From NCBI GenBank assembly GCA_036940085.1, contig JALLBK010000070.1, positions 1 to 64,000 on the forward strand: a stretch of DNA of 64,000 nucleotides, read 5' to 3'. Positions 1 to 64,000 of the stretch are shown one piece after another. This DNA comes from Discostella pseudostelligera. Taxonomy: Eukaryota > Bacillariophyta > Thalassiosirophyceae > Thalassiosirales > Thalassiosiraceae. Below the pieces are notes generated by a model. The model made no database searches and had not been told where the DNA came from. It saw only the letters and a program-made list of their open reading frames with translations. The position numbers were made by a program, and so were the translations under genes. Positions within the stretch are counted from its first letter, which is position 1; each line of letters opens with the position of its first letter.

Positions 1-34
1 TCCACCTGGAACCAAAGTTACACCTGGAACCAGT

Positions 35-1240
35 GTGAACCACTGGCCTATGTCAAGATTAGCAAATCCGCGGTCGTACCCGAATGAGCATAAACTACCA
101 TGTGAGCTGGCTGTCGTCTGCATTGATGGGGATAAAGTCACCCGTGACCCATCCGATCATATTTGCACCACAGTGGGGAGACAAGCGGCTAAGATGTTTT
201 TAACTGGCGACAAAGGTTGGAGTGTGGAGCAATTTGAGGAAGTGGCTTGGGACCATCTCCATGCATCTCTTCATAGTAAAAGCAATGCTTTTCGGATTTG
301 GCTCTCAAAACAACACTCCTCCAACTTCTGCGCTACTGGAGTACAAATGGTGAGATGCGGTATGTCAGAGGACAACAGATGTCCTAGTTGTTGGAGACGG
401 GGTGAGCGAGCTGAACATTTGTGCAAGTGTCCAAGCGCTGCCAGATCACGCCTCCTCAAGGACTCAGTTGCTGACCTTCAGGCATGGATGTCAAAAGATG
501 AACACACAGATTCGGAACTTGCTTACTGGGTTGCAAAGTACATTCGTGGCCATGGTGCGGTCCCTTTTGCAGACCTGGGCTCGATGTCTCCTCATATGCG
601 TGCTCTTGTGGAAAGTCAGGACTTAATTGGATGGCGTAACTTCATGGAAGGACGGGTTTCTTCTCACTTCTACACTGTTCAACTTGACCACTTAGCCCCT
701 TGCATCGTGCGCATGAATGCATCTGATTGGATGAAAGGCTTCATAACTCGTGTGCTGTAGATGACTCATGCTCAATGGTTACTTCGCAATTTCATGCTTC
801 ATGATTTCAAGTCCGGCTTCCTCCATCTGAAACGCCGAATCGACATCTTGTATTGAATAGAGGAACTCAGTCACACACAGGAGCACGAGATTCCTGAAGA
901 AAGCCATTTCCTTCTTGAGTTTGATACCAACCAACTGGTCAATGGTGATCTTGATGGACAAGAATACTGGGTATGTGCTATGGAGGCAGCAAAGGCTGCT
1001 ATTGGTTCTCACCCGCAGCCGGTCGGATCAACGCCAACTGCCAAACGTCCAAGTCTCTGGAAAGGAGGAGTCTTCTCGTTGCGGGAAGAGATCAGGAGAG
1101 AGTGGGGATCTGATGGAGGTCCTCTGCCAGACTGGTGGTGCACAGACAACTCTCCAGATACCTCATCAGATACTCGGCATCCATCGGTAGCCCATTTAGC
1201 AGCTCGGGCACCCTCTAACAAATGCAGAAAACCGGACTAG
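35..1240 (+). pseudogene. decayed diatom repeat-family ORF, Cys-His motif, two in-frame stops
   Basis: One reading frame runs from 35 to 1240 and is cut only by TAG at 758-760 and TGA at 854-856. The product has a central CPSCW-x8-HLCKCPS cluster (about residues 116-133) that could bind zinc, then a Trp- and Arg-rich helical part, and after the stops a segment with LLRNFMLHDF and EYWVCAMEAAKAA. The layout resembles a high-copy uncharacterised family I recall from diatom genomes that often lies near reverse transcriptase fragments. The catalytic function is unknown. The first 34 bases hold two copies of ACCTGGAACCA. The reading frame stays coherent past both stops, so this is a recently inactivated or readthrough copy. 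The 5' part may lie outside the window. No better function can be assigned. Confidence 0.6.
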
Positions 1241-1492
1241 TCATAATTTCTGAGGAACTGCATAGAGGGTGCAGACTTACCCTGTTTCCGATGACTCACA
1301 CTCGTCGACGATCTGTCGTCCAGGCAACGTTGCTGTGGTGTAGAACACGGCAATCGAAAAGGTCCGAGACTTTACAGCTGATTATGTAATGCTGGTAAAT
1401 TCAGTATGATTATTATTATTATTACAGAGGTTCCGTGCAAGTAGAAAGAGCTGCAGTTACAAATGGGCAGATATGTTGTGACGTACAGGTAA
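1241..1492. other. unassigned spacer, possible 3' tail of the repeat-family element
   Basis: No coding signal is seen. It includes a short ATT run near 1412-1425. It may be the 3' untranslated part of the preceding repeat-family element. Confidence 0.3.
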
Positions 1493-1632
1493 GTGCCAAT
1501 TTTTGAACCCGTGGTGCAAACTATTGGACCTGTGATGCAAATTTTCGGACCTGTGCCGCTACTTTTTTGATCCGCGTTGCCAAGTTTTTGAGGCTTGGTG
1601 CCGAATTTCCGGACCGGTAGTGCAACTGCACC
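1493..1632. repeat. degenerate 21-22 bp tandem repeat
   Basis: Six to seven diverged units follow one another. Each begins near GTGCCAATTTTTG or GTGCAAATTTTCGG and ends near GGACCTGTG. Unit length is about 20-23 bp. This is the first block of a compound satellite that runs to about 4375. Confidence 0.6.
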
Positions 1633-1715
1633 ACCTCTTCACCAACTCTACATGACCTACAAAATCATTATCTGCTCATGAATCACTTTGCACTCTGTTG
1701 ATCCTCTGCACCTAT

Positions 1716-3205
1716 GAAGCATATCTTCCCCTCCTCTTTACATCCGCATCTCTGCACCTCCGCCTCTGAACCTCAACCTTCACCTTCACCTGCACCCTCA
1801 CCTTCACCACCTCTGCACCACCTCTGCACATCTTCTGCACCACCTCTGCACCTGCACCTCAACCTTTTCCTTAGCACCACTGCACCACCACCACTGCGCC
1901 TCTAATTCACTTGCACCTTTATCTTTCTCACCTGAACCTGCCCCACTTCCATTGCACCACCTTTGCACCACCTCTGCACTACTACCTCCCCTGCACCACA
2001 TCTGCACCCACTCCTCTACTTTTGTGCCACTGCCTCTGCACCACCTCTGCACCACCAGCTCCTCTGCACCACCTCTGCACCTCCACTTAACACCACATCT
2101 GCACAGCCTCTGCACCACCCCTGCAGCCGCCTCTCACCACTATCACTGCATCACCTCTGCACCACCTCCTCTGAACCACTTCTGCACTGCCTCTTTACCA
2201 TGTTTGCAACCCCTCTGCACTACCTCCTCGGGACCACATCTGCACCACCTCTGCAGCCTCTGCACCATCTTTGCACCACCTCTGCACTACTACCTTCCCT
2301 GCACCACATTTGCACCACCTCCTCTGTACCCTGTACCACTGCCTCTGCACAACCTCTGCACAACCTCTGCACCACCACCTCGTCTTCACCACCTCTAGAC
2401 CAGCACCTCTGCACCACCTCTGCACCTGCTCATCTGCACCTGCACCTGTGCATCTCTGCATCTCTGCATCTTTGCACCTCTGCACTTGCACATCTGTGCA
2501 CCACCATTGCACCACCTCCTCTGCACCGCCTCTGCACCGCCTCTGCACTGCCTCTGCACCACCTCTGCACCACCTCTGCACTACTACCTCCCCTGCACCA
2601 CATCTGCACCACCTCCTCTGTACCCTGTACCACTGCCTCTGCCTCTGCACCTGCACCCACACCTCTGCACCACTGCACCACTGCACCACTGCACCTCTGC
2701 ACCACTGCACCTCTGCACCTCTGCACCTCTGCCTCTGCACCTGCACCTTTACCTGCACCACCGTGTCTGCACCTGCACCCTCACCTTCACCACCTCTCTC
2801 CACCTCTGCGCACCACCTCTGCGCACTGCCTCTGTACACCACTTCTGCACCACCTCTGCACAACCTCTGCACAACCTCTGCACCTGCAACCTGCACCTGC
2901 AACTCTGCACCACCTCTGCACCACCTCTGCAGAACCTCTGCACCTGCAACTCTGCTGCACCTGCAACCTGCACCTGCAACTCTGCATCACCTCTGCACCT
3001 GCAACTCGGCACCACCTCTGCACCACCTCTGCACAACCTCTGCACCTGCAACTCTGCTGAACCTGCAACCTGCACCTGCAACTCTGCATCACCTCTGCAC
3101 CTGCAACTCTGCATCACCTCTGCACCTGCAACTCTGCACCACCTCTGCACCACCACCTCTGCACCCCCCAACCTCTGCACCCCCCAACCTCTGCACCTCA
3201 CACTG
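1716..3205. repeat. CTCTGCACCAC minisatellite, about 1.5 kb
   Basis: Dense tandem array of variants of CACCTCTGCACCAC and CACCTGCAACTCTGCAC, with a short 9-12 bp basic unit and some higher-order periods (for example repeated TGCACTACTACCTCCCCTGC blocks). The + strand is almost free of G except in TGC. Long open frames through it encode only Cys/His/Thr/Pro/Leu strings and exist in several frames at once, so they are treated as repeat artefacts. Confidence 0.9.
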
Positions 3206-3239
3206 GGTGCTGTACAGGTGTGTTCAAGAGCATGAGACA

Positions 3240-4170
3240 CTGACACTGCTGGGCCTCCTATAGTGTTGTTGGACATCAGGCATCAGACACCGTGTTGTTG
3301 CTGCTGGTGTTCGACATCAGACACATGAAGGTCTACCACTAACCACTGCCGTTCACCATCACACACCAGGTCTTTTATTCTAGCACCAGTGGTGTCCAAC
3401 ATAAGCCACCAGGTCTAGGAACTGGTGTTCAAAATCAGACATGACAATCATGTCTCCTACTCTACACTCTACTGGTTTATTACTTCTCACTCAGACACTG
3501 GTTCAACATCAGTACAGGTGGGACCAGATCTACCAGTGTAATTGTACACGGGTATGACAACCAACAACTAGCAGTGTTGGATATCAGATACTGGGTCTAC
3601 TATACCACTGGTGTTGGACATCAGACAGCAGGTCTATCAGATCAGACATTGGTGGTGTGTCTTCTGGTGTTCTTTGACACCAGACACCACCAGGTTGTCT
3701 ACATGTGTTGGACATGAGACTCGGGTCCTAGGTCTACTGAGGTCTACTGTCTACTGGTCATGGCGTTGGATGGGTCCACCTGTGTTGGACATCCTCAGAC
3801 ATGAGGTCAAGTGGGTGTCAGACATCAACACCGTGTCTACCAGTGTTGGACAACAGACACCAGGTCTGCATGTCTTCAAGAACATCAGACTGCTGGTGTA
3901 GGACATGAGACACTGCTTGGTGCTGGGTCTACCTTGTCTGTTGGATATCAGACACTGGTGGGTCATGGGTCATCTACCGGTGTAGGACATCAGACACTGT
4001 ACACTGGTGGGTCTACCAGTGTTGGATATCAGACACCGGGTCAACTGGTTGTGTTTAACATCAGATGCCTGTTTGACATCAGATGCTGGGTCTACAAGAC
4101 ACTGTGTCTACCCATCGTGGACATAGTAAGACACTGTGTCCACTGGTGTTAGACATGTCCTCAGACACCA
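3240..4170. repeat. degenerate 30-40 bp minisatellite (GTGTTGGACATCAGACAC units)
   Basis: About two dozen diverged copies of a unit containing TGTTGGACATCAGACACTGG followed by GGTCTACCAGT. The spacing is irregular, so the array is old. It abuts the CTCTGCAC array and shares no obvious unit with it. Confidence 0.85.
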
Positions 4171-4234
4171 GGTAATTGCTGCTATCACTCCCCCATCATG
4201 GAGAAGATATGTTTAGTTCTCAGCACAATTGCTA

Positions 4235-4375
4235 TCAACCAATATCACCACCATCATCACCATCAAGACCATTGTTACCACTATTACCACCATCACCACC
4301 TCACCATCACCACCTCCATCACAACCATTATCTAGCACCATCACCACCATTACCATCACCACTACTATCTTCCTG
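4235..4375. repeat. CAC/CAT trinucleotide tract
   Basis: Imperfect (CAC)n, (CAT)n and (ATC)n microsatellite. It ends about 150 bp from the stop codon of the transporter on the opposite strand. Confidence 0.85.
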
Positions 4376-4523
4376 AAGCACTATCATCTACCATATGTCC
4401 ACCACCATGGTATGGTGGATACGAGGGTAATCCTACATAATTTGTTGCAATGCACTCTCAGTATGGAAGGGAAATCATTAGCTAGAGAAATGTTTTAAAA
4501 TCAATTTGTTACCAACGTGTTAT

Positions 4524-7457
4524 TTACATGTCATAAAAATTACCACGGCCTTCCTCAACAATAAAATCTCTTGAACCAAACACGCTCATCAACACTAACA
4601 CAATATTGAACAATCCCAATCCGATCAGCAATGCCATCACTGCTGCCATTGGTGCTGAAAAGTCACCACCTACTGCACTCATGTACAACAGCGGAGGGAC
4701 AATGAGGCCTGTGACAGAAAGACAAACACCACGTATGACCTCAGATGCCTTGAGCACAGACGGGAAGGAACCTTCTAAAGTTCCAATGACGCAGATGATG
4801 AAAGCTAGGAGCATACGGAGTTTCCAGTATTTCACCTTTCGCTTCGCCGTAACCTTATTAGGCTTCTCTGTACCAGTGGTGTCAGGCGAAGTAACATGCA
4901 GGAAGTTGATTTTGTTTGGAGGTTTCGTGTGCGCATTTGGGCAAGCTGGTGCGATATATTTTCCAGCGTAAGTTGATGTGATCGAATTTCTCATCTCAGC
5001 ACCGCCATAGTCGATCCCCAGTGGCCGCTGACTGAAAGATTCACTCGCGGTATCAACAGTTTCGTCATCCGGTAGTATTGACCGCTGGGGACAGTGTGAC
5101 GACCCTGCTTTCATCGGATCAGCTGAAATTGTGTTCCCTGCTTCTATTTTTTTTTGTCGCTCATCGTTTCGTTCATCTAACCAAATCTCCAACATTTGCG
5201 TACTAGGATACAGAATGACTGGAAGTGTCAAGACCAATGCAACACCCAACGACAGCATGTACACATATCGGACGGCAGACGAGTTCAAACAATATGTTAC
5301 ATCCCAACATCCATCTTCTCCGTGCATAGTTCCAACACCTCCACCCAATCCTCCAGCAAGACCAATCCACGACACCAATAATGTAACCAATCCATACATG
5401 AATACTCCACCAACAACAATTAGTACAGCGAGATGTTGCCGCTCGTTGTCTTTCTTACTTCCGCCACCTTCAGTTTGGTTATGCGCATGCATCCATCCAC
5501 CCCCCCAACGTTGAGTGCCCTCGATGCTGTTTACTGTTGGCAATGCTAAGTTGATCCCTTCAATGCAATAAATAGTGGTGGCAACGTAGGTAGGCACACC
5601 ACTCCATTTTGTCGTCCACATATCATCGGGACGATCTAAGAATGGATGACCATCAGTCAACACGACGGCCGCGTACAGCATAGAACCGATACATCCAACT
5701 GCATACGTTATGAGTCCGAATGACGAAATCGCTGCCAATTCCGTTAACGATGGGATCTGCAGGAGTCCGTGAATAATCGGGAAGAGGAGCGATGCCATGG
5801 CAAGTCTTCCAATGAAGTCTGGGCCTTTCCATTCCAGATAATATTCCTCCTCATCAGTACTCCGGCTTGCATAACCTTGATTAGAATATTCGCCATCATC
5901 GAGATTGTCGTTCTGCTCACCGGCCTGATCTTGGCTAGGCCCTAGGCGCCTCAACATTGAGCGGCCATTATCTTCCTCCACATATACCTCGACGTATGAC
6001 CACCCTAATCGTTCCCAACCAGCGACGTAGCATAAATTTTCAATGGCCAGATGAAGCATTCCACTTGCAAACATGAGATGGCCCATGACCATTGCAAATA
6101 TGACGAAGAAAGATGCCCGTTTACCCACCAAGCAATTGGCAACATCGCCGTAGGTGACAAGTCTGACTTGCGCCTGTTTTGGAGGAGGTGGCATCGAAAG
6201 CGGTATGGCATTATTGTGTACATTGTCAGTGAAGCTTTGGTATTCATCCGAGACCGCATTCGACCCTCTGCTGACATTGTTAGTCTTCGAGTCAAGCGGT
6301 TCTATTCTCCCACTGTCCCCTTCCAGAGGTAGCAGGTGCACATTCCCACACGAGGAGTTGTTTGTAAATTTGTCCGGTGCAGCGATGGCGACAACTGTGG
6401 ATAGCGGAACCGGGACTACATCCCATATATCCTCTCCGATGGCATTGCCAATTTTGTCTATTCCCGAGGATTGATTCGCTCTTGAAAAGTTCTTTGTCTG
6501 CGGAGTTCGACTGCGTTCCAATTCAACACTTTTTTCCATACTATGCTTCATCCCATCCTTTCTCCACATTTCATAATCTTCCCTCTGTTCGATACCCCTG
6601 CGTTGACTTGCCAATATATCCATCTTGGCTATTTGCCTAGCCGACAATAATAGGTAACATGCAAACGCACAACCCACCACAATTAGCAAATGACAAAATG
6701 TGCCGAGGAGTAACCCCACCTCACCCATAACCTTCGGATTAGACAACATGCCAATGCCAAAAAGAGCCTTAAGAAATATAACAAAGGCACCAACGGTCGA
6801 TGCACGATGTGCCTTATTGGATCTCTGTCGTGCCTCCTGAACGGTATTGTTGCAGGTTTCATCATCGATTATCCCGTCCCTTTTCTTCTCCAGATCCCAA
6901 GGATTCTTTATGGGCCCGATGCTCGGAGTAACTCGTTGACCATTGATTTCACTACTATCGTGAATGATATGATCCATGGAATGATCAGAGGAATCTACGC
7001 TCTGATCATCCTGCGAGTAGAAGAATTGTTCCGACCACGACCACGAATTGGTTACAGGAATTGAAGCTGTGCCGGGTGTAATGGCGGCAGCTCCAGACAA
7101 AAATCGTGATGATCCCGTGCCTAACTCTCTCCCTCCTCCTGCAACGTGAAATCTATTTTGTCTTATTAATTTGTTCGTGGTCGATGGCAGTGGCGATATG
7201 GCCAATGATGACAGAGGTAAACTGGACGAAGTTGGCTCATTGAATTGCATCTCACGTTTTTCCTGCACTTGTTGCTGCTGTATTATTTTGTCTGTGAGCT
7301 CGGCCGAATAAGCTCCATTGACTAGGGTTGTGGTAGCGGCAGAGGCATATGGGTTTCGCTCCCAGGATACAGAGACGTGAGTACATGGGTCGTCATCGGC
7401 TTCAAAATTGCCGATTGTTGGATGAGTTGTCGCTTTGTCTTCGGTCGAATCTTCCAT
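4524..7457 (-). CDS. AAAP-family amino acid transporter, long form
   Basis: A single-exon 977-residue protein. The first ~220 residues are polar and low in complexity with a short Gln run. The Aa_trans fold starts near residue 220 with GAFVIFLKALFGIGMLSNP, the usual first helix of SLC36/AVT-type carriers. Further helices include FFVIFAMVMGHLMFASGM, GRLAMASLLFPIIHGLLQI, a segment with IYCIEGINLALPTVNS (the conserved family block), and VALVLTLPVILYP. The C-terminus ends in three hydrophobic helices. It should move amino acids with protons across a plasma, vacuolar or other endomembrane. The polar insertions in the loops and the length (twice that of animal SLC36) are unusual but common in stramenopiles. 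The start is the first Met of the frame. Confidence 0.85.
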   Translation of the reverse strand: MEDSTEDKATTHPTIGNFEADDDPCTHVSVSWERNPYASAATTTLVNGAYSAELTDKIIQQQQVQEKREMQFNEPTSSSLPLSSLAISPLPSTTNKLIRQNRFHVAGGGRELGTGSSRFLSGAAAITPGTASIPVTNSWSWSEQFFYSQDDQSVDSSDHSMDHIIHDSSEINGQRVTPSIGPIKNPWDLEKKRDGIIDDETCNNTVQEARQRSNKAHRASTVGAFVIFLKALFGIGMLSNPKVMGEVGLLLGTFCHLLIVVGCAFACYLLLSARQIAKMDILASQRRGIEQREDYEMWRKDGMKHSMEKSVELERSRTPQTKNFSRANQSSGIDKIGNAIGEDIWDVVPVPLSTVVAIAAPDKFTNNSSCGNVHLLPLEGDSGRIEPLDSKTNNVSRGSNAVSDEYQSFTDNVHNNAIPLSMPPPPKQAQVRLVTYGDVANCLVGKRASFFVIFAMVMGHLMFASGMLHLAIENLCYVAGWERLGWSYVEVYVEEDNGRSMLRRLGPSQDQAGEQNDNLDDGEYSNQGYASRSTDEEEYYLEWKGPDFIGRLAMASLLFPIIHGLLQIPSLTELAAISSFGLITYAVGCIGSMLYAAVVLTDGHPFLDRPDDMWTTKWSGVPTYVATTIYCIEGINLALPTVNSIEGTQRWGGGWMHAHNQTEGGGSKKDNERQHLAVLIVVGGVFMYGLVTLLVSWIGLAGGLGGGVGTMHGEDGCWDVTYCLNSSAVRYVYMLSLGVALVLTLPVILYPSTQMLEIWLDERNDERQKKIEAGNTISADPMKAGSSHCPQRSILPDDETVDTASESFSQRPLGIDYGGAEMRNSITSTYAGKYIAPACPNAHTKPPNKINFLHVTSPDTTGTEKPNKVTAKRKVKYWKLRMLLAFIICVIGTLEGSFPSVLKASEVIRGVCLSVTGLIVPPLLYMSAVGGDFSAPMAAVMALLIGLGLFNIVLVLMSVFGSRDFIVEEGRGNFYDM

Positions 7458-8167
7458 ACCTAAGTAGTGGTGCTCTTGTTTATCCGCCTTCGGCTGCTTC
7501 TCGATGACGAAAAAGGGTGCCGATGATAATGATAGGAGGAAGGAGAGCCTTTGCTTGCTTGAGTACCTACTCCTACCACTTTAGATCATGATTGTATGGA
7601 TAGTGGATGGAGTGCAAGAGTTCTACGGATTTGGCCATGGTTGGTGCATCCTCCATTCCACTCCACATCCAACGATATATTGTAGCGAGCAAGAAGAAAG
7701 CTTTCTCTCGCCTTGGCTGCTGTCGTCAGAATGATGTCATATTAAAGACAAATGTCTGTAAATTAAGCGAGCTTATCTACGAGACTTATGTACAAATGAT
7801 CACCAATTGATAACCGTTATCCCTAGAGAGAATATTCTCAGCAAGGTGAAAATTTTCAAATTTCCGATTGTCATTATTCATCGCGATCGACCTTTGGTTG
7901 CTTTCGCGCCAATTCCTGTTTTGCTTTTTGGCGGGAAAATTGGAGTACTACACCCAGCCCAATAGCAGCACCACGACGAATGGCAAAACGGAGAAGATAA
8001 CCTTGAAGGACAGCTCAACGAAGAAAATGAATATAACGAACATGACTATTCACATTTCCCAAGATGGTGAACCGCAACAAAGTACCATCAGCCACGCCAG
8101 ACATTGTAAGTACAACAAGAGCAGCATCCAAATCCAAACCATCATCGTAGAACATCCATGGCATGCC
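7458..8167. other. intergenic region, no gene recognised
   Basis: Upstream of the transporter and before the retroelement remnant. A perfect E2F-like palindrome-type site TTTTTGGCGGGAAAA lies at 7925-7939. Short ORFs (7607-7810, 7868-8176) show no recognisable motif. Confidence 0.4.
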
Positions 8168-8171
8168 CTGA

Positions 8172-8541
8172 CATGATGATACCAAATTAAAGTTGATGAT
8201 ACACCAAATGAAAACTCATCCATGGGGAGCAGCCTGCATGCAAGAAACTTGGACCCTAGGAATGTCTACATTCACCATAGATGGGTACACAGCTATCATG
8301 CACGGACATACAAACAGAAGCAAAGATGCCAGGGGTAGAAACAAAGCTTGTGACTGAATCCTCTTGTTAAGCCCACTCTTCATGAAAGCCCATGAGTGAG
8401 CAAAGGAACACACAGTCACAATTCCAATTGATCACAAATTTGAAGGACACTTCCTTGGAATTGCACTCACCTTCCCTAACTATGATGACAATGATGGAAA
8501 ACAAATCAAAGGCCACCTCAAACTTTTCCTCTGCTCTATTT
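8172..8541 (+). pseudogene. non-LTR retrotransposon ORF, 5' part (AP-endonuclease domain)
   Basis: Frame 0 reads as the endonuclease domain of a diatom non-LTR retroelement: MQETWTLG (compare the family's QETW), a DGYTAIMHGH segment, and finally KLFLCSIY. Stops sit at 8355-8357 and 8397-8399. The frame breaks off inside the Tyr codon of SIYHP, where the large DNA transposon is inserted. It resumes in phase at 17296 once the transposon and one copy of its 8-bp duplication are removed. The 5' end of the element is not visible; the frame is closed by a stop at 8169-8171. Confidence 0.7.
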
Positions 8542-8554
8542 CTAGGTTGCAAAT
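8534..8554. repeat. left target-site duplication and TIR of the 8.7-kb transposon
   Basis: CTCTATTT (8534-8541) followed directly by the terminal inverted repeat CTAGGTTGCAAAT (8542-8554). Both are matched exactly at the other end (17275-17295). Confidence 0.92.
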
Positions 8555-8593
8555 TACCGGATTGAAAAAGTAATTACCAAAGGCTGAGATCCA

Positions 8594-8629
8594 GTAAAAC
8601 TGGGTAATACCAGTAATACCCAGTTTTAC
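8594..8629. repeat. subterminal hairpin of the transposon's left end
   Basis: GTAAAACTGGGTA (8594-8606) is followed by its reverse complement TACCCAGTTTTAC (8617-8629). Together they form a 13-bp stem that overlaps the GTAATACC motif shared with the right end. It may be a transposase binding site. The stretch from 8630 to 8992 holds no gene. Confidence 0.6.
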
Positions 8630-8992
8630 CATTTTCTTACCCATAATATTGCCAAAATGTGGCCCTATCAGAGGCAGTAAATTAGACTTCCTCTCAAATT
8701 CGGTGATCGTTTCTGCGAGTATTAATTGGATCGCCGATCAAGCAGGAAGTTCTTAGAACTTCACAAAAGCCCTGCAATGTTATATATTGCTTCTCATTTC
8801 ATTTATTGTATCTAGAAGCAACTAATGGTAAATAAAGCCATATATTGCAGCACACTAGTTACTATCATGTACTAGAATGTCATAATGCCCTTAGTTCTAA
8901 TGATATCATACTTGGTGTATTACTATTATCTATAACATATTACTACCTAGTACTATGAATATTCCCCCCACACACACATAATACCGTCCTGC

Positions 8993-10184
8993 TTACTTCC
9001 ATCCCGCCCTCGTCGACGATCTTTGATGTGGACGCATGTTCATTCTCTCGGGTGGTTGCACTGGCCTCTTTTGCTTTTTAGAATTGCTACTACCACTAGC
9101 CATTCCCACCGCCTGAGCCTCTTCCTCAAAAGTCTTCCCAAATTCATTAAGGCCCTCATCTTCAGCACTCTCCTCCACATCATCTTCTTCATGGCCATCC
9201 TCATTCCCAACATCATCATCGACAATACTCTCATCGTCACTGCCGCCACCGACACTGCCGTCATCACCGCCACCACAGTCCTCTTCGTCATCACTATCTT
9301 TATAATTATTCCACGCCCCCCTCCCACCTCTCTTGCGATCCCAATTACTGAGAATAATTGTATCCTCCTTGGGATCAGACTCATACTCGAAGTCTTCGTG
9401 GTCATCAACATCAACATCATCATCATCATCATCACCTGCCACAACCATCTCCTCAGTCCGAGTAGCCAATACAGTATAGGCAGTCTTCTTCGAATGTTTG
9501 TCACTCAACAAGAATTTCCTTCCTCCATCCTTCGACTCAATCCACTTCTCCCAATATCGACAAAGAACCTTGAAATCATGATGGTTCCTCTTGAATGCCG
9601 GCTTCCAGGAGTCCATCACCTTGCAATAGTGTTTCATACCACTGCGCTTCCATGTAGTGACACCATAGACACGCTTGATACCTTTCCCTGAGGTATAGAG
9701 CGACTTCACAATCTTACCATCGGGCGTCTTCTTCTTCAACCATACATCATCACTGTTCTTAATCAAATATACAATGTATGCAATGTCGCTGGCAGTGATT
9801 ATGTCTAGATAGGAAGATCCAACATTCTTGATGAGTAGATTGTTGTAGTATCAATCGGCATGCACCAATCTCACAAATCCTGCGAGAAACTCCATGAGCT
9901 TGTCCATTCGCCCCTCCTCCTGAAAATAAATCACTCCCAAATAGTACCGTAAAACATGCTGTATAAGCAAAGGGGTTGCACTTGGTTAGCAGAAAATTCG
10001 AAGGATTTAGTTTTTGATTTGAAAATCACGTCTGATACTATTCCTACGTAGGAGATTCACATCTGGAACCACTCCACAGTAGGCAATATGCTCCTCGCAA
10101 GAGCGACCACGGTCGCCGATAGCAATGCCGACAATGTCGATCACCCTGCCGATCATATCGTTAATAGGATGATTATTGTTCATG
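8993..10184 (-). pseudogene. transposon cargo gene B: acidic protein of unknown function
   Basis: Reading from an ATG at 10182-10184, the first exon carries IGRVIDIVGIAIGDRGRSC followed by EEHIAYCG. A probable intron ends near 9960. The frame then continues through YFQEEGRMDKLMEFLAGF, hits TGA at 9852-9854, and resumes as LDIITASDIAYIVYLIKN into the 257-residue 3' ORF. That part has a Trp- and Lys-rich region (KRVYGVTTWKRSGMKHYCK), then very acidic Asp runs, an RGGRGAW patch and a basic tail. Similar proteins occur, from memory, as uncharacterised repeated genes in other diatoms. No enzymatic motif is recognised. The acidic and basic low-complexity tail suggests a nucleic-acid or chromatin protein, which is inference only. 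Confidence 0.5.
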
Positions 10185-10580
10185 GTGTTGGTGTGCTATG
10201 CACTTGCTTATGCATGGTGTTTGTATGTTGATTGTGTGCACAGACACACATGCTGAGTAAAAACTCAACACGTCATATCTTCAAGACAAATGGTCGAAAA
10301 CCCATAAAACCACATATGGGCGGAAAGCTCTCTTTGAGCCGCATCCAGTTATCACACTTAATGTTCCACTGTTGTAGGAATAGGCGTTATATGCTTGAAA
10401 GAAAGTTTGCACTTAATTATTTTTGCATGTTGCTTAATAAACATTTTGCTTATACAGTGTGTTTTATGGTAATCATCTGGAATAATCAACATTCTTCCAT
10501 TGTGTAAATTCCCTTTGCCGGCACAACAGAATAATATCGTTAGTAGTTCGATGAGCAGCGAATTCCAGAATAATAATAAA

Positions 10581-11038
10581 CTAATACCATATCGCGTACT
10601 CACTCAAGTATGTAGCTCGGACAAAGCCATTGACATTACATCTCATGTCGGTGTACCTCTTAACAACCGTAGGTGCAATTAGAGTACCTCACTTCTCCTC
10701 AAAAACCACATCATCCGGTAATGGCAGGTGTCTCTTCACAAAGACAGAGAAACGCATCCCCTCCCATTCTGGGTTGTGTACAATCCACCCCTTCTCGAGG
10801 AACTTGAACCGAGGAAACAGATACTCAGAGCAAAACTTCATGACCTGCTCAGAGACGTCAAGATTGTCCTCTGTCCACTTGTACATTACTCTCAGTTCGT
10901 GCAGATTCCCCTCCTCCCGACCGCATGTGCTGCCCATGACTTCAGTGTCCTCACCTCATTCACCAACTTGTCCACCTTCCCCTCCAAGAAGACGACATAT
11001 TCATCGTCATTGGCATCTCCTCCGGGTTGGCTTGTCAT
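10581..11038 (-). pseudogene. transposon cargo gene A: unknown conserved protein, frameshifted
   Basis: It starts MTSQPGGDANDDEY at 11038. The frame slips by one base near 10930 in a G/A-rich run, then reads LDVSEQVMKFCSEYLFPRFK and VFVKRHLPLPDDVVFEEK. TGA at 10689-10691 interrupts it where a Trp codon (TGG) would fit, and it continues as GTLIAPTVVKRYTDMRCNV to a stop at 10581. The product would be about 150 residues, helical at the start and Trp/Phe-rich later. It lies between gene B and the transposase, on the same strand as B, and may be its upstream exon. No function is assigned. Confidence 0.5.
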
Positions 11039-11626
11039 TGTTGATAGTCAGTAGAGAATGAATGTTGTCGGTAATGAATAATTTATGGCATCTACTCACT
11101 GGATCATGTACTAAGTACCTTTAGTACTTTGAGAGTGGTTAGATGTGGTTGGTTAGTGTAGTTAGTGTCAATAGATATTCGGTATTCTAATCTTCCAATA
11201 CTTATTCCTACGTTGCTGTTTGAATTTGACATTCTGGGAAAATAATTTGAATTTGTTTCCAATGACATTCAGGTTACTACTAATTCCTACATGGTGTCAA
11301 ATTGTATGTGGCAATGTAGTTATGTGTATCTGTTCCTCTATATCCATTCATGTATATCATGAGACGTACTGATTCCTGCTCTAATAGTTTCGCCAAATAA
11401 CATTCCAGTTCCACTTCCCCCCATTTTTATCACTGTGGTCTTCCTGCCAAATCTTTTCTGCCTTCCCGCCACAAATATAGATGTTCCCGCCAATAAACAA
11501 GTCTTCCTGCCACTTTTGTTTCTATGATATCACCACAACCACATCATTACCTTCCATGATCATAATCTTAATCGCCATCGCCATCGCCCCCCTGCCCCCT
11601 CCCCCATCAATAAATTATTCCGCACA
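11039..11626. other. divergent promoter region inside the transposon
   Basis: No gene is seen. It separates gene A (-) from the transposase (+). It contains a regularly spaced TTCC(C/T)GCCA array, described separately. Confidence 0.5.
11441..11512. promoter_or_regulatory. four TTCC(C/T)GCCA motifs at 20-22 bp spacing
   Basis: Copies start at 11441 (TTCCTGCCA), 11463 (TTCCCGCCA), 11484 (TTCCCGCCA) and 11504 (TTCCTGCCA). Spacing is close to two helical turns, and the array lies 115-185 bp before the transposase ATG. TTCCCGCC is the core of E2F/DP binding sites, so S-phase control is a reasonable inference. The two TTCCTGCCA copies differ by a single C-to-T change at a CpG. Confidence 0.5.
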
Positions 11627-14600
11627 ATGCCGAGGACACAGAGGAGGATATCATATGGCTGCAAATATTGCCACCAACCTTTTCATCGTTTGGGAGATTA
11701 TCGTCACCACATTCGAACTCATGAGCAGCAATTACCCCAATCCCCCGTGAAACCACCGAATCAATTATTATCTCGGAAATCCGATGGCGAGGGTGTTTTT
11801 GACTTCGATGGCATCCTAGATCGCGAAGACAATTTTAACAACGAGATTGCGTTAGATTCTGATGTAGATTCATTCTACTCTGACGCGGCGGCATTCGACC
11901 ATGCTGACAACAATAATGCGGATGACGACGTGTCCGCGTCCGACGGTGATTATGATTCTGATGACGTTTCGGACGACAGTGAATTCTCTGACTGCACCTA
12001 CATTCAACCGGACTCGTCTCACACAGACATGAACGATGACTGTTTCAGCTATGATTTTGAAGAGGATGAATTGTCGATTGAGGAACTTAGCTGCAAATGT
12101 CGCCGACATGTCGGCGACATGCGACACTGTCGCTGGATTTCGCCGACATGGGGCTATCATAGCGACACAAAAACACCTTAACGTATCTACCCTGTACGTA
12201 GGAATCAGTATATATGTAGGCAGATATACGTTTAGCGATGATATTTTTGCTAAATGTGTTGACATGTCGCCGACATGTCACGACATTTGACATTTCAGGG
12301 GTAAATTTACCCTCCCAGCCGACATGACACAGCCGACATTTGCAGCTAAGTTGAGGAAGAATGCCTTCCAAATTACACTCCCAGGCCTTTTCCAGACAAA
12401 GTTTTCCCATTCAGTGAGAACATATATGCGAAGAAATCAAAAAAGCTATCTGCCGAATATATTGCACAACTTCAGATCAGCCAGCTGTTCAATCGAAATA
12501 AGGCGAGTATTAAAATGCATGATGAGCTCATCGATATCATCAATACATATGTTGTGCATTCACCACCGCCACAGAAGCTGTTACATCATAAACAGTTCTT
12601 GGAGAAGATGGAGCAAAAAATCGACACATCAGATATGCAGCCAATATATGGATCTGTTCGACTTACGAATAATTCTTTGGTGACGGTACCAGTCTTTGAT
12701 ATGAAAGCAATGATATTGTCAATTGTACACGATGAAGTACTGATGCGTGAGGAAAACTTTGCTCCTGGGCTCGATATCTTCACTGGTTACGTCGACCCAG
12801 ATTGTGAGGAGAACAATTCGTATGGGGAAATTCACACAGGGGATGCATGGAAACATGCGGTTGCTAGATTCGGGGGTGGTGAAAAGAAATATATGCCACT
12901 TGGGCTTGTGGTGTTTGGTGATAAATCGCACACTTATCTCCATGGCACATTGTCCCTCACACACATCACGTTCACAGCAACATTCTTCAACAGGGGAGTG
13001 CGGAATAACCCAGACTCATGGTGACCGATGGCATATATCCCCAATTTATCGCATGCAAACGTAGGTGGTATCAAGTCAGTTACAAAGGCACAGAGTGAGC
13101 ACTATTGTATTGTGTACGTGTTGAAGTCATTCGAATTATCAGAGGGAGGGGGAATTCGGACAGTGGTAATGGGGAAAATGGTACACATAAAACCATTTAA
13201 TCATTTATTCATTGGTGACATGGAGGGACACAGCAAATGGCTTGGGCACTACAACAGTAGCCAACCTGGTGTCAGTCGGCCATATCGTGACTGTCACTGC
13301 CAATTTGAAGATTTATCGCATCCTAACCCAATGATGTGAATACACCGAAGCAATCGAATATTGTCAGGCAATGAGAATGATGGCAAAAGATGACAATAGG
13401 ATGATGGCGAAGAAGTATTTAGTAAAACAGTCACGTCATAACATCACCAATGCAATGTATCAAGCACGGTTACCTTTGTCGGATGGAGTTTATGGGGTGA
13501 ATAGAATGTGTCCACCTGAGTCACTGCATACAATTGATGCTGGATTGATGATTTATATTCTGGAATCTTTACAAGACATGATACGTGGTGGAAAGTGTCG
13601 GGAAGACTTGGATGTGGCGCATGCGCAGATGTTTCGAACAATAAAACGACAGAGCCAGCGTGATTTACCACGTGGTGCGATTCGCAGGGGACTCATCAAA
13701 AGCACTCACTGCCAATCATAGGAGAGAAAGGGCAACCTGTTCCTTCTGTTGTGCATTGGTCACACATCTGCTGGTGAATTGATCTTACATTGCGAGCTCG
13801 GATTAACTCCATCAGAGTGGAAGCAGTGGTTGATATTCTTGCAAATGTATCTGGCTATGGGAGAATGGTTTCATGATTCGCGACCAAAAGCTGAGGTTAA
13901 AAATGCAAGGAACGCAATTGGGGCAGTAATAGAATCACTGAAACATTTCTTCCCCCGGAAACAGGACAGTCATGAGTACAACATTCCAAAATTGCATGGC
14001 TTGACAAAGGTGCAATACTACATGTGCTTGTTCGGAAGTGCGATAAACTTCTACGGAGGGCCGGGAGAAGCGTCATATAAATCTTTTGTCAAGGCTCCAG
14101 GTGCAAAGACTCAGCAACGGGTTGGTGAGTTCGTGACACAAACAGCAGAGCAGTATTACACAATCATGGCGGTGAACAAGGTAACCTGGTTTGTTGATGT
14201 GCAGTTACCGAAGGAGAAATTGTGGGACGAAAATATGATGCACAGTGACAAGAGTAGAACAACATGCACTGCGTCGGGGAAATATTACGTGGACATCCTT
14301 CAAGATGGGACACATACATTAAGATCGGATAGCAAACAACTAACCAGAGTTGGGATCGATGACAATCTACTAGCGGTATTTTGTCGAGTAGCGATGCAAG
14401 ACGAACAATGGTATGGCAAAACACCATACACATTTACAGGATATACACACGCAAGTGTTGCTGGGAGTGATGGCAAGAGTATTAGTTACAATGCACATCC
14501 TTGCTACCACGGTGCAGCCTGATACGATTGGGCTTACATCCATTATGATATTGATGGAGTGCAGCAATTTTACCCGTCGAGAATTTTGGGCTTCACAAAG

Positions 14601-14864
14601 TCGGGGAAGGAAAGCATCAGTGCAATCATACAATATTCGCTTGAGGATGTGACATGGGATCGGTTGCAGGAGGATTTCGTGGTACCTTTTCATCTGTGTA
14701 CTGACACAAACAAAGAAGATATTGTACCACTCACATCTCTTTGTCATCCTATTTGTGTCATACCAGATTATGGTGGCGGACATCAAAATGATACGTACAT
14801 GATGATCCTACCAAAGGGGCAATGGAGTCAATACTTTACTAGGTTCTATAAGAAAACTATTTAA
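11627..14864 (+). pseudogene. C2H2-DDE transposase (Plavaka/KDZ-like), interrupted
   Basis: The ATG at 11627 opens with a C2H2 finger (CKYC, 12 residues, HHIRTH), then an acidic stretch. Without the 265-bp MITE and one duplication copy the frame continues (273 bp, a multiple of 3). The core has a VVFGDKSHT block, a likely first catalytic Asp, and FIGDMEGHSKWLGHY, a likely second one, followed by PYRDCHC. Lesions: TGA at 13022-13024 (an Arg fits before PMAYIPNL), a one-base shift near 13335, TAG at 13719-13721 and TGA at 14520-14522 (a Trp fits before YDWAYIHYD). The intact protein would be close to 990 residues. It cuts and pastes its own element. The family name rests on the finger-plus-DDE architecture and on GDKSHT-type blocks known from Plavaka-type transposases. 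The exact superfamily is uncertain. Confidence 0.72.
12086..12350. mobile_element. 265-bp MITE inside the transposase gene
   Basis: Perfect 17-bp TIRs (CTTAGCTGCAAATGTCG at 12086-12102, its complement at 12334-12350) are flanked by the 8-bp duplication TTGAGGAA (12078-12085 and 12351-12358). The interior is rich in GCCGACATG inverted repeats and encodes nothing. Its first 13 bases match the host transposon's TIR at 10 positions, so it was probably moved by a related transposase. Insert plus duplication equals 91 codons, but the inserted sequence carries a stop at its 12179-12181 TAA. Confidence 0.88.
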
Positions 14865-14899
14865 ATGTTGAAGTGAATAACTTGACAATCTACAAATTA

Positions 14900-16543
14900 T
14901 TATAAATGTAACTGACAAAATAGATTGGACAGATATTGTTGAGTTTCATTCAAATCCTGACCATTGTTGTTACCTCCAACCACAGCAGTCTTTAGGAACA
15001 TAGAAATACACATGATGTCATCATCTGCACAACATCTTGATGAAATACAATATGGAATCCGTGCGTTGAATAGAAGGAAATCACCAGGTCACATTGGCAC
15101 TGCAACACCCAATGTTGGAAAGCAAAAATATACCACAACATAGTCATCTAGATTGTATGATTTCCTACCTCCCAAAAGAACATGAGCAATGCTCAAGGTG
15201 AAGTCGTCGTCTGTGTGACAACGAAGAAACACATTGCAGCCAAATGCAATGGCACCAAAATATTTTGCATGAGGAATGTGTGCACATGTACGGTGCCGGT
15301 GGGGAGCATGCATGGTTTTAAATGGAACGACGTCCTTTGCTGCACATACATGATCAATCACTTCCTGGTCGGCAAACATCTCAAACAATAGTTCCACCCT
15401 CATGACCATTTTCATAACATGACGCCAGTGGATTGTATCAATTCTCTCTGCCCACCTATCGCAGTCGAGTACGCCTGTTGAGTTCCTACCTGGGCGTACA
15501 CCAAAACACTTGTACATGACGCACTCATTTGGATCACCGAATATTGTCTTGGAGTGTCCCCTCGAAAGTGATACCCGATGCGTAGACAAGATATAACTGA
15601 GTGAATGATATGTTTTGTTCAGTCCAGATTTAGGAAGAACTGCCAAAGCTGACTGTCGCGGAACTAAGGTAAAGGTGGAACCTCCATTGGAGAGAAGCGA
15701 CATACCCATGAAATGATGTAGTGGTGACGGCGGAGCATATAACTGATGATGAACTTTCAGAACATGCCAAGACTTAATATTATTCTTCTAAACAACAAAT
15801 GACAATCAAATAGATATATTAGATATCGACACATACTTCGACTCACCATAGATTGGGGTGGGAGTTGGGGAACATCGTAATCGATTCCCCCATCACAAAC
15901 AAGAGAGATATTGTCGGTCAGCTCATCCTTGTAATTCCCCGCCATGACGGTGAATCGGGGTGGAACATTGATGTTGTTCATATATATATTCAATTTAAGA
16001 TGTCATCGTGCTGTTGTCATAGCGCAAAGATCCAGAGCAGTATTGTTACTCTTATTGATACATGGTGCTGGTATCACATATGCCATTGCTGCGGCTTGAG
16101 TACGACATGATGTAGATGTATTAGCTTTGAATATGCGAATCCAAGCGGGAGAGGAGGTATTACTATTCAATGAAATGCAGTTTTCGACGTCGTTCTTCCT
16201 TTTTCGAAGGAGGTCTGAGCAAAAACCTTGGGCTGGATAACAAGCATGATTAGACAATATGGGTGGACAAAATAAATAAAAGTTTATGAAAATAATACTT
16301 ACCATTTAATTCGAATATGCAAGGAAGACCGCACTTCTTACAACGGGTGCATTGTCTATCATTTTTGTCCAGAAAGATACATTATTGATGATGATCCATG
16401 CACAACGAGCACACTGACTTGCTTCTTCGATGGAGGCGTATGGATGGGGGGAATAGGCACCTGTCGAGACCAGCTGCTTCGCATTCATTACATACAAAAT
16501 TTGAGCGGCATAGGAACTCAGCGTGATGATGCACACACTCATG
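14900..16543 (-). pseudogene. Cys-rich 2OG-Fe(II) dioxygenase-like protein, transposon cargo
   Basis: Three exons splice in phase: about 16543-16303, 16232-15847 and 15786-14900. Exon 1 encodes a Cys/His cluster (CVHHH, CNEC, CSLC, CTRCKKCGLPC), probably zinc-binding. The last exon has FGAIAFGCNVFLRCHTDDDF, with an HxD pair, then YVVVYFCFPTLGVAVP and PGDFLLFNARIPYC. This fits the HxD...H double-stranded beta-helix dioxygenase pattern, with Tyr in place of the distal His (TAT, one transition from CAT). Stops: TAA 16382-16384, TGA 16003-16005 and TGA 15089-15091 (between VP-M and PGD). The start codon is not clear. In fungi, TET/JBP-type dioxygenases travel inside KDZ transposons. A similar role in DNA base oxidation is inference here. 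Confidence 0.5.
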
Positions 16544-17274
16544 GCCTAGATCGGTACATCATATGCACAAGACGGTTATTGGAGATATTGGTGTGATATG
16601 GACAGAGAGATGGGATATCGGGGAGTGGGGAGAGAGGAGCGGGCGAGGGCAGTGGCAGCTGATGGTAGTGGTACAATACTGACAGTAAAATGATATGTGT
16701 TGATGGCAATACTGTTCCCTCTCAGAGAGAACAACAACACCCATTTATGGCAACACAGAAGCAATAGAAACTATATTGAAGCAATATGTTATGTCTTGCA
16801 TGTATATATGAAGCCATTGATAGTTTGTTAACTATTTCTCTAAGCTATAAACTTATTAAAGAAACCATTGGTGACGTCTTAAATAACAATACATGGGGAT
16901 ACGTACGTACTTATAGGTACGTGAGTATCTACGTATAATGCCAGTACCTATAGCAGATTTTGTGAGGTTTTACTGTTACTGCACCAGATCCAGTAAAGAA
17001 TTCAAACACAAAAAACATGCTATTGGGGGCCTGTTCCCCATTGCAATGATCCATACAATATTAAATATAACACCTAATGAATAGTAATGCAGTCATCATT
17101 GTCATGATCACTGTCAACCCCCGTATCGTCCTCATACATCACCAAACTATGCTCTCCTGGGTTCCGGTTTTACCAAGAGCTCACCACCCAACTTTACCAG
17201 GACTTATTTTCATTACTTACTGAGCTGGACACAGTAAAAAATTACTACACAGTAATACCAGTAATACTGCAGTT
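16544..17274. other. right subterminal region of the transposon, non-coding
   Basis: No gene is seen. It includes a TACGTACGTAC run near 16905 and, from 16963 on, several TTTACC/GGTAAA and CAGTAA words like those at the left end. The word AGATCCAGTAAA is shared by both ends (8588 and 16986). Confidence 0.5.
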
Positions 17275-17295
17275 ATTTGCAACCTAGCTCTATTT
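17275..17295. repeat. right TIR and target-site duplication of the 8.7-kb transposon
   Basis: ATTTGCAACCTAG (17275-17287), the exact complement of the left TIR, is followed by CTCTATTT (17288-17295), identical to the left duplication. Confidence 0.92.
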
Positions 17296-18656
17296 ACCAC
17301 CCACATGATAGCATTGACCACACAGACTTCAATAACCTTCTACCGGACCTTCTCAGCCAAGCGCCACAAGACTCTGCATTCATATTTGATCACAACATCA
17401 ACTGCAACATCAACTGCAACATAGAAATATGCACCAACCATGAAGATGACCTCCGACAAGTATTGGGACCATTTGGACTAGGGACTAGATAACTGCAATG
17501 ACAAAGGCACAAACCCAACCCAGCCCCAAGCTATGCTGAATTCTTCACCACAATTAGAAACATTGCCCGAGCAATGGCCACCAAATTTGCAGAACTAATC
17601 AGCTGGTTCAAACACAGCCAAGACATAATCCAACCAGCCATTGCCAGATCTAATGCCCTGCTAACCCAGCTACGAGATCCGAGGAGATCCAAACTTCACC
17701 AATCTGGATGAAATTAATGCCCAACTCAAACAAGGAGCCAACAAACTCAAAGATATCACTGTGAGGGATGCCAAAGCCCACCACATGTCACATCTAGCTG
17801 CCCAATATGACCTATACTCTGATGACAACCTACCTAGAGAGTTGCACCAAGTTGTTAAATCGATGATAGCCGGTAACAAAGTCAACCATGTACCCAAATC
17901 AACCATGTTACTCCACCTACCTAATGGAAACCGAGCAACCAACGATAAAGAGAACATGTCAGTAATGCTTCCACACTGCCAAAGAATGTTCAACAACCAC
18001 AGGCTCATCTCTCCATAAGCATTAGCAAAAATGCCCCAACGCCAATTGATACCCACCCTCGATGATCCTATCACTTGGAAAACATTCAAGCTAGCAACCA
18101 GGCAAATAGAAAATAACAAATCACCTGGAGCAAACGGCATCCCAGCAGAAGCATTCAAGGCCCTCAACAACACTAATCTCAGATTAGTATTTGGCATTGT
18201 CTGTGACTTCTAGGAAGGAAAGAAGGAATAGTATGATGAATGGCACCAAGGCACAGTCACACCACTTCCCAAATGCAGGCAGCCTAATGACCCAAATCAA
18301 TTCAGAATTATAAACCTTATGGACATTGGCTCAAAAATATTCAGCTGCCACATCATGACCGCTTGAGCCTATGTCTGCAAACACGGAACAAAATATCAAT
18401 TTGGAGCAACACCCATGGTAGGATGTCAAGACAGGAATTTTACATTGAAATCCCTCACTCACCTCCAACGCCAAATCTCGTTGTCATGCTCAAGATTGGA
18501 AAAGAAAAGGCAGACATCTCACAAGGAGTTGGAGTCATAAGGCAAGGAGACAACTTACTATCACCCGTAATCTTCCTCCTCATCATGGCAGCATTCTCAA
18601 TACCATCGCCCTACTCTATGTTTATTTATCTGTATTCTGTACCCCTGTTTGTTTGA
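17296..18656 (+). pseudogene. non-LTR retrotransposon ORF, 3' part (endonuclease end and reverse transcriptase)
   Basis: It resumes the frame interrupted at 8541, first with YHPHDSIDHTDFNNLLPDLL and IFDHNINCN, the end of the endonuclease domain. After several stops, the reverse transcriptase palm appears: NNKSPGANGIPAEAFKAL, then TPLPKCRQPNDPNQFRIINL and MDIGSKIF. A different frame then gives GVIRQGDNLLSPVIFLLIMA, so the catalytic middle with the metal-binding Asp pair is deleted. Frame changes and stops are frequent. It is clearly much more decayed than the transposon inserted in it, in line with the order of events. Confidence 0.75.
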
Positions 18657-18942
18657 CACCACTGACGTCTGGGACATCAAGAGATACGACTCAACGGACA
18701 AACTGTAGCATGTTGCTCCCACCTGAATGACAGACCGCCACCGCAATGATATCGATTAGTTACACGTGTAGCACTGCCTCCACGTGTACTGAAAATCGAC
18801 GCTTGAAACTCTATTGTATGAAGTAAGTAGTAACAGTGATAGTAACCATTCACCACCCAATCAATAATTGCCGATATTCGCAATAGCACGTGAGCGTGAA
18901 AGAGATCAAGGACAACTACTTCATATTTACATTTCTACCACT

Positions 18943-21900
18943 TCAAGATTGCGAGCCAACAAAGGCTCTTCCCAAACGTAGTAAATCGGCAAACATTCCA
19001 GATGCGGACAAATCTGGTCCTGCTGCAGCGCCCTTAACAATCAACGGTGATGTAGTGTACCTGCTTGTTTCGAAAGCCACCAAGTTTTCATTATCACGAA
19101 GGCGGTACAATGTGTCTATATTGTCCACCGCTTCCAGATTGCATTTGCATTTTCCATTGGCAACATCAATGACAAACTTGTACCGGAGTAGTTTGCCTTC
19201 GGCAATGGCTTCCTTGTATCGTTCCAGCATGGGAGAGTCAAGTGCCTTGATGTCCTCAAGAACAGCAGCACGAACTTCGCTTTTGCTACCGTTGTATTCT
19301 TTGTCCCGAATTTCAACTGGAATTAATGACTCCACCTCCACATCTTCCACTGATAAATTCAACCCTAGCTCACGAGCGAGGATTACAATCTTGCGACAAA
19401 CATCAATTCCACTCAAATCTTCACGGATATCATCTTCAGCGAAGTCTTGCTCGACTGCGAGGCGGACAGCTTCCGAAAACGAAACCTCCTCGTTCATGTG
19501 ATTAAAGACGTAGGCCATAGTTCCACTTAAGCAGCCCCGAAGCAACAACACGTCATCGCCAGTTTGCACCAAGTCTCGCAATGTTGACAAAATGGGCAAT
19601 GCTGAACCCACACTGCTCTCGTACTGCCATTCCACAGTATTGGCACGCTTCGCCTTCTGGATGGCACAGTAACGCTCCAAGGGTCCAGCTGCCGCCCTAC
19701 GCCCAGGACTAATAACGTTAACGCCCAAAGACATCCATTTCTCGTATAGGTCCGCCAAGTTGTCATCGTTCGTGCAGTCGATTATGACTCGATTGGGATT
19801 GACGTCGGCCTCAAGCGACGCCGTGAACGCATCAATGTCGAGATCTTGTGCATCATTACTTTCTAATAATTTCTCAACATCATCGTATTCCATCAAGCAT
19901 TTGCCATTCTTTCCCATGATCATCTTCGATGACGAGGCAATGGTGTTGACACCGACGCCAAAATTCAGGTTCTTAGCCAAGCTCTCCTTCTGGGCGGTCA
20001 GTTGTCTAATCAACGCCGATCCCAGCTTTCCCGTTCCTCCTAATATGGCAACACTGACCATTGTTTGTGAAAGAGTGAACGCCATGTGAGCAGCACGCAA
20101 CGCACGGGAGACATCCTTGGCTTCCACCACGACGGCCACTTGCCGTTCCGACGAACCTTGAGCAATAACACGAATGTTGACATTTGCTTTGGCTAAGGAA
20201 CTCATGAAACTTGCAGACACGCCCGATCTCATTGCCATCCCCTCTCCAACAATCGCGACAATGGCCATGGGACTGTCCGTCAGACTGATAGAATTGACGT
20301 TTGAACGCGACAGTTCTAGCTCAAAGGTTGACTCTAGTGCTCCCAACGCTGCCCTACCCTGATTTTCGGGCACTACAACGGTGATACTTGACTCTGAACT
20401 AGCCTGTGTTACCATCAACACATCAATTGATGCACCAGCCATGGCACCCATGAACCGTTCTGCCACCTCAGCACCACCGATGACACTGGCCCCCTCCAGC
20501 GTTAGCAACGAAACTCGATCCACCGACGTAATTCCCTTAATTGGGATTTCACCCTTCTTACTCCTCCAGTTGACGACCTTGCCATCCTGGTTGACCTCTG
20601 ATAGACTGGCGCATCGACCCTGTATGACAGTTCCCCGGAAGGCAGGATTGAAGATATTCCGAACATATACGGGTATATTCGAGTCGATGCACGGCACCAT
20701 CGCACTGGGATGCAACACTTGAGCACCAAAGTACGCCAGTTCCATAGCCTCATCATACTTCAACGAACTAATGCTAAATGCCTCGGGAACACGACGTGGA
20801 TCGGCTGTGTAGACACCATCGGTGTTTTTCCACATCGTTACGCGCGACGAGGCCACAAGCTTGGCGAATATGGTAGCGGAGTAGTCAGAGCCGGAACGTT
20901 TGAGAGTGGTGGGTACGCCGTCCGAGGTTGTGGCGACAAAGCCCGTGGCAACAACAATTGGTGCGGAATCATTACTTCCCTCCAAATTAGTGCCGTCGTT
21001 GTTCGTAAAATTAACCCCCTCCTTGCGTCCCACAGTGCTCCACCATTCCTCCATGCGCCTAGCAGTTTCTGCCCACAGTGGAACAACACCACGAGTACTC
21101 GATGAACTTCCCTTCTCGCCTAGGCCAGCATTGGCATTTTCCGACTTGACAATGAGTACATCCCGCGCATCCAACCACGCCGTCTTGACACCCTTATGTT
21201 TCAAGTACGCAAACAATGTCTGGGCTGACCAAATTTCACCAAATCCAGTCACCACCTCCATAACACTTGGGGGAACACTGCGTATCATACGTAAACTCTG
21301 TACGACACTCAATATATCCTGAGCATCCTTACGCATACGTTCTTCAATCTCTCGAGTAATTTCCGGTGGTGCCAATTCGTTCAAGATGGAAATTTGACCC
21401 TCGAGGGCACGATCGAGGACAGTTTCAGCTTGGTGAATGTCCTGCAATGCTGAGTCGACGACGGCTACTAGTTGATCGGTCATGCCTCCGCGGGCAGAGA
21501 CTATGGCCATGGTGGGGATGGGACCGGAATGCTCGACCTCGCCCTCGTCACCATTGACGATATCATCGCCATCATCGTCTGGTTTGTCATCCACACTACG
21601 CAAACGACGTCCTGAACTTTCCCTCACCAGCAAATCTCCCACAGTGCGATAGAGCTCTGCATCGGCCAACGACGCACCACCGAATTTATGCACCTCCCAT
21701 GGATTTGGTGAGTTGTTGGGAGATGTAACGCTGGACGGGCAGATTTCAGATGAATGAATACTGCTGCTGGTAGAAGTGGCAGAGCTGATGGATGCACCAA
21801 CACGAGATAATGATGTGGTGGAGGACTGCCGCCGAGAGGAGGCGGACAAGCCGCCTTGTCGCTGATTGTTTTGGCACGACGTTGAAGTTAATTTGCACAT

Positions 21901-22011
21901 GCTGGAGGGAACAAATGCCGATGAGCACACGAGGGATGCGGCGACAGTGAGGAAGGAGAGGAGGGTGTGTTTGTGAAGTAGCATCTCGATCGGGACGGAC
22001 TTGTGATGCAA
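18943..22011 (-). CDS. bifunctional aspartokinase / homoserine dehydrogenase, plastid-targeted
   Basis: A single-exon 1022-residue protein. Residues 1-35 form a signal peptide ending in SSAFVP, an ASAF-type motif that marks diatom plastid import, followed by a Ser-rich transit region. The more likely start is Met10 (MLLHKHTLLSFL). The aspartokinase domain begins near residue 105 with HKFGGASLADAEL and includes GSDYSATIFAKL and YFGAQVLHPSAM. Two ACT regulatory modules follow (VDRVSLLTLEGA, MAIVAIVGEGMA). The NAD(P) domain of homoserine dehydrogenase starts with VAILGGTGKLGSALIRQL and ends with FVIDVANGKCKC. It phosphorylates aspartate and reduces aspartate semialdehyde in the threonine/methionine branch. 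ACT domains imply feedback by threonine. The order matches plant and bacterial ThrA. Confidence 0.93.
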   Translation of the reverse strand: MHHKSVPIEMLLHKHTLLSFLTVAASLVCSSAFVPSSMCKLTSTSCQNNQRQGGLSASSRRQSSTTSLSRVGASISSATSTSSSIHSSEICPSSVTSPNNSPNPWEVHKFGGASLADAELYRTVGDLLVRESSGRRLRSVDDKPDDDGDDIVNGDEGEVEHSGPIPTMAIVSARGGMTDQLVAVVDSALQDIHQAETVLDRALEGQISILNELAPPEITREIEERMRKDAQDILSVVQSLRMIRSVPPSVMEVVTGFGEIWSAQTLFAYLKHKGVKTAWLDARDVLIVKSENANAGLGEKGSSSSTRGVVPLWAETARRMEEWWSTVGRKEGVNFTNNDGTNLEGSNDSAPIVVATGFVATTSDGVPTTLKRSGSDYSATIFAKLVASSRVTMWKNTDGVYTADPRRVPEAFSISSLKYDEAMELAYFGAQVLHPSAMVPCIDSNIPVYVRNIFNPAFRGTVIQGRCASLSEVNQDGKVVNWRSKKGEIPIKGITSVDRVSLLTLEGASVIGGAEVAERFMGAMAGASIDVLMVTQASSESSITVVVPENQGRAALGALESTFELELSRSNVNSISLTDSPMAIVAIVGEGMAMRSGVSASFMSSLAKANVNIRVIAQGSSERQVAVVVEAKDVSRALRAAHMAFTLSQTMVSVAILGGTGKLGSALIRQLTAQKESLAKNLNFGVGVNTIASSSKMIMGKNGKCLMEYDDVEKLLESNDAQDLDIDAFTASLEADVNPNRVIIDCTNDDNLADLYEKWMSLGVNVISPGRRAAAGPLERYCAIQKAKRANTVEWQYESSVGSALPILSTLRDLVQTGDDVLLLRGCLSGTMAYVFNHMNEEVSFSEAVRLAVEQDFAEDDIREDLSGIDVCRKIVILARELGLNLSVEDVEVESLIPVEIRDKEYNGSKSEVRAAVLEDIKALDSPMLERYKEAIAEGKLLRYKFVIDVANGKCKCNLEAVDNIDTLYRLRDNENLVAFETSRYTTSPLIVKGAAAGPDLSASGMFADLLRLGRAFVGSQS

Positions 22012-22823
22012 AAACTATACTGCAGATATTATGAAAGAAGATGACGACTACCTATTGAAGATTCATCCTCTCGCAGTGGCAGAGAGGTATCGTAGGAGCA
22101 AGAAGTGGAAGTGGAGGAAGATTGAGGACGCGACGACGTCGATGACGATGAAGTGAGAGTGTGATGCTGATGCTGCTACTGAGGAAGCTTGCTTCCGCGA
22201 GCTGCCGCCGACGCCGACGGCGTGTTCATTGGATCTTTTTGTTGCTTGCATTTGCACTTGCATGCAAAGGAGCGAGAGGGGGCGGGCTTGTGTGGTCCGG
22301 AAGCTTTGGTGACAGACAGACGTGCACCAGAAGAAAATCTCTACGACATCTACGAACCACATCCATCGCCCTCGACCTCAAGAATAGACCATGACCATGG
22401 CCGCCGAAAATCGTACTCGTACCACGAAATACGTTGCACATACTCTCCCAATGCAATATCTAACAGTCACGAACTGAGTCATGAGTGGATCTTTTTGCTA
22501 CTGGTTCCTCTCTATGTGAACCCTGCGCGGCCACGTCGGCAGCGGCGACACGTCAGCGCCGACGGACACCACCGACCAACCTGCCGCCGGCCGCCTGCTG
22601 CCACCATCGTCGTCGGCCAACGCCATCGTCATCGTCGGCCATCGACGCAGACCAAAGCAGTAAATCAAAGCTAATCAAAGCATCCATCAGCATCAGCCTC
22701 AGCATCAGCATCAGCATCAGTCCCAGCTGCATCAGCAATACAAGCATATGCAGAAGAAGTTGTCTCTGCCAATAACACTCGGGTGCCATTCATAATTTTT
22801 GTTGTTGGAACGCAACCGCAATC
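22012..22823. promoter_or_regulatory. divergent promoter region between two plastid-protein genes
   Basis: It lies between the aspartokinase/homoserine dehydrogenase (-) and the hydrolase (+). It contains a (CAGCAT)n-like tract at about 22679-22735 and no gene that can be supported. Short ORFs are Arg/His-rich and unsupported. Confidence 0.4.
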
Positions 22824-24074
22824 ATGATGTTCCAAGGAATATTCTTCGTTTTGGTGTTGGCGACCGATTCGTCATCGGCATTTGCTCCGATGAGCCTCGC
22901 CGCTGGTCGATACAATGATTTCGTCTCACCCACCACCACCACCACCACCACAACGCAGGTGGCGGCGCAATCTCCTGTCATCGTCGTCGACACGGCTTCT
23001 GCAGAGACGGCAGCAACAGCAATGACAGCACCGTCGTCCTCTTTCCTACAAGACTTTCAGCTTACTGCATCCTCCACCCGCCTCCCTTATTCACCCACCG
23101 GCTACTCTACATGGAAATGGAAGACTCATCACAATGCACAGAATCATCATCAACAACAACAACCCTCTGTACAAACAACTCATTCCATCAATTACCTCGA
23201 AGTAGGTGATCCATCCAAACCTGCCATTCTCCTAGTTCATGGATTCGGCGCCTCGTCGTATCATTGGCGGTACAACATTCCGATATTGGCACAAAAATAC
23301 CACGTATATGCACTCGACTTGCTTGGGTTTGGATGGAGCGATAAACCCATCATGGATTATGATGCTAGCGTTTGGAGAGATCAGGTCGTGGATTTTGTAA
23401 ATGAGGTCATTCTTGTGCATGCAAAAGATAAGAAGGTGGCAATTGCCGGCAATTCATTGGGTGGATACACTGCCATGTATGCCTCCTCAGACGACCGGAT
23501 AAAAGACAATGTCAGTGGTTGCATATTACTCAATGCTGCGGGAAGATTTCGTGACCCAGAAGTACCCGATGACAACAAGGCAGAACCCAATCCAATTATC
23601 AAATCAATATCCTCGGCAATACAACGATTTGTCATTGCCTGTTCGTTCGTTTACACCAAGCAGCCAGCAAGAATTGAACAAATATTGCGTCAGGTGTACC
23701 CAATCAATGATGCTAATGTCGATTCCGAGTTGGTGGAATCGATTCGTACACCAGCGTTGGATTCATCCGCCGCAGAAGTATTCTATCGTGTCATCACCAA
23801 AACGGGCAGTGGGAAGCAACCATACGTTGACCATATCTTGAAAGAGTTGGACACTGTACCAGTACTACTAGCATGGGGGGAGTCTGACCCGTGGATACGA
23901 TCAGCGGCGGCAGATAAGATTCAGAGGTTGCATGCGGAGTTCCATAAGGACGATGAAAGGAGTTGGATTAAGCGTGTGAGCATCGATGCAGGACATTGTC
24001 CACATGATGAAGCGCCGGAGGCGGTGAATGATGCCATTTTGGAGTTTGCAGATACAATCTTTGGTAGCCAGTGA
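22824..24074 (+). CDS. plastid-type alpha/beta hydrolase, pheophytinase-like
   Basis: 416 residues, one exon. The signal peptide MMFQGIFFVLVLATD ends in SSSAFAP, an ASAF-like plastid motif. A low-complexity Thr/Gln linker leads to the hydrolase fold near residue 125: LLVHGFGASSYHW (oxyanion loop), YALDLLGFGWSDKP, the nucleophile elbow GNSLGGY, a late Asp in WGESDPWIR and the catalytic His in AGHCPHDEAPEAVN. The GHCPHDE-PE-VN block and the GNSLGGY elbow are typical of the plant and cyanobacterial group that includes pheophytinase, which removes phytol from pheophytin. That substrate is an inference; other esters are possible. The first ATG has a second Met directly after it. Confidence 0.8.
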   Translation: MMFQGIFFVLVLATDSSSAFAPMSLAAGRYNDFVSPTTTTTTTTQVAAQSPVIVVDTASAETAATAMTAPSSSFLQDFQLTASSTRLPYSPTGYSTWKWKTHHNAQNHHQQQQPSVQTTHSINYLEVGDPSKPAILLVHGFGASSYHWRYNIPILAQKYHVYALDLLGFGWSDKPIMDYDASVWRDQVVDFVNEVILVHAKDKKVAIAGNSLGGYTAMYASSDDRIKDNVSGCILLNAAGRFRDPEVPDDNKAEPNPIIKSISSAIQRFVIACSFVYTKQPARIEQILRQVYPINDANVDSELVESIRTPALDSSAAEVFYRVITKTGSGKQPYVDHILKELDTVPVLLAWGESDPWIRSAAADKIQRLHAEFHKDDERSWIKRVSIDAGHCPHDEAPEAVNDAILEFADTIFGSQ

Positions 24075-24141
24075 GGATTAATTGTGTAACGTTCCGTTGA
24101 ATGATGGTCTACTTTAAATGCCCAGTCAAACACATGAACCG

Positions 24142-24994
24142 TCACTGATCTATCACTAACCAGACGAGACTTGCCGATAGAGGGAGAATCCACATCCCAA
24201 CTCCATGTCGAGTGGTTGCTGCTGCACCTTTAATACTGGGCGTGCAGACTGCAGTTCGCTCGTCATTCTTCTTGAATGGTTGCCCCGGAAAGAATGCTCG
24301 TATGTCATACGCGTCTTCGCCATCAACTACATCCATTTCACACCTCCAGATTTCTGATGCAAAGCCACATACCCGAAAGAGGTTCTCGCACACTGAACAA
24401 CAACATGATGAGGTGGTTTGCATGACGAATGTCCATAAAACAGCAAAGAGATTACCTGATTCGTATCTCACCTGATTGACAGACTGGTAGAGATTCACCG
24501 GTATCATCACTACATCGAGGGAAATTGATCCAGCACGTATACCTTGCATACGCATCTTGACAATCCTTATTCTGATAGTAATGGTAATAGCGAGATCCCT
24601 GCATCTTCTCCATCTCGATTCGAGATTGAATAGAATTGGTTACTGTCTGCTCAATCCAAGAGTCCTTGCTACGAATCGAATGAATATCCACCTGCTGCCC
24701 ATCATCACTCGTGCCAACAAGCCTTCCAAAGGGAAAATTTGTGTCGGCGGCCGTCCATGCATCGGTCGGTGTGGATGGTACACAGGGTGCATAATAGTTG
24801 CCAATCCACCGGCCACAGAATGGCAGGTCCGCTTTCCAAAGAGTCTCTGCTCGAGCAACCTCATCGGGTTGGGACGATTTGGGTAGGTATTTGTAGGCGC
24901 ACACACCACTATCTGTATTGTGAATGATGCATCCATAGGATGCGCTCACACTTAAGAGTATGAATGCAAAAGGAAGCCGAGATTGGTTGACCAT
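24142..24994 (-). CDS. secreted Frizzled-CRD-like cysteine-rich protein, possibly GPI-anchored
   Basis: Two exons, 24994-24472 and 24392-24142, with a 79-bp GT-AG intron that joins PVCQS to VCENLFRVCGF. The start is placed at 24994 because MVNQSRLPFAFILLSVSASYG is a clean signal peptide. The frame is also open to an upstream ATG at 25030. The mature part has Cys at CGRW, CQDAYARYTCWINFPRC, VCQSVCENLFRVCG and RC, close to the spacing of Frizzled-type CRDs, which bind lipids in animals. The C-terminus (MWILPLSASLVWLVIDQ) is hydrophobic with no charged tail, as for a GPI anchor. The ligand and role are unknown. Homologous CRD proteins occur in several protists. Confidence 0.65.
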
Positions 24995-25178
24995 GACGTC
25001 GTCTGTTGGCAGAGGGATAGAGAGAACCACTGAATAATAATTTAAAATTCAATTCTGTCCGAATATGAATATCCTGATCATTCAAATTCAAATATTATTG
25101 CCGTAATGAATACTTATGATTGTGAATTGCTGCGTCCTTTAGATACATTATGTCTCAACTTAACAGATTCCTATCAAT

Positions 25179-28100
25179 TCATACAATACTCAGCGTACAA
25201 TACTGCTTGTGTGCATTGAACTCCAAACGAACGCTGGTGTTCTTCTCAGATGGTTGAGGCACGCCGCCCATTGATGTCAGTTTATGAAAGAAAAGTAAAT
25301 TATGCACGCACACCTTGGCGAGATGTAAAAGTTCCTGTCTTCGAATCGGTATGAATAAATCATCATCGTGGCGCTTCTCTAGCAAGGCAGTGGCTGGTTT
25401 ATCACCACATTCTAGAACAATCGCACCCAAAAGCCAATCAATCGCGCCTTTTGCAGACCGAAAGCAGTTTGTGGCGGAAGCAACCAAATCATCACTTGCA
25501 ACCGTAGAAAAATCAGTGCCCCACACGTAGTCTTCATACGTCAGCGGAGGAGGATGTGGTATAGTTCGAAATGCCTCATACCTCTTCTCAAAACGTCTCT
25601 TGTGCGTGGTGAACATCGTAATTGAGGTAGGGGGGTTGCTGCAACGAAAGAAGAAGAAGTAGAAACATGAGACAAAGTAGGTATCAACCCTAGTTTCACG
25701 GAAACAGATTGCACTCACGTGAGCAGCTTCGCTTGAGAGAGTACTGCAATATTGTGTACAACACCTCGGCATAAATCTCTTCGGAGTAAGAGAGTTGTGT
25801 ATTCTAGACGTTCTTCAAAATCATCAGCTTTTCTATTATCATAGACTTCCGAGTCTTGAGCTGAAGTGGTTTGTTGCTTTGACTGTTTCCCCTTTTTCGA
25901 TTTAGGATTCTTTATCTTTTGCTGTTGATTCTGTCTCTCGGCATGCGTCTCGTTTTCTTCATGCTCCGTGACGGATCGCAACTCGTTTTCCATCCTTTGC
26001 ACCATATCTTCTTCGATGACTCCCTTCACATTGATCAGAGCACTAAGTAAGAAGTCTCGATACCAAAATGCAGTATGCAGGTCCCACCAGTTCGGATAAA
26101 GACCTAATTCTATCCCAAGACCTAGATGTCTCTCCATCAACCTGAGAGTATTCAGAATGACATAATTGGTAGCATATGATGGGGTTGTCTCTTTGTCAAG
26201 CCCATTATCAATCATGAATTTCTCATCGACGGCTGCACTTTCATATTGAAGGAGTTCAAATGCAGGTAGTAAGATCGTTTCAGTGTAGCCCCTCTCTCGA
26301 TGGCGATTCAGACACAGGGCTTTCAGTGTTTCATACATCGGTTTAACCATCAGAGAAAGCAAATCAGTTGATACGATGAGCTGATCAGGCACAGCGCACT
26401 GTCTCATATGTTGAGCTGCGGGACGAGAAATACCGAACACTATCAGCCAACACGAAATGGCAAGTGAGCTTGGAACAATAATCACTTACCAATTAAAAAT
26501 GCGAAGTCATATTGCCCGAATAGTTTCTCATCGAAGTATAGATTCATGACGACAAGGGAACGAGATAGAATATTCATTCCAACCGGTGTTTCCGTCTCCA
26601 GCCCTCCCTTGGTCGATGCTTCTTTTTCATGCGCATGAAACGGAACTGCACCGCCACAGCCACGCAAGGAATTATGTTCCAGTATTGTTGTGATTCGTCC
26701 AAAGCTATTGCCAGATAGAATAGGATCACAAACACCCCATTCCAATTCCGCTGCCAAATAAGAGAGCGATGCTGTCACGTCAAACACACTACGGAAACAA
26801 GCCTTTCGGACAGGAGCATTTCCCAAGTACCGCCGATTTACAAATGGATCAAATGATGCCGAGAGCAATAGATTCAGCTCTGGCTCATCACACCGAGTTT
26901 GCAATTGCCCATTGAGACCAACCAATCCAATCTTTGATAATTCTATGATGATGTCGTTCACACGCAATTTGTCGAGCAACTTCACAGTCTCTCGAGACCT
27001 CTGAACTGCAAGATTCGCAAATGCGCGAACAGTGTTCCCGCTGAGGTTCGAAAGCATATGCACGGCTTGATAGAATGATTGCTGCAAACGAAGTATCGTC
27101 TCCAATGCCTCTATTGTAGAATTCATTTCACCCACATTATTTGCCACAGCGCAAGAGGAGCGAAATGAATGGAGATGAGATAACGCAGTATCCCAAATAA
27201 TTTCGCAATATTGGCTACCCTGTAGCGCGGGACAAAATCGCATGGTGGAACCACCGCTCTTCCTTGCTGTTTGGCCTTCACCACCAGGGTTGTCGTTGGT
27301 ATTATGGTCCACCACCATCGCCTTCTCCCCATGCAGTGCCACACCAAAATCTTCTTCTTCGTAAAAGTCGGCACTCACTACCACCAGCCGTACCGCCTCG
27401 GCAATGCGCACAATCCCCAAAGAGGATGCAAAGAGGAACCATCGCGCCACGTTTAGTTCATTACAATTAGTAAATTTCTCTCTTTGTTTGTCTTCATTCT
27501 CATATTTATGCAATGTCGCATAGGTATCATGAATACCCAATCGTTCTGCCATGTCCAGTAACACTCCATCGTGAAACCAAAGCATGCAATAGAGCGTCTC
27601 GGCGGCATTGGAACCACCATTATTCGTGCCAATATATGCTTCTAGGGCGGTCAATTGAAGTACAAGTAGAGGTAGTAATGACGTGGATGATAGTCGTAAA
27701 TTATTCCAATGCGGGAGGAGGGAGGGACAGGGTGGAGTTGGCACTAGTAGGGTGTTGGTCGACAGAGATGCACCACCGCCAGTAGAAGCATTGTTTTTGT
27801 TGTTGTTATTGTCTGGCAATACTGCACATAATGGCACACCATCACTTAAGCATGTTGGTGCAATTCGCGGAGGATATGTTATCAATGACGATGAATCGAA
27901 TGCATGAGTTTGTTGTTTTTGGGTATCTGAAGCTGATGAACCATTCCTTTCTCCGGATGGTGCAGGTGCGTTCGTAATAGACTCAGTTTCTGCGACGAGA
28001 GGAAATGGAATTTCACAACAGTCCATCCGTTTGTCCCCCAGTTCTAATGCTGACATGGCATCTAAAAGATTCAATTGGGGAAGTTTCTTTTGTGCTATCC

Positions 28101-28434
28101 GCTGACCAATATGTTGCGAATTGTTGTCATCGGTTGCAGATGGACTGTCACTACTATCCATCGCCGTTGTCTCGTGTACAACATCGAGAGATGACTTTCC
28201 CTGGACATGCAGACCCCCCAATAGGGTCCCATCTATCACTGTGTCGTCGCAGCAGTGATTGGCATCTCCATCATCTACTGTCGTCGTCGTCGTCGTCGTC
28301 GTCGTCGTGGGAGCTCTCGACAGCGGGGTGAATGGATGAGAGAGCGAAAGGCATTCCGAGGCGACGTGACGCACTAAAGCCGTGATTTCGAGATAATCAT
28401 CATCGCCATCACGGGAATAGGGAATTGATGACAT
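25179..28434 (-). CDS. NAA35: N-alpha-acetyltransferase 35, NatC auxiliary subunit (MAK10-like)
   Basis: Three exons, 28434-26490, 26415-25719 and 25638-25179, with 74 and 80-bp introns. Together they encode 1033 residues in frame. The signature MAK10 block is LLDAMSALELGDKRMDC (compare the usual AMSAIEMMDPKMD). Later blocks are YCMLWFHDGVLLDMAERLG, FLFASSLGIVRIAEAVR, FDPFVNRRYLGNAPVRKACF and, in exon 2, NYVILNTLRLMERHLGLGIELGLYPN in two halves. NAA35 anchors the NatC catalytic subunit to the ribosome for co-translational acetylation of Met-hydrophobic N-termini. The protein is longer than the human one (725 residues) because of polar inserts, including a Thr run near residue 45 and Asn-rich tracts. 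Confidence 0.8.
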
Positions 28435-28613
28435 GGGAGAATGCTTATGCTGGCAGTGGTGCGAGCCGTACGAGATGAGAGCATTAATGAAGCCGACACT
28501 ACTACTAAGATTTGGCGGCGGCCTAGGTTGGTGTAGATATGGTATGCATGGTGTGGATAGGCTGTGTGGATGTTGCGGGTGTGGTCCATCCGTCGTCCCG
28601 CTAAATCTTCTCC

Positions 28614-28623
28614 TCCCGCCAAA
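28614..28623. promoter_or_regulatory. E2F-like site upstream of NAA35
   Basis: TCCCGCCAAA (reverse TTTGGCGGGA), 180 bp before the NAA35 start codon. It abuts the palindromes of the piggyBac-like remnant. The role is inferred from the motif only. Confidence 0.3.
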
Positions 28624-28640
28624 CCGGTTATCCGGTGTCG

Positions 28641-28674
28641 CCTACTAATTAGTAGATTGCCTACTAATTAGTAG
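28641..28674. repeat. paired palindromes CCTACTAATTAGTAG, left of the piggyBac remnant
   Basis: Two copies (28641-28655 and 28660-28674) separated by ATTG. Two further copies, each with an additional final G, lie at 30440-30455 and 30630-30645, to the right of the transposase remnant. Confidence 0.8.
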
Positions 28675-28906
28675 ACCAGCAATAACCCTCTAGCATTATC
28701 AGTACACTTCTATTTAATCCAAAATTTTGATATGTTTCGTCACTATATTTGGGGAAGGTGCCGCTATCTGGGCTTGTTGTAACTCCTAGTAGTCATCTAT
28801 GTCGATCATTGTTAGTTATCACTATTGACGATTTTGGCGGAATTGATGTGTCAAAAAACATCCCCCCGCCCCCCTCGCCAAAATATCTACGTAGGAACTC
28901 GTTTTT

Positions 28907-30419
28907 TTGGTACCACAAAAAATTATTCATCCAATTATTTTGACGATGGTGCTCCGAAAGAAGGGTGGTATTGGTGCCGTCGGCAATCCATATGCAAGGT
29001 ACATTCACCCCAGCGGCCCCATCAGGGAACGATGGCCGAATACCTGGAAACAACATCAGTGCATGGGGGCAGTCATCTGTGGATTGTTCTCCAACTTGGG
29101 AATTTGGAGATAGGTGAGTTGACTGCAGATGGTATTCAAGTTGACGACGAGGGTCCCGCTCCCGAAAATGCGATCGAACAAGAACCAATAGCGGGGGAAG
29201 TGGGGGATTGGGAGGCACCATTGATTTGCGTGCGAAGGAACAACAGTGCAATAAAAGATACAGTTGGGAGATGGGCTGATAAAAGTTGGAAGCAAGTTGG
29301 CACGATGACGGAGCTTGCAATTTTTCGTATGACTTTTCCTGAAGAGTACATTAAAAGCGTCATGATCCCAGCAACAAACGCGCACTTACCTGGTGAGAAA
29401 TTGACTCTGAACGAGTTCTATGTTTGGCTTGGTTGTCGCTTTTTTATGGCATGTTTTGTTGGTGAGTTTGAAACGAGAGCATGGTGGTCAAAAAAAAGCG
29501 TGTCGCTTTGGGAGGGAGCCCCGTTTCGTCTTCGAAGTTTTATGGAACTTGAACGCTTCGAAGCAATCAATCGTGAACTACGATTGACAAATAAGGATAC
29601 GCCCTCTTTCGAAGACAAGTTTTACCAAGTGCGAGAGCTGCAGGGTGCATTTAACGATCACTACAAAGAAAAATATTCGCCGTCATGGCTGTCCTGCTTG
29701 GATGAGTCAATGAGTCCGTGGACGAACAAGTATTGTCCTGGATACATGTTCGTTCCACGGAAGCCGCATCCGTTTGGGAACGAATACCACACAATAGCTG
29801 ACGGGGATCAGGGGAAGCCAATCATGTGGAGGGCAAAAGTTCAAGAGGGGAAGGATCGCCCGAGCATCGTACCAGGCGAGTCGTGAACGGGCAAGTCACT
29901 ACGTTCAACTACACCGAGCCAATCTCCCGGCATAACACAGCAAAACACTACGTCGACGATGTCAACAACCGCCGACATGATCCTATTGGATTGGATGCTG
30001 GGTGGGCAACAAAAAAATGGGAACATCGTCAGCTTACGTTCTTTTTGTCGGTTGCAGAGGTGAATGCAATCAATTCACAGGCACGTGGACGGAACGCTCC
30101 GGCAGTGCCGACATTAGTTTTTCGGAAGAAATTGGCGAGACAAATGATTGAAAATAAGCTTAATGATGATGGGATACGAGTCAATTCACCAATGAAGCCT
30201 AAAAAGCGGGATAGCGATGCATTTTTGGACGAACATCACTTGGATACCAGGCCAAATTTCACTGGAGCATGGGATGAAAATGCAAAAAAGTTCAGGGACG
30301 TCGGGACCAAGTACTGCAAGACGGTGTGCGCAACGTGCCCAAGATTGACGCGGCGGTATTGTCGATGTAATAGGAGGGTGTCGATGTGTTATTTTTGCTT
30401 TGCGGACCATAAATCATAG
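28907..30419 (+). pseudogene. piggyBac-like (DDE_Tnp_1_7) transposase, internally deleted and frameshifted
   Basis: One frame, open from 28825 to 29886, carries the body: LNEFYVWLGCRFFMACF, WWSKKSVSLWEGAPF, SWLSCLDESMSPW (first catalytic Asp) and VPRKPHPFGNEYHTIAD. After a one-base shift near 29850 the second frame gives KHYVDDVNNRRHDPIGL (region of the last catalytic Asp), a WATKKWEHRQLTFFLSVAEV block and a Cys-rich tail (CKTVCATCPRL, CRCNRR, CYFCFADH). The stretch between the two halves, which should hold the second Asp, is missing. The protein is therefore inactive. The N-terminus probably belongs to another frame (MVLRKKGGIGAVGNPYARY at 28907), so a second shift near 29080 is likely. Confidence 0.75.
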
Positions 30420-30439
30420 AGAAATTGGGAAAACATCAA

Positions 30440-30645
30440 CCTACTAATTAGTAGGGGGGGAATTCGGGGATAGGGGTGGGTACAAGTATCATAACTTTTT
30501 AGTTATAAGGCCGTTTTCCTCCGTTTTTTTTTTGATTTGGTCGTCTTTGTCACCCAAAAAGGGTTTAAATAATGTATAAAAACGTTCGAAACGATTGTTA
30601 GAAGTTGATGTTTTTGCTCTCTATGTACGCCTACTAATTAGTAGG
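30440..30645. repeat. paired palindromes CCTACTAATTAGTAGG, right of the piggyBac remnant
   Basis: Two perfect 16-bp palindromes at 30440-30455 and 30630-30645, 174 bp apart, matching the left pair. Confidence 0.8.
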
Positions 30646-30685
30646 TTTGGGACGACGGAAAACCGATTTAGGTTCACATGAGTTC

Positions 30686-30755
30686 CACGTGTCCTTGCTT
30701 AGGGACACAAAATGAGTTCCACGTGTCTAGATTTGGGAGGCATGGTTTCCACGTG
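30686..30755. promoter_or_regulatory. three CACGTG (G-box) elements upstream of the GNAT-PhzF gene
   Basis: CACGTG at 30686, 30720 and 30750, in the contexts GAGTTCCACGTGTC (twice) and GTTTCCACGTGGAG, spaced 34 and 30 bp and ending 76 bp before the ATG. G-boxes bind bZIP or bHLH factors in plants and algae. Function here is inferred. Confidence 0.45.
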
Positions 30756-30830
30756 GAGTTGGTGAGGTATGTCCTTCTATCTCTCCAATCTCCCCAACAC
30801 AAACAAATCAAACAACAACTTCTTTGAACC

Positions 30831-32855
30831 ATGACCATGGCGTCATTTCAGGAATCGCCCTCCACCACCATCCATCACCGGCTCCGGTTCCGCGCTGCAC
30901 AGCCCGTGGACATTCCGCGGTGCTTTTCGCTAGAATGCTTGGCCTACCTCCCCAATGCAGCGGCGTCGAAATCGACATTGCAACGCATTCAGCATCATGT
31001 AGCACCATTTTTTCGCTGCGTTCTCCTATCCGGAGATAAAACATACCTATCCGACGAAGTTACGGCAGATGTAAATCGCGATGATGTTACCGATCCATCA
31101 AAGTTCAGAGAGAGCAGTGACGAGGCATGTCACCACGTGCATCATTCGTCTCAGAGTGAACTGGTTGGATTTGTTTGTGCAACTAGATGTCACTACACAC
31201 CCAACTTCAATAATGCCACTGACGCAACAACTTTGGAGGATAGGCTACCCCAAACTCGTGACGGTTATCTATACCCAACAAAACATGAACCAAATGGTCC
31301 CTGCCTTGCCATCCACTCCATCGTCGTCCAGAAGGAATATCAAAGGCAGGGCGTTGGGAGAGCAATGCTCGAAAACTTCATCAAATCCGTAACCCTGTAC
31401 AATGCAGAGCTTGATGGGCATCGAAGGCATAACAAAATTATTGCAAAGAATCCATACACCAAAATCGAAAGAATTGTTCTGGTATGCTACAGTTCTATTG
31501 CTAAACTATTTATTTCTGCCGGGTTTCGGTGGAAGGCGACGATAAAAGGAGGCATTGATCCGCTGTACGAGTTGGAGAGAGAGGTTGATTCCTCTCCCTT
31601 CCCTGATTTACACCAATCATCGGTCGAGCACGATTGTTATCTGGTCGATGCATTCATAATACCAGGGGAACGTGGCAGCGGCACTCCTACCGCCATCGTT
31701 GTTCTGCATGATTCTCCTACCAACTTAATTGCTGACAATATGAACTCTGCATCTTCAGCAAATTCACCTCAGGACAACGCGGAGCTTGCAACAGAGAGGG
31801 CGGAGACATGGATGAGTTCTGTTTCAAAAGAATTTAGCCAACCAGTTACTGCATTTGTTTGGCGTATTAGTGTTGTCATGAGCCGGCGGGGTTCGAATGT
31901 AAGTTCAATTTCAGATGACGAGCTCAATCTCTCTATGCATGATGAGTGCAAAATTCTTCCAGAGATTAAACCGGAGATGCATTATGCTATTCGCCTTTTT
32001 ACTGGGGCTGGAATTGAGATCGATAAGTGTGCGCATGCAACTCTCGCTGCAGCATCAGTACTATTTCATCGGGATACATCGACTAGAATTATTGAGGAGA
32101 GAAGTACCCTATCATTTCACTTTATGAATGAGCTAGCTCTAGAATCTCCGCTTGGTCTCTCATCTCTCCGGCAACCTTCTCAAACACTGCAAGTATTTGG
32201 TACCATGCATCCGAGCGGCATTAAGATCGAAATGAACTGTCCATGGAGGAATGTGAAGCCACTGCCTCTTAGTCCGGAAGAGGAAGGATCTGTTTTGTCT
32301 ATGATCTGGCAGTCATTTATGTGGAATGATCACTTTACCAATGAAGAAGTAAAATCGTCGCCAGTAGATTATGTCCGTTTCGTGGGCTTGACCGATGATG
32401 GTGAAGATTTATTTGTCGAGTTAACTGCTGAGGGATTCGATTTAACATGTGAAATCGGTTTCGACTGCAATGAATTGAAGCAAAGATGGAATGGATTTCC
32501 GAAAGGAGTCATTATATGCTGCGAAGTACCGGATGTGTCGGGTAAAGTGGGGGATTCATTGTTGGACGGCCATCCTGAGGGCGGCACCGCCAATATCAAA
32601 GAAATATCAGATGATTTTTCAATTGATTTTTGCTCACGATACTTTCATTCGAATGGGCACAGTGACGTACAGGGATCTCACTCTGCACTCGGACCGTATT
32701 TTGGAGCCAGACTCGGGAAACGGAGATTGCTAGGGCTACAAAACTCTGACCGGGGAGGTTTGGTTCAGTGCAATTTGATGGAAGATGAGAGAGTATACTT
32801 GATTGGATCCACTATTACTACCATCACGGGGAAAACACAGATGAACACTTCTTGA
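30831..32855 (+). CDS. GNAT acetyltransferase - PhzF-like isomerase fusion
   Basis: 674 residues, one exon, start ATGACCATGGCG. Residues ~15-250 are a GNAT domain of arylalkylamine-acetyltransferase type: FRAAQPVDIPRCFSLE, the acetyl-CoA loop HSIVVQKEYQRQGVGRAML, and YSSIAKLFISAGFRW. From about residue 265 the protein is a PhzF-like isomerase: VDAFIIPGERGSGTPTAIVV, TAFVWRI, RLFTGAGIEIDKCAHATLAA, and the late block DFCSRYFHSNG followed by HSALGPYFGARLGKRRL. The catalytic Glu of PhzF, in the family motif SETxFV, is replaced: the residues here are QPVTAFV. The GHATL motif reads AHATL. The isomerase half may therefore bind rather than turn over substrate. Substrates are unknown. Confidence 0.75.
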   Translation: MTMASFQESPSTTIHHRLRFRAAQPVDIPRCFSLECLAYLPNAAASKSTLQRIQHHVAPFFRCVLLSGDKTYLSDEVTADVNRDDVTDPSKFRESSDEACHHVHHSSQSELVGFVCATRCHYTPNFNNATDATTLEDRLPQTRDGYLYPTKHEPNGPCLAIHSIVVQKEYQRQGVGRAMLENFIKSVTLYNAELDGHRRHNKIIAKNPYTKIERIVLVCYSSIAKLFISAGFRWKATIKGGIDPLYELEREVDSSPFPDLHQSSVEHDCYLVDAFIIPGERGSGTPTAIVVLHDSPTNLIADNMNSASSANSPQDNAELATERAETWMSSVSKEFSQPVTAFVWRISVVMSRRGSNVSSISDDELNLSMHDECKILPEIKPEMHYAIRLFTGAGIEIDKCAHATLAAASVLFHRDTSTRIIEERSTLSFHFMNELALESPLGLSSLRQPSQTLQVFGTMHPSGIKIEMNCPWRNVKPLPLSPEEEGSVLSMIWQSFMWNDHFTNEEVKSSPVDYVRFVGLTDDGEDLFVELTAEGFDLTCEIGFDCNELKQRWNGFPKGVIICCEVPDVSGKVGDSLLDGHPEGGTANIKEISDDFSIDFCSRYFHSNGHSDVQGSHSALGPYFGARLGKRRLLGLQNSDRGGLVQCNLMEDERVYLIGSTITTITGKTQMNTS

Positions 32856-32893
32856 AGTCATATAAAGAATATTGGCTATTCATACAAACTAGT

Positions 32894-35720
32894 TCAAAAT
32901 GGTACACCTTGGGCGTCTTCGGGGCTAGGAGGCGGCTCGAAGCTCGACCAACCGGAGCGCAGTCGACTTTCTAGCTGATTCTCACAAGAATTAAGTTCCA
33001 TTCGCTTGTAAAATGCGATCAACCTGAAATGAAGTGAAGCACAGAATATAAGCATCCGGCGGTCATATCCACCCAATCAAGCAGGTCGATGATTCGGCTC
33101 ACCTATTTGGATCAAATGGAGACATGCGAAAATCGCTCACGTTGTGAAATGAAGAGGGAAGTGTCATATTGTCAATCGGAATGGAGTCATCCAGTGACAC
33201 GAGCTTACGAAACAACAGAACCTTGATGAATAGAATGAAAAAAATAACAATCAATCTCTGTGAGCAACGAGCAAACATTGAAGTGCAATATCAATAAGAA
33301 CTGGATACATCACAACCTTCTCGGCATTGTCCATCAAACTTTCTCGTCTCTTCTTCTGCTTTATCGTATCTGCTCCATTGATCAAATTATCCAACGACCC
33401 AAACTCATTTATCAATGCAGCTGCAATTTTCGGCCCAATTCCAGGTGCCTGAGAAGAGAGAATGTTTGAGTAAAAATGACCAAGATGATACAGCATCAAG
33501 TAAAATCATTCTCACCCCCGGAATATTGTCCGAAGAATCTCCAGCGAGAGCTAGAACATCTCCCAACTTGTCTGATGAGACGCCCCTGAAGTAATGGGTT
33601 GCATTAGAGTTAAGAAAGATGTGACTTCGACCAACATAAACACCGAAACATGAACATACCACTTTTCTACCACGTCATCGTGTTCTATCCGATCAAAGTG
33701 CATAGGATCAATCATGTGTACACTTGGTTCGATACCGCTGAAAACAATAAGCGAGTTAACAAAACCACAATTGAAGCATACGAGGCAATCGACACTGAAG
33801 AAACTTACGCGGGAGTTATGAGCTGCATGAGATCCTTGTCACCCGATAAAATGTCAACGTCAACACCATCTTTCAACGCTTGCCTTGTTAATGTGGCAAT
33901 CACATCATCAGCTTCATACCCCTCCGCCTCTACCTGCACGACGCCAAAAGCTTCTGCTGCCTCCCTTACCAACTCAAATTGCGGTATCAAGTCCTCAGGG
34001 CAAGGACCTCGATTGGCCTTGTAATCTGGATAGATGGCATGTCGAAAGTTCGGTCCCTTGTAGTCAAATGCAAGTACTACGCGCGGCCGATCTCCCTTGA
34101 GCAGACGAGTGAGGAGAAGATTTTGAAGCATACGACACACCCCATGGAGAGCACCGGTGGGCATGCCATCCGATCGATGCAGTGGTGGTATGGCATGGTA
34201 GGCGCGAAAGATATATGCGGATGCATCGATAAGTAGTAGAGGTTCTCTCCGACGGTGGACTGCGGCATCTTTTTCCTCGGGTATGGTTGGTTGCAATGAT
34301 TGCGACGACACAGACATGTTTTCTTCTCCACCGTCACCTATTTCGGTTATGGTCTTATCACTATTCGCACCGTTCCGTTTTCTATCACCATGCCGCGCTA
34401 AATTTCCATAGTAGTCATTTTTCTTGTCGCCTTTCTGTTCCTGTGCAAGGCGTCTCTCCTCTCTCTTAATATCCCTTGCCAGCTTTCTGTATTTGTAGAT
34501 GCAAGACCTAAAGTTGCATATTTGATTGCCAAGCACGCAGTGAGACCTCCTCAGCACAAACGTTGAACATTACCTATCACTGACATCAAAACTTACGCCA
34601 TTTCATTACCTGCACTAGCCATCGCTTCCAAAACATCCTTATTGGTACCTGTATCATAATCAACGTCGCCGAACAAGACACGTGCAACTTGCTTCGGACT
34701 GTTAATGTTAAACTCCACCCCGTTATTGAGATGATATATTTGAAGCGTGAGATGTTCGAGTTGGCGAGAGAGTGTGGTAAGATGTGATGTGCTACTGGAT
34801 CCGTTCGAAGCCTCCGCTGGAATGTCGCGTAGAAAACTATCACTATTCAGTGAACCATTGACAGGAGTTTCACCCCCCATTGCCTTGGATTTAATTGGCT
34901 CCATGAATGACGGTGTCACGCGAGGAACGATCCTTTTGTAAGAATATGCATTTGCAATAATGACATTCTCCGAAGGAATTGTTTGTTCAGACAATGTTGA
35001 CATATCTTGTGAAGAGTCGCTCGATGGAATAATTTCCACCTCATTGCTCAACATTGATGGTCCCTGCAGTTGCTGCGGTTGGATTATCCGAAATGACTTA
35101 CTGGTAGAACTCCCTTCGATAGGATCACTCAAGCTATCATATACATCCGAAGGATAGTCATCATTTGTCACGTCGTCACCAGATGCATCTACACTTTCGT
35201 CTGTATTGTATTTGTTTTTGGTTGAGTAATAATCAGAAACGGAGGGTGGCATTGGTCGGGACGAGCCTGGTCTGATGGGGTAGATTTGGTAAGCAGCTCG
35301 AGGAAACATCCTGGCCCTATTGTTCTGTATCGTTGTTCCTTCGTCTTCATCGTCATTGCAATCGTCGCCCACGAATGCTGAGAATGCCGCTGCTGACGAC
35401 ACACGACGACGTGTCACCTTCGGCATTGGTCGAAGTCTGGATTGTTCGAACTCCTCGAATGCGTTGGCGGTGGTGAAACGAAAAGTAAGACTGTTCGAGT
35501 GAAAGCATGCTGTCATCGTCGACAATGATGGCGGTGACAGACGCCGATGCAGACAGAGTCGGCGACGGGAGGCGATGCAAGATGCAGAAGATCGGACAAT
35601 TCGGCAGCCACTGCCAGTGCACAGTCGAAGAAGAGTGGATAACATAACGACGATTCCAAACGTTCTCATATTCGGCACTCCAGCTTGCCATCGACTTTGA
35701 TGATAGGACTGGAAAAACAC
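32894..35720 (-). CDS. organellar-type 5'-3' exonuclease with Pol I-like N-terminal segment
   Basis: Seven exons: 35720-34597, 34507-33809, 33737-33660, 33585-33516, 33448-33317, 33221-33103, 33023-32894. These splice in frame to 783 residues. The N-terminus (internal Met at 35669, MRTFGIVVMLSTLLRL) looks like a targeting presequence, then comes a long disordered region. Residues ~335-385 contain FNINSPKQVARVLFGD, a block of family A DNA polymerases, and CIYKYRKLARDI. The PIN-type exonuclease follows: LLIDASAYIFRAYH, YPDYKANRG, EGYEADDVIATL, ILSGDKDLMQL, then the helix-3-turn part LAGDSSDNIPGAPGIGPK. It should remove RNA primers or flaps in organelle DNA. Exon 5's donor (AAG|GTTGTG) is atypical but gives a good frame. 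Confidence 0.82.
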
Positions 35721-36066
35721 TTGCAGTGTATGGCAGAGAGATGGATGATTGAAGCTCCTAAATATCTACCAGCTGGCCACGGCCATGGTCGATCGTCGGC
35801 GTCGGACGTCGAATGCTGAAGCTTGATATCGACGGACAGACGGACCGAGAAAGCGCACCTTCGACGGACAGACACACAGGCGTAGCTAGTGTGACGGCGG
35901 CGATCATTGTGACGATGTTTTTTGTGTCTCTCTCTTGTGTGTGTTCGACGCCCGCCGATAGATTCTGCTTTCTGGCCACCAGCCTTTTACTCCTAGCGTT
36001 TAGCCCAAGGCGATGGACATGTCGTAGCGGAGGCGATTATCCATGAAGGTTGCAGTTGAATGAAGG
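35721..36066. other. short divergent intergenic region
   Basis: Between the exonuclease (-) and the cyclophilin-like gene (+). No gene is seen. Confidence 0.4.
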
Positions 36067-37224
36067 ATGCAATCCAGGAGCATGAATGGCAAGCCACATC
36101 GCAAGCGATCAATCAAATACATCGACCCCGTCTCTACCAAATATCTACCATTCCCTATTGCCTCCGTAACAACAGTCCTATGCGTGGCATTGGTTCTGTC
36201 GACTATTTCAGCTCTCTACGCGGGTGTTCAGAGGAAACACGCTGTGCCTTCGATCCAGAGAGATGTATCCGTGTCACCACCGGGAAAATTAGTTGCTGAT
36301 ACAGACGTCAGCGCCACCAAGCAACGTTCAGACGGTAAAGACATCAATGGCGATCATGGACCCTCGATTCGAACCCTGCAAGATCTTACCCCTTCCGAAT
36401 TATATCCTAAAGCTGGACCACACCGTCATATTGTAGATCCGCCTCTAGATGAATTGCCGGTTACCTTAGTCACATGCACCACTACCGTTGGATACTTGCA
36501 TGTAAGTATTTCAATAATAAATAAACCATAAGATGACTCGATGTCAAGCACAATATATGGCACAAACTCATTAACGTTCTTTCATTCTCAAAAGATACTG
36601 GTGCACCCAAGTTGGGCTTCTCTTGGCGCTGAACGATTCCTCCAGATGGTAAACTCAAATTACTTTTCGAGTAAAGTGGTAAGTCGACTGTTTTCTGAGT
36701 ATTTTTCTCCTTTGCACCTTGACTGATACCAATACTGATACATGTTCGATCTACCCCTTGCATCAAAGGCACTCATGAGATGCATCAAAAAATTTCTCTG
36801 TCAATTCGGGATAGCCGGAATACCTTCTTACAACAAACCTTATAACGGGAAGGGAAATCTGTTGATGGATGATAGGAATTGGCTACCAGAAGGTCCGACA
36901 TATCGAATAAATGAATTAGGTGTGAAGCGGTTTGGTAAGGGGTATCTCGCCTATGCCGGCGGAGGCAAAAATAGCCGATCGAATCAGTTAATAGTTGCAT
37001 TGGCCGACAACGAGAGACTTGGAGGAGGAAGCCCGTGGGAAGTACCTTGGGGTGAATTAGTTGGAAAGGAAAGCTTCGATACTCTGGACAAAATTTACAC
37101 TGGCTACGGTGAGAATGGACCATCGCAGGCTCGATTGAGTAGAGAGGGTAGCTCGAAGGGTGTCGAGGAAGAATTTCCAAACCTTGATTATATTTTGGGA
37201 TGTAATGTTATTGACTCCAGATGA
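36067..37224 (+). CDS. membrane-anchored cyclophilin-like protein
   Basis: Three exons, 36067-36501, 36595-36678 and 36769-37224, splice in frame to 324 residues. A single hydrophobic helix near residues 27-52 (IASVTTVLCVALVLSTISAL) makes it a type II membrane protein. The C-terminal half has the features of a divergent cyclophilin fold: TLVTCTTTVGYLHILVHPSW, RFLQMVNSNYFSSKVALMRC, and the late block GENGPSQARLSREG followed by FPNLDYILGC. The usual catalytic Arg/Phe motif of active cyclophilins (FHRVI) is not visible, so peptidyl-prolyl isomerase activity is doubtful. Similar type II cyclophilin-like proteins are common in stramenopiles and may act in the Golgi or at the cell surface. Confidence 0.65.
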
Positions 37225-37306
37225 CTACCTAGCAAGCACCGACTTCATTTTTTATTAAACGGATTAAATGAAACACATAGAGTAATTAAATACATGGCAA
37301 GCAACT

Positions 37307-40300
37307 TCAGCAATTGTAATCGGTACAACATCCGTCAGTGCAAGTCACAGAGCAGTTGACGTAAATGGTTACTCCAGCACTGCATAAGCTTTCTGGCACT
37401 TCACCTTGAAGAAAGTTATTCACTAGGTTGATCGATTCGAGGTTAACGAGATTTCCTAGTGCCGATGGAACATCACCCTCCAGTTCATTTTCTTGTAGGC
37501 CAACGATTCCAAGACCCAAACATTGTCCAAGTGTGCTGGGTATTTGACCAGTGATGGAGTTGTCAGAGACGTCGAATTCATACAATTTGCTGAGGCTCCC
37601 AATCGACTCCGGTAGAGGACCACTCAGCCCGTTGCTATCTCTGCGCTTATTGTTCGCAGCTGTGAAGGTTTCTAGACTTTCCATGTCACCAATCGCTTCA
37701 GGAATACTGCCGGAGAATACTATCAGGGAAACATGTTAGTCCAAGATTATCTTCTTGCAACGATGGATTCATTGGTACTGATCGACTTACAATTATTGTC
37801 CAAATTCACTTGATATAAGACCTGAAGACCGGTTATCTCGTTCGGAATTTGTCCTGTTTCGAAAGATTCCACGAGGCTTGTGAGCAACGGCGCAAAAAAT
37901 GAAGTTAGTGTAGATAGGTTTGAAGACTTACCCGACAACAAGTTGTCAGTGGCGATTAATTTATTCAAGTTCACGAGGTTGCCAAGTTCCGATGGAAGTA
38001 CATCACCAAAAAAGTTCTTTGAAAGTGTTATGCCCTGAAGAAAGCATCGGAGTCAGTTACGATTCAAAATTGTGGGTAAACAAAGGAAATGGTGTAAATG
38101 ACTCACTTTCAAGTTTCCCAAATCTCCAATAGACGTGGGTACGGCACCTTCGAGCTCGTTCATCTCCAAGTTCAAGAACTCCAGGCTAGACATCGTTCCG
38201 ATCTCTGATGGAACATTGCCCTGATGGTAGAACGCAAGTGGATTATTCATAAACGACATGATGAACAACTATCTCATAAGACTGCACACTGAGATACTTA
38301 CAGTAATTGAATTCGATTGCAGAAAAAGTTGCGTGAGCCCCGAAAGAAGACCAACTTCAGTAGGAATGCCTCCTAATATGAGTTCAACAAAACAAGATAC
38401 TTAGCACAGATGGCCGATAGAACAGTGCATATAAATCTACTTCACGGAAGCTCACCAGATAAGGAGTTCTCATATAATGCCAAGATCTGCAACGACTTGA
38501 GAGATCCAATTTCTGTTGGAATGGTACCTCCAATCCCTGAAAGAGATAAGTCAAGTAATTCCAAGGATGTCATGGTACCCAGTTCCGTTGGTAGGATGCC
38601 GCCGATACCTGAATTGTGAAATTTGATTTCAACAACCGACTCCCACAGTCCAATGGTCGTGGGCAGGCCATAGTCACCCGTGAAGGTATTTTCGGACAAG
38701 TCCACATACTTGATGTTTGCCCAGTCACCGATTGCGTCAGGAATGGCGCCACTGAGAGCTGTTGATTCATGATGGTTAGCAATATTGAGGCACAGGTCAA
38801 TGAAGAGAGATATCGCTGCTCACCATTACCATACAATGCGATCATTTCCAACTTGGTCAGCTGACCGATCTTCTCAGGCAATCCACCACTTAACTGATTC
38901 AATGACAAATCCAGAGTCTCGAGATTGACCAAATCACCAATGCTCGCTGGAATAACACCCGTAAAAGCCGTCGCAGAACTTTCGATGGACTTTAGCTTCG
39001 TCAACTGTCCCAACTCTTCCGGTAATGGCCCATCCATCTTCGTTTTACCGATATATAGCTCCTCCAAGTTCACGAGTTGTTCAATTCCCGAGAGAGTCCC
39101 CGTAACGAACTCATTTCCGGCAATGCCCAAAACCTTAAGCGATGGAACATTGTAAAGATACGTGTACCCATCACCAACCAGTTTGCAATTATCAACCCTG
39201 AAGACTTCCAACTTTTGCAGTGCAGAAAGATCTGGGATAGTGCCGCTAATGCCCGTGTCAAAGAGGGCCAACGATGCTGAGCACGAATAACAAGTGAAGA
39301 GAACGAAACAATAGATGAGCAACACACGAATACAGGTTGGGCCAGTACAAAGGAGGAAAACAACTCACTCAAGTTGGCCAAGTTGCCAATCTCCAAAGGA
39401 ATTTGTCCCGTAATGTCTGCGTTCTTAAACAGCCACAATCTGTATCAACGAAGTTGTCGCAAAGAAGTAAAATGAATGAGTCTTTGGAACGTAAAACTGC
39501 TATGAAATCCCACACCTCAAAACTTACAAGGATAGATTCTCCAGCCCACCAATCTCAGTAGGCACTGATCCTGAAATTTCATTCTCATTCAAAGTAAACT
39601 TCTCCAATTTTTTCAATTGACCAATCTCCGTAGCAATCGTCCCAGTCAGCTTATTATCATCCATGAATATTGTTCGCAATGTCTTCATGTCGTAAAGATG
39701 CGGAGGTAGTTGACCAATGATTTTATTCTTGTGCATCTCCAAATCTACCAGGCTTGTGAGGGTGGATAAGTCCGCGGGCAACCATCCACGAAGCTTATTG
39801 TTTGATAGAAGCAAGCTATGAATGGCGTTTTCACTCGTCTGTTGTTGCTGTTGCTGCTGCATTCTTCGTCGACCAGCCTCTTCTTCTGCCACATCACCGT
39901 AACATTTGATTCCATGCCACTTGCAGACATTAGCATCGGTCTTCCAATTGGTATTGTTCTCCCAATTATCACCATCCAAGACAGTGTAAAGTGTAACAGC
40001 AACGTAGCGTTGCATGAAGTTAAACTCGGCATCGGAGTCTGGTGGGTCTTGTGCCAACCCGTCCCAATCGTACTCAAATGTATCATCGTACAGCACCCAA
40101 TTCAATGCGGCATTTTGAGGCGTGGCAATATCTGGATCGGCTACGGCATTGTAAGACTCCTCTGGCAGATTCAGCTTGAGCACAGCCATTGCGGCATTTT
40201 CCTTCACGACATATTCCTTTCCATTGGGTGTGGGTGCTTTGGATCCCGATTGGAATGTGGGACTGTATCCTGGCGATAATGTCGACGAGGAATCACCATC

Positions 40301-40744
40301 ATTACCATTGGAGGCATTCTTTTCTGACCCATTGCTGTTCTTACCCAGAGTCACGCCCAAGGATGCACCGACGGCACCTCCCACCAGTAAGAAGACGACG
40401 GCAAAAATGCCACATTTCTTTTTTCGAGTCATACCAACTCGCTTGTCATTCGCTTTGGTGGCATCAACTTCTTCTTCCTCGCCAGCTTCGTAATCTCGAT
40501 TCGTCTTATCGGCCAACACCTCATCTAAATTCAATTCAATCTGTTCACCCGCGTAGGCAACACTGCTTCCGGTGGAGCAGGGAGTCGTAGGACGAGATCG
40601 CGGAGACCGTCGTGTCCATGATCTGACTTTGGTGACGGCCGCCGGCGTTGTTGGCATACGGGGTAGGGGTGGTGGCGGCGGTGGTGGAGGAGGGGCATCC
40701 GAGTCGTCGTCGCTGTCGTCGAAGGAGGCAGTTCGCGGTGCCAT
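37307..40744 (-). CDS. leucine-rich-repeat membrane protein
   Basis: Nine exons: 40744-39528, 39439-39369, 39276-38824, 38758-38456, 38372-38302, 38220-38107, 38034-37932, 37853-37791, 37719-37307. They join in frame to 935 residues. An N-terminal cytosolic Pro/Asp region (a run of ten prolines) and a basic patch MTRKKKCG precede one helix (IFAVVFLLVGGAVGASLGV), so the LRRs lie outside. An LRRNT-like cap ends with NWKTDANVCKWHGIKC. About 20 plant-type LRRs follow, of the form LxxLxxLxLxxNxLxGxIPxxIG, and a Cys-rich C-terminal cap ends the protein (CSVTCTDGCCTDYNC). No kinase domain is present. A role as receptor or adhesion protein is inferred. The start at 40744 (MAPRTASF) was preferred; the frame is open to 40777. 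Confidence 0.85.
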
Positions 40745-41145
40745 GATGTAACGCTGGAGAGGTTGTCGATTATGCAAAATCAGTGCATCGCTGCTGCGAT
40801 GGAGATTATTGGATCCATGAAAGCAATATTCTGATTATATGCTCGTCAATAAGGTGCTGAGAGCAGGGCATGGTAGATGGTGGGTCCCATAGTAGCAAGG
40901 ACAGAAGCCCACCCGCCATGATTGTTATTGTTATTGTAACATAGTTTAGGATTGAGATTGTGGTTGTGGAGGAGGCTGGGCGGGCTTTTGTGTGAGAAAA
41001 AGAAGTGGTGGCGTCGGAAAGATTTCGTGGCGGGACAGTTCGCGCGCTAGGTTTCCTCTTTCTCGCAATTTTGGCGCGAGTGTGGCGAAAAATATGGCGG
41101 AAGGCGATGGCTTCATAAGAGGCTTCAGAAACCTCTTTGATAGGA
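40745..41145. promoter_or_regulatory. divergent intergenic region with E2F-like site
   Basis: Between the LRR gene (-) and the SGNH-like gene (+). TTTTGGCGCGA at 41069-41079 matches the E2F consensus. No gene is seen before the 5S fragment at 41146. Confidence 0.4.
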
Positions 41146-41208
41146 ACGACCACACCACTGTGACAGCACCGCTTCCCGTCTGCTCAGCGAAGTTAAGCAC
41201 AGTCGGGC
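41146..41208 (+). rRNA. 5S rRNA fragment, 5' half only
   Basis: The bases match the 5' half of eukaryotic 5S rRNA: ACGACCACACCACTG, then CACCGCTTCCCGTC and CTCAGCGAAGTTAAGCACAG and GTCGGGC. The match stops abruptly and is replaced by an (AGTATC)n-like tract at 41211-41236. The 3' half is absent, including most of the internal promoter. It is a retroposed or recombination-derived fragment in the 5' region of the next gene, not a working 5S gene. Confidence 0.85.
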
Positions 41209-41262
41209 ATATCAGTATCAGTATCAGTATCAGTATGATGCATCTGCATCGTTTCACCACTT

Positions 41263-43260
41263 TTGCTGCAAACAATGGAGATTCATCGACGAGCAACAAG
41301 GCCACCCAGCTTAAATAATGCAAGTGACAATAGCTCATCAGATAGCAATGTTGCGTCGGCACAAGGTGGCGGAGGTGGGAGTCACGTTGCGATCTCGGGC
41401 CCGCCTACCAATACCAAGACGACCGGGCGTCGCTCTATCAAAGCTTTGGTGTTGGTGGCGGCTGCCGCAGTAGCAGTACTTTTGTACTTGATATCAGACA
41501 CCGCATCATCTATAAGTATCAGCAGCAGCCTTCGACGGGCATCGACATCATTTAGCTTACAACAACATTATCCCACCGTGAATCGTGAGGACTTCGTAGC
41601 GGCAAGAAAACAACTATCGCAACTTCGTGAAGAATTTTACTATCGATATGGTGGGGAGGAGATGGCCATGAAAATGCTACAACGCGGCTTGCGCACTTTC
41701 GAACAAACCAATAGTGGCAAACAAGACAATGACGAGCATGGGGGTTCCATCCGCGCCACTGCGAACCGATTCTTGAGCGCCATTGTACGACATGAAGGTG
41801 ATTCCGCTTCAATACCATCGTCGACTCAACAACAACAGCAACAACCCGAATTTGTTATGGCCTTTGCCGGATATTCCGTAACGGTTGGACGTGGAAATCA
41901 TTTAGAACAATCCTATCCATTCGTTTTGGAAAAGATATTATCGCCCATACTGGAATTGCCACCATTAAATATCAAATTGACTGTCCGCAATTCCGCCATT
42001 GGTGGCATACCTTCCTTTCCATACGGGTGGTGTTTACGAAATTTCTTGGGTGAGGATGCTGACTTAGTGAGCTGGGATTATGGTATGAATGAAGGGAATG
42101 GAGCGTCAGGCTTGGAGAGTTATGTACGACAATCATTGGCATTGCCAAAGAGTCCGCTGTTCGTGCTTTTGGACATCAAGACCCGTCCACGGTTGGATAT
42201 ATTGCAGAGATATGTCAATTTGGGTGTACTATCTGATCCGATAGCGCTTGGAGGAAAGGATGCGGTAGATCCTTTATTGTTGGAGGTGCCCGAGAATAAA
42301 CGACCGGTTGGGCTGCAGAAGTGGGAGGAATGGGGTGCTCCAAAGGGTGCACCTGGACAGAGCCCGTGGCATGCAAAGAAAATGGAGCATGAACTAATGG
42401 CATGGATGTTGGCAATGCGCATGCTTGATGCATTGGATATGGCACTAAATGTGATGGAACAAGATGTCAATTGGCGAATTCCAATTCTTGCACTCCTAAA
42501 AGAGCAACAAAAGCGAGGGTCTGCGGAAGTTGTCTTCCTCCCACCTCCAGTCACTGATGTGAGCAAAACTGGCGTTCCCTCTCTGTTGCATGGGAGTGAA
42601 TCAACAACTAAAGAATGGCACATGGGTCGAATATCTTGCCGTACTTCCTTTCTACCGACAATATCTGGTGACCTGAACTCGATTGTAGAATCAGGAGTTA
42701 CAATGGACGATGCGGATATGCTACAACGTCGCGATGATGTACTTTTCGATGGTGGCTGGGTAATGGATGTGGGGAAGCTGGAGCGAGAGACGAAGTTAAA
42801 AGTGTTAAAATATGGTGGATTGGGATATATTGACATGAAGATGGCATTATACGGCATCCCAACGTCGGGTACACTAAAATTCTGGTTGCCCTACGAAGGC
42901 TCGTCAGACCCAGTTGAGAATGCAAGTGCGTCAGAGTATTTTAATGCTATTGTTGTTTGTGAAGTAAACGAAAAGAGAGGAGACAAAGAATGCAACATGG
43001 TATCTGATCTTGAATTTCGAGTGGGAGATGCAGCTGTTCCAAGAGGAAATATTTTACAAGTGAAGGACGTGGCGTCATATCTCAAGAAAGATATCTGTAT
43101 TCGAGTGATAATACCAACAGAAGCAAAAATATCTCTGAAACATGGCAGCTTCGACGTCGGTCTTGCATTAGAAGTTAGAGTGTCAGGAAACGCAGTCACC
43201 AGAGAGAACGGTGCATGTTCAATATCTCATGTAATATGGGAAAACCAAGATGCTCACTAA
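41263..43260 (+). CDS. type II membrane protein with SGNH-hydrolase-like domain
   Basis: 665 residues, one exon. The transmembrane helix ALVLVAAAAVAVLLYLI is near residues 61-77, with a Gly- and Ser-rich cytosolic leader before it. The luminal domain begins at about residue 195 with FVMAFAGYSVTVGRGN and SYPFVLEKI, then NSAIGGIPSFPYGWCLRN, ADLVSWDYGMNEGN and SPLFVLLDI. These correspond to SGNH blocks I-III (Ser in GYS, Gly in GGI, Asn in MNEGN). The block V His was not placed, though HAKKMEHELMAWML may be it. Diatom and oomycete relatives of this kind are uncharacterised and may act on cell-surface glycans. The first ATG (41263) was used; an alternative is Met5. Confidence 0.55.
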   Translation: MLQTMEIHRRATRPPSLNNASDNSSSDSNVASAQGGGGGSHVAISGPPTNTKTTGRRSIKALVLVAAAAVAVLLYLISDTASSISISSSLRRASTSFSLQQHYPTVNREDFVAARKQLSQLREEFYYRYGGEEMAMKMLQRGLRTFEQTNSGKQDNDEHGGSIRATANRFLSAIVRHEGDSASIPSSTQQQQQQPEFVMAFAGYSVTVGRGNHLEQSYPFVLEKILSPILELPPLNIKLTVRNSAIGGIPSFPYGWCLRNFLGEDADLVSWDYGMNEGNGASGLESYVRQSLALPKSPLFVLLDIKTRPRLDILQRYVNLGVLSDPIALGGKDAVDPLLLEVPENKRPVGLQKWEEWGAPKGAPGQSPWHAKKMEHELMAWMLAMRMLDALDMALNVMEQDVNWRIPILALLKEQQKRGSAEVVFLPPPVTDVSKTGVPSLLHGSESTTKEWHMGRISCRTSFLPTISGDLNSIVESGVTMDDADMLQRRDDVLFDGGWVMDVGKLERETKLKVLKYGGLGYIDMKMALYGIPTSGTLKFWLPYEGSSDPVENASASEYFNAIVVCEVNEKRGDKECNMVSDLEFRVGDAAVPRGNILQVKDVASYLKKDICIRVIIPTEAKISLKHGSFDVGLALEVRVSGNAVTRENGACSISHVIWENQDAH

Positions 43261-43557
43261 TAATATCATGTTAAACAACCCATCGTTTTAAAATTGTTCC
43301 TATTAGGCTGAATTATTCATTCAAGCTGACAAGATGGAAAAGTGAAAACTCTTTAATTTCAAGTATCTCTTCTGTTGTTTTACACGCTGTGTAACATCAT
43401 CAATTGTCTCCATGCATAAAAACCCTAATCGTATGCAGAGGGGCGTCTAGACCGCCTTAAATGCTTATAATTCTTTCATGCATTCATCTCTTCATATCGC
43501 CATCGATCTTGTGCAAAAAATTTGACATTTTCCCGTATTCTCGCAGACTCATGTGTG
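43261..43557. other. convergent intergenic region
   Basis: Between the SGNH-like gene (+) and the CCT gene (-). No gene is seen. Confidence 0.4.
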
Positions 43558-45303
43558 CTACGTGATGGTGTATCTCCTCGGCCTACGAAATGGCATATCC
43601 TCAGATGGTTCAAACCCAGCATCTTCATCTTCGACATCCGGCATATTCTCGTCCATCAGTTGACCCTCCTCTTCTTCCTCATTAACTGTGCACAATAGAC
43701 TTCCTGAGAATGGAGATGAGCTGGTACGCGATGCTGGCCTCGCTTTGACAACTCCATTAGTCCCAGCTTTCATTGCCCACTGCTTTACCTCATAATCCTC
43801 CTCTTCCTCCTCTGGCGGGGGAGGACTACTGTCCTCCGCAGCCTCGGTACCTCGCTTCACAAATCGTCCCTTCACGCGCATGCGTCGATCCGCCAAATTC
43901 TTCCGGCAATTGTAACGAATTTTCTTGTTCCATACCCTGCGGGCACGTTTCGCGTTGAATTTATGGATGATGGCCGCACGTTCTGCGGGGGTGTAGACGC
44001 CTATCCGACCGTTCTTGTTGTAAACCTTGTGTTTGAGTGATCAGATTCAAATATTGAGGAACACATCTTCGAGCACGATTATTGGAACAAAAAATGCACA
44101 CGAGTTGCTACACACAAAACGTACCTCCTTGTACTTCGTCAAGGAATGTGGAAGAATTAACGCACTGGCCTTGTTTTCGGCATTCGATCCTCCACTATTC
44201 GATCCATTGTTGCCATCACTTCCCTCGCTCAAGTCCTCCAGCAATCTTGCTCGTGCTCTGCGTAGCAACTCTTCTGGTTCCAAATTTGCCTCATCATCTT
44301 CATCGGAGGGCGGGGATTTGAGGATTATGTCTGAAGGCGATGGAGACCGGGTAGATTTTCCCCGTGCCGACTTGGAATTGCCGCTAGAACCGCTTTTGTC
44401 CGTCGACGAGGAGCTGTTCTTGGTGGAAGATTTCACGGCATCATCCAGGCCCGAAACAGAGTCTGGACTGGTGCCCAATCGTGACGATCGTTTGGTTTTT
44501 CTTACAGCATCCGAGGTGGCATAATGCTGAAGAACCCCCCCCTTACTCTTTCTGTTGCTGCTGGCTGCAGCAGACGAAGAAGTATCGATTGCGTCCTGTG
44601 AATTCAGCGTAAATCCATGCGACACTCCCCACGTTGTATTCTCACTATTGTTACTACCATACTCTCCAGACTCGTCCACAATCTCTCCCAGCACTCGTCG
44701 TGTACTTGCCAACTCCTCCTCCAAAATACTGCTCGGTAAAACAAAGTGTTGTCGATCGTTACGATGTGCGTAGAGATCCCATTTTTCCATGCCCTCAGGA
44801 TTCGATGCCGAACGTAGTCTTCCACCTCCAATATAACTGCTCGTTGTGGATGGCGGTGCTGGATAGTCGTGATGATACGTCGCGTAGGTTTGGGTAGGGA
44901 GAGCAGATGGCCCGCTACTAGCGACAATTGATTCAGCACTGGCAGCGAGTATGGTCATGGGGCTCCTCGATGGTGGTGGGGGCATACTCTCTGTATCATT
45001 GTCGTCCAAAGTCAAATCTTGATGTGGTGTAATTTGCTGTGATGGCGGATACTGCTGCTGCTGATGCGAAGCCGGTCCATCGTCGTCTGGGCATTGGGAC
45101 ACAGCGGTAGACGCAGCGGCCAGCGCCGCGAGGGCGTCAAGTGCCGACTCATTATGGGTGAACATTCGCATTGGATTGCTCGATGAATATCTGTCTTCGG
45201 TGAGACACTGTGCGACGCTATCGACGTAATCGCAGGTGGTTGCCGTGATCGTGATTGGCAAGACCGTCGCCGCCGCCGAAGATTCGGGTGGCATTGTCGT
45301 CAT
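43558..45303 (-). CDS. CCT-domain transcriptional regulator
   Basis: Two exons, 45303-44125 and 44025-43558, joined across a 99-bp intron, giving 548 residues. The CCT domain begins at the splice junction: YNKNGRIGVYTPAERAAI, then the basic core KRARRVWNKKIRYNCRKN and LADRRMRVKGRFVKR. This is the form found in CONSTANS- and TOC1-type proteins, where it contacts DNA together with NF-Y subunits. The rest is Ser-, Gln- and Asp-rich with no B-box or response-regulator domain. The C-terminal tail is acidic, as for an activator. In diatoms such genes are expanded; links to light or clock control are family knowledge, not seen here. Confidence 0.88.
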
Positions 45304-45873
45304 TGTTGGAATTGGCCGCGACTTTCACCCGATAAAGCCCGTGATTAGATGCTATTCTCTGCTGCTGCCTCGAAGATAAAGCTTGGCCACTGCTCAATGA
45401 TGTATGAAGAGCAGAAGATTCCTACTTCGGCCCGTCCAAGATGATGGTCAATGTGAGAACGAATTGAAATTGGTTTGAATTTTTGTCCGACGGCGACGGT
45501 GTCTCTGCGATTGAAGATGTTGTTGCATGTTGCAACTTGAAGCAAATTTTGGCGCGGAGTGCACAAGAGATCGAGCGAGAGATGGAAGCTCGGAGGAAGC
45601 AATCAACTAGCTTTTGCGGCACGTGCGACGCATGCAGCAAGCATGCAGAAGTTCTCTCAGGAATTCTGCGGTTGCGCGTGCGTCAGTGCTGACACCACGT
45701 CTGGCCGGCGCTTTCCCGCAAAATGAGAGTCCTCCCGCCAAAAATTCACACTGCCACGTGGTCACGAGTGTAGCAAGGTGGAGTACAATGGAAGAGGACA
45801 AAGTTGGGAGAGACTCAATCGACATAGAGGACTTAGTAGGGGTGCAGAACTGTTGAAATCAGATTTATTTATT
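45304..45873. promoter_or_regulatory. intergenic region with two E2F-like sites
   Basis: TTTTGGCGCGG at 45547-45557 and CTCCCGCCAAAAA at 45732-45744. It is upstream of the CCT gene and downstream of the ribokinase fusion gene. No gene is supported. Confidence 0.4.
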
Positions 45874-47994
45874 TCATCCTTTACTGTTTTCGGAATTAAG
45901 CAATAGATATTCCCCGAATTTGAGGAATGCCCTGCCACGATGGCTAATAGCATTCTTTTCGTCCGTTGTCATTTCTGCGTATGTTTTTCTCTCGCCACTG
46001 CCTTGATCTTCCTCCGTTGGCTCGAAGATGGGATCCCACCCGAAATCTTTGCTTCCTCTTGCAGGTACAATCCGCCCTTCTGTCCTTCCCTCGAACAATT
46101 GAACTTCCTCACCAGGACTAGGAGAGTATGCAATGATTGTTTGTGCATACGCTCTGTCGTCATTGAAGCCACACAATAGCTTATTCAATCCGTCATGGCC
46201 CAAGCTATCCAAGAACCACTTGATATACGGTCCAGGTAAGCCATTCAGTCCGTAAAAACAAAGGCATGTGTCTTCTGTAAAAACCGCGGCTTTGATTTGT
46301 TGAGATGCAATGTTACATTTTTCACGTGCAATATCTTGCGGTGAGCCTTGAAGCTCCGGTAGATCTAGCTTGAAGTTGTCAATGTCAAATGCAAATGAGC
46401 TTGCGGACAGCAGACGCTGCACTTCCGCTAGTTTGTTTTTGTTCCCAGTGACAAATGTGATTTTCTTTCTTGTTGACATCAGATACTCTTGACCACGTTC
46501 AACTCTGTACACACTTTCCAACCTCAAGCAATCTGGCACTTCATCGGCACGTGGATACGATTCCTGTGCTCCTCTTTTGCGAACTGACATGCTTGCTACT
46601 CCACATGACATGCATGCTGCATTATCTAAATCAATTCCTCGTGATAGGTAGGCAGCGAGTGCACCGCAGAATGCATCCCCAGCACCAACAGCATCCACGA
46701 CAGGCTCGGATTTGCATGGGAGATCAATGGGCTCGCTGATCATTCTCGTTTGAATACCATCATCGCTCTCTGTTCCGGACGGTCTACTAACCTCATTCTT
46801 TTTTACAATCATTGCGCCCCGTGCACCTAATGTAACAATTACAGCTTGCCGCACACCTTTTTCTAGCAATGCTCTAGCCATGGCCTCCTCCCCTTCTCCA
46901 GTAACAAAATCGCTACTTGACAGTCCACACAAGGACGCTAGCTCAGTTTCATTCGGAATCAAAATGTCGACTGAAGAGTACCATTCGTTTGTGAGCTGCC
47001 AACCTTTGGGTGCAGGCGCAGGATTTAGAATTGTCAGGGCTCCTAGTTTCGATGCACTCTGTAGTGCGTGAAGTGCTGTTTCAGGTGCAATTTCCAGTTG
47101 AACAAGCACCATTGCTCGTTCACGATTGCCTCCGTCACTACCGCTCAACAAATCCATCAGTGATGTTTCTACTTCCTCCTTGCCCAAGTGCATATTTGCA
47201 CCTGGCGCGACGACAATTGTATTCTGTCCCGATGTCGTATCCACAATGATACTTGCCACACCAGTATGTACGCCTTTCGCTCTCGAATCGCTCTGATTTA
47301 ACTTGACGCCCTTGGATAGCAATTTTGATAAAATGCTGTGTCCCATATCGTCATCCCCAACACGACCAATCATGTGCACCCCTTGTGTTTCGTCGACTAC
47401 GCCAATCGAAGATGCTGCCACGGCCTGATTGGCACCCTTTCCTCCAGCAGTGACGATGAAATCCGTACCAAGGATGGTTTGGCCGGGAGATGGCAGTGAT
47501 GGTGCATAAGTTGTTAGATCCTGGTTGATGCTTCCAACGACTATTACTTTACCGGGAGGGAGCTCATCGGAAGAAACATCTTCAGCCAACATTGTCATCG
47601 ATGGGTGCTTTCTTATTTGATTTAGATTGTGACTACGAGAAACAAGGCCGCGAGGAGATCGGTAGCTCGAGTACAGTAAGGCGGGTGTTGATGTTTGCAA
47701 GGTGAGAGTATAACGGCAGAGTAGTCCTAGCAGAAGAATAGTTTTGCTGCCATGGCGTTTAGGCATACCCTTACTCATGCCATTGTTGAAAAGGCCCGTG
47801 GATGGCACTGTGGCGTCGTCAGCGCCATCGAGAGTGGTGAGGCAAAGGACACTACTACTATCTACAGGCTGCAGTGGTGTTAGTCTGGCCGTCGATTGGC
47901 CAGCCATCCGTCCCAGCCATGCTCCATGTAGACTCACATAAAGTAAATCTACATCTGCTCTGTAGCAGCAAGTGGATCGAGGAATCTCGAACAA
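45874..47994 (-). CDS. ribokinase - inosine triphosphate pyrophosphatase fusion
   Basis: 706 residues, one exon. The first ~145 residues are weakly conserved; the real start may be Met73 (MSKGMPKRHGSKTILLLGLL), which gives a hydrophobic targeting leader, or a later Met before the kinase. Residues ~150-500 are a PfkB/ribokinase: VIVVGSINQDLTTYAPSLP, TAGGKGANQAVAA, ILNPAPAP and the catalytic-loop motif DAVGAGDAFCGALAAYLSRG. From ~512 a complete ITPase (HAM1) follows: ITFVTGNKNKLAEVQRLL, FTEDTCLCFYGLNGLPGPYI, FGWDPIFEP and ISHRGRAF. Ribokinase makes ribose-5-phosphate. ITPase hydrolyses ITP and XTP. Fusion puts ribose salvage and nucleotide clean-up in one chain. There is no stop or intron at the junction. 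Confidence 0.9.
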   Translation of the reverse strand: MFEIPRSTCCYRADVDLLYVSLHGAWLGRMAGQSTARLTPLQPVDSSSVLCLTTLDGADDATVPSTGLFNNGMSKGMPKRHGSKTILLLGLLCRYTLTLQTSTPALLYSSYRSPRGLVSRSHNLNQIRKHPSMTMLAEDVSSDELPPGKVIVVGSINQDLTTYAPSLPSPGQTILGTDFIVTAGGKGANQAVAASSIGVVDETQGVHMIGRVGDDDMGHSILSKLLSKGVKLNQSDSRAKGVHTGVASIIVDTTSGQNTIVVAPGANMHLGKEEVETSLMDLLSGSDGGNRERAMVLVQLEIAPETALHALQSASKLGALTILNPAPAPKGWQLTNEWYSSVDILIPNETELASLCGLSSSDFVTGEGEEAMARALLEKGVRQAVIVTLGARGAMIVKKNEVSRPSGTESDDGIQTRMISEPIDLPCKSEPVVDAVGAGDAFCGALAAYLSRGIDLDNAACMSCGVASMSVRKRGAQESYPRADEVPDCLRLESVYRVERGQEYLMSTRKKITFVTGNKNKLAEVQRLLSASSFAFDIDNFKLDLPELQGSPQDIAREKCNIASQQIKAAVFTEDTCLCFYGLNGLPGPYIKWFLDSLGHDGLNKLLCGFNDDRAYAQTIIAYSPSPGEEVQLFEGRTEGRIVPARGSKDFGWDPIFEPTEEDQGSGERKTYAEMTTDEKNAISHRGRAFLKFGEYLLLNSENSKG

Positions 47995-48511
47995 GGAGAG
48001 AGAATAGGTACACTACCCCGCTCTGTCCAACAATCGTACGGCGAAACGATGACAGAGGGAGAGAATAATTCCTGTTACTCTATGTCGAAGGACACTCCCT
48101 GTCGATCATAATCTGGCGCTGTGGCAGGAAGTCCAATTCAATATTTCTACGTAGGAATAGGTAATACATATTTCAATGGAGAAAGATCATAAATTTAAAT
48201 TCGGTGTACATATGTAGGAACTAATAGTTCATGCCCCTAACGCTCCTTACTCTCACTATTTTGCTCGGTGTCAGTGGCCGCCAGTGGCCGCCCCCAAACC
48301 AAAAGTATGAACCCGACAATGAGGACGAGAGATGGCGATTGCGCTGCAAGAGTAACATAACCATCCAAGCAATGCGAGTTTCGATTTCAACGCATTATCG
48401 TTGCATTGAACATCTGGCTGATTCATCGTATCGAATGAACGGCACGTCAGTTTAGGAAGTATCGGCTGGTGAATTGACGATCTAAGAGCTCATATTAAGT
48501 GGAGAGTAACA
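47995..48511. other. intergenic region, no gene recognised
   Basis: It contains the TTTCTACGTAGGAA palindrome at 48145-48158, also present at 10041 and, in part, at 28886. Short ORFs here show no motif. Confidence 0.4.
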
Positions 48512-50635
48512 ATGAGCCATCGCACTCAATTGCAACTGAAAAGGAAGGGTCGACTTTCACGTGTAGTTCTAGCCGCATGTGCGATTGCTGCTATATGTCA
48601 TTGTGGAAGCAACAAGGTATGTCAAGAATTGCTTGCCTTTTTAAACCGTCCCTATTTCTTCCCTCCGTCTCATAAATTCACAACCACTTAGACCAATTTA
48701 CGATATGGAGGCAATCAATTCCTAGTTCTAGCATCTGCTGAAAACATAATTGATAGGCAAACGGATGGATCACGTCCATTGCTAATACGAGGTAGTCAGA
48801 TACTGAAAGGACATGTCAACAATGACTTAGAAGAATCAACACGGAACCTAGTAGACGACAATAATAACAACGACGAGGAGAAACAGAATGGCAGCGAACC
48901 TTCCAAGAACAGCAATGCTCGTGTAAGGCAATCAAGCACAAGAAAAACGAACAAGAGGAGAAATAGAGGTACAACGAGCCATGAAGCTTCGACTGGTGCT
49001 GAAACTAGCGGGAGAAGGACCCGCAAAGGTGGTCGAAAGAAAACAAGGAATACCGACACGAAAAAAAGGGTAGCTGTAGAAAAAAGGAACAGAAGGAAGA
49101 AGCAAGGCACAACCAAGAGGAACAGGACCAACAGGATAGGAGGACAAAAGAAACCCCAACAGATGATTGGTGCTACTGCAGTTGACTATCATGACAAACA
49201 GCCACAGACGATCGAAGATGGTTTCACAGGTGAACCGAAAACAGATAAGACTATCATTGCTGTTCCGCTTAGCGTTGGAGGTAGCTCTGCAGCCCAAAAT
49301 TTCATGTCCAAATTCAACCAGTCTTGGAGTGCTCAGAGCAGTGGTAAGCCGGGAAATAGTGGTGGTCAAATGAAAACCTTTGGATCTGCTGGATGGGATA
49401 CTCCTGGAGGATATGGAACTACGACAACTTTGTGGGAACCCTCTGGCGGTGCCGCAAAGGCCTGGAAAGGCTCTGTCGGCAGTTGGGGGGATGGCGATTT
49501 CGTGTTGGTCGATGAGGTGAACTCTTGCCCATGCACGTATGTCGATGCCACAAGTTGGGGTGGTGGAGGGTGGGGTGGATCGGTATGGGGTACCTCGGCA
49601 TGGGGCGCACCGACACATGGTATTAGCGGCAAGGCAGGGAAAAGCACGCCGATTCATACTCAACAACAAATAAAGGTATGCACATGCATGCCGACATACT
49701 TCCCGACGTTCATGCCCACTTACATGCCGACAACGTAAGATCTTCTCATCTATGCCGTTGAATTGAGTGTCATATTGTGTACATACTTACTTAATTCTTT
49801 GTTGCTATTCAATGCTTCTTCAGAGAGGATGAATTGAGTGAGATGCCAACACTCATGCCAACGCTGATGCCAACGCTGATGCCAACGCTGATGCCAACAC
49901 TCCAACCCACTCTATTTCCCACTTTTGATGAGGACATCATTTTACCGTGAGTACAAATCTGCCAATTACTCCCAATACTTTTGCTTTTTCATCTAATCAT
50001 TGCTCGCTGCTGTACTACCATTCCGACAGAACACTCGTACCGTAAGTGATCCATCGTCCTTTCATTTAAATCATGCTCGTGTGCAGCTCATCGTTTTTTC
50101 ATCTTTCCAACGATATTATACTCAGTACGTTGAGTCCAACACTAAGTCCAGCACTAAGTCCAACATTAAGTCCAACACTAAGTCCAGCACTTAGTCCAAC
50201 ACTTAGTCCAACACTTAGTCCAACATATAATCCAACCGGTGAGCCGACAATAGGACCATCACTTAGTCCAACGTTGAGCCCAAGTTTAAGTCCAACGATA
50301 TCTCCGTAAGTACCTACCATGTATTCGCTTGAAATAACGGGTGAACATCATTCATCATATCACTCTTGCTTTTCCATTGCCACTTTCCCAGAACATTCTT
50401 GACCACAGATGGAGTAGTGGATCCGACATTGTCTCCAACAAAGTCTCCAACTTTGTCCCCAACATTTTCACCAACCTTTTCCCCGACTTTGAGCCCGGTG
50501 GATAAGAACAAATTTGATCCAACGTTTAACCCATCGTTTACCCCAACCTTAAGCCCAACGATAAGCCCAACCATAAGCCCAACGATAAGCCCAACGTTTC
50601 GCCCAACGTTTAGCCCGACGAAAAAGCCAGTTTAG
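48512..50635 (+). CDS. secreted Lys/Arg-rich, Trp/Gly-rich, PT-repeat protein, candidate biosilica or cell-wall protein
   Basis: Six exons: 48512-48616, 48692-49734, 49824-49946, 50030-50041, 50126-50305, 50392-50635, in frame for 568 residues. Exon 1 encodes a signal peptide (VVLAACAIAAICHCGSNK). Then come a highly basic region (residues ~100-160: KTNKRRNRG, RTRKGGRKKTR, KKQGTTKRNRTNR), a Gly/Trp region (TSWGGGGWGGSVWGTSAWG), CTCMPTYFPTFMPTYMPT and long PTLMPTLMPT, TLSPTLSP and PTISPTIS repeats. Introns all fall inside a Pro codon at CC|. Alternating basic and Trp-rich domains recall diatom cingulins, but homology was not tested. PT repeats are typical of diatom surface proteins. Confidence 0.7.
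50030..50041 (+). other. 12-bp micro-exon of the PT-repeat gene
   Basis: AACACTCGTACC lies between a CAG acceptor and a GTAAGT donor, flanked by introns of 83 and 84 bp. It encodes one repeat step (T-L-V-P in phase). It is supported by splice sites and frame only. Confidence 0.6.
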
Positions 50636-51576
50636 TGCTCACATTGTGAGTATCTTCCATTGTATTCAATAATTTGAGTTGTGCGTTTGTCCTTTGCATT
50701 CTATGCAGAATCGTCAATTGTACTTTTGCCAGCTCGTTCATACTGCATCTTATCTTGTCCAACTGTTTTGTACTGCGACTCAGAGTCCTAAACAAGTTCA
50801 GTTTATATTGACGGCTCGAAAAGTGAGGATGATCTCATAGCATACTTTTCATACACAAGGCAGCGATGAGCGATGTCATACCTACCAGCATGGTGGCTGA
50901 TTGGTATGTTTTGTCCCGGACAACGACAGGATATATGTAAAAATATAATGATGACGAGGATTGTACCTCCATTCTCAATATTCAACATTGACTTGAAAAT
51001 GCGTCCCGTCCATGAAACAGGAAGGTCTCTAGTCGAAGTCAAAGTCGAGATCGATATTCATTCGGCTCTAGAAGAGCCATTGCATCGGGAAAGAGGCACG
51101 GTATTGATGACTGATGTATTGCCAACAGGGAGTACTGTTGGTAGTAGTAGGGACAACCATCGTCGCCGTCATCCGTCTTCGTCTTCGCAGTCATGACCAT
51201 TCGTCGCTTCGTGCTTTCCGTCGTCGTTTGAGCCTACTATGGTATGGTATCTATCTGTATCTATGTTGTGCAGCGTGCCAAAATGAGGTTTGGCGATTAT
51301 ATCTACGTCAAATATCGTAGGTAATCGCTCAAACAGGTTCTACACCAGCATGACCTCTCAACCATACCATCGAGAGAGAATCGAGAAGGAGAGGTGCCGG
51401 TGCCGATGACAGCCGATGACGATGGTAGTAGTAGATACTCCTACTCTAGAGCTAGAGTGGTAGATGAAAGACGATCAATATACCACACCTACTCGTAGAT
51501 ACAATTGGTCTCACATCGCACTTATTACCACCTCTTCCTCCAAATCCAATCGATGACAAGGTAAAAAGGAACTTCA
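50636..51576. other. intergenic region with unsupported 107-codon ORF
   Basis: An ORF at 50873-51196 (MSYLPAWWLIGMF...) has no recognisable domain and no splice partner found. Downstream are short TATGGTATGG and GATGG tracts. Confidence 0.3.
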
Positions 51577-52477
51577 ATGACAGAAATTACTCGAAACGAT
51601 GGCAAGGATGATGGAGGCAGTGGCAAATCCGACGAAGATCGGAATTCAGATCAGGAGAATTTTTTCATGAGACAAGCACTGAATGTGGCAAAAGATGCTT
51701 TGGAGATTGGGGAGGTACCAGTCGGTTGCGTGATTGTTTTGCGGGATGCGACATTAATTACTAGTACATCAATACCCAAGGAGCACATTCGAGGTAGCTG
51801 CACTTCTTACGACATGTCTCCGTCGGTGATTATATCACATGGTTCCAATCAAGTCAACGCCACACGAGATGCAACTCGTCATGCCGAAATTGTTGCCATC
51901 GATCGTTTGCTTGCGCGTGGACGTTCCTCGGACCAATTAAAACTTCCGCCGGATGTTATTTGTAAATCGGCTGAGGATGGGGAACCCACAGCCGATTCGA
52001 ACGGACGAGTGAAATATGAGGACAGTTGGATCAACATACCTGAATGCAGTGATCACTGGAAGAATTCGTTCGGTTGGGGAAGCGGTAGGGTTTATGATAA
52101 AGACATTTTATCGCAATGTGATTTATATGTCACCTGTGAGCCATGTATCATGGTAAGAAAGAATTGCGAGTGTGTGTGGTATCAAATATTATTCGAATTA
52201 ACTACGATTGTCATCATTTTAGTGTGCAGCAGCGTTATCAATGACAGGGATAAAAAGAGTTTTTTTTGGTTGCAAAAATGATCGCTTCGGAGGTTGTGGA
52301 TCATTGTTGAACCTACATAAGCCAGATGCACTTCCCTCACCAAAGCACCTCGGATTCACAATATACGGAGGCATTCTTGAAGAAGAAGCCATTCGATTGC
52401 TTCGTTCATTTTATGATAGGGAAAATTTCCATGCACCTGCTCCGGTGCGCCGTAGAAAAGTCGGGAGATCAGGCTGA
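51577..52477 (+). CDS. tRNA-specific adenosine deaminase, ADAT2/TadA-like
   Basis: Two exons, 51577-52152 and 52223-52477, with a 70-bp intron inside the zinc motif; 276 residues. The deaminase fold starts with FFMRQALNVAKDALEIGEVPVGCVIV. The catalytic HAE is in TRHAEIVAIDRLL, the second zinc motif is CEPCIM joined to CAAAL, followed by IKRVFFGCKNDRFGGCGS. It converts adenosine 34 to inosine in tRNA anticodons, normally with ADAT3 as partner. A ~65-residue insert lies between HAE and PCxxC (KLPPDVICKSAEDG to DKDILSQCDLYV) and another between beta-strands 1 and 2, so it is longer than human ADAT2 (191 residues). Confidence 0.88.
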
Positions 52478-52873
52478 TAGGACAGAATTGCTATTGCTTC
52501 GCGAGGTGGTCTACACTGAAAGTAACGGAATAGAACAAAGTGTGAGCAAAGGTTATCAATGTCGCTCCGTAACCTCCCAGAGTGGATCGCATGGGCATTA
52601 TTAACCGAATCCCCTCTCCCTTTTAGAGATAAAGCCAATTCGTCATCGCTATAAGGAAAGGCACATTGTCTGCGCATCCTCATACTCTCGTATACTAGCG
52701 ACGACGTTGGTATGCTTTTGCACCGATAGGAAAACTTTCTACCCATGAGTAGGTGTTTGGACACCAGGGCGAAGGCCTAGTAATGGTGCGGCTTTAGGGA
52801 AAACAAGCAGGGGTTGTTCGGGAGCAGTTGATCCTCACCTTTAATGTTCTCCTCGCATGTAGCATGAAGATAG
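52478..52873. other. convergent 3' regions
   Basis: Between the deaminase (+) and the SLX9-like gene (-). No gene is seen. Confidence 0.4.
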
Positions 52874-53518
52874 TCATCGACGATTCGACTTGAACCTCTT
52901 CTTCCTAGTTTTGTTGTAGTTGGCTTCTTTTATCCGCTCCTTCTTCTCTTCCTTCTTTTTAGCCAGTATTCTATCATCTTCTTCTTTCCTTACAAGGCTT
53001 TTCTCCTGTAATTTCTCAGCATCGGTTGCCAATGAATTTCGCAAATGTTGTTGAATTGCCGCAAATGGATTCGCCACAAAGGACGGATGTTGAAGCACAA
53101 GACCCATATGTGTGATTTCAGCAGCGGCAAGTGCCTTCTTTGCCTTATTGGTGTTGTGTGAAAGGCTATTAGACTTTTTATCGTCGTGTTTGGTGATGTT
53201 GGCTGGTAGCTTAGACACTGCATCGCTGAGCGCATCTCGAATGGCATCCAATCCATCGATTTTACCCTTCTGCTCCTCAAGACGCTGTAAACGAAGCGAC
53301 GAAAGCACCATCTTTTCCCGATTTAGGTATTGTTCTCGCTTAGCAAGTCGCTTCTTCTGTCCACGGCTGAGAACGACATCATCCTTCTCACTTGGAGAGT
53401 GAGTGTCGACCTCCAACTTTGCGGCGGCGGAGTCGGATGAGAGTGGTGCACCTTTCACATCACGGGACGAAGCCCTTGAAGCAGCACGGAATTTGCCAAC
53501 TTTTGATGCTTTTGGCAT
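52874..53518 (-). CDS. SLX9/FAM207A-like ribosome biogenesis protein
   Basis: 214 residues, one exon. Lys- and Arg-rich and mostly helical. It has LSRGQKKRLAKREQYLNREK, then LDAIRDALSDAVSKLP, a middle block GLVLQHPSFVANPFAAIQQH (compare HPxFxANPLxAIxxHL in SLX9/FAM207A) and a basic tail KEANYNKTRKKRFKSNRR. Slx9 helps export and maturation of 40S precursors in yeast. The match is short and motif-based. Confidence 0.6.
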   Translation of the reverse strand: MPKASKVGKFRAASRASSRDVKGAPLSSDSAAAKLEVDTHSPSEKDDVVLSRGQKKRLAKREQYLNREKMVLSSLRLQRLEEQKGKIDGLDAIRDALSDAVSKLPANITKHDDKKSNSLSHNTNKAKKALAAAEITHMGLVLQHPSFVANPFAAIQQHLRNSLATDAEKLQEKSLVRKEEDDRILAKKKEEKKERIKEANYNKTRKKRFKSNRR

Positions 53519-53983
53519 CGTAGGCTACTTTTTCGAACACTACACTTGGGGATAATTATTTGGTGCCCTCCTATCCGACACTACCGACATCGTCATGGTC
53601 ACCATCATCTCACCATCATCATGGTCTTATGATGGTCGATGGTGGTGGTGGTTTGTGTACGAAATGTAATGTGTGGTGGTTCGCCCTCGCGTCTGCCCGT
53701 CGACACTGCTCTTTCAACTCTACGTTTGGAACAGTATCTATGATTTACACATAAGTACACTAAATCCATTCAGATTTTGAAATTCAAATGATCTTCCTCA
53801 TAGGAATCAATACTTTTTTGGCTTAAAAGTCTCCATCACCATCACTACCCACCACCACAACCAGCCAAGCACTCCGCCGCCGCCCGCCGCAAACCAACCT
53901 ACAACCTACCCACAATACACCTCTCACCTCATCACCAATCATACCACCACAGCATCGCTACCACTACCAGTGCGAGCAAGGCC
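53519..53983. promoter_or_regulatory. divergent promoter region of SLX9-like and eEF1A genes
   Basis: CCACCA- and CCGCCG-rich just before the eEF1A start. An ATGG repeat of the (CATCATGG)n kind occurs around 53590-53650. No gene is supported. Confidence 0.4.
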
Positions 53984-55300
53984 ATGGCAAAGGGCAAGGC
54001 CCACATCTCTCTCGTCGTTATCGGCCACGTCAAAGCCGGCAAATCCACCACCGCCGGCCACTTGATCTACAAATGCGGCGGCATCGACAAGAAAACCATT
54101 GACAAGTATGAGCGAGAAGCCAATGAACTCGGTCGGGCATCTCAAAAGTTTGCTTGGGTCACTGATAATCTCCAGGCCGAGCGCGAACGCGGCATGACCA
54201 TCGATATAACACTGTGGAAATTCTCATCGGAGAAATACGATTTTACTGTCATAGACACGCCAGGAAATAAACTGTTCATTAAGAATATGATTACGGGCAC
54301 AAGTCAGGCAGATGTCGCCCTCATGATCGTGGATGCAACCCAAGGGAATTTTGAAAGCGGCATTTCACGAGAGGGACAGACGCGGGAACATGCGATGCTC
54401 GCGTTCACACTCGGGGTGAAGCAGATAGTCGTGGCGGTGAATAAAATGGATGATACGACGGTGAATTTCAGTGAGAGGCGGTACGAGGAGATTAAAGATT
54501 CGGTATCAAACTATCTGAAGAAGGTCGGATACAAATCATCGAGGGCTACGTTTGTACCCATCTCGGGATGGATGGGTGATAATATTACTGAGAAATCAAT
54601 GAACATGAATTGGTATGGTGGTCCGACGCTTCTTGTGGCACTTGACAATCTCACACCGCCGAAACGTACCGTGGGGTTGCCGCTACGAATACCCGTTCAA
54701 GATGTGTACAAAATTGGTGGCATAGGGACAGTTCCAGTGGGACGCGTAGAGACTGGTTCAATAAAACCGGGCATTACAGTTCAATTTGCACCCTCGGGTA
54801 TAAGAGCAGAGGTCATATCATGTGAAGTTCATCACGAGACATTGCTCGAGGTTGGACCGGGGAACAATGTTGGATTTAATGTTAAGAATGTGGCCGTGAA
54901 GGATATACGACGAGGAGATGTTGCCTCAAATGCCAACGATAATCCTGCATCAGCCGTATCAAGCTTTGAAGCTCAGCTCATCGTTATGAATCATCCTGGA
55001 AAGATATCGATCGGTTATTGTCCCGTTGTTGACTGTCATACCGCACATGTCGCATGTTCTATTACAAATATTCGAGAGAAGCTGGATCGTCGATCGGGAA
55101 AGGTAATGGAAGAAAATCCAGATTTTATTCAGAATGGAGACGCTGCGATTGTGACAATGGTTCCAACTAAACCACTTTGCGTGGAGAGTTTCGCCGATTA
55201 CCCACCTCTTGGTCGGTTTGTTATTCGTGACATGGGACGAACTGTGGCGGTGGGTATCATCAAGTCAGTTACGAAGGAAGAAGTCGCCCAGGGAGAATAA
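53984..55300 (+). CDS. divergent eEF1A-like GTPase lacking the catalytic His
   Basis: 438 residues, one exon. It is an eEF1A by overall sequence ([85 protein letters not shown]). However, the P-loop reads GHVKAGKST where eEF1A has GHVDSGKST (Lys17, Ala18), and the switch II motif is DTPGNKLF where others have D(A/T)PGHRDF: Asn95 (codon 54266-54268) replaces the His that activates the hydrolytic water. NKMD is intact. Divergent EF-1alpha genes co-occurring with EFL have been reported in diatoms, and a loss of translational function has been proposed for them. This gene fits that class. Confidence 0.9.
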
Positions 55301-55398
55301 GTGGAGGATTATTCTTGTATATTTTATAACATTTCGCTTCAATTTCCATGTTGTGAATGCTAGCATAACAATCTAATTACTAACTACATGTGTAGCAT

Positions 55399-56709
55399 TC
55401 AATAGCGACTATCATCATCCGCGGAAGTATGATCCTTTCCAACAAGTATCATATTGGCTTCCCATAATTCATCACAATATACTTGCATCGGTAGTATCGA
55501 AAATGGCTCCTCGAGTTGCATAGCCAGTTCATCCACTCCAAATAAGAAGAATGCCATGATTGCACTTGCTGGTAACACACCCCAATACTCACCCACGCTC
55601 GAAAAGGCAGAGTACAATGCAAATGGGAGAAGTAGTGCCCAAAGTGATAAGCAGCGGGCAGTGTGCCGAGTGTAAATTAGTGGAACCGGACTAGAGTATA
55701 TTTGTTCACACATGCTTGTGCACTCCATCAATACGATAATAGACTTGTCTGTCTCGAGCAAACTTTTTGGTTCAGACACTGATAGGGAATGTAATTGGGT
55801 TGATACTTCCTTCCATGCAGATGTTGTTCGATCTCGTGATGATAATACTTTTGTCAATATTGGAGAATCATGATAAATTCGCGAGACTTGTTCTTTGTAA
55901 ATCAATTCGTCTTCATCGGGAGAGGAAAGTTTGTTCATAACACTACGACAGTACAACCACACTGCTTTCGACAACTCCTCAACAGCGTCCACGTTGGAAG
56001 AGAAGACGGAAGCCATGCGCACTAGATTCTTCCCGTGGACAAGTATTCTCGACCATGCATCGCGTCCACACATCCATCTCGCGTAAGCAGCATTCGTCCT
56101 GAAGACGAGTAGCAATCCCAATGCCGGACTTGAGAGAGTAAAAGGTAGTGTAGGAAGGGCAAGCACAGGCAACTCAATATTGCTCGGTATTGGTATTGGC
56201 AGGCTTGCACTGTTGGTGACTATCCAATTCCATGTCAGGACGAGGACAGCGACCGATGCCACCGCCATCATCTGCGGTCGAAGTTGTCTCACTACGCCTG
56301 AGAAGAACATGGATTGCAGATTGTTTACTATTCTCGATGATGATGATCGATGAGCTACCCAATCATTGTATCGGAACACGTCCCGACGATATTGCCGAGA
56401 TGTTTCGCCGTAGGGTACTTGGCCAAGGAGTTTTGTTGCGGCTGCTAGCGAGCCTTCTCTAGGATTTTTTGCTTTTGTGTTTGTTTCCCTGAATATCGAC
56501 GCAGCACTATCATCGACACTGTCATTACTGCGGGCCAAGAGAATGAGTGTCAATTGTTGTGACGTCGTCGGCGTCGACGTCGGCGACGCAAACCCATGGC
56601 ATTGGCCAACGAGGATGGCGATAACTGCTACCGAGGCAAATGCTGTTTGTATCATCGTATCGGAAGATATCGCACGGACAAAACCTTTGCCTTCGCCTAG
56701 CGGAGCCAA
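55399..56709 (-). CDS. bestrophin-like anion channel, probably plastid/thylakoid
   Basis: 436 residues, one exon. Residues 19-41 (MIQTAFASVAVIAILVGQ) form a signal peptide ending in CHGFAS, a possible plastid-import junction. Met19 may be the true start. The bestrophin fold follows: YRRDVFRYNDWVAHRSSS, PALGLLLVFRTNAAYARW (conserved RTN.AY.RW), the helix LSLWALLLPFALYSAF and the conserved AIMAFFLFGVDELAMQLEEP, FSILPM. VCCN1/BST proteins regulate chloride across thylakoids and, in algae, supply bicarbonate near the pyrenoid. Which of these applies cannot be told from the sequence. Confidence 0.85.
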   Translation of the reverse strand: MAPLGEGKGFVRAISSDTMIQTAFASVAVIAILVGQCHGFASPTSTPTTSQQLTLILLARSNDSVDDSAASIFRETNTKAKNPREGSLAAATKLLGQVPYGETSRQYRRDVFRYNDWVAHRSSSSRIVNNLQSMFFSGVVRQLRPQMMAVASVAVLVLTWNWIVTNSASLPIPIPSNIELPVLALPTLPFTLSSPALGLLLVFRTNAAYARWMCGRDAWSRILVHGKNLVRMASVFSSNVDAVEELSKAVWLYCRSVMNKLSSPDEDELIYKEQVSRIYHDSPILTKVLSSRDRTTSAWKEVSTQLHSLSVSEPKSLLETDKSIIVLMECTSMCEQIYSSPVPLIYTRHTARCLSLWALLLPFALYSAFSSVGEYWGVLPASAIMAFFLFGVDELAMQLEEPFSILPMQVYCDELWEANMILVGKDHTSADDDSRY

Positions 56710-57398
56710 TACCTACCAACGACGGTCGACGCAACAATCGACATTGACATGAACAAGATGGCGCAGGGTGCGGGATGCGGGATGCCGGACAAGAGGAGAA
56801 GAGGAGGGTAGAATTTTTGTGGCTTCATCTTCATCATGGTGACGTATGCATCGCGCACCCATGGACACAAAGGAATCAGTATGAAGAAGATTCGACTCTT
56901 GAATCTTCTCCTCTCCGCGACGGCGGGAAAAGATACTTAGGGGGAAAGTTAATGGAAAGCAAGGCAGGAAAGATACTTAACCAAAATTTAAAGATACTTA
57001 GCTCTTCAATTAGCAGCAAGATACTTAGTGAAAATTCGAAGAGAGGAGCACCATCACACACACCATACAAAGAATAGTACCCGTAACGATTAGACAGAGA
57101 GACCATGCAATCTTCCTTGGATAAACCAATGTGGACGGAAGCGTCATCAACAGTGGGTGCGCATTGGAGGAGATTAGTAGTTACCCGCAATATGACTCCT
57201 TTTCAAGGTTTCAAATGCATCAATATTTCCTACGCAATCGTCCACAGCCATGTGCTTCTCGTCCTGCCACGGTCCTGCTGACTATCCAAGTTATTTGGTG
57301 AGACATCGATACGTAACCAACATGTCTATGCCGTCTCCTGGATTATCTCCCCCTATTACATGACGAATGATAACGCGACAAGTAGTGTCCACTCGAAC
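56710..57398. other. intergenic region with four AGATACTTA repeats
   Basis: AGATACTTAG/A at 56931, 56971, 56992 and 57019, in an otherwise A/G-rich stretch. No gene is seen. Confidence 0.5.
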
Positions 57399-58043
57399 TT
57401 AGAACTCATCACTCGCTCCCCCCACTGCCTCGAGACTATTGAGGATATGCAATCGTTGAAAGATCCAACTCTTGAGCTCTGGCTTCATGGATCCGCCCTT
57501 CATTTTCTCCAAACGAGCCACCTGCGCCTTCCGCTCCTCGTTAGATTGTGCTCTTGCTTTCCGAGCATACTCCTTCTCCTTTTCAGAGCAGTTGGATTTC
57601 TCATCCTTCATCTCTTCTTCCGATCCAACAACGCACTTCTTGTTCAGTTCTTCATCCACAAATGAGTCCAATTCATCCAAGCCCCTTCCTCCCCCATAAT
57701 CCTGTCCCTCGCTCGATCCATCCTTGAAGTATTTGAGTGTTGGGTACCCCGACACACCGTACTGCTGGCACAAATCTTTATTCTCCTCGGTGGTGCAATC
57801 AACCGAAGCAATTAGCACCGACGATGATGCGGAATACTTTTCGGCAAGGGCGTCCCAATCAGGTGCGAGAGCCTTGCAGTGGCCACACCACGGAGCGTAC
57901 CACTTAACGAACGTGTTCTTGGATTGGATGGCTTGTTCAAAGCTTTGGGGGTCAAGCTCTACTGATTTCCCCGCCACTTGTGATGCGAATGGTGTCACTA
58001 CGAGGGCGACAAAAAGTATGGCCGTGGTGGATTTCATGGTCAT
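57399..58043 (-). CDS. single-domain protein disulfide isomerase
   Basis: 214 residues, one exon. Signal peptide MTMKSTTAILFVALVVTP, then one thioredoxin domain: FVKWYAPWCGHCKALAPDW with the CGHC active site near residues 53-56, VDCTTEENKDLC, YGVSGYPTLKYF. A charged coiled helix with KEYARKARAQSNEERKAQ follows, and the chain ends GGASDEF, close to ER-retention tetrapeptides (KDEL-like). It catalyses disulfide exchange in the ER. It resembles small algal PDIs with one a-domain rather than the four-domain enzyme. Confidence 0.85.
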   Translation of the reverse strand: MTMKSTTAILFVALVVTPFASQVAGKSVELDPQSFEQAIQSKNTFVKWYAPWCGHCKALAPDWDALAEKYSASSSVLIASVDCTTEENKDLCQQYGVSGYPTLKYFKDGSSEGQDYGGGRGLDELDSFVDEELNKKCVVGSEEEMKDEKSNCSEKEKEYARKARAQSNEERKAQVARLEKMKGGSMKPELKSWIFQRLHILNSLEAVGGASDEF

Positions 58044-58210
58044 GGTTGGTGGAATCAGGACTGTCGACGTTGATGGGAAGATATTATGGTCGAAGGGCAG
58101 AGGTCGTCTTGGAACGGTATTACTACTAGTAGGCTGGTCTGCCGCTGTCGGTCATTGTCTTCGGCAAAAAGGGTGGCGAGGGCGTGAGCGATGAAAAGAT
58201 ACGGTGGACA

Positions 58211-58269
58211 AAATGGCGGGAAGAAAGGGGGAAAATGGCGGGAAGGAATGGATGGAAAATGGCGGGAAG
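58211..58269. promoter_or_regulatory. three AAAATGGCGGGAAG boxes between PDI and Rossmann genes
   Basis: Copies at 58211, 58232 and 58256 with TGGCGGGAA cores, close to the E2F consensus TTTGGCGGGAA. They lie in the 365-bp divergent spacer (58044-58408), about 170 bp upstream of the PDI start and 140 bp upstream of the + strand start. Confidence 0.5.
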
Positions 58270-58408
58270 GCAAGTGGAGTGCGTGGAATGCATGAAGATG
58301 GAAGATGGAAGGTGAAGGTGGAGGTGGTAGCGGCAGACCGATACCGATACACTAGGTAATATCCTCTATTCCTACTATCGTTATCGATAGATTGCATTCC
58401 TCAGCACT

Positions 58409-59649
58409 ATGATGGTATCGATTCATTCACTTAGCTCCGCATCAATTGTAGCTTTAATAGGATTATCTCGTGTAGATGCGTTCGTGCCGCATCGTCAACA
58501 AAACTGCGTTGGCATTTGGCACTCTTCCTCCTCATTGCACTTGAAGGCCGAAGGCTGCGCGGCGAAACCCTTTGAGAAGAAAAAGATTGCCGTATTCGGT
58601 GCAGGTGGATATATTGGCGCTGTGATATTTGGTTTCCTGCAGCGGGCGGCATCCCTGTGAGTTCTAGGAGTTCAGTAACATTCGGGGAAGGCCCACAACA
58701 CACAACATATGACTAACACTTTGCACTTCGCATTGACAGATATGGAACTGGCGTAGCTTCAGGACAAAGTCCCCGAGCGATCTGTGCCACCGGCTCAAGT
58801 TCTGAAGCACTGAATAAGGTAATTTCTCGTGAACATTCCTATGCACATTAAATGAGCAACTTCTCATCTTACTGTTGAGTATCTTTCTGTGTTGCATAGG
58901 TCCTTGGATCGTCATTCAAACTTGCGTATGCTGGGGAGGACTTGGTTCGCTTGGTGGATACATCCGATATTTCGCACATCAAGGAGCGTCTTAAAGGGTT
59001 CGATCTTGCAATATTGGGAACTACGTATCAATTAGAACGACGGGCAGTGACTCTAAACACGTATGAAAGATCACCGAATGACAAAACATTCGAATTCTAC
59101 TTAGATGAACGATACGGTGCATGGGAGAATGATATCCCGAGCAATGATTCCGATATTCATACAACAATGTTTCGGAATTCTGTTTTGGCATCCAGGGAAG
59201 CTGGAATAAGTCACCTAGTTGTGGTGGAAACTCCGCGTACTGTTGAACCGATGGATTATGTTAATATTCTGGAGGAAGTGGGCGTGGCGTACACGTACAT
59301 TCGAACCAACTTGCCATTAAAGAAAGATATTACCTACACTTTTGAAAAGGGTATAAGCAACAAACTATCAGTCATTCTTCTCCCCTCGGGATCGAGATTG
59401 TCATCGGTGGACGATATGGAACAGGCACCATCGGTTAGTAGGGAAGACCTTGCGGCGTTGGTTGTTCAGTCGTTCATGACATTGAATTGGTGTCAGAGTA
59501 GAATCTTGGAAGTGAAACCTTCCGACTCAAGTATTTCTAGTGGGTTTGGGGTAGAGGATAGTAGCAAAAAGAACAAAGGACAAAGATTCGACAGGGAATG
59601 GTGCCCAAATTCTGAGGTATTGGCCGAGACATTATCTGCACTAATTTAG
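58409..59649 (+). CDS. plastid-targeted NAD(P)-binding Rossmann-fold protein
   Basis: Three exons, 58409-58656, 58740-58818 and 58900-59649, 358 residues in frame. Signal peptide MMVSIHSLSSASIVALIGLS with a VDAFVPH junction (ASAF-like), so plastid import is likely. The dinucleotide fold begins KKIAVFGAGGYIGAVIFGFL (GxGGxIG) and continues FDLAILGTTYQLERR, LVVVETPRTVEPMDYV. It resembles atypical short-chain dehydrogenase/NmrA-type proteins. The usual YxxxK catalytic pair is not evident. Substrate unknown. Confidence 0.7.
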
Positions 59650-59792
59650 TCCGAGATACAACCAACAATAAGTGTAAATAATGCCGCGATTATGCATTAT
59701 CCGAATTGAATAGAATCATAACCAGCCACCGACGATCGCTTTACCGTCATCAGGATCTTGTTGTATGTTGTTGCATGCACCGCACAGCATTC

Positions 59793-60230
59793 CTACAATG
59801 TCTCCCGTAAATTATGCACCAAATGTTCTATACGGTAACGTTGTTTTGCATTAATCTTTTTCAACTCTTCATTTTCTGCACGCAATTTTTCCATATCCTT
59901 GCTACTGCTGGCACCTGCCCCACCTGCCTCCAACTTCATCGCCTCCATTATTTTGCGCAAACTGACGAGGATTTCCGAACGTTCCTTTCGTAGGGCGGCG
60001 CTAACATCGTCATGCGCCTTGGATAGCTCGAGATCATTGAGGCGGCTTTGTAATTCAGCAATGATGATATCATCGGAATTAGTTGCTTCCTGATATGGAA
60101 AGTCGTCATATCGATTATCACGTGTTAGTCATTGACAAACGATATGACACAACATGAAGAAATAATAATGCCAGGTGTGGATGCCAATACAGCAACCTAC
60201 ACACTCCAAAAATAATCTTACGGTGGCCAT
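59793..60230 (-). CDS. small coiled-coil protein with 9-nt first coding exon
   Basis: Exons 60230-60222 (ATGGCCACC) and 60089-59793, splitting at ACC|GTAAGA and CAG|GAAGC, give 101 residues. The chain is one long helix: DDIIIAELQSRLNDLE, ALRKERSEILVSLRKIMEAM, a Gly/Ser break, then LRAENEELKKINAKQRYRIE and HLVHNLRETL. No family is recognised; the ending (YRIxHLVxxL) recalls short coiled-coil modules in several eukaryotic proteins. The shadow frame on the + strand at 59899-60093 is not a gene. Confidence is limited by the tiny first exon. Confidence 0.55.
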
Positions 60231-60640
60231 GTTTGTTGCCTTGACGTGCGGTGTCGGACCTTCCCTTCCTTTTCGCTTCCACACACTCTCGCGATGCACT
60301 TGAATTGCCCTTTGCCCTCTTCTTTACCTCTGCCGATGCGTCGTGCTACGATACTTATTGTCGGAGTGGAAGTGGATGTGGTGGAGAAGTGGAACTCTAG
60401 AGGTAGATGTAGATTGCGGCGGAAGTGGAAGTGGAAGTGGAAATTGTCTCGACTACTCGAACACAGAATGTGGCTTTAATTTTGGCGGACGACAGCCAGA
60501 CTTGCAGTATCCACCGCCCCCAAATAATAATCCCCCAACAACTCACGGCAGCGGCAGCGACCATGAACATGGCAAAAAGTGGTAAGATTAATAGCATGCA
60601 ATGGTGCATCGGCCAAATCCTAATATAAATCCAAATCGCA
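60231..60640. promoter_or_regulatory. divergent intergenic region
   Basis: Between the coiled-coil gene (-) and the PH-domain gene (+). It contains GGAAGTGGAAGTGGAAGTGG repeats around 60421-60442. No gene is supported. Confidence 0.4.
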
Positions 60641-62788
60641 ATGCATCGGCAAGAATCCCATCGAATTTATCTCCAAACATTCTCCCCCCGCAGCGCCCAT
60701 CCCAAATCAGGAGCTGCATCTTCCGACGGCGCCATTTTGCATCGGCATGACAGTCATGATATCCACCCTCCAGAATATCCCACCATAGACAATACAAATC
60801 CATACAATTACAATTCATCTTCAGACTCATCCCTATCATCATATTCATTTTCTTCATCCTTTTCTTCCGCTCATACTCGCCATGGAAGTCGAGGAAATCA
60901 AAGCCACAAATCTACATTACATGACCCACACAATTCTCAGTCCAAGAAATTCGTTAGTTATCCTTCCACTGTCACCAATGCCGCCGTCGTTCGATTGACT
61001 GATAAGGCCAAGACAAAAGATGTCACCCCCTTGCTTCGGGGTAAATTCGGCCTTCCTCGAATATCCAATGATGATAATCAATCTTCAACTTCTTTCGACC
61101 CGACGAAGGCAGAAAATCAACTCCATTCGATACCAACACCCATTTCAAATATCACGAAGAATGATGGCGACAACAATAGTCATTCACATATTGATGGAAA
61201 CCACACACCAAGCAACATCACACCCGCAGGGTATCAAGATGAGATCGATACATTGGTACTAATTGGAACATGTGAGAGGCCACCCAAAGGCTTTGTCCGT
61301 TTTGAGCATGAAGAATATCTTGAGGAAAAACTTCGGCTTGACAAATTTCGTCGTCATTATTTATCTATGGAGCAACAATACCGAGGACAAGAGGGAGTAT
61401 CTGTGGAAGCTACTGATGAAGAAGCACCTGTTATCCGATCCATGGAGCGGAGAACTATCATGGCGAAACTGCCCCATCATCACATCCCCTTTTCGGAATC
61501 TACCGCGACTGTGAAAGCCTCCGGGGGTAAGCCAGGTTGGACATCATCCATGTTATTAGCCAATGAAGATTTACTAATGCGCACGAGTATAAGTGAGTCA
61601 TCTAGTGTGCTCCCATCGTTATCATCAGGCAGCACCACGATGATGAACTCGACGAGTAATAGTGCAATAGGATTGGATCTATCCTCATCCCGGGGCAGCT
61701 CGGCATGGGGTAGTGGCACTGCTGCTGGAGGAGGGGAGAGGATATCAACGTGGTCGACAATCGGTGTAGAGGGTGGAACGGCACAAGATCGTGAGAACTT
61801 GGATATTTCATCACCCACGGTTTCGACGCACGTATCTTCTCGTCCTTATTATGAATACGATTTGGAGCCAATTCACATTGTGAGGACATTACTCCCCGAG
61901 GAACAACCATTGCAGGTGAGAGATGAGATGCTAGTTCAATTGATGCACCTACGAGAAAAAGCTGAAGATGAAATGGGATTTCACTTATTTCGCGATGACA
62001 AAGGAGAAGTCGAACCTCTTCGTCCTCCACCTACTTTTCGCTGGTACTTTCAACCATGCAGTCCACTCGGGGGCATAGGAATGTCCGCATCATCACCAAA
62101 GGTCCAATGCATTCCTGCCTACATCGATGTGGATGGGTATTGTACCGAATATGAGAGTGACAGCGATCATGACGAAGTAGACAATGATTCATTTGAGACG
62201 CAAATGTCCTCCGCGATGCATAAACTCGTTGAAGAAAGACGACGCATTCACATTATGAGGGAATTGACTGATCCGCCCTTCCTTGTGTCTGGATATTTAC
62301 TGAAGCAAAGCCGGCGAGATCCAAATGTTTGGAGGAGAGTCTACTGTGTACTGTCTCAGGATCGCCTGTGGACTATTCGGAGAATGAAGCTGCTGAAGAA
62401 AAGCGACAATTTCTCTAGCTCCGATGATATTCTATCTTCCCTAAGAGTCGGAAGGAACCAGTACATCACACTGCATCGATCTCTTCTTCTGGAAAGAGAG
62501 GAAGGTGCTGAATTGACAAGGCAGTATTCGTCTTCCAGATGCAGCGGATACTACTTGTCGCCGCTGAATCATCGGCTTCAAAACTCATTCCGTGTGATTA
62601 CCGCTCAGGGACAATCTCATACCTTTCGGGCATTTACTTCACAATCATTCCGCGTTTGGGTATCCTCCCTATCGGAAAAGATTGCACAAATGCATGGAGA
62701 TGGAATGATGCATCTTGCGAATGTGATTGCGGAGGATGAGATATTGGCGAGAAGACGACGGGTGAATGGCATTCGACCCACTTCTTAA
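60641..62788 (+). CDS. PH-domain protein with long disordered N-terminus
   Basis: 715 residues, one exon. Residues 1-500 are Ser-, Asn-, Asp- and His-rich with little conservation, apart from PPKGFVRFEHEEYLEEKLR near residue 215. A helix-rich stretch leads to a C-terminal PH domain at ~545-690: FLVSGYLLKQSRRDPNVWRR, VYCVLSQDRLWTIRRMKLL, a basic NQYITLHRSLLLE strand, NSFRVITAQGQSHTFRAFTS and the closing helix RVWVSSLSEKIAQMH with its invariant Trp. PH domains bind phosphoinositides or proteins. No catalytic domain is present, so it is probably a membrane-recruited scaffold. The first Met of the frame was used. Confidence 0.8.
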   Translation: MHRQESHRIYLQTFSPRSAHPKSGAASSDGAILHRHDSHDIHPPEYPTIDNTNPYNYNSSSDSSLSSYSFSSSFSSAHTRHGSRGNQSHKSTLHDPHNSQSKKFVSYPSTVTNAAVVRLTDKAKTKDVTPLLRGKFGLPRISNDDNQSSTSFDPTKAENQLHSIPTPISNITKNDGDNNSHSHIDGNHTPSNITPAGYQDEIDTLVLIGTCERPPKGFVRFEHEEYLEEKLRLDKFRRHYLSMEQQYRGQEGVSVEATDEEAPVIRSMERRTIMAKLPHHHIPFSESTATVKASGGKPGWTSSMLLANEDLLMRTSISESSSVLPSLSSGSTTMMNSTSNSAIGLDLSSSRGSSAWGSGTAAGGGERISTWSTIGVEGGTAQDRENLDISSPTVSTHVSSRPYYEYDLEPIHIVRTLLPEEQPLQVRDEMLVQLMHLREKAEDEMGFHLFRDDKGEVEPLRPPPTFRWYFQPCSPLGGIGMSASSPKVQCIPAYIDVDGYCTEYESDSDHDEVDNDSFETQMSSAMHKLVEERRRIHIMRELTDPPFLVSGYLLKQSRRDPNVWRRVYCVLSQDRLWTIRRMKLLKKSDNFSSSDDILSSLRVGRNQYITLHRSLLLEREEGAELTRQYSSSRCSGYYLSPLNHRLQNSFRVITAQGQSHTFRAFTSQSFRVWVSSLSEKIAQMHGDGMMHLANVIAEDEILARRRRVNGIRPTS

Positions 62789-63301
62789 AAGTTTCCAGAA
62801 GTCGGCGACTCGAGCAAGGGAATGGATGGGATGGATAACTCAGCATAGTTCCGGAACTGGCCAATGGGAAAAGTAACCCTGTGTTTGTACGTTGACTATC
62901 GCAGACCTGTTTTACTGTTGTTGATAACACTATAATGATTCCAACTATTTGTAGTGATCAATATTCACTCCTAGCATCTGCTCAATTTCTTTTGAGTATA
63001 TGGTAATTGTCAAGTGGAAAGGCCCAAGACTGCAGAAGCGTGAAGCGTAGATGTATGACACTGGACTTGACACCTCCCTCCTCGTCCCTTCATTCATCGT
63101 CTACCGAGGCGATTGCCGGTATCATGGACTAAAATTCTTCAACATTGAGGATTGAGGAACATGCAACAGCGGTCGAGATGATGTTGTGGCTTGTTGTGGT
63201 ACATCTTCCTCTTCCCGCCATCCGCCACCGCCACCACAGCCAACCATCAACATCACCACCACCCACCGTCCAGAACCATAATCCAAAGTAACACCGTCAC
63301 C
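62789..63301. other. intergenic region, no gene recognised
   Basis: It lies downstream of the PH gene and upstream of the dihydrouridine synthase. CACCAC-type low complexity occurs at about 63220-63260. Confidence 0.4.
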
Positions 63302-64000
63302 ATGGACCATGGCACCGTAGTACTTCACCCATCGGGCCGGCGACGGACTGCCAACCAAGGACATTCTAAAGTCGAAGGGAATAGAATTGCATTTTACCAC
63401 GTGTTCTTCCTCCTATCGACTTCGGCTGCTATCGACAGCGGATTCAATATCAATACTGAGATGATAACCAGACGGAATTTTTTGTGTCCATATTTTTGTC
63501 GGCGCACGATGAAACAACAAAGGATGATGCGCACGTATCTATCAGCTGAAGCCAATCTGTCATCATTGAAGTTTTATCAGAGATTGAACTCTCCGAAGAA
63601 CATTCTCGCGCCAATGGTGGCCCAGTCTGATTTGCCATTTCGGCTCATGTGCGAGCAACTCTACAGTGTGGATTTATCGTACACTCAGATGATTCATGCA
63701 TACAATTTCGTTAAGCCCGGGTGTGAGAATTTCCGCACCAATCACTTAGATGTTTATCCTCATTCCATCACAAAAGACGTCCTATTCGGTAATCATGATA
63801 GAGAGGATTTGATAGTTACACCATCGCAAATATATGCGATGAAGGGTTTGGGTCACCATGAAATTGAAGCAGCAAGAGCGAGAATTCTGTCTGCTATTGC
63901 CAAAAGCAAAGGATTTCACAATGTATCTGAGTTGAAAATTGATACCAAACCGACTGTAGTGCAAATTGCCGCCCATGATCCAGATGTGGCTGTCGAGGCA
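63302..64000 (+). CDS. tRNA-dihydrouridine synthase, DUS1-like (3' end outside the window)
   Basis: The frame is open from before 63302 to the window end. The start is placed at 63302 because of the strong CACCATGG context; ATGs at 63461 and 63509 are alternatives. The catalytic barrel starts with NILAPMVAQSDLPFRLMCEQ, the usual DUS opening (LAPMVxxSDLPFR), then DLSYTQMIHAYNF, which replaces the cytYTEM/YTPM strand, and later KPTVVQIAAHDPDVAVEA, the conserved VQ(I/F)xxxDP strand. FMN-dependent reduction of U to dihydrouridine at positions 16/17 is the DUS1 role. An insert of ~65 residues lies between YTQM and PTVVQ. The C-terminal part is missing because the window ends. Confidence 0.82.
   Translation, partial: MDHGTVVLHPSGRRRTANQGHSKVEGNRIAFYHVFFLLSTSAAIDSGFNINTEMITRRNFLCPYFCRRTMKQQRMMRTYLSAEANLSSLKFYQRLNSPKNILAPMVAQSDLPFRLMCEQLYSVDLSYTQMIHAYNFVKPGCENFRTNHLDVYPHSITKDVLFGNHDREDLIVTPSQIYAMKGLGHHEIEAARARILSAIAKSKGFHNVSELKIDTKPTVVQIAAHDPDVAVEA

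What the first reader, a model, noticed from the sequence alone, without database searches (positions are those of the whole stretch)
8534..17295. Complete 8.7-kb DNA transposon with exact 8-bp duplication inside a retroelement ORF
CTCTATTT flanks both ends; CTAGGTTGCAAAT and its complement form the TIRs. Deleting the element plus one duplication rejoins the host retroelement frame through the Tyr of SIYHP, which proves both borders from sequence alone. The element carries at least four genes, more than most cut-and-paste transposons. From memory I know no named diatom element with this gene set.
Basis: partly seen in the sequence, partly recalled or inferred. Interest (0 to 1): 0.9.

Follow-up and report, generated by a model that had tools for sequence, protein, structure and literature searches.

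The report
Jumping gene carrying a TET-like enzyme
An 8.7-kb jumping gene, broken in this copy, carries its cut-and-paste enzyme together with a relative of the TET enzymes that in other organisms oxidise methylated DNA, which suggests that such elements bring their own tool against genome silencing.

Summary
The borders are real: an 8,746-bp element (8542-17287) with perfect 13-bp inverted repeats and an exact 8-bp duplication. Of 18 short-copy places examined, 7 hold both termini, all 7 with 8-bp duplications (6 exact, 1 with one mismatch); their homology stops at the termini. I find three genes, not four, all broken here: A, fast-evolving with an acidic tail; a C2H2 plus DDE transposase whose relatives match Pfam Plavaka (27 of 31); and C, whose relatives keep an HxD...H iron site and whose predicted fold is nearest to TET DNA dioxygenases in two structure comparisons. 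The order A-Tnp-C recurs at two other loci; 3 of 4 gene-C loci lie beside such a transposase. Transposons with TET/JBP genes are known from fungi (PMC12730594); my searches showed none elsewhere. Known Plavaka elements have 2-3-bp duplications and other termini, so this is a distinct lineage. Best reading: a decayed autonomous-type cut-and-paste transposon with a TET-like companion that probably counteracted DNA methylation. Inferred: enzyme activity, anti-silencing role. Whether the host is a diatom was not tested.

The parts
8534..8541 (.). left 8-bp target site duplication CTCTATTT
8542..8554 (+). left terminal inverted repeat CTAGGTTGCAAAT
   Evidence: same or closely similar termini in 7 complete short copies
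8604..8619 (+). subterminal repeat GTAATACCAGTAATAC, within a self-complementary stretch 8594-8629
8993..11038 (-). gene A: N-terminal part 11038 to about 10600, acidic C-terminal part 9850-8993; broken by in-frame stops, a frame change and a nested element; function unknown
9947..10469 (.). nested element 1 inside gene A: 25-bp TIRs with 3 mismatches, TA duplication (Tc1/mariner-like ends, family recalled); 9944-10057 is 98% identical to a stretch on contig C548
11627..14864 (+). transposase gene: C2H2 finger (11660-11722), acidic linker, DDE core (first D in 12914-12946, second D in 13211-13240, E in 14055-14081); broken by nested element 2, stops at 13022, 13719 and 14520, and a frame change near 13336
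12078..12358 (.). nested element 2 inside the transposase gene: 265-bp MITE at 12086-12350, TIR CTTAGCTGCAAAT, exact 8-bp duplication TTGAGGAA (12078-12085, 12351-12358)
14900..16492 (-). gene C: TET-like dioxygenase with Cys-rich (Zn2Cys6-like) N-terminus. Cys-rich part 16492-16303, inferred introns 16302-16233 and 15846-15788, last exon from 15787; HxD at 15217-15209. At least two stops (16384, 15091); the distal iron His of the family is Tyr here (15052-15050). Start codon not fixed
17252..17267 (+). right subterminal repeat GTAATACCAGTAATAC
17275..17287 (-). right terminal inverted repeat
17288..17295 (.). right 8-bp target site duplication CTCTATTT

Best explanation
The element is a decayed copy of an autonomous-type cut-and-paste DNA transposon. 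Its C2H2/DDE transposase is Plavaka-like. It would have excised the element at the CTAGG...CCTAG termini and inserted it with staggered cuts that leave 8-bp duplications. It carries a companion gene (C) for a TET/JBP-like Fe(II)/2-oxoglutarate dioxygenase with a Zn2Cys6-like DNA-binding N-terminus, and a second, uncharacterised companion (A). Most likely role of C: it oxidised methylated bases (5mC first choice) on the element's own DNA, lifting methylation-based silencing so that the transposase could be expressed or could act. This copy is dead; the short copies with the same ends were moved in trans. Shown: borders, 8-bp duplications, gene set and order, transposase family of the relatives, conserved catalytic residues, TET-like predicted fold of a relative. 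Inferred: catalysis, substrate, anti-silencing role, DNA binding by the Cys-rich part, movement in trans. I put the structural reading at about 0.85, the anti-silencing role at about 0.5.
Against: The window's own transposase pieces gave no Plavaka hit; membership rests on relatives. No sequence match of gene C to Tet_JBP: none for 9 relatives at E up to 5 (HMMER's filters drop most weak hits), none for 30 at E up to 0.1, none in the genome. Foldseek TM-scores of the TET rows are low (0.18-0.54) and rmsd large (5.8-15 A); VIA identities are 8-12%. FTO and AlkB-type enzymes follow closely. The window's gene C has Tyr for the distal iron His. 3 of the 6 loci that hold A and transposase show no gene C. 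Only one long copy has both TIRs; the long relatives at C90, C890, C944, C145 and C425 gave no convincing termini. The CpG counts have no non-element control and count shared ancestry repeatedly. The Zn_clus score is below its cut-off. Fe, 2OG and DNA activity were not tested.
Confidence: 0.78

Rival explanations
1. Gene C is a 2OG-Fe(II) oxygenase of another kind (AlkB/FTO-like nucleic-acid enzyme, or a protein hydroxylase) and has nothing to do with 5mC.
Against: All 16 best VIA entries and 23 of the 24 best Foldseek rows are TET family. The VIA match to TET2 spans model residues 88-457, beyond the barrel core. Association with a DNA transposon parallels fungal TET/JBP elements (PMC12730594).
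Confidence: 0.17
2. Gene C is a captured passenger that rides along without helping the element.
For: 3 of the 6 loci with A and transposase lack C. One gene-C locus (C182) has no transposase match on its contig.
Against: 221 relatives with conserved catalytic residues imply long selection. The same A-Tnp-C order is kept at C70, C890 and C425 although C890 is only 38-50% identical in the transposase pieces and 45-58% in the gene-C pieces.
Confidence: 0.2
3. The 8.7 kb is a composite: A or C belongs to a different element nested inside a smaller transposon.
For: Two unrelated insertions are indeed nested inside.
Against: Both nested insertions are delimited by their own TIRs and duplications and lie within genes A and Tnp. 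The order A-Tnp-C recurs at two other loci. I saw no further TIR/duplication pair around C, but ran no dedicated search for one inside the element.
Confidence: 0.05
4. The transposase belongs to a KDZ (Zisupton) or hAT element, as the 8-bp duplication would suggest.
For: 8-bp duplications; Zisupton makes 8-bp duplications (PMC12730594); hAT likewise (recalled).
Against: Of 31 relatives scanned against all of Pfam, 27 match Plavaka and none matches a KDZ or hAT transposase family at E 0.01.
Confidence: 0.05

Closest known systems
PlavakaA and PlavakaB DNA transposons of fungi, some with a TET/JBP gene (Kojima 2025, PMC12730594)
   Same: Plavaka transposase domain (PF18759 in 27 of 31 relatives); element with TIRs; a TET/JBP-type companion in some PlavakaB families
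   Different: 8-bp duplications instead of 2-3; termini CTAGG..CCTAG instead of TGT..ACA or CATCA..TGATG; RDCxC instead of C(2)C and no H(3-4)H seen; extra gene A; HxD, not the HxE of the PE-type enzymes to which the paper assigns Plavaka; Zn2Cys6-like N-terminus
Kyakuja/Zisupton (KDZ) transposons of fungi with AG-type TET/JBP genes (PMC12730594)
   Same: Zisupton has 8-bp duplications; TET companion; CcTET, a close relative of the AG type by that paper, is the best Foldseek hit of gene C
   Different: Transposase unrelated at Pfam level
TET2, CMD1, NgTET and CcTET dioxygenases
   Same: Closest solved folds to gene C; HxD...H iron site
   Different: 8-12% identity in the VIA alignments, 9-13% in Foldseek's; no Tet_JBP profile match
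EnSpm/CACTA elements with TnpA and TnpD (recalled, no call)
   Same: EnSpm-related DDE transposase plus a second non-catalytic protein
   Different: 2-3-bp duplications and CACTA termini (recalled); gene A shows no match to any Pfam family

Membership tests
Plavaka (as defined in PMC12730594) | Plavaka transposase domain PF18759 | tested here: met
   27 of 31 relatives; nearest relative P0001 33.3 bits against a cut-off of 26.3; the window's own pieces alone gave no hit
Plavaka (as defined in PMC12730594) | 2- or 3-bp target site duplications | tested here: not met
   8 bp in the window and in 7 of 7 complete short copies
Plavaka (as defined in PMC12730594) | termini TGT..ACA or CATCA..TGATG | tested here: not met
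   CTAGG..CCTAG
CMCT clade (EnSpm-Mirage-Chapaev-Transib-Plavaka) | C(2)C and H(3-4)H between second D and E | tested here: not met
   C487-x1-C489 and single conserved His columns H565 and H721; literal pattern only, judged by eye on alignment A2 and counted
KDZ/Zisupton | 8-bp target site duplications | tested here: met
KDZ/Zisupton | KDZ transposase domain | tested here: not met
   no KDZ family among hits at E 0.01 for 31 relatives
TET/JBP dioxygenase | double-stranded beta-helix fold closest to TET enzymes | tested here: met
   predicted model of relative P0165, low TM-scores in Foldseek
TET/JBP dioxygenase | HxD...H Fe(II) triad | tested here: met
   118/118, 113/118, 111/116 relatives with the column; the window copy has Tyr for the distal His and a stop before it
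TET/JBP dioxygenase | Pfam Tet_JBP profile match | tested here: not met
TET/JBP dioxygenase | oxidation of 5-methylpyrimidine in DNA | not testable with these tools
   needs an enzyme assay
TET/JBP dioxygenase, PE type | HxE instead of HxD | tested here: not met
   D in 113 of 118
Zn(II)2Cys6 domain | Pfam Zn_clus match above cut-off | tested here: inconclusive
   16.4 bits against 21 for P0223; exact Cys spacing in 2 of 120 relatives; only PDB hit LAC9 at E 0.22

The most novel reading that the evidence does not exclude
The element represents an undescribed transposon superfamily outside fungi: a Plavaka-type transposase that works with 8-bp staggered cuts, packaged with its own DNA demethylase whose Zn2Cys6 finger aims a TET-like oxygenase at the element's subterminal repeats. 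Capture of TET-like enzymes by transposons would then have happened independently in fungi and in algae as a general counter-defence against DNA methylation.
Probability: 0.35. Interest if true: 0.88.

Novelty: new variant of a known kind. Interest (0 to 1): 0.72.

Why it matters
Transposon-borne TET/JBP enzymes were described from three lineages of fungi and proposed to help transposons escape methylation, without experimental proof (PMC12730594). A second, apparently independent case with a different transposase lineage, duplication length and enzyme subtype would turn a fungal peculiarity into a recurrent strategy. It also points to many TET-like sequences outside the known profile (221 relatives; the 120 listed carry no precomputed Pfam domain), a source of possible new DNA-modifying activities. 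If the reading holds, it separates transposase family from duplication length: Plavaka-type transposases need not cut with a 2-3-bp stagger.

Tried and rejected
Tried without result: viral contigs gave no relative of transposase or gene C. Profile searches of PDB sequences gave no convincing relative for gene C or gene A, and for the transposase mostly zinc fingers. Gene A homologues: 2 hits, in a search where only the 7,999 candidates sharing most words were scored. Termini of the long relatives: no CT-type pair with a duplication at C90, C890, C944, C145, C425 or C188. A looser scan gave some pairs with 2-4 TIR mismatches over 12 bases, which I took for chance without running a control; the pairs at C425 and C568 were not convincing either. 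Empty site in another host copy: none. Transposase structure: the machine was busy at all nine tries, so it was not done. Iyer et al. 2014 is not held. The searches listed nothing on the point; one search matched 2,991 papers, of which 12 were listed.

Rejected: hAT or KDZ on the strength of the 8-bp duplication alone (no such domain). Viral origin (nothing). Composite of unrelated elements (gene order repeated). A fourth gene: the minus-strand frame at about 10.0-10.2 kb lies in nested element 1.
Full report
What was checked. The window is contig C70 of a 23.0-Mb, 963-contig assembly without a name. The element spans 8542-17287, 8,746 bp. Cutting out the element and one duplication gives one open frame across the junction...KLFLCSIYHPHDSIDHTDF.... 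The frame's identity as a retroelement is not supported by Pfam (0 hits for the two proteins tried); a reverse-transcriptase-like motif at about 18.1 kb is seen by eye only. No other copy of this host stretch was found in the assembly, so no second empty site could be read.

Borders tested by copies. A DNA search of the genome gave 56 matches. Many are short copies in which the first ~148 and last ~320 bases of the element are joined. I examined 18 places: 16 fetched, plus C403 and C419 from the pattern search. 7 of 18 hold both TIRs, and all 7 are flanked by 8-bp duplications, 6 exact and 1 with a mismatch; the other 11 lack one end in the stretch read. Against the window, 27-39 of the outer 40 bases inside each end are identical, and 4-18 of 40 in the flanks outside (one flank had only 3 bases). 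One pair of flanks, left of L040 and left of L042, is alike over 98 bp at 82%; L042 has a further element end there.

Two nested elements. Inside the transposase gene lies a 265-bp MITE (12086-12350) with TIR CTTAGCTGCAAAT and exact duplication TTGAGGAA. In 10 loci of its family that I fetched, 5 have both TIRs and 4 of these have 8-bp duplications (2 exact, 2 with one mismatch); the fifth is offset by a base. Its termini resemble those of the large element, so it probably belongs to a sister family. Inside gene A lies a 523-bp element (9947-10469) with 25-bp TIRs (3 mismatches) and a TA duplication. It may account for what looked like a fourth gene.

Gene set. I find three genes. Transposase (+, 11627-14864): 130 relatives, the 120 listed being 542-1,117 aa long, the best full-length one 72% identical. 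Many start with a C2H2 finger and an acidic stretch. PF18759 (Plavaka) matches 27 of the 31 relatives that I aligned, at E 0.01 or better, best 1.8e-13. The D, D and E columns hold in 116 of 116, 120 of 120 and 110 of 110 of the relatives that have the column, of 120 aligned. The window's copy is broken by the nested MITE, three stops and a frame change and by itself gives no Plavaka hit. Gene A (-, 11038-8993): matches on 12 contigs of the genome, an open frame of 567 codons on C944, two hits in a capped search of the protein database, no Pfam family. Function unknown; a DNA-binding partner of the transposase, like TnpA of EnSpm (recalled), is my guess. Gene C (-, about 16.5-14.9 kb): 221 relatives; in a tree of 71 rows the window's copy lies in a supported set of 8.

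Do the genes travel together? Transposase matches lie on 11 contigs, gene-C matches on 4. 3 of the 4 gene-C loci (C70, C890, C425) lie tail to tail with a transposase, about 100 bases apart or less by frames and matches; at C425 only an N-terminal part of the transposase was seen. C182 has no transposase match on its contig. Gene A lies head to head with a transposase on 6 of its 12 contigs (C70, C90, C890, C944, C145, C425). So A-Tnp is the regular pair, and C is present in 3 of those 6. C890 is 38-50% identical to the window in the transposase pieces and 45-58% in the gene-C pieces, so this order is old. The long relatives gave no convincing termini; the claim that all genes lie within the TIRs rests on the window copy and on this order.

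Silencing context. In aligned ends of 9 copies each (window included), transitions against the majority letter hit 27 of 104 CpG cells, 93 of 1,457 other C/G cells and 81 of 2,425 A/T cells. In the nested family, 9 copies, they hit 32 of 297, 17 of 690 and 15 of 1,090. This is the mark expected of methylated CpG, with the caveats that shared ancestry is counted repeatedly and that I had no non-element control. The genome has C5 DNA methyltransferase matches (8 on 5 contigs). In the diatom Phaeodactylum 5mC is limited to transposable elements (PMC12344493, passages); whether our host is a diatom was not tested.

Comparison with what is known. Kojima 2025 (PMC12730594; abstract, passages, sections 3.2.3, 3.4, 4.2 read) shows TET/JBP genes in 11 lineages of fungal DNA transposons, among them PlavakaB and the 8-bp-duplicating Zisupton. 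Plavaka there has 2-3-bp duplications and termini TGT..ACA or CATCA..TGATG; the clade has C(2)C and H(3-4)H motifs. The present element has 8-bp duplications, CTAGG..CCTAG, RDCxC and no H(3-4)H that I could see. It works like a Plavaka element with a TET companion but fails three of the defining features, so I do not file it as Plavaka; it is a distinct lineage with a Plavaka-type transposase. Plavaka transposases outside fungi are mentioned for Amoebidium giant repeats and a green alga (PMC11244446, PMC12633428; passages), without a TET gene in what I read. Searches combining TET/JBP or dioxygenase with diatom, alga, stramenopile or heterokont terms listed no transposon-borne case outside fungi (listings seen, passages only of PMC11065753, PMC12477816 and PMC12344493). 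Iyer 2014 could not be read, so priority is not proven.

Verdict. Structural reading about 0.85; anti-silencing role about 0.5.

Noticed in passing
12078-12358: A 265-bp MITE with termini CTTAGCTGCAAAT and an 8-bp duplication sits in the transposase gene; its family matches 12 other contigs and has termini similar to the host element's, suggesting a sister transposon family.
   Followed up: partly
9947-10469: A 523-bp element with 25-bp TIRs and TA duplication interrupts gene A; 114 bases at its end are 98% identical to a stretch on contig C548, so the family may have been active recently.
   Followed up: partly
L065:3079-4500 (contig C182): A lone gene-C relative with a long N-terminal extension and a frame break, no transposase match on its contig; perhaps a captured or stranded copy.
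   Followed up: partly
L063:2777-3265 and L063:6342-6749 (contig C425): A similar basic/acidic reading frame occurs twice in opposite orientation around an internally deleted A-Tnp-C element; possibly part of a further gene or of long inverted repeats.
   Followed up: no
41142-41257: 5S ribosomal RNA gene (Rfam RF00001, 58.1 bits).
   Followed up: no
18946-22014 (-): Bifunctional aspartokinase/homoserine dehydrogenase gene next to the retroelement-like stretch.
   Followed up: no
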